64,000 nucleotides of DNA from NCBI RefSeq assembly GCF_963675165.1, contig NC_087377.1, positions 6,279,122-6,343,121 on the forward strand, given 5' to 3'. The translations under genes and the position numbers were made by a program. The notes under the pieces are model-generated. The model was not told the DNA's origin and did not search any database. It saw nothing but the letters and a program-made list of their open reading frames with translations. Positions 1-64,000 of this stretch are shown here, piece after piece. This DNA comes from Halichondria panicea (Eukaryota; Porifera; Demospongiae; Suberitida; Halichondriidae). The stretch's first letter is position 1, and each line of letters starts with the position of its first letter.

Positions 1-103
1 TTGGCAAAAATCACTTAAATAAAGAGCATGTGATGCTTCATTTACTATTCTCGGGACAGAAACGCTATAAACTCGACATTGTTGACTTCGCTTGACAGAT
101 TGT

Positions 104-462
104 TACCGTATATATCGGACACTTCTAATTACCCCGGACACTCTTTTGGGCAAATTTTCGTTGTTCTAATACAACGGACACTCCAGTGCTTTAATATTAC
201 GGACAATATAATTATACCTTAAAAAGTTGAGTTACATTCATAGACGGCAAGTAAGACTTAGAAGATAGCTTTAGCTAGTTTTAGATATAGCTAGTGCAAC
301 TATTCAGTCGCACACTGTTCTATTAAACATAGTTAGCTCGCATGCAGCTGCTTGCTTGTTCTAATTATTCCAGACACTTCGCATTCTCTATAAAAATCTG
401 TTCCAATTATACCCGGACAATTTCCAAAATAATTATTTTTGCTGTCCGATAAAAGATATGCT
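104..462. repeat. Dispersed non-coding repeat, copy 1
   Basis: A second copy of this sequence lies at 62462-62831, with the same order of landmarks: a TACCGTATA start, several GGACACT-like motifs, a GGCAAGTAAGACTTAG block, TTCAGTCG and a GCATGCAGCTGCTTGCTTG block, then a CTGTC(C/G)GATAAA-type end. A third partial end is at about 58734. It contains no supported open reading frame. The ends are weakly inverted (ATATCGGACA against TGTCCGATAA), so it is probably a non-autonomous DNA element, but no clean target duplication was found. Confidence 0.6.
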
Positions 463-857
463 GTAGGTGTTACACTCTTCTTAGACTTAGTCCTCTGTGT
501 GTTGTGTTGTTAGGTCTAGTTTTAGTAATAGGAGCTCTAACTCTCTCAACAACATCTGTAAAGGCAAAGTTGATTCAGCAAATATGCTAGGCATTCGGTT
601 GTCGGACCTCCTACGATTAGAAATCAATAGTATAATTGTGTAATAAGGGATTAATAGCACCGATATTGTACTCTTAACCTTAATTACTACAATTATTATA
701 TATACACGTACGTATGACTGTAATTGTACAGGCCTCGAATAAAAGCCATTAACTAGCAAATTTAAAGCACTATACGGTAGTTAATTGAGTAAAATAGAAG
801 CTACATAAGTACGAAAGGCATATAATTATTGTACTCTTACCCTCACTACATTATTAT
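463..857. other. Interval without a recognisable gene
   Basis: AT-rich sequence with short tandem-like TTATTA/TAATTA stretches. A minus-strand frame of 90 codons at 487-759 looks random in composition, has no splice context or family signature, and is not accepted as a gene. Confidence 0.5.
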
Positions 858-1068
858 TACCGTATAGCGGGTAATTTTCGGGGGACAAAATATTCGTGGT
901 TCAGCAATATTGAGACATTTCGTGGATAATATTTTCGTGGTTGCTGCTTGGATTGTAGGTAAAGGTAGGCAAGGTCGCTTCATTCATGGGTAAAATATTC
1001 GTGGTCACACCTCCAACCACGAAAACCACGAATATTTTAACCCCACGAAAATTACCAGCTATACGGTA
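858..1068. mobile_element. MITE with TACCGTATAGC termini (subfamily 1)
   Basis: The 5' end TACCGTATAGCGGGTAATTT is answered at the 3' end by its inverse (AAATTACCAGCTATACGGTA), enclosing about 211 bp with no coding capacity. Internal ATATTCGTGG / CCACGAATATT motifs extend the fold inward. Related copies with a GCGCGAAATTTTCG variant are at 20106-20310 and 60903-61132. TIR-only structure and copy number support a MITE; the parent transposase is unknown. Confidence 0.8.
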
Positions 1069-2312
1069 TTATACATATAATACGTATAGCTAGAAATTTC
1101 TGCAGCCCAAACATTCTGGGAATAGCTGTAAAATTTTTGACAGCCCATTCAGTGGACTCCTGTGTCTTTTTGGGAACAATAGTGTAACAAGCTGTTCTTT
1201 GCTCTTGCTTTGTTTAAAAACGACCTTACCTCGAATCTAATTTGCGGTTCTTTTAATTGTCTCGAGGATAATTATAATGAATAATTTGATCTGCTCTCTA
1301 TATACGTGTAATCTGCCAAACCACACCCAAAACATCCGGCTGTAATGAAAACCTAGTTTGGGGTATATACATGTAGCCAGCATTGGCCAGTGTACGGTAT
1401 AGCGAGTGGCCGTACTTCGGGGTGAGTTATGTGCAGTAAACATCTAGCTATAGCAATCCATGCCAAACCAAATGGCCGATATATCGAGGTGGCTGTACTT
1501 TAGAGGGCCGGAATAGCGAGAGTCTACTGTACCGCATTTGTTTTAAGTTGAATAATTCGCCCATAATATTATAGTACTGCTTTTCGTACATATTTCTGGG
1601 GGTGCTATATTTAGGCCATACCAAATTGATCTTATGTACGTTTCACGGACATTATTTTAATAGACCAAGGGAGGCAGGCCAAAAAAGTTATCATAAACAC
1701 ACCACTTGTTACTACGTCCTAAATAGAGGTCAAACCATAGCCTCGATTCCACTCCAGGCCACTAGAAATGTACGCGGCCTGTAATCGAGGATAGTAGAGT
1801 ATCAGTAACCTGTGACCGGCCCTCTAAATATGCGACACCAGGGCTTCAACATAATTTTTCAGCCTCTAAAAGAACCGACCCTCTAGCTGGCTTCGTAATA
1901 ATTTTTTAAGTGTGTCGAAAATTAAGTTATGTCAATATTAATTGAGCTGCAGTATTTTTTCTTATCTGGCACAACCTAGCGTACCTAGACATAGATTTTA
2001 CTTGAATGATCATTTACCGGTAGGGTACTTCTTCATCCTTCTGAATTTCACTCGGCCTCCACACTGCACTGTGTGTACATCCGTCCTTGAATCCAACACC
2101 TGTACTGTACCAGATCTGCAGAGCTGCCACTTCCCTCAGGGATCCCTGAGTGAAGTGCAAGTGCGGCCTGGGTGGCCTGGGATCGAGGCTTAGAGCAGCC
2201 CATGCACAAAAGAAGGGCGGCTAATTTATGAGACTAGGACTCTACTTAGATTTTCCTCACTGTTTTAGTTTTTTGTTTCTAATATCTGAGCAGACCGAGA
2301 GCCTAGGGCAGA
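1069..2312. other. Intergenic region upstream of eIF2D
   Basis: No coding sequence is supported. It contains decayed ends of the palindromic TAGCCTCGATTCC family (near 1738-1785 and 2165-2190, the latter ending in a GGGATCGAGGCT-type end) and sequences resembling an inverted pair around GAGGGCCGG (1503) and CCGGCCCTC (1818). The eIF2D promoter must lie here, but I see no clear TATA box or initiator that would fix the transcription start. Confidence 0.5.
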
Positions 2313-5300
2313 ATGTTCCTTAAATCATTCAGAATAAAGTCTAATAGTGCTGTAAAGGGTTCAGTAAGGTGAGACCTGGCTTCTGAATAGGGCATTCTGC
2401 AGATTTGATTTGTACGTTATTTTCTAGGAAGCAACTGAAAAGAGAAGTTTCAGAGCAGTATCCCTTACTACCTGGGGAGGTATTGGACACAGTCTTGCCA
2501 TCAAAAGCGGGCTTACACTGTGTGAAGTACGAGAGCGGGAAGAATGACACTGTGTCAGTGTACTATGTTATGGACAACAATCCAATCTTCTTTGTGCATA
2601 ATGGAAAACTGTTTCCGACCGGTAAGCCAAATATACAGGGCTAGGACAGGGTCTATATCAAGAATGGCTAGAAGTTACATGTACAAAATGTTAAACCCTG
2701 TAATCTGTGGAATTGTTGTTTCTTTTATATATGTATACACATAAATATATAATGTAAAATAATTATATATATATATACACCTGTACGGACCTTTAATATA
2801 GTTTCATTTGCTACTCATTCTAGTGTACACTTTGTGGAGTCACCCTCAACTCGTCAAATGTGTTGCAACCAGTGCCTTTGTTGTGAAAAAACTAATGGAT
2901 GGAGCTGGTATGTTCTAGCTGTTACTTCAGTTACTTGTAAATCATTAAAGCTATGCTAATTTTTTAGACCTAATGCTACCTGGTGTTTGTACTGAAAAGG
3001 ATGGTGGGTTCTCTCTTTCTGGTATTACTGTAGGCCAGCCTCTAGCAGTCAACGTAGTGGGAAACAGGTACATTGTAAAAGATTAAACTCCACCTACAAT
3101 CATGGTTTCATCTAGTGGGGGGATGGGGTGAACCTTCCCCCCCAAAAATGTTGTAGAATAATGACATCGTACTACATGTCATCATGCACATTAGCAATTA
3201 TAAGGTAGATCTGCTGTGATGTGTTAGGTTAAGCATGATGTAATCAACAAAAGTGGGAGTAGCCAAACATTTTGCGACGCACTTACGTACGCCCAAATCT
3301 CCCCCCCCCCCCCCCCCCAATTTTTTTATCCTAGATGAAACCCTGACAATATGCTAGATTCATAGGCTGCATACTATACATAATTCCCACTATTGTGTGT
3401 AGGTGTGCGGTTGCTGTGGGCGTTTCACTCATCTCCAGTGAACAAATTGTATCTAGTCGAATGAGGGGCAAAGCACTAGAAGTGTTGCACATTTATGGGG
3501 ATCACTTATGGTAATTATAAATAACGTACATGTCGCTGTTCTATTTATACCGTGTACGTCTATGTCTGCATTACATTTTACAATTTGATACATGTAGGTC
3601 CGCAGGCACTAAGCAAGAGCTACCTGTTACTCCCTACATCATGGAGGTGAGAGTTAATGAAAAACTTGGAGAGAAGTATACCCCAAAAATGGGGCGGAGT
3701 GACTGTGGTGTTTCTGAATCAGCTGAAGAGATAGTAACAGCGACAGGTTTACCAGTATGTACCATAGGGAATGATCAAGAGGTAAGTATAATTATTTTGA
3801 GTGAGTACGGTAGTATTTGTTGACAAGGTTTTTTAAGACAGAGATACATGCACGTATGAGTATTAAAGTATTAGAGCTACAATGTAGTTTGGAGCCAGAT
3901 ACGTACATGCATATACATGCATGTACGTTCTACTGTACATGTACATACGTACAGTAAAACCTCACTAATCCGAATCAGGGTTTCATACAGGATTTTTAGC
4001 CAAGGGGGGGAAATGACGACGGCCGTACGCCGTTGAAAATTTGAGGGTCTGAGGGGCAGCCCCCGGAGAAAATGTGGCAGTCATTTGGAGGTTTTTGTGT
4101 TTAAAACTATTAGTCTAGTTTTAACTGTTCTTACTGCATTGTACACCTTCAACTCACCTGAAAAAAACATTTTGTTTAGCAAAGCAGAAAGGTACTCAAA
4201 TTGACCTCTAGTGTGTGTACAGAGCCTATGGCCCCATTATGTACATACACTGCTTATGTTGTAAGGTTTAAATTTCAAAGGGTATCATATAATAATAATT
4301 GTATAGATCTACACTGCAGTCATGCATTTTGTACGGTGGCCCTGGAGGTCGCGTCATGCGCCAATGGTGCAAGGCCAATGTTTGTAACCTTTGACCTCCA
4401 GCTATGCGCCAATATCCAAACGCCATACGCGGACTGCCAATGTGTGTGACCTTTGACCTCTTGGCAAGCGCCAATGTCTAATGTCCCATGTGCCAATCGC
4501 CACTCTGACCGAGGTGGAATATTAATTTTTGATGCCTGGTGTCTAATAATGCAGCTGCTTCATCAGGGACATCAAACTCCTCTATGGCCCATAGTATGGG
4601 CATCACTTATCCATTTCAATCCAACTTATACATATTATAATAATTTTCAGCCTAGTGTGATAATACATAAATGAAGGTAAGAACTGGGTTAACCAAGAAC
4701 TGTGACAATGGCCATAGCAAGTGACTACAACAAATAATCCAATGGCTGCTTGTACGATCTTGTTCTGTAGATTGTAAATCCAACCAGTCAGTTCCAGGAG
4801 TTGATAAAGGTCATCTGATCTGCAGGTACTCAGGGTGGGCATCCACCTAGTCAATGGATTCTGCACAAAATGGAGATACTTCCCCCACACGTACAGCAAA
4901 GTACAACAGACATTTTTTGACAACTAAACAATGCTGTACAGCATACATCCGGCCTGTCGATAGCATCTACTATACTTTTACATCCACGTAACTCTCTGTG
5001 AATAATTATACATAGTAAACCCACCTGTAGATTTTAAGAACCACATGTGAATGTACGTACCTCAATCGCAACTTGTACTTTGAAGAAAAAGTACAACTTG
5101 TACTCTAACTTGACAGGGAGGAGAGTACAAATATATAGCTGCTTCCTACGTTATGCCTATGGTTGTCATAAACCTAGGGACCATTAACTTACACAGTGGG
5201 CTAAAGACAGTCTCAGCTCAGAGCGCAGTCTTTAACTTTATAATAATAGATCACACGTGGGTCAAAGTTCATGATACATTGGCAATCGGCTAATGGCGTT

Positions 5301-8300
5301 TGGACATTGGCGCATATCTTGAGGTCAAAGGTCAAGACACATTGGCGCATCTGGAGGTCAAAGGTCACAACATTGGCGATGCATCATTGGTGCATGACGC
5401 GACCTCCAGGGCCACCGTAATTTTGTGTATGTATAATCTCCTGTCTGAACTTTTGAACTATACCATGTGCTAGATTGGATATACATGTATGCACTCCTGA
5501 TGTATGTAAGAGGCTTTTTCTCAACTGATTTGACTGATACACAGAGAATAATCATTATAAATAGTTACATGTAGATCGATCTGAATGACTGTACAATTTG
5601 ATATGACATCATTAATTTTTCATATTTCCAGGGGGGGGAATTTTGGCTAGGGGTGCAGGGAAATCCCAGGGTGCCCCCTCTGTATGAAACCCTGCAAATA
5701 CAGCTGGACCAGACCCCATCCGAATACATGAAATTTCTAGATTAACGAATGTCATTAATTGATTTGAATATCACACTTGTGTACATGCATGTATTAGTAC
5801 TGTGGCCAGATGGGAAGCTATCATAGTCTTTTATCTCAACTTTCTCTCCAATACAGTGAGTCTTGCGTTTTCTTTGCATGCAGTGTTCATTGTATTGTGC
5901 GAGGTATTGAGCAGTTTAATAATAAAATCAAGTTAGAGTGTGCATGCGCAGTAGTCTATTCTACTGACAGCCCTTCCTCTTTTTCACTTTTCCATTTTGT
6001 CTGGATTTGCGAGGTTTTACTGTAACTAGTATATACATATACAGTTATATGCAGTTGAATTATGCAATTTTAACATTAATTTTGCCTGTTTTTTAACTAG
6101 AGTAGTGAAGAATTGGTGAAAGTGAAGATTGATGACAAGACGACTACCTATTCAGATTCTGCAGTGACTGTAGAAGACTTTCCTGGTGACACTGGAGAGG
6201 CATCTGGAGGTATGCATGGACTTTACAAGTTCCATGCCGTAATTGTCAATGCATACACATTGTAATGACAGTATAACATTCACTTACGTAGGTCTATTAC
6301 TTAATGAAGCTAGTATTGTTGACGAGACGTCTTATGATTCTGAACCAGAGATAGACATGGATGAACTGTTGCTGGAATGTTTTCTAAAAACAATAAAGTC
6401 AGTAGTGAAACCCGAGGATCTCCCTTTATTGACCAGCACACTGTATGGCTCGTACATGAGACAAAGCTGGTAAGTCAGAGACAAAGCTGGTAAGTCAGTG
6501 TAGAGTATGTTTGTAGTGGTGACTCAATTCGTACATGTACCCTGTTGGTGGTTACAGTCCAAGCGATTTGATTCTTGAAATCAAAAAATCGTCTTATAAA
6601 AAGGTACGCTTATCTGTTGGACTACCATTAATTAATGTATTATTACTAAGGCCACTAACTTTTAACGTAGGTATCCAAGTTCCTTTCTAGCTTGGTCAGT
6701 AAGGGAGTCATAGAGATCAGTAGTGAAGATGGAGCTGATTCAGTCACCAGCATCAACAGTGATCATGAACTGTAAGTTTAATAAATGGTCCTGAAGATCT
6801 GATAAATGATTGTTACTGTCTGTATTACTGTCTGCATATAATTATAGACTGCATAATTTTCGACCTGTATTGACAAAAGGTTCCAGACCCAAAACAAAAG
6901 AAGCAGTCGTAACTAGAGCAAACGTGAGCCATTAGTTTCACGAAAAATTAATGCATATTGTATACCGGTAACATAATGCGATTTGCCTCTAAGTTTTGAC
7001 GTGCTTTTTCAGACCATCACGGTGGAAGAGGTGTGGTCTCCTTTCCAGTCAGTGTCACCACTCTTCTCCCCCCAAGGTGTTTATAAAAGCTCCACGGTGT
7101 CATCCTCTGATGTTAGAGAAATAGTTACCAAGTATGTCAAAAACAACCAACTTGTAAGCCAGGACAATACACAGTGAGTATAAATTATAAAGTCATAAAA
7201 TAACCCCCCAAATTAGCTATTTTAGTGCCCTTTTCGTTTGCATTTCGATCTTCTTCATGTATACAATCATGTATGTTATACCCAGGATTGTGGGTGTTAA
7301 TGTTAATCCAGTTTTATCAAGAGCTCTCAAACTGAAAGTTAACATCACTTCTCTGAGCTGGAAGCAACTATTTTCTGAGTGAGTATTATTTACATGTAGA
7401 TATCATCTTATCTTTATCAACAGGGTATTTAATCAAATGAGGCCTTCTTTTATCATTCGTCAGGGGAGTAGAGAAACTCTTGTGAAGTAAGCTCTCTTTG
7501 CTTAGGTTAGCCTATTATTTTTTTTACTGTTTTCTTTCAGGAATAACCTTCCCAAAGTGAAATTAACAGTTTGTCGTCGTGCCAATAAAACAGTAACTTT
7601 AGTGGACAACCTTGATACGTACGGCATCCCTGCCACTGAGTTTTCTCAGAAAATACAGAGACAAGCAGCTTGTCACTCAGCAGGTGGAGTTTTTCATCTT
7701 ATAGTTACATGTACATGTTAATCAGTGTAATGTGTTTCCAGTGCAAACAGCTGCTGGAGCGTCCGGTTCACAAGTGTTGATCCAAGGGAACCAAGTGAAG
7801 ACAATTGTCAGGATACTTGAAGGTATAATTGTGTACTCCGAATGATTTAAGTACTGTGTGGACACGAAAAGTGAGGCAGAAATCTAATTGGTTAGAGTAC
7901 AACATATGTACGTACTAGGAACGCAGTTACAGTATGATTACCAGAGAGAGGAGGTATGACATGTACGAGTCGCAGAAAATGTTTGAGGCCCACACTCCTT
8001 ATTATCTCCATGTCAAAGTTCAATTGCTTGTTATGTGCCAAACAAAAGCACTGGGCTATTTATTATAGCTGCCAAGAGTTAGCTTCCAAGAATCTGATTT
8101 GTGCACGTGAGTGATGTAATCTATTAAGAAGTAGATTACATCACCTACACTTGAATTGGTCAGTTTGCAAATTCCAAGCCCATGACAGATACAGGAAGTC
8201 ACGTTACTCTCCGCATACATCTGATATACAGTATGCCTACTTTCGATCAGAGGAGGTTCGACACGGTCAAAAGGTCATTATAATGAATTAGTCACATGCT

Positions 8301-9138
8301 CTATGTTTCTAATGGAGATTCAATCTGATGCTGATCATCGATGTACCCCAGATTTTTCATCATTTTGATCAGTTCTCTTGATTCTTCAGACAAAATAATA
8401 ACAATCAATCCGATGTACCCCTCAGGTATATCAGTAGGAAGCGAGAAATTCTATTGAGCTCTACACCACGCCCATTTTCACCAACGCTTTGGAAATGCAT
8501 GAAGTATAGCAGTGTTTACAAGCATTAGTAGCCTTCAAAGATGTTGCTTAGACTTAGCCTTACATGTAGTTCTTTTACATCAAAAAAAGTTTCTTAAAAC
8601 TATTAATGTGCTTTCAAACGATTAAATTGCGTTTTGCGTGACGCATTGTATTCAAAGGTCAGGAATGCAATATGCACTGGGTCCAAAGGTCAGGAATGCA
8701 GTACGCAATAATTTTCTAGTGTCATTATATCCTTGACCCTGTCGAACCTCCTCTGACGTTCGATACTCTCTCTCTCTCTTGACATTAGCTATTACACTTA
8801 TCAATTCAGCTTCAGAATCTTCAGGAGGGATGTCTAGAGTTACCATGAGTATCACTTCGTTTGATGTGCTATTGAACTTTGACCTGGATATAATAAGGAA
8901 TGTGAGCCTTAAACACTTCCTGCAACTCGCAGATGTCGTACCTCATGCATGATATGATATGATTTTAGTACAAAGGTTTCATTTTGAACTGCCATTAAAT
9001 GCTGTGCATGCACTGAATATAATGATAGTCTCTATGATCTCTAAAGGATATGGACTTCCAGTGAGACTAATGGAATCTCAAGATAATGTTAAACCCTCCA
9101 AGAATGCAAAAAGGAAAGGGAAAGGTAGCCAGAATTAA
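2313..9138 (+). CDS. EIF2D: Eukaryotic translation initiation factor 2D (ligatin), 17 exons
   Basis: eIF2D binds the 40S ribosome and delivers or removes tRNA at the P site without GTP. Exons: 2313-2368, 2428-2621, 2824-2907, 2968-3067, 3403-3510, 3598-3781, 6101-6209, 6292-6469, 6558-6603, 6671-6771, 6848-6923, 7013-7173, 7286-7378, 7424-7486, 7541-7683, 7742-7822, 9047-9138. All introns are GT-AG and phases agree, giving 622 residues plus TAA; human eIF2D is about 584. The start is set by MFLKSFRIKSNSAVKGS, the family's N-terminus. The N-terminal domain is about residues 1-95 (ends VYTLWSHPQLV), then a PUA-type domain, an acidic linker in exons 6-8 (about 181-300), the DLPLLTSTLYGS and IKKSSYKK blocks, a SWIB-like region, and a SUI1 domain from about 500 (KTVTLVDNLDTYGI, VLIQGNQVK). 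The basic Lys-rich tail is also typical. Intron 6 (2.3 kb) and intron 16 (1.2 kb) are swollen by transposons. I could not see the 5' UTR limits. Confidence 0.95.
3301..3318. repeat. C18 homopolymer in eIF2D intron 4
   Basis: Eighteen consecutive C residues inside the 335-bp intron 4, followed by an AATTTTTTT run. It lies between a CCTTCCCCCCC stretch (3133) and the acceptor at 3402. Length is likely polymorphic and subject to sequencing error; it does not affect the reading frame. Confidence 0.9.
3952..6022. mobile_element. pogo/Tigger-like terminal repeats flanking a nested insertion in eIF2D intron 6
   Basis: CAGTAAAACCTC at 3952 is answered by GAGGTTTTACTG ending at 6022, and both ends are bordered by TA, the target duplication of Tc1/mariner/pogo elements. 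The interior is dominated by a second element (3976-5694). The remaining own sequence includes ATCCGAA-type motifs on both sides of the nested element (CTAATCCGAAT near 3966, CATCCGAATAC near 5718). No transposase frame survives. The pogo assignment rests on the CAGTAAAACC-type terminus and TA flanks. Confidence 0.7.
3976..5694. mobile_element. Nested inverted-repeat element with CAGGGTTTCATACA termini
   Basis: CAGGGTTTCATACAG at 3976 matches inverted CTGTATGAAACCCTG ending at 5694. Inside the ends are G-rich tracts (AAGGGGGGGAAA, CAGGGGGGGGGAATTTTGG). The core carries two inverted clusters of a repeated CATTGGCGCAT / GACCTTTGACCTC motif (about 4330-4490 and 5270-5420), including GGCCCTGGAGGTCGCGTCATG on one side and its inverse on the other. 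No coding sequence is recognisable. It inserted into the 3952-6022 element. Confidence 0.7.
6458..6497 (+). repeat. 20-bp tandem duplication across the exon 8 splice donor of eIF2D
   Basis: The 20-bp unit GAGACAAAGCTGGTAAGTCA occurs twice back to back (6458-6477 and 6478-6497), so the exon end and its GTAAGT donor exist in two identical copies. The first donor (6470) joins in phase to exon 9. Use of the second would retain 20 nt beginning GTAAGT, which reads straight into an in-frame TAA. Confidence 0.95.
7941..8946. mobile_element. Inverted-repeat element in eIF2D intron 16
   Basis: CCAGAGAGAGGAGGTATGAC at the left and GATGTCGTACCTC at the right are inverted, and the homology extends inward through GAGTCGCAG/CTCGCAG and an AATAAGGAGTGTG-like block. 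The same terminus is seen in compact form at 30365-30487. The element carries a further nested inverted repeat (8248-8755). No open reading frame of note. Confidence 0.65.
8248..8755. mobile_element. Nested inverted-repeat element (CAGAGGAGGTTCGAC termini)
   Basis: CAGAGGAGGTTCGACACGGT and the inverted CCTGTCGAACCTCCTCTG bound about 0.5 kb, followed inward by GGTCATTATAA on one side and TCATTATATCC on the other. The termini are related to those of the enclosing element, so this may be a self-insertion by the same family. Confidence 0.6.
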
Positions 9139-9459
9139 TTTGAATTATGCTGTAGCCAGACAGTGCTGCCTGTTCCTTATTCATTCGTAAGAAATGGAAT
9201 TCATAAAATCAGTATTAAGTTGTGGACCATTATTGTATACATGATTTACTATTTGTATTACATGAAAGCACCGCAGGTACTGATATATACTAGCTGTATA
9301 ACATAAGCACCACTATAATTTTGGCGCCAGCTGGGCTGAACACCATTTTGGGGTTCTAAAGACTCAGAAGTGGGATTAATTTTTGGGGCGCATTACGATA
9401 TATAATTATAGAGTTCTATAACTTCTAAGTAAGTTATATCAACAAATGTTGATACGCAA
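9139..9459. other. Downstream flank of eIF2D
   Basis: 3' flank with no second gene. A canonical polyadenylation signal is not obvious in the first 200 bp; AATGGAATTCATAAAATC (9193) and ATTAAG are the nearest A-rich motifs. The remainder is unremarkable AT-rich sequence. Confidence 0.4.
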
Positions 9460-10500
9460 GAGTCTCCAACAGCCTTCAAAGTAAGCAAAACTAGCCATAA
9501 CTCGAGAACGAAGCATTATTTTGCAATACCACAAATTGTAATACAATAAAATGTGACTAGAAGCCTATAGAAACTCTTACTTTCACTTAATTTATCACTG
9601 CACAAGGAGCTGTAGAACTCTATGCACATATGTATACCGTACCTACGCTGCGCATGCGCAACCGAGGCATAAATATTATTGAGGGGAATTGTATCTATTC
9701 TTGATTCACATTATTAAATGATACGGCACCTTCAGTCAAATCAAATTGCAACAAGTATGCATAAACGCTCGATAATTTGTGCAGATATACTATCACTTCT
9801 GTGTAAGAAACATTTTTTTACTTAACATGGCTAACAACGATTCGCGTGGGTGTTGACCACACGCCCCAGTCGGGTCTGCTATTTTGCACGCTTGGCAATA
9901 CTTACCGATTGCTGAGGCAAAATTATATAGCAGTGACATGATAATTGCTGCTCTAAGCCACACCCTATTCAGTAAAGTCCAGGGAACACTACAGTCCGTC
10001 TAGCTGGAGGGGGGGGGGCTACAGCCCCAAAGCCCCGGCCCCCCTGGTGTCCCAAATCCCAAGGGATTGAGGGACACTATAACCTAAATAACAAATGCAC
10101 ATAAAGTCTTTATAGATTCCAAAACCTATTGGCTACTATATGCACTAGCTAAAGCATTGGCATCTCTGTGTCTCATCTGTATGTAGTCTCTATATATTCA
10201 AGTCAACCCTGTTCCAAAGTCAACCCTATTCCACTCAGTTTAATGGACGGTTTTAGTTCCACCCACACAACGGAAACATCCAGCTCCTTCTCCAGCTTTG
10301 CAGCAAACAAGCCCATGCAGCAAGAAACGAGCGGTTCGTACTACTCTCGTAACAATATTTTAATAAGGCCACTCCAAGTGATACTCTGGTTTCTGGTCCA
10401 CCGCCCGCATCAGATTTAGATTTAGATTCGTGGACTAAAGCTTCTTTCTCGAGTTATGGCTAGTTTGACTCACATTGAAGGCTGTTGCAGTCTCTTCAGA
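9460..10500. repeat. Foldback-type dispersed repeat
   Basis: AACTAGCCATAACTCGAGAA (about 9489) is inverted at TTCTCGAGTTATGGCTAGTT (about 10445), and flanking CAACAGCCTTCAA / TTGAAGGCTGTTG extends the arms to about 50 bp. The left arm region (9470-9700) resembles 34800-35060, sharing CAAAGTAAGCAAA, AGAAGCCTATA and a GAGGCATAA block. At 10372-10420 lies one half of the AGGCCACTCCAAG element that is complete at 50034-50293. A G9 tract sits near 10010. Confidence 0.6.
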
Positions 10501-10672
10501 ACCTTTCATAGCATCGCACAAACTTTCTATTCAACATATGAGTTAGCCTTGCACTAAAGTGCTAGCTTTTTGTTAGCTACAATACTCAGAAAATATCTGT
10601 TAAAACACTAGCTAGCAGTAGCCATTTGTAAAATTGATCTCTGGACACACCCTTTAATTATTCCTGTGGATG

Positions 10673-10808
10673 TGTAACGCTTTGGCCTAACTCTTTGACA
10701 GTTGAACAAACATTTAGCACGACTGATCATATTGCATCACACCATGCCATTAATAGTATTCACAAAGACAGGAAGTAAATAGCTAACAATACCATTAATA
10801 GCATAACA
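10673..10808 (-). repeat. 3' LTR of the gypsy element
   Basis: TGTAACGCTTTGGCCTAA through AATAGCATAACA; TG...CA on either strand. It is 136 bp against 145 bp for the partner LTR, the difference being a 9-bp block (around AATTTCTTC) present only in the right copy. The rest aligns almost base for base by eye. Confidence 0.85.
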
Positions 10809-11114
10809 TATGGTTCTCAGTCTCTACATATCCCCCGGGCGAGCCACTGAAGCCTGACCCCGCAACCACTTGCCAACTTGTTTTTTAGGGGAGTTACTTC
10901 TTAAAGGTTTGGGTGACTTCACATTATTTTGACTCGGTCGGTCTTTGCGATACTGGCGAATTCACCAGTGAATTGGTCGATTTTCGTGAGGCCTTCGGTT
11001 TATCGGGCGGCCAAAACTTGTCGGAGATCTCACCCAGGCACTTTCGTAGTCGATCAAGGGCGACGAGTATTGGTTCTTGTTGTGGCTTGTCGACTCTTTT
11101 TATCCTCGCTGTGT

Positions 11115-12134
11115 TCGCAGTCAGCTCGGTATGGCAGTCAGCTCGGTATGGTCCGAAGTAAGGTCTATTTAACTTTCGAGCCTCTCCTATTTTCTCAGAT
11201 GGTTTGAACAGGAAAACCCTCTCTCCGACAGCAAGGGTTGTCAGCTCCTTGTCACGGTCATAGTACGTTTTCTGGGTCTTCTGGGCCTTGCCAATACACT
11301 GTTTAGCTAATTCTCAAGCATTCGCCATTTTCTGTGCCAGTCCAGTGCCATACGCTCGGGTTTTGGTAGGGCACAAGATAGCATCCGTCGGCAGTCTAGG
11401 GTCTCTGCCATAGAGTAGAAAAAATGGAGATTTCTTAGTAGACTGTTGTTGACTGGCTCGATACGCGAATAACACAAATGGTAGGTGCCGATTCCCACCT
11501 TAGTCTTGGCAAGCATGGCAGTTAAAGTACAATTAAACCTTTCGACCAACCCATCCGTCTGTGGGTGGTAGGCAGAGGTGTTGACCTTGTGAAATCCTAG
11601 CAACAACTCGACCTCTCGTAGCAGTGCAGACAGAAACGCTTTTCCTCGGTCAGAGAGGACTTCTGAGGGAACTCCATGCCTGCTCACAATGTGCTCCACC
11701 AAGAGAGTGGCAATAGTAGCTGCTGTTTGATCGGGTACGGCAAACACTTCTGGCCACTTAGTAAGATAGTCCATAAATACCACTGCATACTGGTTTCCGC
11801 CATGAGAACGAGGAAATTGGATGACATCAACACCAATCCGATCAAATGGGTCATTCACAGGAATTGGAGTCAGTAGAGCTTGAGTCTGTCGTCCCATACC
11901 ACGTGTGGTACAGACCAAACATCCCCTCGTCCAATGCCCGAGGTCACTCCGCATTCCAATCCACCAGTAGTGGCGTCGTAACTCGCTAAATACATTGGCA
12001 TCACCCAAATATCCTCCGAATCGCCCTCCATGGGCTTGTTTAAACAATCTTTGTCTCAGTGATATCGGAGGGATCACCCTCAATGTACCATTCGATTCAA
12101 CATAATTATGGTACAACACATCGACTTCCAGCAT
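11115..12134 (-). pseudogene. gypsy integrase with GPY/F-type C-terminus
   Basis: Residues near the start show an HHCC zinc-binding module (HGG...HYWW...CLVC), then the catalytic core with GVDVIQFP (first Asp), VLSDRGKAF (second Asp) and AYHPQTDGLVERFN (catalytic Glu). After the frame closes at 11307 the next segment continues in another frame with YYDRD, GERVFLFKP and a PYFGPYRA motif typical of the GPY/F domain (about 11157-11290). A 17-bp tandem duplication (11118-11134 and 11135-11151) then disrupts the C-terminal frame. Confidence 0.85.
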
Positions 12135-12220
12135 GTACTGGGTCTGAGTTAACAGTAATGTCTTGGTCGTCGTCGGGTAGTATCCCCGTTTCCAGGTACT
12201 CGATGATGGCAGTCAATGAA

Positions 12221-12765
12221 TTATCCGCTCTGTAACTCGGCCAATTCCAACGCATCACCTTCGTCGGGTATAATTGTGGAGATAATTCCATACGGGCTGT
12301 GGTCCGGGGATTCATCGTTACCCACTGGGCATCTGGATAAGGCATCTGCGTTCCCATTAGTATGTCCAGCACGATGCAAAATGTGGATGTCCAACCCTTG
12401 TATGGCCATTCCCCACCTGGCCAACTTCCCAGAGGGTTGAGGAGTGTTCAGTAGGGACTTCAGGGCTTCATGATCAGTATACACTTCAGACGGATGGCCA
12501 TACAGGTAGGGTCTAAAGTGTTTCGCCGCCCATACAACTCCAAGACCCTCTAGTTCTGTGATACCGTAGTTTTTTCGTGAGGTTGTAGAGTTCGGCTAGC
12601 ATAGGCAATCGGCCTTACAGAGCCATCGGTCTGTTTCTGTGCTAGGACGGCTCCCAGTCCAGTAATTGAGGCGTCAGTTTCCAACAAAAACTTCTCCTCG
12701 AAATTTGGGTAGGCCAATACGGGAGAAGTGGACAGTAAAATCTGCTGGCACTCCGGGGTCCACAC
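12221..12765 (-). pseudogene. gypsy RNase H domain, frameshifted
   Basis: Segment 12550-12765 begins with FLLETDASITGLGAVLAQK (first catalytic Asp region) and RPIAYASRTL. Segment 12221-12484 continues in another frame with YTDHEALKSLL and HRAGHTNGNADALSR, the end of a Ty3/gypsy RNase H. The break between them lies near 12500-12570. Confidence 0.85.
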
Positions 12766-12909
12766 GTATTGGGCGTCTTTCTTAGTCAGTGAATGGAGGG
12801 GACCAGCAACTTTAGAAAAGTTTGGTATAAAACGTCAGTATTATGAGGCCAAACCCAAGAAGGAACAAAGCGACTTCACAGTAGCTGGTGTAGGTGTACT
12901 GCAATCAGT

Positions 12910-13494
12910 TTACGTGGGTCTGCTTGTACACCTCCTTCTGAGACTATGGCCGAGGTACTCCACTTCCAGTTGGGCAAACTTGCACTTCTTCGGCTTGAGT
13001 CGTAGGCCAGCATGTCGGAGTCGGTCGAAGACTTCGATTATATTTTTCTGATGTTCCTCCAGGTCTCTTCCAAGTATGATTATGTCGTCGAGGTACACCA
13101 AACAGTTCTTTCCCACCAATCCGCTCAAAACTATTTCCATTAGGGTGGCAGGGGCGTTGACCAGGCCAAAAGGCATCTTTTGGAATTCGTACAGACCAGA
13201 GTAAGTGGTAAATGCTGTCTTCTCTTGCGACTCGCAGTCCATTTGGACCTGCCAGTATCCAGAAGCAAGGTCCAAAGTAGTGAAATAGCGACTTCCACCC
13301 AAAATGTCCAGAGTGTCATCAATTCGAGGGAGAGGGAATTCGTCCAATTTAGTCACTTGGTTCAACTTCCTATAGTCAACACAGAATCGAAGGTCTCCGT
13401 CCTTCTTACGGACAAGTACAATGGGACTAGCCCAAGGGCTCGATGATGGCAGGATTACACCTTGTTCGAGCATGTTGTTCACCATTTCTCGCAC
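12910..13494 (-). pseudogene. gypsy reverse transcriptase domain
   Basis: Contains LRFCVDYRKLNQVT, FTTLDLASGYWQV (first catalytic Asp), MPFGLVNAPATL and LVYLDDIIIL (YLDD active site), followed by HAGLRLKPKKCKF and VEYLGH. The order is canonical for Ty3/gypsy. The frame runs into the thumb/connection region and is lost near 12910. Confidence 0.95.
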
Positions 13495-13603
13495 CGGCTT
13501 TCTGAGGGCAAATGGTGTTCTCCTAACCGGCTGCCGAACGGGTGGGTGTTCACCGGTGTTGATACGATGTGCGACAACATTAGTAGTTCAAGTTCACTGG
13601 AAT

Positions 13604-13894
13604 CTAAAGCGACTCGTATGAGAGTAGTAACTGGGTCAACTCCTGCGTTCTTATCGGTCCCACATGTTCCAATTCCAATTGTAGCTGGGTTAATAACCGT
13701 TTTCTTCGTTCGGTGGCTTCTTCTGCCGACAAAGCACTCACTGCTGCACCTCTATACTCGTGCTCCTTGGGCATGTCATCTGATGTGATTTCTGTCACGG
13801 ACTGCAGCCCTCCCAGTCTCGTTCCTTTTATTAATTTGATTGGTTCTCTCCCCGTATTCGCAACGATGATAATTAGGTGCCGGTCACTTCCCAA
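13604..13894 (-). pseudogene. gypsy pol linker between protease and reverse transcriptase
   Basis: The segment shows IIIVANTGREPIKLIKGTRL, a pattern common just upstream of the reverse transcriptase (a beta-strand segment after the protease), then ALSAEEATERRKRLLTQ leading toward the finger domain. Upstream, two overlapping short frames at 13933-14422 repeat an EPTIEETNT / KEPTTEETNT acidic motif in different frames, indicating an internal duplication in this linker. Confidence 0.6.
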
Positions 13895-14471
13895 TTGGAA
13901 TGCTCCATCTTCAACGTGGAGGTCCGAATCGTTCAGGTGAACAGTAAAAGGTCCTCTGACACAGGACCATCCATTACAGCTCTGACCATTTTCTTGTGTC
14001 CTGATGGTATCCTAGCTGCTACCAACAGTCTAACAGTCACATTACCAGCATCGATATTGGGTAGGGTGTTTGTTTCCTCTGTAGTCGGTTCTTTTTCCAG
14101 CAATTTCGTATCGATCGGTAACTCTAGGTAGTCGCTGGCCGAATCAATCTTGTTCGCTTCTCCTTGTGATAGGGGGTCTCTGGCTGGTGAGGAAACCAAC
14201 CAATTCTTCCCCGCAAGTACATCTTCCTGTTTGATCGGCAACTCTGGTTGGGACACGTGGCCGTTGGACTGTGTACTTTTTGTCTGCTTCCAGTAACAGC
14301 AGAGAAGTCACTTCCTCCGTGTTTGTTTCCTCGATAGTCGGTTCAATCTCGAGTAGGCCTGCTTCCAGCAAAGGTAGAGAAGTTACCTTCTCTCCTTGTG
14401 ATTGTGGATTACTGGAACACAACCAATCCTTCCCGGTGACGATCCCTTCTGGTTTAGCAACAATAAGATAA

Positions 14472-14987
14472 TTATATTCCCAGCTTGGGTTGGAGATCCG
14501 TGCCTAATAGCACCTGGTGTGGGGCATCCTTCTGCACCAGTACATTGGCTCGCTCTTTATTCCCTCCTTGGGAGAAACTGAACTGAGCCTGTGATGTAAT
14601 CTCCAGTCTATGGCCTCCATAATTCCTCAAGCTTACGGTGGGTTCCGAAAATATTTTCATTGTCTCTTGTTTCCATTCCTCTATCGATGAATACGATTGG
14701 AGGTCATTCCTCAACACTTGCATGGCGAAAGAAAGCGATATAATCGTTACTGGCAAGCCTGTGTCAATCAAGGCTTCAGTATTGACTTCGTTCACCCCCA
14801 ACATGGCTATTACTGTAGGCCCTAAGATTGTTTCGGCGTTTTTTCCTTGTGAGGTCACGTGGTTCATTGTAGATATTTTGTAAAAGTCTTTAACCACCTC
14901 TTCAGTAGCCAGTTTGATCTCGGCTGCATGTAGTTCTCTCTTCAGTTCGGTCACCTTCTCCTGAAGTGATTGATCTCCACTCCTCAC
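14472..14987 (-). pseudogene. gypsy aspartic protease region
   Basis: EALIDTGLPVTIISLSFA is a retropepsin active-site motif with DTG in place of the catalytic DTG/DSG triad, followed about 90 residues later by HQVLLGTDLQPKLGI, the flap-distal ILG-type motif. The N-terminal part (SLQEKVTELKRELHAAEIKLA) is helical. Complete enough to recognise; linked frames on both sides are broken. Confidence 0.8.
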
Positions 14988-15044
14988 ATTGGATATGGTC
15001 CTTCCAGAGGCTTCCTTGTCTTTTTTTGGTTGTCATGGGTAGGA

Positions 15045-17051
15045 GCACTGCCTGCTTAGGTGGCCAGTCATACCACAATTGTAACAGGTTCGATTTTCCC
15101 CAGATGGAGGGAGTTTAGTTGGTGGTTGAGTGGAGCGTGGGATGAAAGTTCTGGTATCAGCAGGCTTCGGATATGGGGTTACCGCCTTCTTTTTGGCTGC
15201 ATAACAGCTGATCCAATGTCCCTTCGGCTCCTACAATTTTCCCTTTTAGTTCAGGGCGTAAGCCAGTAATAAACTGGTTAGCGAGCACTGATTGTCCCAT
15301 TTTTTCCGCTTCCGGTCCACCTCGATTCACACCCGCATAAGCCCTAGCAAACAGCCTTCTTAAGTCTTGCGCGAACTCGTCCGCAGTTCTTTATGACCCT
15401 GTCTCCGTTCGTGGAACAGCTGGCTCTGAACTGCCGGTAGCGTGACGGGTGTAAAGCGCTTCCCCAGTTGTAGTCACTTCTTTGTTCTGGTGTGCAGGAT
15501 CGGTAAAATGAATATGCTGCCCCTCGAAGCCTGGTTGTCAGATTTACCAATTTGCAATGGTTGTCCCATCTTCTCAGGTGCATTAAGGACTGGGACCTTC
15601 AATTATTGCTGAATTTGCAAATTATAAGCCCCGCCCACACGGTCGCCATGGTTCCGCCCACGCATTCATTACTTCAACGTACCACTCCCTTTTCATTTTG
15701 CAGTAATTCAGCTAGTTTAGAGAAGTGACTTAGTCGGCGTTTAAAACACCCTCTAGTAAAGCTTGCGAGGCAATAGATGACTTCCATAAGCCTTCCTTAG
15801 CTGATTTATCCTTGTACTTTGTCAAAAAATTGTTGACCGTGTCCCTGGGAAGCCTACTATCCAAGATGAGACTGCTACATCAAACAACTTTCTGTTATTT
15901 CTCCCTTGCAAAGACCAGGAGGGCTAAGCGCTAGAGTGAGTTGTTAGCTTAGATAGAACTAAGTATAATGAGCAGCAGCAATAGCTAGTAGACTTAGTGT
16001 TTAAACGCCGATTTTTCAATAGAAAAGTGAAATAGTGCTTCGACAAAACGGACCACCCCCACTGATCAATTAGTGGGCGGGGCTTCATTTTAATATTTTC
16101 CTAGAGAATGGAGGCCAGTGTTTCATTTCATCATAAAAGTTTTACACAGATTAATATACACAGTAAACAGCAGCAGGTTGAAGTGCCTCTTATAAATGTC
16201 TTTTTTATGTTGGTCCCAGTCCTTAATGCACCTGAGTTGCTAAACTGGCTATCGATTCGAATTGTTCAATCCAGTCTTGATAGGCTTCTTTGTCTGCCTG
16301 GTCATTTCCGTCAAATCGAGATATTTCGGGCAAAGTAGCCGGTTGAGGGCATTATGACGTCATGTGGGCTCGAGTAGGTTGGTAAAATACTGGCTGTCTC
16401 TGTCATCACCACGGATTCCGTAGCGCCTAGGCTCCGCCCTCTAGATGCACGCGGCATCCGTACAGTCAGGTTTTCCTTTCCTCTCAATCTGGTTTGCATC
16501 GAGTTTCTCTATTCTCTGTTCCAACTGACTGATCACTGTGTGAGCACTCATTAGTTCCTGCTTTATCACATCAAGACAATGTTGTTTCCCTATCTCGATT
16601 TGTATCTCCAAGGGATTGCCTCTTGCTATCCAGTTGTTCCACTAATCGGGCTTCTCTGGCTTCCCATTTTTGCTGTTCTACTTCAACAGCTCTATAGCGT
16701 TCCAAAGTAGCTGCAGTCGCCTCTCTGGCATACTGCTCATGCAGGACTTCGTTCTGTCTCTCTGCCTCAGCCGTGTTTCTCCGCAACTCTTTCTCCAACT
16801 CTTGAGCCTTCTGTTGAACGGTACGGGCCTCTTCGGTAGCATCGGTAACTGCTTGTTCCATATCTGTCCTACATTCGGTCAATCTCGCTACGTCGCCCCT
16901 TGCGTGTTCTAATTCCGCTTCCAAATCGGCCCCCTCCGTCTGGATTCCGTCCTCGTAGTTTCTGGTTTTCGACGTCCAGACGATTCATTTCGAACTGAAG
17001 GTTATCGACCTTGAGCTTTAGGGCTTCCATTTTGAAGTCAAGGGTCCTCAC
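15045..17051 (-). pseudogene. gypsy gag with coiled coil and CCHC knuckle
   Basis: The 5' part (16571-17051) is a long charged coiled coil (KMEALKLKVDNLQFEMNRL, then a 100-residue Glu/Ala/Arg-rich helix). A gag core fragment is at 15344-15583 (LRRWDNHCKLVNLTTRLRGA, YSFYRSCTPEQRSDY). The zinc knuckle CYNCGMTGHLSRQC is encoded at 15045-15086. The segments are in different frames, and the 15600-16300 interval has no clear gag frame. Confidence 0.7.
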
Positions 17052-17200
17052 GACACGAATTGTAGCTTGAATTAGGTACTTTCAACTTTCGGGCGACAAC
17101 GACTTGGAATAGCAAATCTAGCTCACTTGTCTACAAAGACACTATGTAGACACTGTGCCAGGCTCCACTAGACACTCTACAATCCCAGACAAGCCCCATA

Positions 17201-17345
17201 TGTAACGCTTTGGCCTAACACTTTGACAGTTGAACAAACAATTTCTTCATTTAGCACGACTGATCATATTGCATCACACCATGCCATTAATAGTATTCAC
17301 AAAGACAGGAAGTAAATAGCTAACAATACCATTAATAGCATAACA
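17201..17345 (-). repeat. 5' LTR of the gypsy element
   Basis: Same sequence as 10673-10808 plus a 9-bp insertion. On the minus strand it is followed, after TA, by a TGG-initiated primer-binding candidate. Very short LTRs for this superfamily. Confidence 0.85.
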
Positions 17346-17349
17346 TATG

Positions 17350-17840
17350 TGTAATGCGCATGCGCGCTCATTCCCACGTGTGTGAGAAAATAATATCAGA
17401 TCCAAATTCTCCTGCCAGAATCATCTTTGTCTTGAGGGCCTGGTAAGCCACAAAACACTACCATATAACAATATAGATAACAATATGCATGTACACAGGT
17501 CTTTTCTTCTTAGATATTATATACACTGAACTACAGATCCTGGAAGAATCAATTTTCTTCTTTCTTCAGGTCCTGGTAAGCCACATAATACAATAAATAA
17601 CAACAATAGATAAGTCTTTTCTTCTCAGTGACTTTATATAGATAAGCTAACTTTAATATAAAATTCATTATAGAAACTAATAATTATAACACTCTAATAC
17701 TTTTAAGCGAAAGCAAAAACATGGCGAGAGGCATTAGCACAGCGCCAGCTTGAACACTAGTTGAACTTGCAGACACACCCCTTATTCTTGGATGTAATGC
17801 GCATGCTCAATACCACGTGTAAGATAATTCATTTTGAACC
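17350..17840. repeat. Repeat with direct TGTAATGCGCATGC ends
   Basis: TGTAATGCGCATGC followed by a CCACGTGT occurs at 17350 and again at 17793, and between them a module (TCTTTCTTCAGGTCCTGGTAAGCCACA-like, near 17425 and 17560; GTCTTTTCTTCT near 17500 and 17610) is internally duplicated. The gypsy element sits immediately to the left. Not coding. Confidence 0.5.
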
Positions 17841-17864
17841 TCGAGATGCAGTATACAATGAAGG

Positions 17865-18000
17865 CCCTCCAAAGTTCCTCCTTTTTATATACCTTTTACC
17901 TTCTTACAAGTAATTTTGTACATGAGTGTTGAGTCAGCAACAAAGAGTGTCAATATTCAGTCAGCATATGGAAACCTTCCTGTTATTAGCCCCTTTCAAG
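17865..18000. repeat. Dispersed repeat, partner at 52190-52415
   Basis: Shares TTTTTATATACCTTTTACCT, CTTACAAGTAA, GAGTCAGCAACAAA, GTCAATATTC and GGAAACCTTCCTGTTATTA in the same order with 52190-52415. Probably the edge of a multi-copy element whose coding part begins just after it. Confidence 0.6.
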
Positions 18001-18013
18001 CAGTGGGAGAAGA

Positions 18014-18397
18014 GTGTTGATTACCGCATTAAAAGCCCATCAACCGTTACTGCATGCCACAAAGCAACGCTGTTATCCCCAAACTAAGGCGGTATCTAAA
18101 GAAAGGAAGTCTCATACAAAGACCTTCACTTTGAGGAATGTGGATATGGTTGCCATTACTTCATCAGATTGTCTAAAGAAAATTATCAGAGCTCAGCTTA
18201 AACAAGAAATTGTACCTGACATTCATGATTTTCATGTTGGATAATTATGTTCAAGGTACAAACGTAATTAGTATTATGACGATGCTGAAGACTCTATTAT
18301 GTGTGGTTCATGCCTATATTGGTTTCATTTTTTTTGTGTGTCTCTTAAGTTTTGTCTGTCTTGTAACTATGACCATCACATAGGGGACTGTTAGCAG
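18014..18397 (+). pseudogene. Element-encoded protein fragment ending in a PHD-like finger
   Basis: A basic open segment (18014-18244) is followed, in another frame, by AEDSIMCGSCLYWFHFFCVS (about 18281-18340) and CLSCNYDHHIGDC, a C-x2-C...H-x2-C-like pattern resembling the C-terminal PHD-type finger found after Ulp1 or transposase domains in animal transposons. The two parts are out of frame and no catalytic domain is left. The neighbouring repeat with a partner at 52 kb supports an element origin. Tentative. Confidence 0.4.
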
Positions 18398-18992
18398 CAG
18401 GAGCACTGCAGTCGTGTCCTCTATCCTTGGTGAAATCTTCACCTTCTGGAGTTTCATCTAGTGATGGTTACACAATAATTAACGCATGTCGACTGTCTTG
18501 ATAACAACAAATAGTATAATAAAACGGTACGATGTATACTGTGCATGTACACTCCTTATAATGTGGCTTTTGATTATAACATACAAATGTGCCAGAAGTA
18601 TCTTCATCCATCACATAAACAATTGCTTCTTTGCCCTTGATCCATGTGTCCCTCAAACTCTTCATAGCATCATAGCATCATAGTGTCTCCTGAACTCAGC
18701 CATTCCCACCTCTGAAGCAAGTGTGGCTAATTCTTGAGCCATATATTATATGAGCTTTGTGGAAAATTTGATGCTGGAATAGCGTGGACTTTCCTTTCTC
18801 ACGTGCAATACTAGTAACCTATACAGGTGCATGTGCACAATTGTGAAATCATCAGATGACACATCTGTGGCAGGTGTCTTTTTATTCTTGAAAGTTTCAT
18901 GCATGTAACTTGCAGTCTATCTTGGAGCTACACCATATAGAAAGATACCTGTCGATTTTCTCGAATAGCAAATATGTGCCGACAGGGGAGAT
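18398..18992. other. Interval without a recognisable gene
   Basis: Overlapping frames on both strands at 18468-18683 are low-complexity and mutually antisense. A short ATCATAGCATCATAG repeat sits at 18666. Nothing else recognised. Confidence 0.4.
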
Positions 18993-19977
18993 GCTAGCCT
19001 CGATCCCAGGCCGAGTTTTCGCTTTTATAAGGGTTAGGTGAACAACTAGGCCTGGTACTTGTCTGCGCATGCGTCAGTCGTTTGTCAGATTCTGACAAAT
19101 GGATATTCTCGTTCACTTTCTAGAAGTCAGTTCCCGTTTTATCATTATTGGAATGGCTCTTAGCTGAAGCTTCTCTCTTCTCTGAAGCTTAGAAAACATT
19201 ACTCTGAAGACTGAACAACAAGGGAAGAGGTATAAAGCTTTGTCAAGCTTGTTAAGGTCACACATTTTTGTGTGGGCCCTGTGCTATCAAATCTTGTTCA
19301 TGTTTGGCAAGATCTATCTAGGTAGACTATAGTTTCATCATTAATATGGTGCATCAAGTGAAGAGTGTGAGCTAGAGAACTTGGTGCTGCCATCATCAGC
19401 TCGTCAACAATGACACTATAACCTGTTTAATACGAGAAATTTAATATAGAGCAATGGCTAATATCCAGCTATCCCAACAGTGCTCCACTTGGCTATACTA
19501 ACGGACGAGACTGGACAGTTTGAGGTAAGGATTTAACCGTCTTTGTAATTATTGTCCTATACTTACAGGACTGGAGTATGACCTGCTCGTTCGAGCATTG
19601 CTGGGTAGCTCAGACTGACAGAGGCATCAAGAGAATCTACGTTTTCTCAAGAATTACGAGTTGGGGTCTAGAATCAGAGAAGTCCAGCAGCCTGCTAAAT
19701 CTTTTTGAAACGTAATTTGAAGGCATTCAATCATCCTGAAGTTGCCCTGGGTCACTGTAATCGTGCTGCAGCACAACTGGCAACTCCCCAGGCCCTTATG
19801 AAGTAGCTCTCTATGTGCACTCACTCTGTGCATTTTCTGTGTACAAATTTCGATTGTAAATATTTTTGCCGACCACAAATACAATGAAAATTTGACGCAT
19901 GCGCAGACAACTAGTACCGGCCTAGTTGTTCGCCTAACCGTTATAAAAGCGAAAACTCGGCCTGGGATCGAGGCTAG
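18993..19977. mobile_element. Long TIR element of the TAGCCTCGATCCCAGGCCG family
   Basis: The left end CTAGCCTCGATCCCAGGCCG and the right end CGGCCTGGGATCGAGGCTAG are perfect inverses, and homology continues inward through TTTTCGCTTTTATAA, GGTTAGG, GAACAACTAGGCC and TCTGCGCATGCGTC for about 90 bp. Flanks carry GGAGAT (18987-18992 and 19978-19983), extendable to GGGAGAT, as a candidate target duplication. This is the longest member here of a family whose other copies are bare palindromes. No transposase is evident in the 0.8-kb interior. Confidence 0.85.
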
Positions 19978-20105
19978 GGAGATACATACTTGTCCAACAG
20001 TTACATCCAAACAGCCATTAGATAACTGTACTGTGTACTCCACTGTGTACTCCATTATCACTAAAGACATTCATCTTGGTGCGCAAATGTAACTGCTTTT
20101 GAAGA

Positions 20106-20310
20106 TACCGTATAGCGCGAAATTTTCACGGATTTCGTGGGTTTAGCAATCTTACCACGAAAATTGTTCTTTAATTACAATTATCTGCTATAACATGCAA
20201 AGATTTAAAGGCGTGGCTTCCGGTAAGCAGTCATTCCGCGAACATTGTGCAACGAAATGCTTTTAAAGGCCAATCGACGAAATATAAGTGACTCGAAAAG
20301 TTTGCGCTTA
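20106..20310. mobile_element. MITE with TACCGTATAGCGCGAAATTT terminus (truncated)
   Basis: Same family and internal sequence (GCAGTCATTCCGCGAACATT, GGCGTGGCTTCCGGTAAG) as the intact copy at 60903-61132. The right end decays after AAAAGTTTGCGCTTA and lacks the final TACGGTA. Confidence 0.8.
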
Positions 20311-20760
20311 TGGAGTGAGAAGTAGAGAAAATTGCTCTTCTGGTGAATTAGGTGGAAATGTTGATACCCTCTTCTTTGCCAAAGCCATTAAATAAAAGTT
20401 GCATGATCTCTTTCATTTCTCAAACAGGATAACACAGCAAAGAATTGGTCGAAAAAGTAGAAAGATCTGCATACTTTGAGCAAACATTCTTCACTATAAT
20501 TATTCCCCACTTACATGGGGTCTGTATCATAAGAACTGGGTGGGGCTTAACTACCATAAACTCCCGCATTCCCCGTGCCTTTGAGGGCGCACTGATTTTA
20601 TACTAGATCTATATGGAGCGCCATTCAGATCAAAAATGCATGACAGAATCATCGATGGATGGCAGGTCAATCATCGATTATTGCCAATCGGTTTGGATCT
20701 TTAAGCTTTGCCTCTATGCTTGACCCTTGACCTGAGCTCTCAACCTTCACCTTTATTGTA
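20311..20760. other. Interval without a recognisable gene
   Basis: Non-coding by inspection. Notable only for AATCATCGATGGATGGCAGGT / AATCATCGATTATTGCC near 20650, a short partial duplication. Confidence 0.4.
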
Positions 20761-21423
20761 GGTGATTACCGCCAAAATTAGCAGTAAAAAAATGGTGCTG
20801 TTTCTTTAACAGGTGTGTTTTAAAAAATGGTGCTGTTTTTTTACAGAGGGTTTTAAGGGGTTTTAAAAAAAATGGTGCAATTTTTGTAGAGTTTTTCATT
20901 TTGTAAGACAGGTTCCTTTTTGCAGAGATGTGTATTTTGTAGAGAGATGTTTGTTGTGTTTCAGAGACTCAGAGCAATGCAGAACAACAGCAGGCAATGG
21001 GCTGACACTGTAGTACTGTACTGAGTGAAATCTTCTTTCTTGCCTCCACTTTTAAGCACATGGTGGAGGCAAAAAAGAAGGAACATATTCTCCTGCACAT
21101 GCACATGCACCGCCAGCTTTGCTAAGAGATATGGAAGACAAAGACACTCTCAGGCAGCAGGTAGTATAATCATAAGCTGCAAAAAGGAACCTGTCTTACA
21201 AAATAAAAAACTCTACAAAAATTGCACCATTTTTAAAACCCTCTCAGTCTGCAAAAAACAGCACCTTTTTTTAAAAACCCAAAACCGCACCGTTTTTTAA
21301 AGCACACCTTTGTAAAAAAAAAACAGCACCATTTTTTTAAAACTCTGTAAAAAAACAGCACCATTTTTTAAAACACCTCTGTAAAAAAAATAGCACCATT
21401 TTTTACTTTTGGCGGTAATCACT
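20761..21423. mobile_element. Foldback element with internally repeated arms
   Basis: Outer ends GGTGATTACCGCC and GGCGGTAATCACT are inverted. Both arms are tandem arrays of an A-run plus ATGGTGCTGTTTTT unit (left) and its inverse AAACAGCACCATTTTT (right), about five degenerate units each. The inner arms are ACTCTACAAAAATTGCACCA and AAGGAACCTGTCTTACAAAA and their inverses. The loop is about 200 bp. Long repeated arms are characteristic of foldback-type elements. Confidence 0.85.
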
Positions 21424-21544
21424 TCCCATAAACCTATTAAAAGTACTAGACTAGACTGGAACTCGACTACTTACGTATTACGTACCTATAGCTAGCTATT
21501 AAAGATCAAGACAGAAGTAAAGCTCGAAGAGGGCCAGTCGTATT

Positions 21545-22095
21545 ATGCTAAACGTGTGGAACATAACGCCTAAAGAAGCTACAGAAAAGGTTGTCGAGAA
21601 TATGGAGGTACTAAGAGATATTGCAGCAGGAAAGGCAAGGTTTCCTCCATGTGATTTGTTTGGTAAATATACAGTATGCATGTGAGAGGCACAATAATAT
21701 TATGTGGAAGACAGGGACATGTAGGATTGTTTGGTATGTGGGTGGACCCTTAAAAGAACTTCGACGTCATTCAAGGAAATGTGGCCTGGATATGTACGTG
21801 AACGTTAAGGTCCATATCATGTAATGTGTTGTTACATGCGTCCTCCAGCCAAGGAAGGCCACACACTTACATTGACATCTGTTCTGGATATATCAGTGAG
21901 GTATGTGAAGTTACTACAGTTTGAATGTATACATGTACATGTATGCAGAGTGAGGACACTGGTGAAGGAGGATCAACAGAGAGGGAAAGTGCTACGGTCA
22001 AGCGTAGTACAGCACAAGTGGAACATGCTATGGTTGCTCATGCCATTGCCCTGCGTATGGGTGAGAGTGATGACAGCAAGACCGAACAAATGTGA
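21545..22095 (+). CDS. Small three-exon protein of unknown function
   Basis: Exons 21545-21662, 21849-21895 and 21949-22095 join in phase through GTAAAT...CAG and GTGAGG...CAG introns to 103 residues ending EQM-TGA. The protein starts MLNVWNITPKEATEKVVENM, has a short amphipathic helix, a CDLF motif at the first junction, and an acidic Ser/Glu/Thr-rich C-terminus with no membrane segment or signal peptide. I do not recognise the family. The reading frame is also open for nine codons upstream of this ATG, so further 5' exons are possible and this may be the C-terminus of a longer gene or of a transposon protein. Confidence 0.45.
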
Positions 22096-22437
22096 GCTCA
22101 CTGTTTACTTCAATTTAGTGTGAACTATAACAGTGAGCCGGTAACCTTCAAAGACGAATTCACTTGCATAAGCTGCCAATGTGTGTGCAGTAATGTCCAG
22201 CCCCACCTCCTAATTTTCATGCTGGCTTGTGCGTTGCGAAAGGGTTAAGTTGCCTGGCTAACCGTTCTCTTATTAATGGCTTGTGGATTTTTGTCTTTTC
22301 TTCCACGTGGGACTAGGCTATCACATAACTTATATCACATCACGTGGCTTAGGTTCACCTGAAGTTATAGGCCACGCCCAACTAAGCCTAAGGACACTCA
22401 TGCATATAAAATAGTGCACCTAGAAGTACGTGAAGTA
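22096..22437. other. Interval without a recognisable gene
   Basis: 3' flank of the small gene. Contains inverted-looking CACGTGG motifs (22306, 22341) and no open frame of interest. Confidence 0.4.
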
Positions 22438-22685
22438 GTGGATGTGTCAAGTAGCTGATAGATATCAAGTTAGGTGACAAGATGTCAATAGATAATTTAT
22501 GTCAAGTAGCTGATAGATTTCAAGTATACGCAGCAGTAGATATCAAGTAGTCGATAGATGTCAAGTATAGTATATCAAGTTGGGTGACAGATGTCAAGTA
22601 GTGGATACATGTCAAGTAGCTGATAGTATACGTAGCAGTAGATGTCAAGTAGTCGATAGATGTCAAGTATAGTATATAAGTAGTG
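22438..22685. repeat. Minisatellite based on GATGTCAAGTAGT-type units
   Basis: Units near 17-20 bp (GTCAAGTAGCTGATAGAT, GTCAAGTAGTCGATAGAT, TATCAAGTTGGGTGACAGAT) repeat about a dozen times, with a higher-order block of roughly 120 bp repeated twice (each ending CGATAGATGTCAAGTATAGT). An apparent minus-strand protein rich in YLTS is just this repeat translated. Confidence 0.85.
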
Positions 22686-23068
22686 GCCGGATAGCTAGAT
22701 GTCAAAAGTGTACTTGTTGCATTTTGAGTGGGCAGATCAAAGGAAACACTGTGCCAATATCTGCCATATGGCACAGGTCAAGCCTTGAACTGTGCCACTA
22801 TCTAGATACTGGCATAGTATGGCTGAAGTTACCTAAAGCCCACCCTCCACCCAGTAACCCTCCACCCAGTAACCTGAAACGGTCTCTTTATAGTATAACA
22901 CTGTTAACAGATTCAGTGGTAGGCAGAAAACGTTTTTCATGCATCTGGTGCATTCCACAGCCACCACAAGTAGTTGAAACTAGTTGTCCTATAAAACGAG
23001 TGATGTGTACATGGAAAGTAATGCAACAAGGAATGCAACAAATCAGTTGTTACACAGCTCACTCGTGC

Positions 23069-23146
23069 GCACATTGGATATATTGGCTCAGTAGTGCCTG
23101 CGGCCCTCGGGCCTAAGTCACTACTGAGCCAATATATCCAATGTGG
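23069..23146. mobile_element. 78-bp palindromic micro-MITE with 9-bp target duplication
   Basis: Arms CACATTGGATATATTGGCTC...(27 bp) at 23070-23096 and their perfect inverse at 23119-23145 enclose a 22-nt GC-rich loop. The element is bordered by identical CACTCGTGC at 23060-23068 and 23147-23155. With no coding space at all it can only move by a transposase supplied in trans. Confidence 0.9.
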
Positions 23147-23167
23147 CACTCGTGCATGTGTCACAAC

Positions 23168-23441
23168 AAGAGTAGATAAGAGTAAGAGTGTTGAACTGCT
23201 AGTAACAGCAATTTCCTGCTCCTGCATCTCACCATCATCACTTGATAGTAATCAGTTATGTTAGCAACACTTCCCAGAAACAGCATGCTGTGATTGCAGT
23301 TTAGTGCTACAAACCACAGACCACAGTTTACTTAACAGCACTCATTAATTGAATAGTGACGACAGTGATGATGCATGTCAAGGCAAATGCGGTTCCACGA
23401 TTACTACAGCAGTTCAACACTCTTACTCTTATCTACTCTTA
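23168..23441. mobile_element. hAT-type MITE, copy 1 (8-bp target duplication)
   Basis: AAGAGTAGATAAGAGTAAGA at the left and its inverse TCTTACTCTTATCTACTCTT at the right are the ends, with homology to about 32 bp (through GTGTTGAACTGCT). GTCACAAC flanks both sides (23160-23167 and 23442-23449). The second copy, at 62841-63119, has a different 8-bp duplication, confirming the boundaries. An 8-bp duplication fits the hAT superfamily. Confidence 0.9.
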
Positions 23442-23449
23442 GTCACAAC

Positions 23450-23844
23450 TATAACATGTGGGTAAAGATCGATATGTGCAATGCAACCGATAGATGTGTG
23501 GGACACCCCCATGAAGTGGGATGTATTTTTGACCTATTTGGCGTTCCATAGTGTAGAGGCTAACACACTTCCGGGAGTCTTAGTGTAGACTTGGATAATA
23601 GGAAGGTTTGCATATGCTGACTTGGCACTTTCAAATTATAATCGCCCTTTATAATAATTATCTTTCCAGGATCTATAGGAGCTCACGAGGGTAATGGAAG
23701 TCCATAGCAGATTTGGCTCAATGGCATGTGTACCCTGAACACAGATGTTGGAGGAGTAGTGGATGACCCTTTTTGAGATACATGAATTCGAATATGCATC
23801 CATAAACTGTTAACATGCACTAATAAATATCTTTAATTCCTCAG
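23450..23844. other. Interval without a recognisable gene
   Basis: Holds a dispersed repeat piece, CATATGCTGACTTGGCACTT with TCGCCCT downstream (23611-23650), also present at 51478-51515. Otherwise nothing recognised. Confidence 0.4.
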
Positions 23845-23979
23845 AGGTATGGAATTGACTGGTCAGGCCCTTGTGTCCTAGATGTGCAGCGAGTGACTGT
23901 TTCAACCACAACATGCCCATTAAATGATGAGGAATTGAGGTATCTTAGGGAGTGTATCGATCCAATGGAACTGATGGTG
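23845..23979 (+). pseudogene. C-terminal exon remnant of a transposon integrase protein
   Basis: Between a TTCCTCAG acceptor and a GTATTGG donor lies YGIDWSGPCVLDVQRVTVST and CPLNDEELRYLRECIDPMEL. The GIDWxGP...CPLxxxxLxxLxxxIDPM pattern is one I associate with the tail of integrase-core proteins in invertebrate transposons; no catalytic core is nearby. Recognition is from memory and therefore tentative. Confidence 0.4.
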
Positions 23980-24662
23980 GTATTGGTTTGTACACAGCAG
24001 CAAGGCCGTGCATTGTATACAGTTTAGCTAGAAACACTTAACTTGTATTGTATGTGCACATGTCAATTGAAGTGAAAGATATATAATGCTGGAATACATG
24101 CAGCTTCAGAAAACAGTGTGAGACAATACTAGATGAATAAGTGACGCAAATTACATGATAACACGCACTGAAGCATGCATGTTCATGAAAACATGGTCCG
24201 AAGAGGTTAAATACAGAAAACATGTTCTGGCATAAATGAGAGTGTGTTTACAGAGTTATGAGTTAATTATGAGCAACATGCACTTAGCGCTTCCCAAAAC
24301 CTCCATGGGTTCTTGAGGCCATACAGCATCTTTTTTTTGAAAAGAGCTGGCTGGTTGTGGTACTGTGTTGGTAGTGTAAGGTGGAGTGCACAGGTTGATT
24401 ATGTGGGGAACATTCCTTTTGGGCAGAATGCAAGTACAGGCGACAAGTCTAACCCCAATGGAGGCACTAGCTGACTCTGCCCCAGTGAAGAAAGCCAGGA
24501 TTTTGCTCAAAGGGACGACATCACTTCCTATATAAACACATACCAAGGGCGTATAAAAGAAGAGATCGAGGGCATGCAACTTGGGAAACATCAAAATTCA
24601 AATGTGGGCGGGAGAATGTGCATGAATGCCCATGTAAGAATGTAGCTGATAGCTAAATATAG

Positions 24663-24742
24663 TATATCCAGTTTGAACTCTGATCGCTATGTATAATCAT
24701 AGGGCTAGCTATACATAGCGATCAGAGTTCAAACTGGATATA
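24663..24742. repeat. Perfect 32-bp inverted repeat
   Basis: TATATCCAGTTTGAACTCTG... (24663-24694) and its exact inverse (24711-24742) with a 16-nt loop, inside the HECT-like gene between the third exon and the C-lobe exon. Probably a micro-MITE; no clear target duplication. Confidence 0.9.
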
Positions 24743-24826
24743 CATAGGGCCTATGTACTGTAAAATCTTCAGTTCATCACAGTTGGCTAAAAATACAGTG
24801 ATATAATGATATAATGATACTAGAAA

Positions 24827-25906
24827 TTAATACTGTGCACAGTAGTACTGCGTCCATAATAAATGCAGATGTTTAGAAGCGAAGATCTCAAACAAGAGCT
24901 TCCAGAAAGTCTTAATAAATACTGCGTTGGATATGCCTGCTAAGCCTTCAGGTGGCATAACAAAGATTGTGTGTTCACAGTGCATCAAGAGACAGTAGAA
25001 TCCTGACGTCACTGGTCAGGATAGCAACCACAAGTGTTGAAAGAGCCATTCCACGTCAGTAGTTTTAGTGCAGGTAGTTCTATAAGATTGGCCCCTTGGG
25101 AAAGACACGAGCGGTACTGGGGCATCCTCTTTCAATGAGTTCGCACCCATCAGCTAGGAGGAGTACGACGGGGGTTGGAGGGGAAGGTTCCATTTTGCTC
25201 CTGTATACAAATTAGTATGAACTTAAATTCACCATTTCACTATACATTTTGTAACTCACAGTGGTGGTCCACACAAAACTAGCCTCGATCCCAGGCCGCA
25301 CTTCCTTGAAGGCCGGTGAAGGAGGCTAACATAACACCAGTGTCAGTGCCGTAATGTCATATCTTGATCCAGATACCAAGAATTGGGCTATATAGGCTCT
25401 ATAGTGTACAATTTCCAATGATGAAAGGGTATTATTGATTTATATCGCTCACTTTGACAATACATCCCAGGCCCAGCCATTTGTGGACACCTCTGAGCAT
25501 AGTATACAAGAGATCGATGGCCAGAGTCTGAGGATAGACTCTACCAAGTGTATCTGGCAATCAATGATCTAATCAAGTGCTTGTATTAAATTGTGTAGTC
25601 AATCAAAGGTAGCCAACTGATAGCAGAAACTTGAGAACCTAGGTCTGTTCTTTCACAAGAGTGATGCTCCTTCTTCCTTCGCACAAGACAGCTCCTCACA
25701 CTCTGGCTGAGGCTAGTACTTCACATGAGTATAAAAGATCCAGAAACATCATGTATACAGGTATTCTTTTCCTTCTCAAATTCTGAGCTCCTCCCGCTTT
25801 GTGAATATTTCACATCTTTTAGAAGGGACTTGATGTCATCTGTATATAGTTATGCATATACATGTAGGGGTTACAATTTGCCACACACTCTAAACGAAAG
25901 ACATAC
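24827..25906. other. Interval within the HECT-like gene without recognised exons
   Basis: A minus-strand frame at 24827-25012 is open but lacks a family signature. A TAGCCTCGATCCCAGGCCG palindrome copy occupies 25280-25328. Short (CA/TG)-poor unique sequence otherwise. Confidence 0.4.
25280..25328. mobile_element. Palindromic element of the TAGCCTCGATCCCAGGCCG family
   Basis: TAGCCTCGATCCCAGGCCGC...GGCCGGTGAAGGAGGCTA, 49 bp, with an inner CTTCCTTGAAG palindrome. The right arm is eroded. Short imperfect flanking similarity (ACAAAAC / ACATAAC). Confidence 0.7.
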
Positions 25907-27308
25907 CAGCAAACAACTCCATCTTTCATAAACAAAGAATGGTTCCATCATGTCTGGATGCTCAGCCATCATCTTTCCAATGCCAAGGGCTGACAGACCT
26001 TCTCGCAGTTGATCTAAATCAGCCTTATTTCTCAAAAGAGTGTAGTGCTTTGTAACCACAGACAGCAACCTGTCCTTGTCAGTAATACTGACAAAGGTCA
26101 GGGGTCTTGAGTATCCAGCATCCATAATGAACTGTACATTATCATCTTTCAGACACAATGACCGCAACTCCTCATTTGTAGTAGCTTTCTTCATCTGCAC
26201 AACAATGCATACATGCATGCATGTATAACCAGATGGATGTATAACATTCTGCACACTCCATCTGTACATATCCTTGTACCTCCTCAGTGATGAACCGCAC
26301 TTCAATATCAGGAATTTCCGTGACATCCACATCAATGTTAGGAAGGGAAACACCACACAAATGCTTAAAAACACTGCGTGACAAGAACGGGAAACCACTC
26401 CCACAAAGAACATAGCCACCAACTTTCAGAAACTTTTGATCCTGTAGTGTACATGGTATACAAATAAGGCTGGTTCACAATACTGTAACGTAAAGGATGA
26501 TGCAAGCTGACTCCGTGTCACACCACAGAATTTAACATACCTACGTCATAAATTATTGTAAAGTGGGTTAATGTATAAAGATTGATGTACAAACCTGTAG
26601 AGCCAAGGAGTCATGATGTACACACTTTTTCTTCTCATCTCCCTCAGAGCATGCTGGCAATATCTTTGGCCAGTAAACACCAAAACTCCCTCAGTAGCCC
26701 CCCTCCATCTTCACCACATTCTCCCAAGAACTCAATCTACATGTGTTTGTACATCCTCACACATGTAGTGTTAGGGCCATGCTCTTACCCTTAGCCCTTC
26801 TCAGGGGAGAATATACGGCGCTTAGCTTAGGCAAGGGTCTATAGAGGTAGACTTTTACTTCTCCAACGTCAGCAGACCAAAGGAATCCAGAATGCTGGAA
26901 ATACTTATGCAAGCAGTGTGTTTCAGTGTTTAGTTAACCATGGGCATCAAGTATATTATGGTGAGGCATATTGCAGAAAACCACTGTGCAATTCAGATAA
27001 CACATGCACAATAATTAGGAAAATCTTAGCTAAGACTTAGCGGCTACAAATGTTACGTTGTAGCATAGCTACAAATGTTTTGTTGTATAGCAGTGAATCC
27101 ACAAGCATACAGTGCAGTAGAGCTTCTGAGTGGCGTCGACAATCTGTACCTATATATATGAAAGGAAAAGCAATAAATACATGTTGTGTAGTCACTGTAT
27201 TTATACAGACATTAATATTTGCTTGTTAAGTGTTGGACGTCCTGACAATTATGCACATGCTTTTTTTGCTTTTTTATTCTGTAACAGTTTCTAACATCAA
27301 CACATGTT

Positions 27309-27598
27309 CCATGGAAGAATTTCGGAGTATTATTGTTCGAACCTTTGCGGTAGTTTCGAAATGCTCAGGTGTTTAAGCAACTCAAAAGATTGTAGAAGGG
27401 AAACTAACGCAATCTGTTAAGACCCTGAAAACCTGTTCCATGATCCATGGAAGAATTTCGGAGTATTATTGTTCGAACCTTTCCCAAGTTAGGTGATTGT
27501 GGTAGTTTCGAAATGCTCAGGTGTTTAAGCAACTCAAAAGACCTAGTGCTTCTAGAAGGGAAACTAACGCAATCTGTTAAGATAAGACCCTGAAAACC
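27309..27598 (+). repeat. Tandem exon duplication with three internal deletions
   Basis: Copy 1 (27309-27433, 125 bp) and copy 2 (27445-27598, 154 bp) are otherwise nearly identical from CCATGGAAGAATTTCGG to GACCCTGAAAACC. Copy 1 lacks 16, 8 and 5 bp at three separate places, which accounts exactly for the 29-bp length difference. Confidence 0.9.
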
Positions 27599-28385
27599 GT
27601 TATTGGGAGTGGAAGGCTCTATGTCCGGCCGATACAGAAGAATTTGGATCTGACAACTGTTGAAGACCTGCAGTGGGAGGCAGATGAGGTATATAGGAAA
27701 GTGTTAAGTGCAAAAATTAATTATTATCGTTTTTGATGATTAATGGACAGGTTGAGGAGAAGTGAATGTTTTGCTGTGAAGCAATGAAAGTGAGCAAGCT
27801 AAGAAATCATGTTGAAAGATGCCGCTATAAAAAGTCAGTTTGCCACTTTTCATTTTGATAACAGGATTTTTAGGTTTTCTAGCAGCTTCTCATCTGATGA
27901 AGATTTCAAACCAACAAAGGACTCCATTTTGATTGACTCCATTTTGATTGACTCCGATTGCGATTCTAGGGAGGTTAGTAGTATCCTTTTAGTGTTACAA
28001 TAATTATTGATTTATAATAATCATGCCTTACTTAAGCAAGCTTTGACAGAGAGCAAGCAACCTGATACTCTCGTAAGCTTTAAATTTCCCTATAACACTT
28101 TTTTATACCTGTGCAGTGTGATGGTCAGCTCTCTTTCTGGCTTGAGTATCGGTTCAAGGAATATCATCAGACCCCGGCCAATACGTCGCACTTATGTTGT
28201 TAGTAGATGCACTCAGAGCTGCAAGGCGGCCTGCATTTTACAAGCATCAAGAAAAAAATTTGGATTACAGCCAATGGAATTTAGATACAGCCAATGAAAT
28301 GAGAGTATTGCTACATCTACTCCTTCTTTATAACCTTCAATATCACAGTCTCCTCCCTATTGACATTCCAAGAGCACACGGAAGT
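27309..28385 (+). pseudogene. N-terminal half of a HECT-like family gene (Cys2HisCys finger), damaged
   Basis: The plus strand encodes MEEFRSIIVRTFPKLGDC, GSFEMLRCLSNSKDLVLLEG and GRLYVRPIQKNLDLTTVEDL (27448-27686, ending at a GTATAT donor), then FCCEAMKVSKLRNHVERCRY (about 27769-27830, a C-x2-C/H/C finger) and an acidic Asp/Ser stretch. I recall this order as the N-terminus of HECT-like proteins expanded in sponges, whose C-terminal half lies here on the opposite strand 0.6 kb away. The first block is tandemly duplicated (27309-27433 and 27445-27598) and the second copy contains a five-base insertion that breaks the frame. A further open segment (28181-28371, VALMLLVDALRAARRPAFYK) may be another exon. 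Family assignment is from memory. Confidence 0.45.
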
Positions 28386-28398
28386 GCTGCAAGAGTCT

Positions 28399-28447
28399 CC
28401 AGACCTCTTTTTCTCTTCCCCCTCCCCCCTCTGAGAAAAAGGTCTGG
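28399..28447. repeat. Hairpin with CCAGACCT arms
   Basis: CCAGACCTCTTTTTCTC and GAGAAAAAGGTCTGG are inverted around a C-rich loop (CCCCCTCCCCCCTCT). The arms differ by one bulged base. Likely a tiny MITE. Confidence 0.7.
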
Positions 28448-28607
28448 CCCCCAGACTATGTGTGTATTTATGAAAAAAAAAATACTTTGACTTTAACGTA
28501 ATTTTTCTTGCTCTATTCCAGCAAGCCGTAATTATTTTTTTGTTTCCCGGTAATTCGGGTGAATACAGTATCAGGAGCACATTGCAGAAGGAGCGTCTAA
28601 CTCAGAG

Positions 28608-28655
28608 TAGCCTCGAATCCAGGCCAATTATTTAATCGGCCTGGTCTCGAGGCTA
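28608..28655. mobile_element. Palindromic element of the TAGCCTCGATTCC family
   Basis: TAGCCTCGAATCCAGGCCAA...TCGGCCTGGTCTCGAGGCTA, 48 bp, nearly all of it stem. No target duplication is obvious. Confidence 0.8.
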
Positions 28656-29353
28656 GTGTATGGTTCGGAAATCGCATCTCGTGTGCTTTTCTAACGCCGC
28701 ATTGCCTTATAAGGAGATTGGAAACGAAAATGTTTGCGTGAAACACTTCGCGTTATAGGGTGTGGCTAAAACTACAAAGGATTATATTTATAGTCAGCAT
28801 GCTCATTACCTGTCTTGCTGCCATACAATGTGTTGTACATACAGAGAAATGAATGTTGATTACTCTAAAAAGTAAAGAGAATCTAGCTCCAAAAGGTAGA
28901 CTAAGCAACGCAGCCACTATCACTAAGCAAATAATTAATGCTATACAAGAAGGAATAGCTCTTACTATGAAGTCGTGGGAGGTCCAAGACTCGTGGTGTC
29001 TCTAAAAGTATACTAAAGCAGTTTGAAGGACTATACTGCAAACGTTTATGAACAGTACAGCTTATCCATAGCATGAAACTATCCTGTATAGCACTTACAG
29101 GGCCGTAGCCACCAGTCAGGTTAATCAGGTTTCAACCTGACCACTTTTTCCGAGGTGAATAGGCAATGGTCGTCACTACAATAAACACATAATGGACAAA
29201 ATGTGCAGTGAACTTCTTCTGCAGTGCAAAACATGCAACTTCCAAGCATCATGCTAGAACTATAAGTGATCAAGACTATTAATCTATAAGTATTGCATGC
29301 TATCATTATGGAGGGCCATTTGGGTCAAAAATAAGGGAATATAAACTCATGTC
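28656..29353. other. Interval without a recognisable gene
   Basis: Non-coding by inspection; a 61-codon minus frame at 29121-29306 has no signature. GGTCAGGTTGA-like sequence here (29106-29150) resembles the right flank of the palindromic element at 29907, suggesting an older duplication. Confidence 0.4.
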
Positions 29354-29566
29354 AACACACGGTTAGAAGACACGCTCAGGCAGTAGTGTGCAACGTGCTC
29401 AGGCAACACACGCTCAGAAGACGCGCTCAGGAAACGCGCTGAGGCAACACACGTTCAGAAGACGCATTCAGGCAACGCGCTCAAAATACGCGCTCAGGCA
29501 ACGCGCTGAAAAAATGTGCTCAGGAAACGCGGTCAGGCAACACACGCTCAGAAGACGCGCTCAGGC
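29354..29566. repeat. Minisatellite of ACGCGCTCAGGCA-type units
   Basis: About 14 degenerate units of 13-15 bp (ACGCGCTCAGGCA, CACACGCTCAGAAG, ACGCGCTCAGGAA). It keeps an Arg/Gln/Ala-rich frame open for about 70 codons on the plus strand, which is a by-product of unit length and not evidence of a gene. Confidence 0.9.
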
Positions 29567-29906
29567 TATCATTGCTATGGCTGTCAATGTTGGAAGAGAA
29601 TCCCTTCAAAGTCTTCCAGACCAAGCTTACCATCCAGCTGAGCTAATAATTTGTTGTTCCCGAAGCGATCGTTATTTGCAAACCAGTTCTGTGGTCTTGC
29701 CAAATAAAACTTTGCTGTTTCTCCATCATGATGAGAATCAAGATGTTGTGTTCTGTAACATTATTTTGTGTTAGGGCTAAGTTTTAAAGCTAGTCCAGCA
29801 GTATAGTCAGTAGACAATGGGCGTAACCAAGGATACCGAAAGTGGGCGTGGTCCAACAAAATTCTCCGCGTTATGCGCGCCGATTTTTTCCATTTCATAA
29901 CCTGAC

Positions 29907-29965
29907 CTAGCCTCGATTCCAGGCCGATTAAAATACGTATTTTAATCGGCCTTGAATCGAGGCTA
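29907..29965. mobile_element. 59-bp palindromic element with 8-bp target duplication
   Basis: CTAGCCTCGATTCCAGGCCG...TTTTAATCGGCCTTGAATCGAGGCTA is an almost perfect palindrome centred on ATACGTAT. AACCTGAC flanks both sides (29899-29906 and 29966-29973). This copy gives the cleanest boundaries for the family. Confidence 0.9.
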
Positions 29966-30364
29966 AACCTGACCACTCTAAAGTTGATGGCTACGGCCCT
30001 GCACTTAGATACATAATAACCAAGTCAAGCAATGTCCTTTGCTGTTCCGGCTTCACAGCAGGGAAAGAGAAAGGTTGACATGGAGTATTTCAAGCTAAAC
30101 TCAACAAAAAGTAAAAACAGAGTAAAGACAAAGGACTTAGAGCTTGTCAGTGGTGTAAACTTACTTCTCTAGAGTACCTCCCAGCTTCTGAGTGATCGAT
30201 AGTGGATAGGAGAGCTAGAAACAGTTGAAATACAACCTGAGTGTGGTAAAAACTAAAATATTCGCGAGCGCGAAATCATAACGCGGAGTGTTTCACCCGT
30301 TGACACAGGGTGGCCTGGTCATTTCCAATCCCCTTCCTTTTCAATCTATGGTACATGTATTATA

Positions 30365-30487
30365 CCAGAGGAGGTACGACATCCGCGTGTCAAAGGAAAT
30401 GTTTTAGACACACATTCCTTAGGTCAAAGTTCGGAATGTGTGTGTTAAAGACATGTGGATGACACGCAGATGTCGTACCTCCTCTGG
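30365..30487. mobile_element. 123-bp MITE with CCAGAGGAGGTACGACATC termini and TA flanks
   Basis: CCAGAGGAGGTACGACATC and GATGTCGTACCTCCTCTGG are perfect inverses, with ACACATTCC / GGAATGTGTGT extending the stem. TA borders both ends, as for Tc1/mariner-type targets. It shares termini with the 1-kb element in eIF2D intron 16. Confidence 0.9.
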
Positions 30488-30504
30488 TATTATCATTTGT
30501 CAAT

Positions 30505-30905
30505 TTATATGGCCTTATGGGAGTTAATGATATTCATAGTTCGCGGTAGTAACAAAAACAGTAACACTCCTTTTGTCAAGGATAACTTTTCATCAGAAGG
30601 TGCCTATAACACTATTAATTAAATGATATAGAAATAATGCTGAATAAATAAGCTACTGAATTATATAAAAATAAAGTAGTAAGAAGGAACTGAATAGTTA
30701 CATTGAATGAAAGAAATCAGTACTGGGGGTGCTGGACAAATCGATACAGATAGGCATAGACTATAGACAACACTGGTAACTAGCTACAAGTAGACCAAAT
30801 AAGAACACTAATGACCTAGGTTTGACTAAGATACAACAAAGTATGAGTGAGTTTAGCTCTTGCCTACTTGCCACTTGAGTGTCCAGAGTTTCTTAAAACT
30901 GTCTA
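30505..30905. repeat. Dispersed repeat, copy 1 (partner 58049-58515)
   Basis: AATTTATATGGCCTTATGGG, GTTAATGATATTCATAG, ATGATATAGA, AATAAATAAGCTACTGAAT, GACAACACTGGTAACTA, GATACAACAAAGTA and GCCACTTGAGT occur in the same order in both copies. Non-coding; superfamily unknown. Confidence 0.8.
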
Positions 30906-31546
30906 GCCTATTATAATAGCGAATGCTAGAAGTTAGCTGAATAAACAGCATCCGCTTTGCCAAAATTTTTTATAGCAGGTCTCAGGGGCGTAGCTAGCCT
31001 CGATTCCAGGCCGCTCTTCCTCGAAGAGAGGGCGGCCTGACGGTATCGACTGTTTGCGCATGCGCTATCTATTACCCAGAAACTGGATAACATCGTATAA
31101 TTATGCTCAGTAAAACAATGACGTCCAAAGAACGGAAGTGGATAGATAAAGTTCGATTGTGAAGGTTTCTAGCCTATCTGATAGCATTTCTAATAGCTAG
31201 CCTTAGCCTGCTATGTTACAAAAGACTCACAGCCTGCAACAGTGTGGATGACAATCGTCTGAACGGAGTGAAGGCTGACAATAGCCTATACGGACAGGCC
31301 ACGCCCATCTGCTACTAACCTTAGTGAAAGTCTACATGTAGAATCTATCAGAAAGAAATAGCTGCTGTAACCAAACGTACAGCTCTGTCTGTAGCTAGCT
31401 AGCTATATGTACGTAGCTCTGTGTATGACTTTTATGAATTTGTATTCTTTGTCTGTATACTTTTCAGGATATTAATTTTTCTGGTAAAATTTATGTTTAA
31501 TGGGAAACTTTACGGGGAAATTGACTAATAATTTTGTGCATGCGCT
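30906..31546. other. Left flank of the 11.6-kb element
   Basis: Contains a solo terminus of the palindromic family in its longer form (TAGCCTCGATTCCAGGCCGC from 30995, then GACGGTATCGACTGTTTGCG), whose counterpart, inverted, is near 62145-62197. No gene recognised. TGCGCT at 31541-31546 is the left target duplication of the adjacent element. Confidence 0.5.
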
Positions 31547-32110
31547 TGTAGGACCAGAAAGCCAGAAATCGGAAAAAGCGGAAGTGAAGGGTAAATGAGT
31601 GGGCGTAGCAGGGCAATGCATTCCAAGGTTAACCCTTGACTTTTCACAGATGTAATGAGATATGCTCTTGCTTGATCACTATACTAGTGTATGTAAGTAA
31701 GTAGAAAGCTGGCCAGCCTAGTTTTAAGTAGACTCTCCATTGTCTGCAGTATAGACTTGATATAATAGCTAGCTACATGCACAATTATGTCTGTACACTG
31801 AGCTAGATTTAGATGAATTTAACATTATCCTTTTTAATTCAGCCAGTCACCGTTACTCCTACTTATACTCCCCAATTTATTGTCTAGAGGTTATTTGGCT
31901 CTATACTGAAACACGCCGAGCCACTTTTCTGACTTTCTGAGAGCCATGATTATAGAACGGGAACTGGAATAATTATGTTCAATCCTGGTCTATATACAAG
32001 CAATTAAGTATATCAGCCAATAAGTTATGTTGATATACTCAATCGACTGGAACTTGCTGAGAAACTTTTCTGACTTTCCGAGAGCAGTGGTTCGTTAACG
32101 GGAACCCAGA
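31547..32110. repeat. Left terminal inverted repeat of the 11.6-kb element
   Basis: Aligns inverted with 42540-43161. The first 100 bp differ at only a few positions; further inward the similarity drops and is interrupted by indels, as expected for an old insertion. Confidence 0.85.
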
Positions 32111-32690
32111 AAAATAATATATTCAGTGCTGGTCTAGACATGCATGCAGATATTAGCCAGTATATGTTGATATATACTCAAGTTTACAATTCTGAGGTTA
32201 CTTTAATCGACTGGAACTTGCTGAGAAACTTTTCTGACTTTCCGAGAGCAGTGGTTCGTTAACGGGAACCCAGAAAAATAATATATTCAGTGCTGGTCTA
32301 GACATGCATGCAGATATCAGCCAGTATGTTGATATATACTCAAGTTTACAATTCTGAGGTTACTTTAATCGACTGGAACTTGCTGAGAAACTTTTCTGAC
32401 TTTCCGAGAGCAGTGGTTCATTAACGGGAACCCAGAAAAATAACATATTCAGTGCTGGTCTAGACATGCATGCAGATATCAGCCAGTATGTTGATATATA
32501 CTCAAGTTTACAATTCTGAGGTTACTTTAATAGACTGGAACTTGCTGAGAAACTTTTCTGACTTTCCGAGAGCAGTGGTTCGTTAACGGGAACCCAGAAA
32601 AATAACATATTCAGTGCTGCTCTATAGACATGCATGCAGATATCAGCTAGTATGTTGATATAATTATACTTAAGTTAAAATTACTCATAC
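32041..32690. repeat. 162-164-bp tandem repeat, four units
   Basis: Units start at 32041, 32205, 32367 and 32529 with AAT(C/A)GACTGGAACTTGCTG and run through CCGAGAGCAGTGGTTC, GGTCTAGACATGCATGCAGA and ATTCTGAGGTTACTTTAAT. A divergent fifth unit precedes them (about 31907-32040). The right TIR has a single unit, so the expansion happened on one side. Confidence 0.9.
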
Positions 32691-34689
32691 AGTCCATGCA
32701 GTCTCCAACTCTATTATTATCTCTTCGATCATGGCATTGTCATTGACCCCCCCTCCCCCTCCTAAAAAGTAGATAATTATAGCTATACAATGCATGTAAT
32801 CAGACTGCATGCACGCAGGAATATATAGTGAAAGAAAACACCATGTTGTAGTACATTGTCAAGTATTTTTCAAAACAAGTTATGTATCCCTGTAGCCATT
32901 TTACTTTAAGTATAGAAGTCCATGGATGCAAGTATAGTTTATTGATCTGAGATTGTTATTGTGGTAGTCGGTGAGCCACGTAATGTCCGACAGCTTGGTT
33001 GTATGTCAACTTGTTGGCTTTACTAAAGAGACTTTTATCATGGCCTGTATACATAATAATTTGCATGTAAATATAGGAGTAGCAAATTGTAATAATAATA
33101 ATTATACTTACTTCAGGGACAAGAGTATACCACATGACATCAAGATGATGAGAGATAGATTTTTGTGGTGTTTCAGATTCGCTGATCAATTGAGTGAAGT
33201 ATAGTACTTCTTTTTCCTGCATGCATGCATGCATGTTTTTAAAGGAAGCATAATTATATTATTTATTAATTTTTAAGCATGTATGTATATATTATAGTAT
33301 GGTTAAGAGTGCAATATAATTATATAGGATTAATAGTACGAGTATATATATACTATTACTGCACGAGTAACCATGCATATTATACTAAATTATTCGAAAC
33401 AATAATTATGCTGCCATTGAGAGCGTGCAATTACTGGACCGGATGTGATAAATTGCTTCATTCAACTATATAACATACTATTTTTACAGCTGTGCATGCA
33501 TGCATGCATGCAGTGTTAAACTCACGAGAGGTGAATTGCCCTGTATATAGGGGAGACGTGCCCCGTAATAAATCTTAATCTTCTCATCGATAAGTTTGTC
33601 TGTAGTAGAGCAACCTTCATCCACCCAGCTGGTGTAGTCTGAGTACTACATTGCTGAGTAGCACATAGCTGCCGCAACTGCATGTGGCTGTTTTATTAAT
33701 AAATCACGTTGTCAAGGTTACAAGGGTGCATGTAGAAATAAAAGTCATGTATAGTCCTTTCCGTGCTATTTTGGTCACGTAGCCTTAATTGGCATTATTT
33801 GGTAAGGAATGAGTATTTTACACAATGACATACATGCATGCATGCAGTACTTGCATGTGTCTGTAATATATAATATTCAAAACACTCAGTCTCACGCTAT
33901 AATTATCTATTACTTGTATATATCATTGTGCATTATTATTTGATAATTATACTGAAATAATTATATGCGTATTTTATGTGCTTACTTCAATTGACTGAAG
34001 GTGATTACGTACAGCTTCCACCGTGAATGGTTGCTTGCTGTATAAGAACATGCACATTCAGTAATTATCATAATTCATGCATGCATATATAATATATATA
34101 TATGACATCATTGCTATAAACGTACTGGTCATCATATGGTGTTGATTTGTACAACAGCACTAATTCTTTCCTCATAGCTAGTGCCTTCTCTCTCAGTGAC
34201 TTGGTGAGGTCCTCTGAGTCCCGGTGTACACGCTGTAGCTGAACCATTTGTTCAGTGATGATTGGCTGAATGATATCGACGTCAAGAGTGTCTGCATGCA
34301 TGCATGCAGAATTTTTATAACAGCATGCATGGTTCATCTATACACGTTATAATTGCATGCATGTATAGTTAAAATCATGCACACTTACTGAAGTATACAG
34401 TGTCTTGTTGTAGAGATAAATCACACGTGCTATGTGATTGCTCTTCATAGAAGGCATCATCTGCATAATAATTACTATAATTTATAATAGCATTATGTAG
34501 ATGATCTGCTTTCATACCTGTCTATAATTATAATTGACAAGGGTTTTATTTGATACACGTTGCTTGGAAATGTCTTAGGACTGAAAATGTTAATTGTACA
34601 TGCATGATGAATATTACATAATTATATAAGTTGTACTAATAAATACAGCATACGATAATTACCGGCACGAAGTAATTATAAGTATGTAT

Positions 34690-35070
34690 AATGAAAGCAC
34701 CACTGCATGGTCTGATAACTCGGTGGGAGGTGTCAAAGCTAAGTGCCAGTAGCAACGTACCACTCCATGGACAAGTATTTCTAAGCACTCTATATTGCAA
34801 AGGCTGCAAAGCATTCCAAGTAAGCAAATTAAACTATAGGAGAACCATGCAAGCATTATTTGCAAATCCACGAATTAAAATCCACTGACTATAATAGAAG
34901 CCTATACATAATTATAATTATTATACTTGCACTTCATTGATCCTTGAGCAGTATAGCAATCTACATACACACACACACCCGAACATGCGCACTACGTATA
35001 CCGTATACTTAGCATGGTCGCGCATGCACACTGAGGCATAATTATATCGCTGCACAATGTGTATCCAGTA
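34690..35070. repeat. Dispersed repeat in the long intron of the element gene
   Basis: The 936-bp intron 34461-35396 contains a block similar to 9470-9700 (CAAGTAAGCAAA, AGAAGCCTATA, CACTTCATTGATC, GAGGCATAATTATAT) preceded by ATAACTCGGTGGGAGG. It is a later insertion, showing that the host element is old. Confidence 0.55.
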
Positions 35071-35192
35071 GAATAAGCATGTTATATACATGTTTATATA
35101 TAGACACTATAGTTAATAAGATCTATAACATATACAGTCATGGAAAAGTGCAAGGAGGTATACTATATGCACATGCACTATAGTAATCTAGA

Positions 35193-35324
35193 CACTGTTT
35201 TGTCGGTGTCCATATGATTTAGAAGCCCTCAGCCAACAGCATACCATGCACCCTTGCTATACACTCGAGATACTAAATCAGTGCCTTTGGTCTTCTAAAT
35301 CCCATGGACACCTCTAAAACAGTG
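35193..35324. mobile_element. MITE-like hairpin with CACTGTTTT termini
   Basis: CACTGTTTT...GGTGTCCAT...ATTTAGAAG and its inverse CTTCTAAAT...ATGGACACC...AAAACAGTG form imperfect 35-bp arms around a 60-nt loop. Nested in the same 936-bp intron. Confidence 0.75.
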
Positions 35325-35511
35325 TTATTATAATTATATCGCACCAGTATATATATATATGCATGCATGTGTGATTGTGTATATTATATGCATTACCTTC
35401 CAAGAATCTCATTTTTACCAACCAAGAACGCATAGTCAACGATGCTGTCTATAATTATATACATGCATGTAGTAAAGTTAATTGCCATTGCATAATCAGT
35501 CAAAAACATAC

Positions 35512-36972
35512 CTCAAAATGAATTGATTTCGAGTGGGCTTTTACTATGTGATCTGCATACTGTAATAAGTAATAAGAGTAAATTGGTGAAAGGGCCGCTT
35601 AAGTGATGTGTGCCTGCATGACACATCTACCATGCGCGCAGTTACACCGACATACATTTATGCATCATGCTAAATGCTTACTTTGCATATGAACACACCA
35701 CAGTCTACTGAATTCGTCTGTTGTGGTATATTCTGCACGGGCATGTAGAAAATAATAATAGAGATGAATGTTACTATTAAATATGTATACCATTGGTGCC
35801 CTATGGTTCCAAGATGAGACATCTGAATGGTGGCCTATATCATCTCGGTAGAGCTGAAGTTCAGCCACAAACTCTCTGCATTATGTATGTATATAATTAT
35901 TGTAATTAGAATATATATATACATACCTCAATTTTTGGTATATTGTCTCGTAGAATATACCACCTTGTGAGTCGAGGAATGTGATAACTTCCTCATCAAA
36001 ATCAATTACCTGCATATATATATAATTATGTTATGACTATTATAATTATGTGCAAATTCTTACGCATAAAATCCAGTGACAATTGGAAACATGCACTGGA
36101 ACCAGCAGTAGTTTCAGTAGTCCTTCACCCTAAGAGATGATTATGATAACAAGATGCTCAGTACATGTAGAGCATTCATCCCGTGCGTTGAGCTTCATCG
36201 CACAGCGGCAAAATGTTTTACTGTATATATAATGACCCCTTGTGGAGAATGATTGTGAATCTATAGATCACAGTCAATTCAATTAGAAACAGTGTTTTTG
36301 TCCCCTTCCTAAGATCTAAAAGTTTCAACTATATTATTTTTCAACAACTGCATGTCTTGTATATGCTAATTATAGTTCACTCAAACAGCTCATTTTGTGT
36401 CCGCACACATGCACGCATGCATATGCACACACACACCAATCACTCTAACCCCTGCTGTGCGCTGCACATGCGGGGTAATAGTATAAAATAATACCTTGAT
36501 GTAGTTAGCTGGACGTCCTTTAGGAGGTTGAGACAATCTCTTTCTCTTGCTGTTGGAAACACCAATGCTATGGTTTTGACTGTACCGTTTCAGACTTGTA
36601 TAGAAGAAAGTCGATACAACGTGATGATTGGTTTTTTCCTTCCCTGCATAAATTAATTCAATGCATATAATTATATACATAATATAGGATTACATGAATG
36701 ATGTACCTCTTCAATAGCTTTTCTGCTCTTCTCCAACAACACTTGAAAGTAGTAATTGATAGTCTGTGCATGTGCACAGTATGAATAAAGGCCCTTCTCA
36801 GAAATACTGTACATGCACCTTATATATAATACAGTAATACGTTATATACTTCGTATATATACCATGTCATCCAGCCATTCTTGATTAAGTATTCTGTCAA
36901 AACTTGATGCAGAGATGGCGGTACCATTGATAGTCATCAAATGATCTTTACCTACGGTACTAGGACCTGGAA
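35512..36972 (-). other. Second Ulp1/C48-type cysteine protease domain
   Basis: Exons 23-30. Begins with ASSFDRILNQEWLDDMTINY (the WLDD entry motif of Ulp1 peptidases), then LLVPVHVSNCHWILCVIDFD (catalytic His), EVITFLDSQGG (Asp) and NIPQQTNSVDCGVFICK (Gln and Cys). All catalytic residues are present and all exon phases agree, so this domain looks intact. A Lys/Arg-rich loop (SNSKRKRLSQPPKGRPANY) inserted between WLDD and HW is unusual. Confidence 0.9.
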
Positions 36973-37498
36973 CTATATAATATGTGGATAAATTTATTAT
37001 TATACCATGCTTGCCTTCACTTATCTTGCATTTTTTATCCTTCTTGATGTTTGACTTCGATGTCGGGAGAAAGTCAAGTATACTTACAGTTTTCTCTGAT
37101 TTTGGGATGTCTGCATATGCAATGCATGCATGGAATCATGTATATATATATAGGGTATATAAATTATAATGCATGCATGCATGTGCACAAAAATAATATA
37201 CCAATAGCAGGAAGTTCAGTAGTGTCATCACTGTCACTGTCTTGCTTTAAAGGTGCAGATGTCCTATACAAAACACAATTTATAGCATTTTAATGCATGC
37301 ATGAAGACCTCTCCGCATGTATAATTATAGGCCCCATGCATGCATTTAGCGATATTTATCCGTCGTATAGTATAATACATCCATGCATATAGCCTAATAA
37401 TAATTATATATAAGCTATTAGCAGAAGTGTATGACCAAGATCTTTGTAATAGTCTGCATGCATGTATATATACATGTACACATTTTAACGTCAATCAC

Positions 37499-37620
37499 CA
37501 CTCAGTGCATCCCTTTCCATTGCAGAGCCTAGAATGTTTTTCTACGACTCGGAGAGGAAATAGTAGCTTGCACTGATTACACCTGACTTCAATGAGTGTT
37601 GATTGATCCATAATATCATC
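37499..37620 (-). other. Cys2HisCys zinc-finger exon between the two proteases
   Basis: VRCNQCKLLFPLRVVEKHSR then LC: C-x2-C...H-x3-C. A single exon in phase with both neighbours. May bind DNA or the substrate; function is inferred only from the pattern. Confidence 0.6.
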
Positions 37621-37694
37621 CTATAAATACACAAATGAATAATCGCATGTTGTCCTATTATTTACTGTGATTCGTACAGTGATTAATCGCGTAT

Positions 37695-37733
37695 CAGTAA
37701 TTGCACGTCGTCATTAACGACGTGCAATTACTG
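37695..37733. repeat. Perfect 17-bp hairpin in an intron of the element gene
   Basis: CAGTAATTGCACGTCGT and its exact inverse with a 5-nt CATTA loop, in the 332-bp intron between exons 18 and 19. Related TTAATAGCACGAGTAAC and TGCACGAG motifs recur nearby (37877-37915) and at 33330-33372. Confidence 0.8.
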
Positions 37734-38384
37734 CCTTGATGACCGCACGTTCGAATAACGGCCGCGGCTAATGTTTTTACTGAAACTGCAGCTAAAAGTG
37801 TCCTTAAAACTGCATCACAAACGATTAACAATCAATAGTATGGCTAAGAGTGCAATATGGGATTAATAGCACGAGTAACAAGCAATAGCAAGGATACTAA
37901 TTGCACGAGGCGCAATTATACTAATTATACAACAAAGCACACATAATTATACCTCTCCTTCTGCCTTTGAATTGATGACATCAGGCATAGTCATTTCCGA
38001 CAGAAGGTTAAACCTGTGCATAATATATAATTATACTGACAATTGAGTACCATGCATATTATAGCCTCGGTTCCAAGCTCATTTTAGAGAACGAATGCAT
38101 GGTGAATAATTAATACCTATAGCACATTTAAATCTGGCCTGCATGGGGAACGAGGCCAGGTATATATATCGTTACTACTTAGTGTCAATGAAGATTCAAG
38201 GTAAACAGTTTTGGTAAATACAAAAACTTTTACATACCCCTGCAAAAGGTCACTGGAAATTTCTGCTCTCAAATGAGTAGTGGTACCCTGCATGTGCATG
38301 TTTAATTCACTATATACGAATCATCATCTTGTCATGCATGCAGGTAATCTTGAACTTACATACTAACTACAACTTTTTACTTAC

Positions 38385-39648
38385 GTGAAAGGTTAGTGAC
38401 TCTTGTTTTAAGATGCACTTCAAATACTGCAGTTTAACATCATCTTAAATTAACGATCGCCAAATTCATACAAATTATACCTTGCACACAAACGGTCCAC
38501 AATCAGACAAATTTTCTTGCCTCGGAATCTCCTGTTTGGAGCGTAAAAGTATATAATATTATAGGCAAAAGACATGCAAATCAAATGAATAATTATGTTT
38601 ACTAGCTATTTAATAACCTCATCAACTGTCACCCACCAGCCAGTCATCTAGACTTGTGTTGTACTGTTCAGCCAACTTGACAATGAAATTCTTGTATTAT
38701 TATGTATATACATTGGTTAATAACATGCACAGTTACACTATAATTATGTAACGTTCTTGGGCCTTTAATAATACAACCTATATTATACATACCAGACAGG
38801 CTTCAATGTGGGGCTGTCAAATGTCGTGTCGTTGAAATCAGAGAAGTCAAGGGAATCGTACACGAACACATTCTTCATTCCAAAGTCGATTACCTATAGT
38901 ATAATTATACACATGCATGATATTGTTATTATGATATTGTTATATAATTATGCCTGTATATACGTAACATAGTAATACATACATATTAAAAACTAAATGC
39001 TAAAAATGCGAGCGGCTATTATCATTGCATCACGCAATAAATTCGAGGCCCGAAACAATTCCCATTGAAATTGCGGGATTTGTAGCATGCAATTAGAGTG
39101 GGCGTAATCTCGATCGAATACGGTAATTATAAGCTCACCAATAGCATGTAATGCCGTTCACATAGTACAGGTAACAGAGCTTTTCCAGTTTGGAAGACTG
39201 TGCCCTGTATAAATAATAATTCATACTAATAATTGTATGTATATATATATAGATGCTTAAAACGTACTGGAATGTTTTTAACTGCTCCCATAACACCTGA
39301 CATATCAGCAGATTGCATCAGGTAGTACAATGAAGAAGACATTATCCAAACTGCATTCTGAATTTACATTACAATTATATTAATTAAAACTATAATTATG
39401 ATTTAAACAAACCTCATCAATGCATAGGACACAGGACAGCATCAATGCGTACAGATCAACCAACTGCATATAATATATATTATAGGGATCAGCACACGCA
39501 TGTATGCATTATAAAATCGACAGTGACATATTAATTACATACACCAAAATAATCAACTGATATTCATACCTCACAGTGAACAGTCCATTGGTTAACTCTA
39601 CAAAGTGCTGGTAGGTAATCGAATAAGGTGGTAGCTTCATCATCACAT
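38385..39648 (-). other. First Ulp1/C48-type cysteine protease domain
   Basis: Spread over exons 9-16. Catalytic signatures in order: His in LPVLCERHYMLLVIDF (HY rather than the usual HW), Asp in VFVYDSLDFSDF, Gln in EIPRQENLSDCGPFVCK and Cys in the same exon (DCG). This spacing and order is that of SUMO/NEDD8-type Ulp1 peptidases. The exon 8/9 phase conflict lies at its N-terminal edge. Confidence 0.8.
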
Positions 39649-40568
39649 CTGAATAAATCAATTGAGTAAATTCATACTTTGCACTTAATATTTACCATCT
39701 GAGTTTGGAGCTTGATGGATGGTCAAATCACTGGAACTGTATAATACGTAACAAATATAATAAGAGCATGATTCCTGCACATTAATATGTACCTCACACC
39801 ATACTTCTTTTTCCAGTCTTTCTTTCGTTCTTGTTTCTTCCTTTTCTTTCCTTTCCTTTTCTCTATAATTATGTTGGTATTTAATGCTAGTACACAGCAG
39901 AATGTGATACTGTACAAAATGCGTACCAATATCAACAGCCTTTGAAATATCATTTCCAACTGCTGTTGATCTGCTTGAAGAAGGAGAAGCACCAGGTCTC
40001 TTGCCTTCACCTATATAATGTACAAGCATTGTGCACATTAATACTTATACATTTATAGCATCAGAAAAATAAAAGTATAGTTACTAACCACCATCATCAT
40101 CTTTTTTCCTCATCTTCTCTTCCAGTCGAGTAACAGAGGACAGCTCGGTTACACTGAACCACTCCACGGTAGACTTTCCCTCAACCTCAAAACTGACCTT
40201 GTATTTCTTGGTCTTCAATTTTCTCTCTACCACTTTCCCATTGTAACAGCGTGGAGCAGAAACACCTTTGCCTTTGATCTTGGTACAATTTTTGTTCTTG
40301 TTAAACTGAACAAGAAGTTCATCACCGACTTGGTACACAGATGGGGGGGTTTTAGAGGCATGTTTTGAAACCATCATCTTTTCAGCTGCACTCGATACCA
40401 ATGCTCCTATCTTTCTGATCTCTTTGGTCAATGTGATATGGGATTCAATGGCATCTTTTGATACTTGGGCCAAGTTCACTCCTTTGAAAGACTCACAATC
40501 CTGTACACAATAAAATTATGGATCAAATAATTGTTGTAGTCCGGTTAACAAATAATTCAGCTGTATAC

Positions 40569-41806
40569 CTCTACTGAAGATTCATCAGACACTGCAGTTT
40601 GAGTATCGTCGTTTTCTCTTTCACTTTGATCCCTTTCATTCATTGGGTGCAAGTTGTAGTTTGAACGACGCCCAAAAAAGAGCTCGAATGGAGACATTCC
40701 TGTACGTAAGTAAATCAATGCAACTCTGATCAGTTATAAAGATGTATAAATATACCTATTGATTTATGATGACCGCTATTATATATCATCTGGTAAACGG
40801 GTAGAGCCAGCACCCAGTTGTTACTGTCAGTACTATCCTTCTCCAATGAGGATATCTCTTCGAGGTTTTTCGTTAAATCGTAACGAATTTTGCTGCGAAT
40901 GGTTCGGTGAGATCTTTCATCCTAAAAGGAATTATTATATCACGCACGCGCATTGCATTATTAAAGCACAAAGCAATTATTCATGCATGCATGCAGTTAC
41001 CTTGCCCTGGGATTGAGGATGCCTATAGCACTGCTTCGAATGATCTTCACTTTCAGCATTGTAGCAACCTTATTGACACACCCACGGAACTCAGAACCTC
41101 TGTTACACTGAAGCCGAACCGGAGTTCCAAAATCAGCAAAAATCTGGAGAAGTTCAGTCGCAACTGCTGATGCTTGCTTTGTGTAGAGAGGCCGCAAAAT
41201 AAGGTACCTCGAAAAGACATCAATGCATGACAGTATCCACTTGTATACCTTGCCTTGTATCTCTACGGGATAGTCCATCATACTCATTAGATCTATCTGA
41301 ACTTGATGCCAAGGATTGCTTGAATGCACTGGACGTAAGCGTGGTTTATTCTCAAATCTCCCCTTGATTTTCTGGTTGAGTTGAGATTTATTGATGTATT
41401 TTTGCACCTCATCTTCACTAATGCCAGTGAACACATCATCGATTCTCTTTTTAATCTTTCTTGCCCCGTCTCCCTTTGATCTATCGTAATAGAAAGCAAT
41501 GCATTTTCCTTTTTCTTCTGTTCGCAACACAATGACCTTCTGAGTCGTCGCATTTTCCTGGAAAAGTATACGCTTTTCATTCTGGTTAGTTAATGGGTTT
41601 TTCATTTCACACACTGACAGACTTTCATGATGTGTGTATCGATAGTAGTAGGCCTTTTTCATTGGGGCACTCCGATCTTTGGTGGGGATATGGTTGCCAT
41701 CTAAGATGTAAGCAAGATGTCTGTGCACTTCATGACTTAAACTTGGAAAGCGTTTTCGTGATGAAATTACTGTGTCAGAAAGTGCTTTGGAGGCATCAGA
41801 ATCACC
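40569..41806 (-). other. Integrase domain (exons 2-4), catalytically impaired
   Basis: FTGISEDEVQKYINKSQLNQ replaces the usual Zn module. The DDE core shows PWHQVQIDLMSMMDYP (first Asp), a YKWILSCIDVFSRYLILRPL strand pair, and RLQCNRGSEFRG where most relatives have Asp at the Asn position. The third region carries HPQSQGK, but in a different frame from the preceding residues because of a one-base loss near 41030, and joins exon 3 beginning DERSHRT with the catalytic Glu. Exon 3 continues NWVLALPVYQMIYNS and exon 4 MSPFELFFGRR, both typical of integrases of this group. Exon 5 (40089-40500) adds a basic SH3-like tail (YQVGDELLVQFNKN, KKYKVSFEVEGKSTVEWFSV). Confidence 0.85.
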
Positions 41807-42110
41807 CTGTATACAGTAATTACAGGGGCGAATATGGATTAAAGAAAGCCTCCCAGGCCAGTTTTCTATTGCCTATATATATGGCCTTGCATTACAGCTA
41901 GGACTGTAGATCTAGAAACAATGGATGCAAGCTTAACAAACGATTATCATCTAATAGTCTACGTTGTAACTATGCCTTTATTATTTATAGTTTTACTTCT
42001 GATTCAGCACAATCTGAGCTTTCCTCACTCTCTCTCATTTCTTCTTCAATCTCTAGTATTGCAGCATCATCACTGCCAACTTCATCGTCACTGCTCATAA
42101 GCTCATCCAT

Positions 42111-42539
42111 GTAGCCAGATCTATTGTATAGCTGTATATATACACTGAGGGGACTTAACTGATGTTGGTGTAGCTGTGTTGGATCTTAATTGGTAGAATT
42201 TACACTCACATACTATCAATTAATGTAAGATCCACTTACCTGCAGACTCATGGATACCCTCAGTCATTGTACTACATCTATAGTAGAATCTATACATGTA
42301 AAACCTAGTATACTTCAATTTTGAAGTTTGTTATGAGCCGCTTGACAATCATTATAGGTCTATATTGGTCATGCAGTGTATATCGACCATCATCGTAGAG
42401 TCTAAGTATAGTTAATTCGATACCTATATAGTCAAAACTGATTGGACCTTCGGTCACGAGCTTACTCAAAAGGCTATCTCTGCACTGAGTTTAGAATAAC
42501 AATATTGGTGAAACATGAACATTTCAGAGTCCTAATAAT
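42111..42539. other. Presumed promoter side of the element gene
   Basis: Lies between the right TIR and the first exon. No TATA box or other element is clear. If the gene is transcribed, its start should be here or in the TIR. Confidence 0.4.
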
Positions 42540-43161
42540 CTATCATTAATTCAATAATTCACTGCTCTCGGAAAATCTAGAAAGTTGCTAAGCAAGTCCC
42601 AGTCAATCAAAATGATGTATAGTAACATATTGGGTGATACCTGCTTGTCTAAGACCAACAATGAACATATTCTTTCAGGGTTCTCGTTTACAAATCTGTT
42701 CACGGGAAAAGTCCGAGAGTGGCTCGACGTGTTTCAGTAGAGCCAGGTATCAATTAACTGGAGTACAAGTAAGAGTTAGGTGACTGGCTGAATGTAATGT
42801 TAAATCTAGCTCAGTGTACAGACATAATTAATTCAGTCATTGTGCATGTAGCTAGCTAGAGTCTATACTGCAGACTATATCCAGTCTATACTGCATGCAG
42901 ACAATGAAGAGTCTACTTACCTGACTCTTAAAAAACTAGGTTGGCTAGCTTTCTACTGACTTACATAGACTAGTAGAGTGATCAGGCAAGAGCATGCACA
43001 TCTCATTACATCTGAGACAGATCTTCTCATTACATCTGCGCAAATCTTCTCTTTACATCTGCGCAAAGTCAAGGGTTAACCTTGGAATGCATTGCCCTGC
43101 TACGCCCACTCATTTACCTTTCACTTCCGCTTTTTCTGATTTCTGGCTTTCTGGTCCTACA
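42540..43161. repeat. Right terminal inverted repeat of the 11.6-kb element
   Basis: Inverse of 31547-32110. Contains a three-fold repeat of CATCTGCGCAAATCTTCTC-like units (43005-43070) absent from the left end. Confidence 0.85.
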
Positions 43162-43190
43162 TGCGCTAGCAGTCAGTAGCTAGGCTGAAG

Positions 43191-43798
43191 CAAGGGCGTA
43201 TACAGAGAAGAGGGCATGCAACTCGCCCCATTCTCAGAATCATCCGACTTTGTATTGAGCTATTTTTATATAGAACTGCCCACAAAAACGCCCACGCGTA
43301 ACCTTTGACCGCACAAGGTAAATCAAAGTATTTTTTATATCTGTGCCAGCTAGCTAGCTCGATTGCAGCATAGTAAAACTAGTTCTCAGCAGCAGTATGG
43401 CTTGTACTAGCAGTGTCAAAGGCAAAGGCAAACCATCCAACAGTTGCAACTCCAAGAAGATGAAACCTAGGTACAATAATCTGTCTTCCTGAGTCTCTGG
43501 TACTTCTTAACAATGCGCCCAGCACTCAACTTCATGCTCGAAGGGGTTGTCTTGGACCTGGCTGGACTAGGACTGGTCATGACACTTCTCTAAAATAATA
43601 CTGCACTGTTAGCTAGCTAGCTAGCTAGGCCAGCTCTGATGTACACGCCCATAATTATAACTCCGTAAACAACACCGCCCACTTGTTCACGTCCGTATAC
43701 TGGATTCTATTTTTAGCATATCCTGTCTCTGATACGAAGTCGGATGAGTACGTAGGATACACAGTGAGTTGCATGCCCTCTTCTCTGTATACGCCCTT
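43191..43798. mobile_element. 0.6-kb TIR element with 8-bp target duplication
   Basis: CAAGGGCGTATACAGAGAAG (and on through AGGGCATGCAACTC) is inverted at GAGTTGCATGCCCTCTTCTC...GTATACGCCCTT. GGCTGAAG flanks both ends (43183-43190 and 43799-43806). The interior has a 25-codon open stretch (MACTSSVKGKGKPSNSCNS) followed by a possible donor, not enough for a gene. It inserted 30 bp outside the 11.6-kb element. The 8-bp duplication points to hAT. Confidence 0.85.
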
Positions 43799-44310
43799 GG
43801 CTGAAGGGATAAATGTTTGTGGCCACGCCCACTTCCGGTACAACGCCCCTTATTTGTGCTGGTTACAGGGAAGCATTATTTTTTGATAACTAATGGCATT
43901 AGCTTCAGTTCTCCTCATCTCCTAAACTTTTTAGCTTATAAATCTTAGCTGTAATACCAATGTACTACCATGCAGGATCAGTACCATCGGCTCTGAGGTT
44001 GGTGGCTGAGAATCAGATTGTGGTGAGACTGCATGTACACGCAGTCTGGAGTCTGAGCATGCAGAGGAACTGGGCTGACAATCAGGTCTCTTATCTTGGA
44101 TTGCAGAAGCTAAAGTAGCATTAATAATAGGCATTGAAATAAAAATCCAGGCTAGATATCAATCAATACTCTTGCTAGTCTTCATGCAGCCATTAGCTAA
44201 TAACAGACTCTGAGCAGTAGTAGAGGAACTGGGCTGACAATCAATAATTCTTGGTCTCTTATCTTGGATTGCAGAAGCTGAACTAGTAATAGGCTAGGCA
44301 GAATAAATAC
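43799..44310. repeat. Partially duplicated non-coding sequence
   Basis: GAGGAACTGGGCTGACAATCA, TCTCTTATCTTGGATTGCAG and AATAATAGGC-type sequence occurs at 44061-44135 and again at 44222-44295; the second copy has an extra ATAATTCTTGG. No gene. Confidence 0.7.
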
Positions 44311-44346
44311 TAGCCTCGAATCCAGGCCGATTAAAATACGGCCTGG
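44311..44346. mobile_element. Truncated palindromic element (TAGCCTCGAATCC family)
   Basis: CTAGCCTCGAATCCAGGCCG followed by ATTAAAATACGGCCTGG; the right arm stops before the GAGGCTA terminus. Confidence 0.7.
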
Positions 44347-44795
44347 TACCTATTGCATGTGTAATTTATTATATTTTATTTTTTTATGCTGACGGGTGGG
44401 TCTCAGCTCTGGCCCAAATTACAAGAGGGCAAGCATGTAGTTGTATAAAAATAGTAAAGTATATATATAGTGAGAAACACATGTAAGTATACTGTCAACT
44501 GTTAATTGAGGTGGCTCTCGCTAAGAGCCAGCTCAATTGAAATGTCACTGTTCTTCAGCGCATTGTGGGTGTGGGAGCGTGTGCCACGAATGCATAGAAG
44601 TGATGATCTTAAGAGCGAAAATGAGAGCCTGCAGCGAATCTAATTAATCACTTTGGAGTACGGGGTGTCCCCCTTAACAGACACGAGTGATGCTATCCTC
44701 TTGAACGCAATCTTGACTTCTTTGCCCATACCTCCAGTTGAGGAGAATACCAAGGGAGAGAATGAGCCATGTTCTATATCCCTGACTCTGTGGCG
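44347..44795. other. Interval without a recognisable gene
   Basis: No open frame or family signature. A short imperfect inverted pair, GGCTCTCGCTAAGAGCC, sits at 44512. Confidence 0.4.
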
Positions 44796-45215
44796 TCTTA
44801 AGAAGTAATAGCAATAATAGCAGAGTGTCTAGAATAGAAGTATAATTATAATAGCAATAATAGCAGAGTGTCTAGATGGAGGAAGTAATAGCAATAATAG
44901 CAATAATAGCAATAATAGCGATAATAGCAGAGTGTCTAGATAGAGGAAGTAATAGCAAGAATAGCAATAATAGCAGAGTGTCTAGAATAGAAGTATAATT
45001 ATAATAGCAATACTAGCAGAGTGTTTAGATGGAGGAAGTAATAGTAATAATAGCAGAGTGTCTAGAAAGCAAGATAGCAATAATAGCAATAAATGATAGC
45101 AGAACTAGAGTGTCTATAGAAGTACAGCAAGTAATAGCAATAATAGCGATAATTATATTACTGTGTACAGTATTAGCAATACTTTGCTAATAGCACTTTT
45201 TTGTGTAGAAAAGTA
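44796..45215. repeat. Minisatellite of AATAGCAATAATAGCAGAGTG units
   Basis: An AATAGC hexamer array is organised into larger units ending GCAGAGTGTCTAGA, roughly 50-70 bp each, seven or so copies with variable numbers of the hexamer. Two-level repeat structure is clear by eye. Confidence 0.9.
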
Positions 45216-45363
45216 GGATAATAGCAGGGTGCTATTAGGGCTTGCTATTATCATAATGCTAAAAGCCAATACTGCACCTAACTCAACAAGGCCAATTGAA
45301 GATACCCCACCAGTCGAATTGAACCGACTCCTGGGACACTACTAGTGCAAAGTGTGAAAAAAT

Positions 45364-45636
45364 AACGATGCAGCATACGAGCCAGATATCATAACGTCGC
45401 TTCAAAGTAGCCTTGACAGACACCTCACCAAATACCACCACAAAAGCTACAGCGTCATTCGAGACGTCCAGTTTGCTTCCTCAAACGAAAAACTTAAAGC
45501 CATTCGAAAGCAACTGAAAAAAGAAGGGAAAGGAAACAGAGCTAATGCTGCAGAAGCACTCGAAGAGAACGAGATAAGAAAACTCTGGAACTGCGACGCC
45601 ATAGGTTCTTGCTCAGCACTTATTAAAAAGCAATAA
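45364..45636 (+). pseudogene. Crypton-like tyrosine-recombinase N-terminal fragment
   Basis: Ninety codons: DAAYEPDIITSLQSSLDRHL, then LKAIRKQLKKEGKGNRANAA and LEENEIRKLW. The YEPDxxxS...LxR...LxxxRKxLxxxGxGxxxxxAxxLxxxExxxLW pattern is that of Crypton-derived recombinase/DUF3504-type proteins. The catalytic Arg/His/Tyr part is absent: the frame ends two bases before the copia LTR at 45638, and I do not see the continuation beyond the other LTR. Confidence 0.6.
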
Positions 45637-45637
45637 T

Positions 45638-45887
45638 TATTGGCAAGAGATCTGATGCACAGCAATAGCCAGCGAGTTGAATTTGACAGAGTTTCAGGTA
45701 ACAATAGAGATCACAGAAAGACACTGACAAAACAGAACATGCATGCAGGGTATAGTGCACAGAGACGCGCAGGGCCTCTTTACAACAAAAGAACTATTGT
45801 ACAAAACAAAAGACTACTAAGGGAGGCTCTGCTCCAGGAAACTCAACAGAGATAATTACTAATAAACATTCCTAACACAAACTATGG
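45638..45887 (-). repeat. 3' LTR of the copia element
   Basis: TATTGGCAAGAGATCTG to AACACAAACTATGG. On the minus strand it is preceded by the purine-rich AAGTGAGAAGGAGTATCAG, a good polypurine tract candidate. Confidence 0.9.
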
Positions 45888-45911
45888 AACTGATACTCCT
45901 TCTCACTTGAC

Positions 45912-48900
45912 TTAAACATTAGGTTCCACCACTCCAGTTTTCTCTCGGAGTTTGCAAAAAGTTTCACGACTGAGACCTTTGGTAAAAATGTTAGCAACCA
46001 TTTCGATAGTTGGACAATATTTGAGAGTGATCGTGCCTTGCGTCACTTGTTCACGAATGAAGTGATGTTTGATATCAATATGCTTAGCACGTCCATGGAA
46101 TTGAGGATTCTTTGTCATAGCGATAGCAGATTGATTGTCCTCATACATTAGAGTAGGTGAGTCTACAGTAGAGGAATCAGTGAGTTTTATGATTAGCTGC
46201 CTTAGCCAGACAGATTCTTGGGCAGCACTAGCCATAGCAACGTATTCCGATTCGGCAGTCGACAATGCAACACATCTCTGTTTCTGGCTTTCCATGAGAT
46301 TGCTCCACCACATAGCAAAAATACGTACCCTGAGGTTGACTTTCAATCGTCAATATCTCCGGCCCAGTCGGCATCAGTATAACCATAGGTATTTGAGCTA
46401 TCCACAGTGTAGCGGATTCCATAATTTGTGGTTCCTTTCAGGTAGCGAAGTAATCGTTTCAGAGCTAACCAGTGCTCCTTCGTGGGGTTTGATGTGAATC
46501 TGGCCAAACTGCTCACAGCATATGAATTGTCCGGCCGTGTACAAACGGAGAGGTACAGCAAACTTCCGATCGCAGACTGATACTCCTTCTGGTCCACACA
46601 CACATCCTTGTCGGTTGCTTTGGTGAGCTTGGAGGTGTTGCTCACTGGCGTGCTTACTTGCTTGCAATCTTGCATTCCAAGCGTTTTGAGTAAGTTCTTT
46701 GTGTGACTTGATTGACCAATCCAAATTGAGTCCTGTGTCTTTTGATCAACCTTGATCCCGAGAAAATAGTTCAGTTCGCCAAGGTCCTTGATGTTGAATT
46801 TTGTTGACAGAGCAGTCTTGACTTCCTCCAGATTTTGTTCCATCTTTCCAGCCAATATAATGTCATCAACATACACTCCAATATAAAACTTCTCTCCTCC
46901 TATGTTCTTGTGGTAGATACATGGGTCGTTTTGTGATTGAGTGAAATCCATCTCCTTCAATTGAGCTGTGTTCCAGCATCACGGAGATTGCTTAAGTCCA
47001 TAGATGCTCTTCTTGAGACTTGAGTTTACAGACGTGCTGCTCTTTTCCATTTACCTCGAATCTACCTCGAATCCTTCAGGTTGTTTCATGGACACTTTTT
47101 CCTCAAGAGTACCATTTAGAAAAGCGATGGTTACATCCACTTGATGGAGCTTGAGTCCATTCCGAACAGATAGAGCAATGAGGACACGTAGTGATTCTTG
47201 TCTAACCACTGGGCAGAATGTTTCGTCGTAGTCTGTCCCATATTTCTACTAGTCTCGCCTTGTATCGTTTTACTGAGCCATCAGATCCAGTCTTCTTCTT
47301 AAACACCCATTTGCTGCCAACTAGCTTTCGTCCAGGTGGTAGCTTGACGAGGTTCCATACATCGTTTTCTTTCAGAGACTTCATTTCCGTCTCCATGGCT
47401 ACCTTCCATTTAGCCGTGTCTCGGCTAGCATTTGCTTCAGTGAGTGTTGTAGGTGCTTCAGTTGTGAGGTGGCTTTGCTCCCTTCCATAGTAAACAGGCT
47501 GCTTTCTCTCTCTGCTAGATCTTCTAGGTGGCTCATCAACGTTTTCGGTGTTGGGTTGTTCATCTTCCGTTTCAGATTCAGTTTCGGATTCACTTGATAG
47601 ATCGACAATCTGAAATTGTTAACAGTTTCGGCTTCGGTTTCTTCACCATCGTTTGGTGTTTCGTCAAACTGTACGTCTCGACTGTAGAAGGTCTTTCTTT
47701 TTGTGACATAGAGTCTGTAACCTTTGGTTTCTACATATTTCCGTGCTTTCGTGTCAAACTTGCCCCGTTCATCTTTGGGAATATGGGCGTATGCATAACA
47801 CCGAAACGCTCGAAGGTTGCATACCTTCGGCTTTTCTCCGTTCCATGCCTCGTACGGTGTTTTCTCTTGCACTGCTTTTGTAGGGCAACGATTCTTCAGG
47901 TAAGTTGCAGTTGATACTGCCTCGGCCCAGTAATGTTTGGAGAGATTTGCATCTAAAAGCATAGATCTTGCTGACTCAACCAATGTCCTATTGAGCCTCT
48001 CAGCCACTCCAGCCACTCCATTTTGTTCTGGCGTTTTAGGGATTGTTCTTTCGTGTCAGATTCCTTCATCCCTCAAGAATTTTTCGAATTCGTTTGAAGT
48101 GTATTCTCCGCTGTTATCAGTTCTTAGAGTTTTTAGCTTTCGTTTGCTTTGTTTCTCTACAAGTGCTTTCCAATTGCGAAAGTGACCTGATTTTTAGTTT
48201 TCAGGATATACACCCATGTGTATCTTGTTTTGTCATCAGTGAAGGTGAGAAAATATTCAGCTCCTCCTAGGGACTTTCTTGTATTTTCCCACGTATTTTC
48301 CCACACACGTCCGAGTGCACAAGTTCCAGAGCTTCTGTCGTCTGAGAGGTACTGCTGCTACGATGATGCTTTCCACCAACACAGGTCTCGCAAAAACCGA
48401 TCTTGTTAGCCGCATCATAGTTAAACTGTTCAACAAGTTTCTCCTTTGCAATCCGTTCACCGAGATGTCCATATCGTCTGTGCCACAGCTTCTCTGTGCT
48501 GTCTTTTCCAGCCACATTTACGACTTCTTGAGCACAGTGTTCCAGGTGGTAGAGATTGCCAACGCGTGTGGCAAAAGTAATTACTTCCTTCTTCTCGTTC
48601 AGAATTTCACAGTCAAATCTTGTTGTCTTTCCTTTACTAGAGGCTTTAGATACGCTCAACAGGCTGTATGAGAGTTTGGGTACCAAAAGAACATTGTTCC
48701 ACTTGCATTTCTTTGTGCATCCATCCGGCAGTAGCGTCTCCAGTATCACTATGCCTTCAGCAGTTCCTTTGAGAGAGCGCCCATCGCCTAGTGTCACTAC
48801 TTGTGGAGTTTGCAGTAGTTTCAGCTCCGTAAACGAGAGTTCATCGTTGCCCTGAGTCAACAATCCAGGCGCCTTTCGTTGATGAAGCATTAAGTGCAAG

Positions 48901-49585
48901 GGTAGTCACCAGAGCTTCTTCATCTGAGTGCGTCTCAGCTAGGCTGGCTGCTTGTTTCTTTTGACTCTGAGTCGCTAGGAACTTCCTGCAGTCCTTCTTG
49001 AAGTGGCCAGGCTTGTCGCAAAAATGACATTTGAAGTTTTTGGGCCTCCTGAGATTTCTCTGGCTACTTGCTGTGAGTGCCTTCCGTCCGTCGCTATCCG
49101 TACATTTTGGAGCCTTTTCTTGGAACTTTGATTCTTCCTGCAGTAGTCTCTCGGTTACTAGTTCCCATTTAGGCACGCTTTGCCTCCAGTGCCGTCACCA
49201 ACAAATCAAATGAGTCTGGTAGGCTAGCGAGCAGATGCACGACTCTGTCTTCTTCTGTCACGGGATCTCCAAGCACTGCGAGTGCTGCAAACAGTTCACT
49301 CATCGTTTTGATGTGGTTCCTTGAGTTGAAGTGCATAGAGCTTTCTTCTTAGCTGCAGCTTATTTGCCCATGTCTTGCACTGAAATTGTTCCTCCAGCTT
49401 CGTCCACGCAGCTTGGGGTCACCTAGCAGGTACAGCAATGACGGCTCAACTGCGAGCACGATCACCGCGAGTGCGTGGTCCTTTCTTGCAAAGAACTTTC
49501 TCTGTGGTTCTCCATCTCCACCTGGTGCGCTTCCGTCCCGCTGACTATGCTCCAAAGGCTGTCCTTGACAAGGGCCATTCGACAT
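45912..49585 (-). pseudogene. copia gag-pol, multiply disrupted
   Basis: gag begins near 49585 (MSNGPCQGQPL; ALAVIVLAVEPSLLYLLGDP). The knuckle CHFCDKPGHFKKDC is at 48988-49029. Protease WIVDSG (about 48862) is followed by a small deletion and frame change. Integrase has the HHCC module (HRRYGHLGE...CETCVGGKHH), HSDVCGK (first Asp), RTDNSGEY (second Asp, about 48105), an in-frame TGA just after, and EQNGVAGVAERLNRT with a duplicated GVA. Reverse transcriptase: WNLVKLPPGRKLVGSKWVFK (47202-47396) and YVDDIILAGK with the FNIKDLGELNYFLGI block (46343-46960). RNase H: ALSTAESEYVAMASAAQESV, MYEDNQSAIA and KHIDIKHHFIRE (45912-46346). Successive segments lie in different frames. Confidence 0.9.
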
Positions 49586-49726
49586 TGTACCCTCCAGGTA
49601 GGGTAATTCTGTAGAGTAGACTTGCTAGTAGATCGTACGTTCGTTTAAGAGTTCAATAATAGAGTCTTTGTTGCTAGCTATTCACTTCTATAGAGACTGA
49701 TTACCTTGTAGTAGTCTCATGAATCA

Positions 49727-49736
49727 GCCCATAACC
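49727..49736 (-). promoter_or_regulatory. Primer-binding site matching the initiator-Met tRNA anticodon arm
   Basis: The minus strand reads GGTTATGGGC directly after the LTR, complementary to GCCCATAACC in the anticodon stem-loop of initiator Met-tRNA. This internal-tRNA (half-tRNA) priming is the known mode of Drosophila copia. Confidence 0.8.
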
Positions 49737-49985
49737 TATTGGCAAGAGATCTGATGCACAGCAATAGCTAGCGAGTTGAATTTGACAGAGTTTCAGGTAA
49801 CGATAGAGATCACAGAAAGACACTGACAAAACAGAACATGCATGCAGGGTATAGTGCACAGAGACGCGCAGGGCCTCTTTACAACAAAAGAACTATTGTA
49901 CAAAACAAAAGACTACTAAGGGAGGCTCTGCTCCAGGAAACTCAACAAGATAATTACTAATAAACATTCCTAACACAAACTATGG
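49737..49985 (-). repeat. 5' LTR of the copia element
   Basis: Same as the left LTR except CAATAGC(T)AGCG, GTAAC(G)ATAG and one missing G in CTCAACA(G)AGATAA. Confidence 0.9.
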
Positions 49986-50033
49986 TAACTACACTAACGA
50001 ATAATTAAGTCTAAGTGTTAAAACACATAACTA

Positions 50034-50293
50034 AGGCCACTCCAAGTGACGCTCTGGTTTCTGGTCCTGAAGTTTTTCTAATTGCATGCGGGCGGGCGGC
50101 TTTTCTCATTATGTCATTATCATTTCGAATCTCATTATTTTGCAAATGAATATCATTATCACACTATTTTGTACACGTGGACCATTTTGCGCATGCGTAG
50201 TAGAAATAATGAGATAGAAATCCAATAGAAATCCAAGAATAAAATCTGATGCGGGCGGTGGACCAGAAACCAGAGTATCACTTGGAGTGGCCT
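50034..50293. mobile_element. MITE with AGGCCACTCCAAGTGA termini
   Basis: AGGCCACTCCAAGTGACGCT and the inverse ATCACTTGGAGTGGCCT bound 260 bp; homology extends through CTCTGGTTTCTGGTCC and an inner GCGGGCGG pair. TA flanks both sides. A half copy is at 10372-10420. Confidence 0.85.
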
Positions 50294-50733
50294 AATAATA
50301 AATAGTTTCAGCACATGATCAGCCCCACCCATTTTTCTGCAAGCAAGGGGGTTTCTGGGCAACTAGGAAACCTACGCCCCTGGGTCTTGTGTTCTAACAT
50401 TGGCTAGTTTATTGGATATATCCTGTTTGGACTGACTTTGATTTCTGGGCAAATTAGTAGAGTAGAAGAAGGTGTTATGAGACGGAACCAATTATGAGAC
50501 AGCTGTTTAAAACAGGACTGCTTCAGCTATTCTGTCTGCATTTAATAGCACTACCACTCTAGTATTTTTTCCAACAGAAATTTGTACATGTAGTTGTTAT
50601 GCTTGTGTTGACAAAGATACCACAATAGTTTGTTTAAGTACAGAATTTAATTGGAAAAAACATTTTAAGTGACCAAATTTAAGTGGGTGCCAAATGTTTT
50701 GTAGTAAAATTCACTAGGTATCTGTTAAAACAG
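50294..50733. other. Interval without a recognisable gene
   Basis: Non-coding; nothing beyond short AT-rich motifs recognised. TTAAAACAG at 50725-50733 is the left target duplication of the next element. Confidence 0.4.
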
Positions 50734-50828
50734 TAGCCTCGGTCCCAGGCCGATTTTTTTTTAATAGAACGAAGTTGAAAGGCGACCTAGCGTTCAATTG
50801 GAGACGGATCGGCCGGGGGTCGAGGCTA
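50734..50828. mobile_element. 95-bp palindromic element (TAGCCTCGGTCCC family) with 9-bp target duplication
   Basis: TAGCCTCGGTCCCAGGCCGA...GATCGGCCGGGGGTCGAGGCTA. TTAAAACAG lies on both sides (50725-50733 and 50829-50837). Third copy of the family with a readable duplication. Confidence 0.85.
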
Positions 50829-51214
50829 TTAAAACAGGAGTAACTGTTTTTATAGGCAGAGTAATCGCTGTATTATATATCAGAAAGTTCCACATTATGT
50901 TATAACAGCCAATTAGCGTTAAAATTAATTAATTGCAATGGTGTCTCATAATACCCCCCCCTGTCTCATAATACCCGAATCACTTTGAACACTAAATGCT
51001 AGCATTAGCTGCAAACAAAGCACTATCACTAATTTTTTTTGCTTGCATGCAAGCCTATTGACCGTAGTAGTTAGTGAACAGGCTATTTAGCTCCCTCAAG
51101 ATTACTGCAAGACAGGGGGGTCAGAAACATTTAGAGGTCTCATAATACCCCCTTGTACTCTACTCCCCAGTTTTGGATCCTAATTTTCCTGTGGCCAGTT
51201 CATGAATAATATAG

Positions 51215-51370
51215 CTACTAGTACTGTGACTCTGGAACCTGGCTTGCACTTCAGGACCTGGGTATGTATGCTGGAAAAACTGTTTCTTTATCCAATTCTG
51301 ATAGTAAACAATGACGTAACAGAAGCCATAATTAAATTTACGGAGAATTACTGTAGTATTTACAAGCCAC
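51215..51370. repeat. Dispersed repeat, partner at 58600-58740
   Basis: CTGGAACCTGGCTTGCACT, CTGGGTAT, GATGCTGGAAA, CTTTATCCAATTCT, AGTAAACA(A/G)TGACGT and CATAATTAAAT appear in the same order in both. A piece of another shared repeat (CATATGCTGACTTGGCACTT) follows at 51478. Confidence 0.75.
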
Positions 51371-52189
51371 AAACAGAAATTACTCACTATGATGCAAAAC
51401 CACAATTACATCATTTGAAGCCAAATTTGTAGTCTTAGACTGATCCCCATTTTTACGAATGGTGATATTAGGTTTCATATGCTGACTTGGCACTTTCGAA
51501 TTATGATCGCCCTCTATATATTTTCTTGTGCTGCTATCAGGAGCACAAGAGTGCTCCCTGGCCCTCTGGAGTGCCCCTGGTGCTATCAAGAGCCTTATAA
51601 ATTTATTGTATGTAAGCCAATCCTATTAAATACATCATGGCTGAGTTAGTGGTTCATAATTATGGTTTTAGTGTTGATCATCTTGCATGTTGGAGGAGGC
51701 ATGCATAAACATTTGAAACACATGCTTTGCTTCCAAGTTTCATTGATTATACCACAATCATGGTACAGAGACTATTAATACACATTCGATGTAAACTTGT
51801 AACAGAAATTATGTTCAGGGAAGTGAAGTGAAGTGAAGTGAAAAGTTATCATGTATAGTGAGGCTGCATGTATCCCACGTTTCTTCCTCTGGAAACTCTC
51901 AGCTGAAAAGTGATAATTGTTATTAGAATAAAAAAAAGCTGCTTACTTTTTTATTGAGATGCATCACTGGCAGCCATAACCCTTCTGTCCAGCCCTATAT
52001 AGCGATAGAAAAAGACATTCGGCTATAGGATAGTCATACCACGCTCCAAACAGGTATAAACCAAGAAGATGCTCACGAGTTCATGCTGGCAATTCTTGAC
52101 ATAATCAACAGCCACCTACATACAGTACAGTACTACCTGTAGTTGTATAGAAGCAGGTATCGATAATAATCAGACTGAGGTTCCTCTTT
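51371..52189. other. Interval without a recognisable gene
   Basis: Contains a short GAAGT pentamer array at 51819-51843 and inverted GAGTGCTCC-like motifs near 51545. No gene. Confidence 0.4.
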
Positions 52190-52415
52190 TTTATATACCT
52201 TTTACCTTCTTACAAGTAAATGAGTCTAGTCCACAGTAGTGTATATGCATGAGTCTAGTCTCTGGAAGAATGACATGAGCTCTGCCTCACTAGAACTACA
52301 TGTAGCTAGCTAGCTAGCTGATTTAAAATTGCATATAGAGTGCTGAGTCAGCAACAAATAATGTCAATATTCGTTGAGTCAGCATAATTATGGAAACCTT
52401 CCTGTTATTATCCAG
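52190..52415. repeat. Dispersed repeat, partner at 17865-18000
   Basis: Same ordered blocks as the 17.9-kb copy, with an extra insertion of about 90 bp after CTTACAAGTAA. Confidence 0.6.
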
Positions 52416-52521
52416 TCGAATGGCCAAGGCCAAATTTACCTCATGAACGGGAAGTACTTCCTGTTGTCTATCTGGACCTGCGGTTTAAAGCTCAATTTCT
52501 GCACTAACTTTAGCTCAGTGT

Positions 52522-53568
52522 TATGGAACGCCGTTTGCGACAAAATTCAGGCAGAATCTGATAGGCGTGTGCATCCAATATAAAATCGATTTTTGAAGAT
52601 CGATTTTTAATAATCGATTTTTTACAGTTGATTTTCGATTTACACGTGAACGATCTTTGACAATCGATCTGATAATCGATTTTTGAAATTCGATTTTTGA
52701 AAATTGATTCTTGATAATCGATTTTTGATAATCGATTATTGAAATTCGATTATCAAGAATCAATTTTCAAAAATCGATTATTGAAATTCGATTTTTGATA
52801 ATCGATTTTAGAACTGCTCTGAAGGGGGCTGGGGGGTCCCTGTCTAAAGCTGTATCACGTGAGACTATCCTTAGAGAAATTTTGCATTGAAGAACCCACT
52901 ATTCATGACTTCTATTCTATCTGGAATCACCAAACTCTTTCTCAGCTCTTTCTCTAAGCACACACAAGATGGCCAAATAAAACAGTGCTGGCAAGAAAAC
53001 ATACAAAAATGGGTGCACGAAGGAACTAAATAAGATTAGCACCAACAGAACAGTTCTAAAATTAATGATTTTTATTGTGACTTATGGCCCTCCTTTTTAA
53101 TGGTTCCAAAAAAACAATAATGTTTCGCTTTTGCGTTATAGTCTATCATGTGAGATAGCTAACCAAGCCAAGCTTTGATTCCAGGCCATGGAGAAGGAGT
53201 TTGTACTAATTGTGTATGTTCTGAGTTTCAAGGGCGGCCTAACTGTAGCCTTGAATCCATTTTAATCGGCCTGGATTCGAGGCTAGTATCAATCAATTGC
53301 AATAGATTTTCAAAAATTGATTATTAAAAATCGAATTTCAATAATCGATTATCAAAAATCGATTTCAAAAATCGAATTTCAAAAATCGATTATTAAAATC
53401 GAATTTCAATAATCGATTATCAGATCGATTGTCAAAGATCGTTCACGTGTAAATCGAAAATCAACCGTAAAAAATCGATTATTAAAAATCGATCTTCAAA
53501 AATCGATTTTATATTGGATGCACACGCCTATCAGACTGCCTGAATTTTGTCGCAAACGGCGTTCCATA
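52522..53568. mobile_element. 1-kb TIR element whose arms are arrays of AATCGATT
   Basis: TATGGAACGCCGTTTGCGAC...GCGTGTGCATCCAATATAAA is perfectly or nearly perfectly inverted at the right end, about 65 bp. Inside, both arms continue for 150-200 bp as degenerate arrays of AAAATCGATTTTT / TTCGATTATTG units. CAGTGT flanks both ends (52516-52521 and 53569-53574). The centre holds 0.4 kb of unique sequence plus a TAGCCTCGATTCC-family insertion (53166-53285). Frames translated from the arms (Ile/Lys/Ser-rich) are artefacts. Confidence 0.88.
53166..53285. mobile_element. TAGCCTCGATTCC-family element nested in the AATCGATT element
   Basis: An eroded left end (CAAGCTTTGATTCCAGGCC) and a right end reading CGGCCTGGATTCGAGGCTA, plus an inner TAGCCTTGAATCC half, so two family ends may be stacked here. 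Confidence 0.65.
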
Positions 53569-53574
53569 CAGTGT

Positions 53575-54009
53575 AACTTTTTATTCCTTGCATGTATACA
53601 ATATATATTTGCATATTCTTTATTGTTATTGCATCCTCTTTGCAACAATATGTATATCACAATTTTAACACTGAGTGTTGCTTTACACAAGAGATTTTTG
53701 TGCAGCCACCAAATCTTGCGGTTTTGACCTACCCGCATATTAGCCGATGTAAAAAACGGTTCCTCACCCTGTACCAGCTCCAAAGTTTGCATACCAATAG
53801 TTTAAAGGCTGATGCGTATTATGTCCAAAAAATTGGACTGTTCTACTGTATATTCATTACTTTACAGCATGTCAAAGTGGGCGTACTTTAGACACCAGCC
53901 ACATGGTATTTACAAGAGTTCTTCACCAGTACCACTGGTCCAACTTATGGTAAGCTATAAAAACAATGCACACAACAACAAAACTATCAACATAAAATTT
54001 AATAGAATA
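53575..54009. other. Upstream flank of the CXC-protein frame
   Basis: The plus frame stays open from 53812, but its content before the ATG at 54010 is unlike protein. No promoter motif identified. Confidence 0.4.
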
Positions 54010-55886
54010 ATGAGATCTGCTAGAGATGCTAGAGATGCTGGAAGAGAGTCGCGTCATGTAACTTCAGCAGTACATCCAGGCCGATCATGCGAAGAATGTG
54101 TTCTGTGTAAGAAGAAAGACCTGTCCAAGTTTTCCCATCCCAAATCCTGGAAAGATCCTTCCCTGCTGCAGCAACTCCAAGCCACTGAGCCTTCTCTCAA
54201 TGTACAGCCAGAAAGCTGCATCTGCTTGCTTTGTAGGAGGGATGTGAGCAATGTTAATGATGTTAGCTTCTCACCTAGATGGAGAAAGAATATAGGTATC
54301 ATGAAACTGATATGTTATATTCCTAATTGTACGAACACTGACATTAAAACCAAGTTAATCGATGTACAACAATTAACACCATTTTTCCCAGTGGGGCACA
54401 ACGATGCTACCTTTTCCAACGAAGATGGAACTAACAATGTACCAATTTGCTCATATCACTACATGCAATGGTACAGGTACGCACACACAACACATAGTGA
54501 CTGCAAAACATGTGGAAAACAAATCCGTGACTACAGCAAAAGCCGTCCTGTGCCAGAGCCAGTAGTACTCCAACATTTTCTAAATACTAATACTGAATTC
54601 AAAGGCACCTTTCAACCAGATGATCGTGTGTGTTATGCTTGCTATAAGTCTCATCTTATTGCTGTAAAGCACGCTAAGAATGTAGTTACAAGCACAGATG
54701 GAGACCTGACAGACCTAATTTCTGAGATAAAGCAGAATCTTCCTAGATTGTCAGATGTTCGCACTTGGGAGAATGTAATAGACTACGCTGTTCACTCACT
54801 AGCTATTACAGTTGGTGAAGGCCTTCTAAAACAGACCGCATTTCTACTACCACAAGTGTATTTGAAATTTAAGCTCGAACTAGATTCTATTGCTACAAAA
54901 TCGGATGTACAAAAGGAGGACAAAAATCTTCACAGTCATACTTGGCTAAGAAGCTGTCTTTCATCTCTGCTACAGCATCATATGGCTTACAGGTGTGCAA
55001 TTCCAAAATATGGTACACTAATATACCGCTATGGGGGTGATCTTGTACATGCTCTTACCGTAGCTCTCGAGCAAGGAAACACACAGGTTGCGACTACATT
55101 TCTTTTTTCAATGGACTAGGTAAAACCACTTTTCTAAAGACATTGCTTGAGTATGCCGAATTCATAACAACAAATACAACCAGCACACCTGGTACACTCA
55201 CAAATGAGCACAATGGGTATTTATCTTTCTTGCGGCTAGTAGGGTGCGCCTATTTTAAGAAGCACAAGTCAGCATTCTTACCTTCATTTCCAACTCCAAT
55301 GACCTTGTTCAACTCAGTCCAGTCAGCTAGCAATCACCAACGACATGAGCAATGGCTTGATCTTATACGAGACAGAATATGGGCGAGAATTCAGTACGAG
55401 GAGGACATGACACCCTCGCATGAAGCATTGCTTCGACATTGGAAGAGGAGTAGCTGGGTTTCATCTGTCTGGAATCAAGCGGCATCAAACAACATTGTCC
55501 ATCCACCACTGGAAGACTTCGGCTGGAAAAAGCCTGATCCAAACACCCTCATGATAGATTGGGACAGTGAAAGCAATGTGTCTAGAATCAGACAACAAGT
55601 AGCGCTGATTCGGAAAGGCTGTGGCTGTAAAACAGGATGCTCCTCATCACGCTGTAACTGCAAGAAACGTAATGGTTACTGTGGTCCTGGCTGCATATGT
55701 ACAGGATGCACTAACCTCCCTGTTGAAGCTCTAGCAGCAGAGCAGGAAGACATTGACAGTGCGAGTGACAGTGCAAGTGATGAACAGTCCGACGTCAGCA
55801 GTGATATCGATGGTAGTCACTTGGACGTTGAAGTCAACCAACTCATGTGTGATATCTTTGGAGACTCTGAAGGTGAAGATTTATAG
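54010..55886 (+). pseudogene. Element-encoded protein: Cys-rich N-terminus, C-terminal CXC domain, centre deleted
   Basis: The first frame starts MRSARDARDAGRESRHVTS (54010) and shows CEECVLCKKKDLSKF with CICLLCRRDV, then CYIPNC, CSYHY, CKTCGKQIRDYSKSRPVPEP and DDRVCYACYKSH, several zinc-binding pairs. It ends with a stop at 55119. From about 55090 a different frame reads GCDYISFFNGLGK, a motif (GCDxxSxFxGxGK) common to a large family of animal transposon proteins, then YLSFLRLVGCAYFKKHKSAF and a Tesmin/TSO1-like CXC domain (CGCKTGCSSSRCNC...CGPGCICTGC) and an acidic tail. In relatives, as I recall, a long catalytic region separates the two parts, so this looks like an internally deleted, frame-shifted copy. 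Superfamily not assigned. Confidence 0.6.
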
Positions 55887-56281
55887 CATAGGAGTCAACA
55901 CACAAACTGAGACACTAACTCTCATTAGTCAATGATTTTTATTATCTATATTACACATGTACATGCTGAAAACCACATGACACTTTCAAGTAGTATAAAA
56001 TCTAAATGAACAATGGGAACAGCTAGATAGCTATTTATAATATACAATAGACCTACCTGAACAACATTAGCCAGCTATAAAGTTGTGATCAGTTGAGGAA
56101 CCAAAGTTACAGAAGCAGGAGGAAAGGCACCTACAACACCCTTGTTCCATATACTGGCTTGTAGCTTCGCTCCAGCACGATTCTACACCTTCAACTTGGT
56201 ATCAATCAGTAGCTCAGATGATACCCTCCACGTTTCTACAGTCACTTCCTATCATGTGACTATTGAATGCCAAGTCAAGCC
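55887..56281. other. Interval without a recognisable gene
   Basis: 3' flank. AGTCAAGCC at 56273-56281 is the left target duplication of the next element. Confidence 0.45.
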
Positions 56282-57044
56282 TAGACTCGCAAGCCACTCC
56301 CTTTTCTCTGATTGGACGGGGGCGGGAGAAAAGGGACTGGTGACTCTGGGACACATTTTGTGTCTCTACCAGAATTTGGGTAGAGATTATTCATTGATTT
56401 TTCCAGGTGATCCAAAAATTGCGTGAGGTTAAGTAGAATTGCGTAGCCTGCAAAAGTGATCGCGGGCTTCTTAGCTACAGTTTAAGAATGGATGCTAGTG
56501 CTAGAAAAGAGAAGATGATGGAGTAATAACATCATCAGGCATTCAGCTAGGATATAGTCATCTAAGACACCAGCAGAGATTAGCTTGTTTTAGTTTTACG
56601 TGATGAGAACTGGCAGCCGAAAGTCATTGGTTGCCTAAAGCTTTTAATAACCTGTACAATACAAGACAGATAATGGCAGACGGCAGCAGTTGAATTGAGA
56701 GTAGTCAGACTTGTACAAGCTGTCTTAAATCGCTGCCACTCCTCGGTTCAAAGAAGGACTGCCAAGATTTCTACGTTCATCAGCTGTTCCATGCTAATCC
56801 ACAAGTTGTGGCACAACAGACACTGGTACAAGGATCTATAAAATCAAAAGGCTGGCTAGATAGATCTGTATACTTGTCTTCTGTGTGTCTTTAGCTTTTG
56901 ACGCATCAGAATAAATTGGATAATTTGCACGTGACATTAATATTTAATAGCATTCCTGATTTACACAAGCTGTAGCCCAGAGTCACCAGTCCCTTTTCTC
57001 CCGCCCCCGTCCAATCAGAGAAAAGGGAGTGGCTTGCGAGTCTA
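56282..57044 (+). mobile_element. RecQ-type TIR transposon, short copy A (9-bp target duplication)
   Basis: TAGACTCGCAAGCCACTCCC... continues for about 67 bp (to GACTCTGGG) and is inverted at the right end. AGTCAAGCC flanks both sides (56273-56281 and 57045-57053). Inside the left TIR the sequence follows that inside the right TIR of copy B: TGTCTCTACCAGAATTTGGG, ATTGCGTGAGGT, GCGTAGCCTGCAA, an ATGGATG start at 56488, CATTCAGCT(A/G)GGATAT, GACACCAGCAGAGATTAGCT and ACTGGCAGCCGAAAGTCATT, the last aligning with the helicase Walker A region. So this is an internally deleted derivative retaining the start of the helicase gene. Confidence 0.9.
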
Positions 57045-57672
57045 AGTCAAGCCCTCCAAAGTCAGAGTCTGTTTTTTGTTTACTCCCCAACATGACGTAA
57101 TTGGAAATGCATATTTAAGTAACTGCCCTATGTTTTACATGCAACTTCCGGTCTCTGGCCATACGACTGTATCGCCTTTCATTTTTACTGACAAAGAAGA
57201 ACCCTAAACAGTATTAAAAGACTTCATGGAGATATCGATTCGATAGTAGACTGAGCGCTGTAGGATAGGTCAATATAGGTATACAATCTTATATGTAGAC
57301 TCTTGTAGATATAGTAAAGCCTAAAGGTTAGTCAACTATAGATCTACCCGGCAAAAGTTACAGGTTTGTAAAGTTTCTATTTATGTTGAGGTTGACATTC
57401 ATGTTGTCATACTTTGTTTCATATACCATTGGATTCCTTGTTAGAAAAAGCGCTAGAGCTGGTATAAGTCAACCAGCTATAAAAGTCATGTAGAAGTCGC
57501 TATAATTATAATAATTATGTATATATATACTCGACTCGTCAACCACATAGAGCATAAATTATAAATGAAACCATAATTGACCACATAACTTCCAGGCCGA
57601 AAATAGACTTCAGGTACATACAATAATTTATTTTACATTTATACAGGTACAATCGAGTGGACCAAGGGCAAT
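57045..57672. promoter_or_regulatory. 5' flank of the Ig/FN3 receptor-like gene
   Basis: Must contain its promoter and 5' UTR. TATATATATACTCG (57521) is an AT-rich candidate about 150 bp before the ATG, but nothing fixes the start. TTGGAAATGCATATTTAAG (57100) resembles an octamer-like motif; function unproven. Confidence 0.3.
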
Positions 57673-60600
57673 ATGGGGTCACAAGGACTGGTGGCACTCG
57701 TGACAGCTGTCGCTTTCATACTATCACATACTGTAATTGTATTGACAGGTGAGAATTAATTATTATTGTAAAGAACTCTGTATCAGTGCAACTGCTGTTT
57801 TTTAATGCCGTAGAGTCCAATAAAGGAGGCCAACATTTTTAATTAGGCCAGACGAAGTAAATTGCTTGATTCTCAGGCCCGCTTGCTTCGTTTTTTGCCA
57901 CCGCTTGCTCCTTTTTAAAATCCTGGCCTAAACGACCTTTGACCTATTTATGCGGGAAGACTTTATTAACAGAGGAGGAGGAACCACTTGACCTTAGATC
58001 AATGTCATTGATTTTGTGCCCATGAACAGTCTACACTAAGACTTCATATCACAATTTATATGGGGCCTTATGGGCGTTAATGATATTCATAGACCGCGGT
58101 TAGATAGCTAACACAAAATGGTAGTTTCTTTATGAAGAATAACTCTGCAACAATATAATTATAACAAGAAGTAATATTAATGATATAGAGTTGATGCTTA
58201 ATAAATAAGCTACTGAATGATATAAAAATCAAGCTCTAAAAGTGATTATAGAATGATTATTGAGAGAAACAAAATAAACAATTTCTTAGTTTACAGCAAC
58301 TTTGATTTCTGGGCAAAATAGTTCTGAGGGAGCTGGACAAGTATAAACAGGCTAGACTATAAGACAACACTGGTAACTACTAGTACAGCTCTTAAAAACA
58401 CCAATGACTCAGGCTTACATCAGATACAACAAAGTAAACATTGACAAAAATAAGTAACTTCAATTACTTGCCTGCCTGCCACTTGAGTATCCATTTCTTG
58501 AAAGTACATAGATAGCTAATAGCATACTTGAAGTTAGTATTTCCAAAGAACTAAGCAGCTAGCACTTGCTAATTTTTTTTATACATAGTCTTGTGCACTG
58601 GAACCTGGCTTGCACTCCTGGGCCTGGGTATAGATGCTGGAAATACTGAAAAACTTGTTGCTTTATCCAATTCTAATAGTAAACAGTGACGTCACAGAAA
58701 CCATAATTAAATATACTGAGCGTTTCTGTAGTACCGTATATCTTCTAATTTATCGGACTTTTTACAGACTTTTATAAAAAATTAATAATGATAAGCAAAT
58801 TCATTGCATAGCTATAGCAACAGTGACGTCAAACAGTAGTTATAAGCATATTCATCGAAGAAGCATGACAGGAAGTAGCTCTAAACATAGTACAAGCCAG
58901 TTAAACTAGGCCTCTCGTGGTATATTTGATTTACGAGTAATCAGATAAACCAGTAGACTCGCAAGCCACTCCCTTTTCTCTGATTGGACGGGGGCGGGAG
59001 AAAAGGGACTGGTGACTCTGGGCTACAGCTTGTGTAAATCAGGAATGCTATTACGTAATACTGTCACATGATTGTGCAATTTATTTTTATGCGTACGTAC
59101 GTTGTACGTAATAATTATTCCGAGTTCAGAGTCAGAGTTGAAATACAATACAGTGCATGTTGGGAAAGCAATCGGACCACTTTTTCACATGATGAATTCA
59201 TTTGACAAGAACAACAAAGTTTCTTCTGAATCTGGAAAACACAGTACTAGAGGTACAAAGAAGGATTTGGAAGAGATTGTAAAGGAACTTTTTATTAATT
59301 CCAAAGTATTTACAGATACAGCAGGCAGAGAGCACAAATTCTTCCCGAAATTTAGACCAAACATTATGAGTGGTATTGACATGATCAAATTAAAGCAATG
59401 GATGAATACACGATTTCAGAAGCTTATTACGTATCAGTGAACCATCTTTTATATAATATACTTATTATCATCTTCAATTTATAAATAACGGTTGCGAGCT
59501 ATTGTGAACATAATATACATTTACACACAGATGTACAAATATCACAGCATTTACAGTTTCCGATACTAAGTTTTCCTGTCTGATCAAAATCCCTCAACAA
59601 TAGTGTTCTGCGACAAGTGTCTATGTTCTTACAATATTCCTTCATACTTACATCAACACGGTCAAATTTAAAATCATTTCCATTATAATATAAAGTAGCA
59701 GTTGCTTTTTTACCATCTCTGCCAGCTCTCCCAGTTTCCTGAATGTAAGATTCAATGTCGTTTGGAGGTCCCCAGTGTATAATTCTTCGAATATTGGAGC
59801 AATCCAGTCCCATACCAAATGCTACAGTTGCTACAACAATCTTAAGAGGGCTAGTAACGTTAGTAAAAGACTTGATAATACATTCTTTGACATTCGGTAC
59901 TGTGCAGGCAGTGAACATATCTACAAGTCTGAACTTTGCTAGGTCTGGGGCTCCAATTGGTTCAACATTTTCACATCCAATTCCGTTCTTTAAAAACAGA
60001 TAAATATGTGCCACATCATCGTAAGACCGACAAAATATTATCACTCTATCCATTGATAGGCGACAACTTCTCACTTCTTCCACAATTGGTGCAAATGTTT
60101 CTTCTATATCACCTTCTTTTCTGTTCACATGGTACTTGATATTAGGCTTGTTTGGAGACACAGACACCACGGTTGGGTTAACCATTGATAGAATTTGACA
60201 AATGGCCGTTCGACTACTTAAAGTAGCTGTCGCAGTCAATGCCATTATGTGTACGCTTGCTGGTATTAAACTTCTAACTTCTACTAAATTTGAGAACTCC
60301 CTCCTGAATTCAGTTCCCCTTCAACAAAAAAGAGAACGTGAATATAAACATGCACGTACTTCGATTGGGTATGACACTTACCATTTTTTCACACAATGCG
60401 CTTCGTCAATGACGAATGCAACCAGTTTGTCCGCAAACACAGGAGACTGAAGCATATCTCTCCATTCGAGATTGCACAAAAGACTTTCTGGACTAAAAAA
60501 CATCACCTGGTGTTCTCCCATTTTAACCTAGTCACGCTCCATCTCGCTGACATCACCTAACATCAATAAGTATACATGGGGATTTGTTGAGGGTTACTAT

Positions 60601-63600
60601 AGTTATCAACCAGAGATATCTAGATCAACCTGCTATATATAGCGCTATTAATTAAAACTATATACCTGAATAAACTGCTGTGATTCCTCTGGTCCTTATG
60701 GCTTCAACTTGATCCTTCATGAGAGAAATCAATGGGCTTATAACTATCACCAGAGATCCACTTGTATTGTACAAGTTGTCAAAAGCTTTAGGCAAAATCC
60801 AGTAACACAATGACTTTCCACTGCCAGTGGGGAGGCTGATAAACACATCATTTCCCATCATAAAATGAAACACAGCTAATCTCTGCTGGTCTCTTAGACT
60901 ACTACCGTATAGCGCGAAATTTTCGAGGCACTTATATTTCGTGGATTGGCCTCTAAAAGCCATTTCGTTGCACAATGTTCGCGGAATGACTGCTTACCGG
61001 AAGCCACGCCTTTAAATCTTGCACGTTATAGCAGGTAAAGAACGATTTTCGTGGACTTAATTTTCGTGTAGGATTGCTAACCCACGAAATCCACGAAAAT
61101 TAAGCCCCTCGAAAATTTCGCGCTATACGGTATATCCCAGCTGAATGGCTGATGTAGTGATTACTTCTTGAATCTTAGACACATCCATTCTAAGAAACCC
61201 GCGAGCAATTGTTGCAGGCTACGCAATTCTACTACCTCACGCAATGTTTGAATCACGTGAAGAATAACTATGAATAACCTCTACCCAAATTCTGGTAGAG
61301 ACACAAAACTGGTCCCAGAGTCACCAGTCCCTTTTCTCCCGCCCCCGTCCAATCAGAGAAAAGGGAGTGGCTTGCGAGTCTAATAAACCAGAGGCGCAGC
61401 CGAGTTGGTTTATCAGATTTCTCTCGCGTGTAAATCAAATATACCACTTGAGGCCATAATTTAACTATAACTTAATGCAGGTACGGGAGGGGGTGAAGTG
61501 AAATTTTTTGCAATTTGCTCACAATTTCACCTTCAAACTTTCATATTAATGAGTGAATACTGAATACGAAAGAGTTAATACAAAAACTCGTTCAAAATCG
61601 TAGGAGCAGGGGGGGCAGCCCAGGCATGCCTGACCAGTATTTCTAGCTTGTCTTTATAGATGTAGTCTACAGTACCAGTAGTCTCTTGTCTAGCTAAATT
61701 ATGCTTAGCTACTACAAAAACTGGCACTATTTAGAATCTGATGACATCACAATCTATGATTAAGTTCATAGTAATAACTATCTGTTCATGCACTGCACTG
61801 GAATCACAATGCGTACCCAGACTGCACTGAGAGTGGAGGGGATAAGGCTGCTTCCTTGCAACTGGCTGGAAAAGTCTGAGATCTGCTCTATGTTGCAGCA
61901 GCATGCACAGTTGCAAACATTGCGCAAGGCCTGACTCAGCAACAGCAATAGTTGACCTATGCACTTTAAATTAGTATATGCTTTGTTGAAAGTATAATAG
62001 CTAGGCCACACCAAATTAATCTTATTGTTTCACGGATTTTCAATCCATTTTAATTTTAAGATTTTCAATCCACTTCCGTTCGTTGTGACGTCATTGTTTT
62101 GCTGACGTTGTTATCCGGATCCGCCAGATACCGGCGGATGGCAAACAGTCGATACCAGACCCACTCTTCGAGGAAGTGCAGCTTGGGATCAGGGCTAGTA
62201 ACAGCACTTGCCTTAAATTGCGACATCACCTGATTATGTTTCGCCCCCCGCGATATTTATGGATAATTATAAATATCATTATTGCTATGTTTGAAGTGGA
62301 TTGAAGGAAGTAGATAGAAGATTCGCAAGCACATCTGATAGTATTCTGATGAAAAAAAGGGCTATCTTGCTAGCGTACTTTCAAGAGTACATTATACAAA
62401 ACAAAATTACTAGCACGTACTTAATTTACAAATTTGCTAAAATAATTAGTACCCGTTGTGATACCGTATAATTATTATCTTCTAATTTATAGCGGACACT
62501 TCTAATCACTCTTTTGGGCAATTGTCGTTGTTCTAATACAACAAACACTCCAGTATTTACATTTGTTTGGACAATACCTTGAAAAGTTGAGTTACCATTC
62601 ATACACGGCAAGTAAGACTTAGAGTGCTGCAGTTAGATAGCTTTGAGTAGCTAGTTTTAGATAGCTAGTGCTACTATTCAGTCGTACCCTGTTCTATTAA
62701 ACTTAGCTAGCTTGCATGCAGCTGCTTGCTTGTTTTAATTATTCCGGACATTTCGCATGCTCTATAAAAGTCTGTTCCAATTATACTAGGACAATTTCTA
62801 TTTTTTGCTGTCGGATAAATTAAAAGATATAGGTAGTAACAAGAGTAGATAAGAGTAAGAGTGTTGAACTGCTTGTAACAGCAATTTCCTGCTCCTGCGG
62901 CATCACTTGATAGTATCAGTAATAATTAGTTATGTTAGCAACACTTCCCAGAAACCACACATGCTGCGATTGCACAGTTCAGTGCTACAAACCACAGACC
63001 ACAGTTTACTTAACAGCACTCATTAATTGAATAGTGCCGACGGTGATGACGCATGTCAAGGCAAATGCGGTCCCACGATTACTACAGCAGTTCAACACTC
63101 TTACTCTTATCTACTCTTGGTAGTAACAATAGTGACGACAGTGATGCCGCAATTTAAAACAAATGTCGTTCCAGGTTTACTACAGGAGTTCAACACTCTT
63201 ACTCTTATCTACTCTTGGTGTACTGAATAGGGCTTTATTTAGAGTAACGCAGACACGTACGGTACATTCAATGATTTTTGACACACGATTAGAGTAATTT
63301 TTCTTTTAAATTTTGTATGTAGCATCCGAATTTACGATGCAACCAGTATCAGTGGTACAGGCCCAAAGGGTAGATGCAGTGTTCGAGTGTCGATATACTG
63401 GAGCACAAAGTTACAATTGGAGACTCAATGGAGAGTTTCCCACTGAGGATACTTATCCACCTGGTGTGACTGCTACCCCATCGACTAATGATACCCCAGC
63501 AACACTGACCATCCCAGCCATAGCACATTACAACAACACTGTTGTCCAATGTGAGGCAGTGGTTAGAGACGGACGAGCGTTGATACCCACATTGTCAGTA

Positions 63601-64000
63601 AATGCTACCTTGCACTTGCAAGGTAATTATGTTGTTGTGTACACTACATGTCCTGTAGTACATACTTCACTATAAACCCTGGCACACAAGTGTACATGTG
63701 CATGTGTACTCGATTGTGTGTTTACCCAGGACTTCTTCCTGCTGTCGCTGATCTGGCCGTGAACAATGTTGCTGGGAACTGTTCACAACTCAACGTCACC
63801 TGGGATGCTCCCTTCTCCCTGAACTTGACCACTGCTGAACCAGACATACAGTACTGTGTGGATGTGTATAACTTTACTGAGGATAATCTGCTGCAGTCTG
63901 AATGTAACATCACTACTACCCAACATCTGTTTGATATAGCCTATCCTATGGGTACTTATAGCTTTTCTGTAACACCACGTAGCAACATTGACGGCAGCTT
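57673..64000 (+). CDS. Secreted or membrane Ig/fibronectin-III protein, 5' part (runs off the window)
   Basis: Exon 1 (57673-57748) encodes a signal peptide: MGSQGLVALVTAVAFILSHT then VIVLTG. It joins in phase over a 5.6-kb intron to 63323-63622, an Ig-like domain (Cys in VFECRYTGAQSYNWRLNGEF, Trp two strands later, then VVQCEAVV), and to an exon from 63730 that starts GLLPAVADLAVNNVAGNCSQ with LNVTWDAPF, an FN3 start, continuing to the window edge. The donor, acceptor and phase (1 at both junctions) agree, as is typical for extracellular modules. Several Asn-x-Ser/Thr sites fit a glycosylated ectodomain. Downstream domains (for example kinase or transmembrane) are outside the window. Intron 1 holds the RecQ element and several repeats, which is why I join exons this far apart with moderate confidence. 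Confidence 0.7.
57749..58048. other. Start of intron 1, no gene
   Basis: Contains CCGCTTGCTCC / GGCCCGCTTGCTTC type short repeats near 57885; nothing else recognised. Confidence 0.4.
58049..58515. repeat. Dispersed repeat, copy 2 (partner 30505-30905)
   Basis: Same ordered landmarks as copy 1, with small insertions. Preceded by CATATCACAATTTATATGG. Confidence 0.8.
58600..58740. repeat. Dispersed repeat, partner at 51215-51370
   Basis: Shares the CTGGAACCTGGCTTGCACT ... AGTAAACAGTGACGTCACAG blocks. Immediately followed by a TACCGTATAT terminus like those at 104 and 62462. Confidence 0.7.
59072..59440 (+). pseudogene. C-terminal frame of an unknown protein convergent with the helicase
   Basis: Open from 59072; the protein-like part is YNTVHVGKAIGPLFHMMNSF, then KKDLEEIVKELFINSKVF, FFPKFRPNIMSGIDMIKLKQ and WMNTRFQKLI, ending at TGA-flanked 59440, 60 bp before the helicase stop. 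It probably is the last exon of a longer protein of the parental element, truncated by deletion against the left TIR. I do not recognise the family; if the parental element encodes its own transposase, this could be its tail. Confidence 0.45.
59499..61188 (-). pseudogene. RecQ-family DNA helicase carried by a transposon, disrupted
   Basis: Start at 61188 (MDVSKIQEVITTSAIQLGY), interrupted by a MITE (60903-61132), then exons 60666-60902, 60382-60556 and 59499-60318. Motifs: 0 (LRDQQRLAVFHF), I (LPTGSGKSLCYW), Ia (VISPLISLMKDQ), II (VIDEAHCVKKW, DEAH), III (MALTATATL), IV (VIIFCRSYDDVAHIY), V (VVATVAFGMGLDC), VI (YIQETGRAGRDG) and the RecQ zinc-binding cysteines (EYCKNIDTCRR, CKCCDIC). The protein ends soon after, with no HRDC domain. 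Introns are GT-AG and in phase. An in-frame TAG (60528-60530) stands between motifs Ia and II. So it is a nearly complete RecQ core silenced by one stop and one insertion. Confidence 0.9.
60903..61132. mobile_element. MITE (TACCGTATAGCGCGAAATTT) inserted in the RecQ frame
   Basis: TACCGTATAGCGCGAAATTT and its inverse bound 230 bp. Copy A, lacking it, reads GGATATAGTC at the corresponding place, so the empty site is visible; the duplicated target is TA (or TAT). The apparent N-terminus of the helicase read through from 60975 comes from this MITE. Confidence 0.9.
61392..62461. other. Intron sequence with decayed elements
   Basis: Contains a terminus of the long form of the palindromic family, inverted (ACAGTCGATACC...TTGGGATCAGGGCTAG, 62145-62198), beside CGGATCCGCCAGATACCGGC. 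No coding sequence. Confidence 0.5.
62462..62831. repeat. Dispersed non-coding repeat, copy 2
   Basis: Matches 104-462 in order and content. It abuts the hAT MITE at 62841. Confidence 0.7.
62841..63119. mobile_element. hAT-type MITE, copy 2 (8-bp target duplication)
   Basis: Same termini and body as 23168-23441. GTAGTAAC flanks both ends (62833-62840 and 63120-63127), different from copy 1. Confidence 0.9.
63128..63218. mobile_element. Right-end fragment of the same hAT MITE
   Basis: ATAGTGACGACAGTGATG... to GTTCAACACTCTTACTCTTA and CTACTCTTGG, a third, partial copy lying directly after copy 2 in the same orientation. Confidence 0.8.

Follow-up and report, generated by a model that had tools for sequence, protein, structure and literature searches.

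A DNA transposon with a zinc-less retroviral-type integrase, two Ulp1 domains and 6-bp palindromic target sites in Halichondria panicea, perhaps of an unnamed lineage

Structure of the element

The window, a 64,000-nucleotide stretch of the genome of the sponge Halichondria panicea, contains an element that begins with TGTAGGACC, ends with GGTCCTACA and is flanked on both sides by TGCGCT. A preliminary description made from the sequence alone had proposed these boundaries, and they were upheld, with both copies of the target-site duplication (TSD) located in the window. Between imperfect terminal inverted repeats (TIRs) lies a gene region in which Pfam profiles and motifs support the earlier reading of a retroviral-type integrase, two Ulp1 peptidases and a zinc finger. 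The features are the following:

31541..31546, no strand: left TSD, TGCGCT
31547..32089, plus strand: left TIR, imperfect, about 543 bp, beginning with TGTAGGACC (self-alignment; genome matches)
32041..32662, plus strand: subterminal tandem array, 162-bp unit repeated 3.8 times, with motif ACTTTTCTGACTTTCCGAGAGC (four forward matches, from 32064)
35512..36973, minus strand: Ulp1 domain B, exon pieces with motifs CHW, FLDSQ and QQTNSVDCG (Peptidase_C48, 3.5e-24)
37498..37620, minus strand: zinc-finger exon C-x2-C-x11-H-x3-C, between the two Ulp1 domains (collinear with relative P0128)
37639..37912, plus strand: nested repeat of about 275 bp from a high-copy family, within a non-coding part of the gene region (genome matches)
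38385..39647, minus strand: Ulp1 domain A, exon pieces with motifs ERHYMLL, YDSLD and RQENLSDCG (Peptidase_C48, 1.7e-9)
40132..40338, minus strand: integrase C-terminal region VYQVGDELLV...WFSVTELSS (judged equivalent to a region of relative P0034)
40572..40921, minus strand: integrase exons carrying DERSHRT, which holds the catalytic Glu, and GMSPFELFFGR
41001..41806, minus strand: catalytic core and N-terminal domain of the integrase, the latter lacking HHCC ligands
41997..42131, minus strand: probable acidic first coding exon (exon model; 80-93% DNA matches in many other copies)
42560..43161, minus strand: right TIR, imperfect, about 602 bp, closing with GGTCCTACA (self-alignment; 99% in the C11 copy)
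43162..43167, no strand: right TSD, TGCGCT

TIRs of 0.6 kb had been announced and are indeed present, but they are imperfect: positions 1-543 align with positions 1-602 of the opposite end at 69% identity, and the first 114 bp at 96%. The two ends of each of ten further complete copies pair over at least 1.4 kb at 77-86% (1.5-kb arms compared, tandem arrays included). The array motif has four forward matches and only one reversed match in the window copy, and none in the 51 kb of window outside the element; motif arrays are in inverted arrangement in 10 of the 11 complete copies scanned. The nested repeat has at least 40 matches elsewhere in the genome (about 209-298 bases, 87-97%).

Exons were read by hand from motifs, without transcripts; this reading superseded a dynamic-programming gene model that missed several Ulp1 exons, including both Cys motifs. 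The window integrase matches Pfam rve at 28.2 bits (E 2.3e-6), below the cut-off of 32.6, in a copy that is damaged: Asn replaces its second catalytic Asp, and there is a frame break ahead of HPQSQG(K). The near-identical relative P0001 (99%) has both this Asp and the reading frame intact in its protein piece and exceeds the cut-off (36.7 bits, 5.5e-9). No Pfam family matched the integrase C-terminal region; its judged equivalent in P0034 forms a beta barrel in the predicted model, whose best Foldseek matches are the PFV and Ty3 integrases (441 and 461 alignment columns, E 5.3e-18 and 5.7e-16). Retroviral integrases and Ty3 are also among the matches of a profile-based sequence search of the PDB.

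Both hand-spliced Ulp1 pieces exceed the Peptidase_C48 cut-off, and an H, D, Q, C set is seen by eye in each. Pfam matches the C2HC zinc finger only weakly (XAF1_C, 9.6e-4, below cut-off), and P0128 carries a collinear Ulp1-zinc finger arrangement. This finger is distinct from the HHCC domain of Gypsy and Ginger integrases, the zinc ligands of which are absent here: the HHCC set is kept in none of the 36 lineage rows of the zinc-ligand alignment (IS3 and three Gypsy rows omitted), and no row has more than one ligand. A six-frame Pfam search of the whole element returned Peptidase_C48 above cut-off, rve below it (4.3e-5) and one stray match (E 0.024); the three plus frames gave no match.

Polintons have long TIRs, and TIRs are common to Polintons/Mavericks and this element, which counts for a reduced Polinton relative that kept an integrase and a protease pair and lost its polymerase, ATPase and capsid genes. 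An rve integrase without HHCC, an Ulp1-family protease and a 6-bp TSD are likewise Polinton-like, according to passages of PMC10045372, PMC11071308 and PMC8097293. We nevertheless consider this origin very unlikely. The six-frame search found no PolB, packaging ATPase or capsid domain in the element, in agreement with the preliminary description; the proteases are paired and lie inside the integrase gene region; and the ends are TG..CA, against the AG..CT types reported for vertebrate Mavericks in excerpts of PMC8097293 and PMC11071308. In addition, viral contigs yielded no relative by the patterns scanned (prokaryote contigs gave two weak loci). No PolB was found in the whole genome either, but the positive control of that search was likewise unmatched, so this result carries little weight.

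Other copies, relatives and target sites

The left end of the element has at least 28 genome matches, its own copy among them, which cover at least 633 of the 654 query bases at 81-100% identity among the matches listed. The ends of the copies are of the TGTAGG..CCTACA type. Among the 20 copies in this genome with both ends read, the 6-bp TSD is perfect in 16, has one mismatch in two and does not match in two (L012 and L020); the count omits L021, L026, the C8, C3, C6 and C10:5337207 copies, and C11:3041840, in which both ends were not read. For the 15 tabulated copies with no or one mismatch at 6 bp, the other lengths from 3 to 9 are imperfect, except 4 bp in L022. Thus, the copies share their ends, and the duplication is 6 bp rather than 4 bp long, as anticipated from the window copy. 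The preferred target is a TGCGCA-like palindrome, with a GCGC core in 14 of the 17 left flanks versus 56 in 51,000 window positions.

Most other copies examined are old non-autonomous relatives, with common ends and inverted subterminal arrays. The ten complete copies that were measured are 84-86% alike. They match the left end of the window element at 81-92%, among the matches listed, and the right end mostly at 65-76%, exceeding 95% only in short terminal stretches. As the right end matches worse than the left, the window integrase is not proven to be their mobiliser. A gene-derived copy at C11 is 98.7-99.5% identical over aligned parts, and this identity of about 99% suggests that the family moved recently. 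Since this genome yielded no intact copy, near-identical copies are the sole basis for deducing activity.

The gene architecture is conserved. A second, diverged locus in this genome (C5) retains the order integrase-Ulp1-zinc finger-Ulp1 in a damaged gene, its integrase (N-terminal part and core) being 50-59% identical to that of the window. A tandem dimer was considered for the C5 cluster and rejected; integrase remnant positions place neighbours A and B in opposite orientations, and serial insertion into a target is therefore the simpler account. Nine full-length relatives (P0122-P0130) combine the integrase with Ulp1 (three), with OTU (four) or with both (two). Protease fusion is thus common to the relatives and not peculiar to the window copy. 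Lineage members in an oyster and two corals carry KRBA2/SCAND3-like source names; a section of PMC3257199 counts human KRBA2 and SCAND3 among the host genes derived from rve, the comparison with the lineage being one of names.

Placement of the integrase lineage

On the integrase tree, the lineage branch (32 rows) has support of 92/93 and the branch of Gypsy and Ginger1-like rows 100/99; the former value is just below the starred level of the tree program, which warns of long-branch meeting. The trees used 12 of the 13 prepared relatives of the window integrase (among P0001-P0021); both omit P0031, P0072, P0018 and the window piece, and the second also omits three long Gypsy rows. The lineage is separated from Gypsy and from this genome's own L053 and L055, fragmentary rows labelled Ginger1-like by their motifs. 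IS3EU and GingerRoot, and the described Ginger1, Ginger2 and Polinton elements, were compared by description, outside the tree. The preliminary description had suggested an undescribed lineage or one intermediate between Ginger and Polinton. The integrase stands apart from Gypsy and the genome's Ginger1-like integrases on the tree, and the element differs from described Ginger and Polinton elements in features; an undescribed lineage is possible, whereas the intermediate position was not borne out.

Membership of Ginger1 or Ginger2, with aberrant features, is hardly probable. Ginger1 has TGTNR ends and a C-terminal Ulp1 or OTU, as described in part of PMC2836005, and here two Ulp1 domains lie downstream of the integrase in what is probably one gene; introns are also common to both. 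However, Ginger1 as described there has HHCC, GPY/F and YPYY motifs, a 4-bp CCGG-type (CCGG/CCGT) TSD, TIRs of 40-270 bp and one protease kind, whereas this element has no HHCC, a 6-bp TGCGCA-type TSD, longer TIRs and two Ulp1 domains. Neither the HHCC of Ginger1 nor the H2C2 zinc domain of Ginger2/TDD is present, and the TSD differs from the 4/5 bp of Ginger. Because the lineage lies apart from Gypsy and Ginger1-like rows on the tree and lacks HHCC, it is not Ginger1 or Ginger2 as defined in the relevant part of PMC2836005.

A relation to IS481 is suggested by profile matches. TG..CA ends with a 6-bp TSD are found in most IS481, and prokaryotic IS481-like elements also lack HHCC (excerpts of PMC10045372). 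IS481 is the top-scoring NCBIfam model: seven of nine lineage rows reach 94-114 bits versus 58-84 in six Gypsy/Ginger1-like rows, and the match starts at profile position 61-78 in all nine versus 88-139 in five of six controls. However, IS481 is the best model for all six controls too, and control P0132 starts even earlier (49). The nine lineage rows (63-114 bits) stay below the cut-off of 224, the two fragments among them reaching just 63-66. On the tree, two IS481 rows with long branches do not join the lineage, and a tree constrained to group them is worse by 10.9 log units (p-AU 0.08). The IS481EU elements described in PMC10045372, in the part concerned, are parabasalid and have TSDs of about 4, 15 or 25 bp, against 6 bp here. 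A eukaryotic IS481-type transposon, descended from a prokaryotic IS481-like element apart from Gypsy/Ginger and moving by IS3-like copy-out transposition, is thus unlikely in our view.

A real possibility, although we do not favour it, is an animal IS3EU/GingerRoot branch with TG..CA ends that gained Ulp1 domains; GingerRoot is found in corals and fish. The Pfam family rva_4, which we suspect of covering IS3EU, stays below its cut-off in the relatives tested, while rve exceeds its own. A 6-bp TSD, absence of HHCC ligands and an integrase-like DDE transposase characterize IS3EU/GingerRoot, and all are found here; moreover, GingerRoot ends are occasionally TG..CA (portions of PMC10045372). IS3EU ends, by contrast, are given there as always TA..TA, which this element does not have, and the available excerpts of PMC10045372 and PMC12730594 mention neither Ulp1 nor OTU for GingerRoot or IS3EU.

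The element is a true variant among integrase-type DNA transposons, possibly from an unnamed lineage. This lineage is widespread in animals and does not fit the transposon classes against which it could be tested. A broader reading, which we advance tentatively and with some doubt, is an unnamed animal superfamily of zinc-less IS481-like integrases with 6-bp palindromic TSDs and joined OTU and/or Ulp1 proteases, independent of Gypsy/Ginger; its mobile members would be the origin of host genes derived from integrases, for example KRBA2 and SCAND3.

Proposed mechanism and significance

Very probably, the element is one copy of a DNA transposon whose own integrase, of the retroviral type, moves it with 6-bp staggered joining; it also carries Ulp1 and C2HC accessory domains. 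A single mRNA would encode all domains. The integrase combines a degenerate zinc-less N-terminal domain, an RNase-H-type DDE core and a putative beta-barrel C-terminal domain. After binding to the TIRs and to the subterminal arrays with their inverted arrangement, it would process the TG..CA termini and insert them into target DNA, probably choosing TGCGCA-like palindromes preferentially; a 6-bp stagger in joining would account for duplications of that length. Together with the C2HC finger, the two Ulp1 domains may target host factors or work in cis, removing SUMO/ubiquitin-like marks or processing the protein, a role similar to that suggested for Ginger1.

Integrase-type DNA transposons are relevant to the origin of retroviral integrases and Polintons. 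Here, a well-delimited element has Polinton-like insertion features (a 6-bp TSD, a zinc-less integrase and Ulp1), with no Polinton virus genes found, and a defined palindromic target, and its lineage joins SUMO/ubiquitin-type cysteine proteases to the integrase in varying combinations. With such an element and lineage, it becomes possible to test what the proteases do and where KRBA2/SCAND3-like genes came from.

Element ends and target sites

The 11,615-bp element is flanked by TGCGCT on both sides of positions 31547-43161, as the preliminary description had stated. Its left end, used as a 654-base query, has at least 28 matches spanning at least 633 bases in the genome (131 Mb, 39 contigs), the window's own match among them. 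The same description had proposed a target-site duplication of 6 bp and not of 4 bp, which is confirmed in other copies: 16 of the 20 copies with both ends read have identical 6-bp flanks, the others differing by one base (loci L022 and L025), two (L012) or four (L020). The flanks of L011 agree once a 3-bp deletion inside its terminus is allowed for. In the 15 tabulated copies whose 6-bp flanks differ by at most one base, none of the remaining lengths from 3 to 9 bp gave a perfect duplication, except 4 bp in L022. Target sites are TGCGCA-like and palindromic, with a central GCGC in 14 of 17 left flanks, against 56 GCGC in the 51,000 positions of the rest of the window.

At C5:3634627-3655194 (L022, L043, L065), two elements, A and B, and a terminal fragment, C, abut with exactly TGCGCG between them, A and B being apparently in opposite orientations, judging from their integrase matches. 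We attribute this end-to-end cluster to the preference for TGCGCA-like targets, and its arrangement suggests serial insertion into one target. The flanks of L020 (C5:2343123) are not direct repeats: TGTGTA on one side is the reverse complement of TACACA on the other. A piece of another copy's terminus adjoins this copy.

Gene structure

The gene, on the minus strand, comprises in order:

upstream of the integrase, minus strand: probable acidic first coding exon
41806 to about 40132, minus strand: integrase (exon reading)
39647-38385, minus strand: Ulp1 A (Pfam, over cut-off)
37620-37498, minus strand: C2HC finger (exon reading)
36973-35512, minus strand: Ulp1 B (Pfam, over cut-off)

The expected combination of an integrase, two Ulp1 proteases and a zinc finger is thus recovered, the Pfam rve domain being under cut-off in the damaged window copy and over it in P0001, a near-identical protein piece from another source. 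The reported lack of Polinton polymerase, ATPase and capsid genes also holds, as six-frame Pfam scans of the element gave, beyond rve and Ulp1, a single stray match (E 0.024). The window integrase carries Asn at the second catalytic Asp (Asp in 22 of 22 aligned relatives) and its frame is broken before HPQSQG; both sites are intact in P0001 (99% identity across 79% of the query). A nested repeat of about 275 bp (37639-37912), MITE-like and with at least 40 matches elsewhere at 87-97% identity, lies in a non-coding part of the gene region.

Among the 102 places listed, the best integrase match outside the window is at C5:5769117 (L050, L048, L049), with 50-59% identity in the N-terminal part and core and 38-54% beyond. 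The integrase there precedes an Ulp1 Cys motif, a finger and stretches resembling Ulp1 B, ordered as in the window element, and this gene is interrupted as well. The window was the sole match listed in the genome search with Ulp1 B, a search which missed the diverged Ulp1 B-like stretch at C5:5769117.

Integrase phylogeny and structure

When the 36 rows of the window integrase's lineage are aligned with five Gypsy rows, each has other residues in place of the zinc ligands, at most one ligand being kept per row. The lineage is separate from the Gypsy and Ginger1-like rows: in the second tree, 32 lineage rows lie on one side of a branch supported at 92/93, just below the starred level, and the 12 rows most closely related to the window integrase are grouped at 100/100. 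Gypsy and Ginger1-like rows join at 100/99. For this tree the program warns of long branches meeting; the first tree is concordant, with 95/85 for Gypsy plus Ginger1-like rows. The Ginger1-like rows, L053 and L055, are both fragments, which we take to be Ginger1-like from their motifs and not from a label. At these and other places, the host genome carries several copies of an open frame, at most 188 aa long, with a CxxC zinc half and a DQGREFVN motif; this is probably a Ginger1-like transposon.

NCBIfam IS481 is the best model for every row tested, all scores being below its cut-off of 224: 94-114 bits in seven lineage rows, 63 and 66 in two lineage fragments, and 58-84 in six Gypsy or Ginger1-like controls. 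Two IS481 rows fall outside the lineage in the second tree, and forced joining gives a p-AU of 0.08.

The structure predicted for the relative P0034 (mean pLDDT 79.5, pTM 0.61) shows helices at the N terminus, a DDE core and a barrel at the C terminus, and its best structural matches are PFV and Ty3 integrases. Superposition on the ten best chains gives an rmsd of 12-14 Å and a TM, by query length, of 0.31-0.38, values that probably reflect a different placement of the domains; chain 3l2q_B superposes over 171 columns at 2.6 Å.

Subterminal arrays and other copies

With up to 4 mismatches allowed, the motif ACTTTTCTGACTTTCCGAGAGC is repeated, mostly at 145-170 bp spacing, forward by the left end and reversed by the right end. 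Of the 11 complete copies scanned, ten contain between 4 and 12 matches in forward and between 3 and 9 in reversed orientation, and the window copy has four and one; a few matches lie outside the expected end regions in L011, L014 and L025. The motif is absent from the 51 kb of the window outside the element. These arrays are putative integrase-binding sites.

Among themselves, the other ten complete copies are 83.7-86.4% identical over 83-100% of their length, and they align to just 13-14% of the window element. Integrase remnants occur at all 20 loci L009-L028, often two in opposite sense and most of those listed with stops, and Ulp1 A remnants at four (L010, L017, L021, L023). These copies are old non-autonomous relatives. 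A copy at C11:3041840 has TGCGCA at the one end that was read, is missing most of the integrase and departs from the window element's sequence past the Ulp1 A part; it is 98.7-99.5% identical across aligned parts, and the gene-bearing family has therefore moved recently.

Relatives and protease combinations

A profile of 23 integrases matches 295 proteins. Four of the best 120 are named, from three corals and one oyster: SCAN domain-containing protein 3-like (two), KRAB-A domain-containing protein 2-like and Gag-Pro-Pol polyprotein. A full-length protein search gave 19 matches, namely nine lineage members (P0122-P0130) and ten distant proteins, nine of them with reverse-transcriptase domains. 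According to Pfam, the integrase is combined with Ulp1 in P0122, P0128 and P0129, with OTU in P0123, P0124, P0125 and P0130, and with both proteases in one frame in P0126 and P0127.

P0128 carries an integrase, an Ulp1 and a finger spaced as in the window element (C-x2-C-x11-H-x3-C), and is collinear with Ulp1 A and the finger (163 columns, 25% identity, E 7e-14). Ulp1 B aligns more weakly with the same Ulp1 domain (2e-9), and Ulp1 A and B resemble each other only around the Cys motif. From these alignments, the part held in common is therefore probably Ulp1 A with the finger, Ulp1 B having been added to it.

Ulp1 open frames of 188-193 aa recur at C8:1131869-1133885 and nine other places. At the former, 1.2 kb separates the Ulp1 frame from a decayed integrase match that follows it; this is perhaps another Ulp1-bearing element.

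Relation to known classes and proposed mechanism

Compared with the available portions of published descriptions, the zinc domain and target-site duplication argue against Ginger1 and Ginger2 (PMC2836005), gene content and ends against Polintons (PMC8097293, PMC11071308), and the ends against IS3EU (PMC10045372). Membership of GingerRoot is possible on the part of its description available (PMC10045372). We found no account of the element in the titles, abstract openings and passages searched; as subscription journals, Repbase and supplements lay outside this search, it may already be named in Repbase.

In an element with these ends, 6-bp duplication, palindromic target, inverted arrays and domain content, the integrase would join the element ends to the target by strand transfer with a 6-bp stagger, and may bind the inverted subterminal arrays. 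The Ulp1 proteases could act on SUMO- or ubiquitin-type marks, or on the transposase itself.
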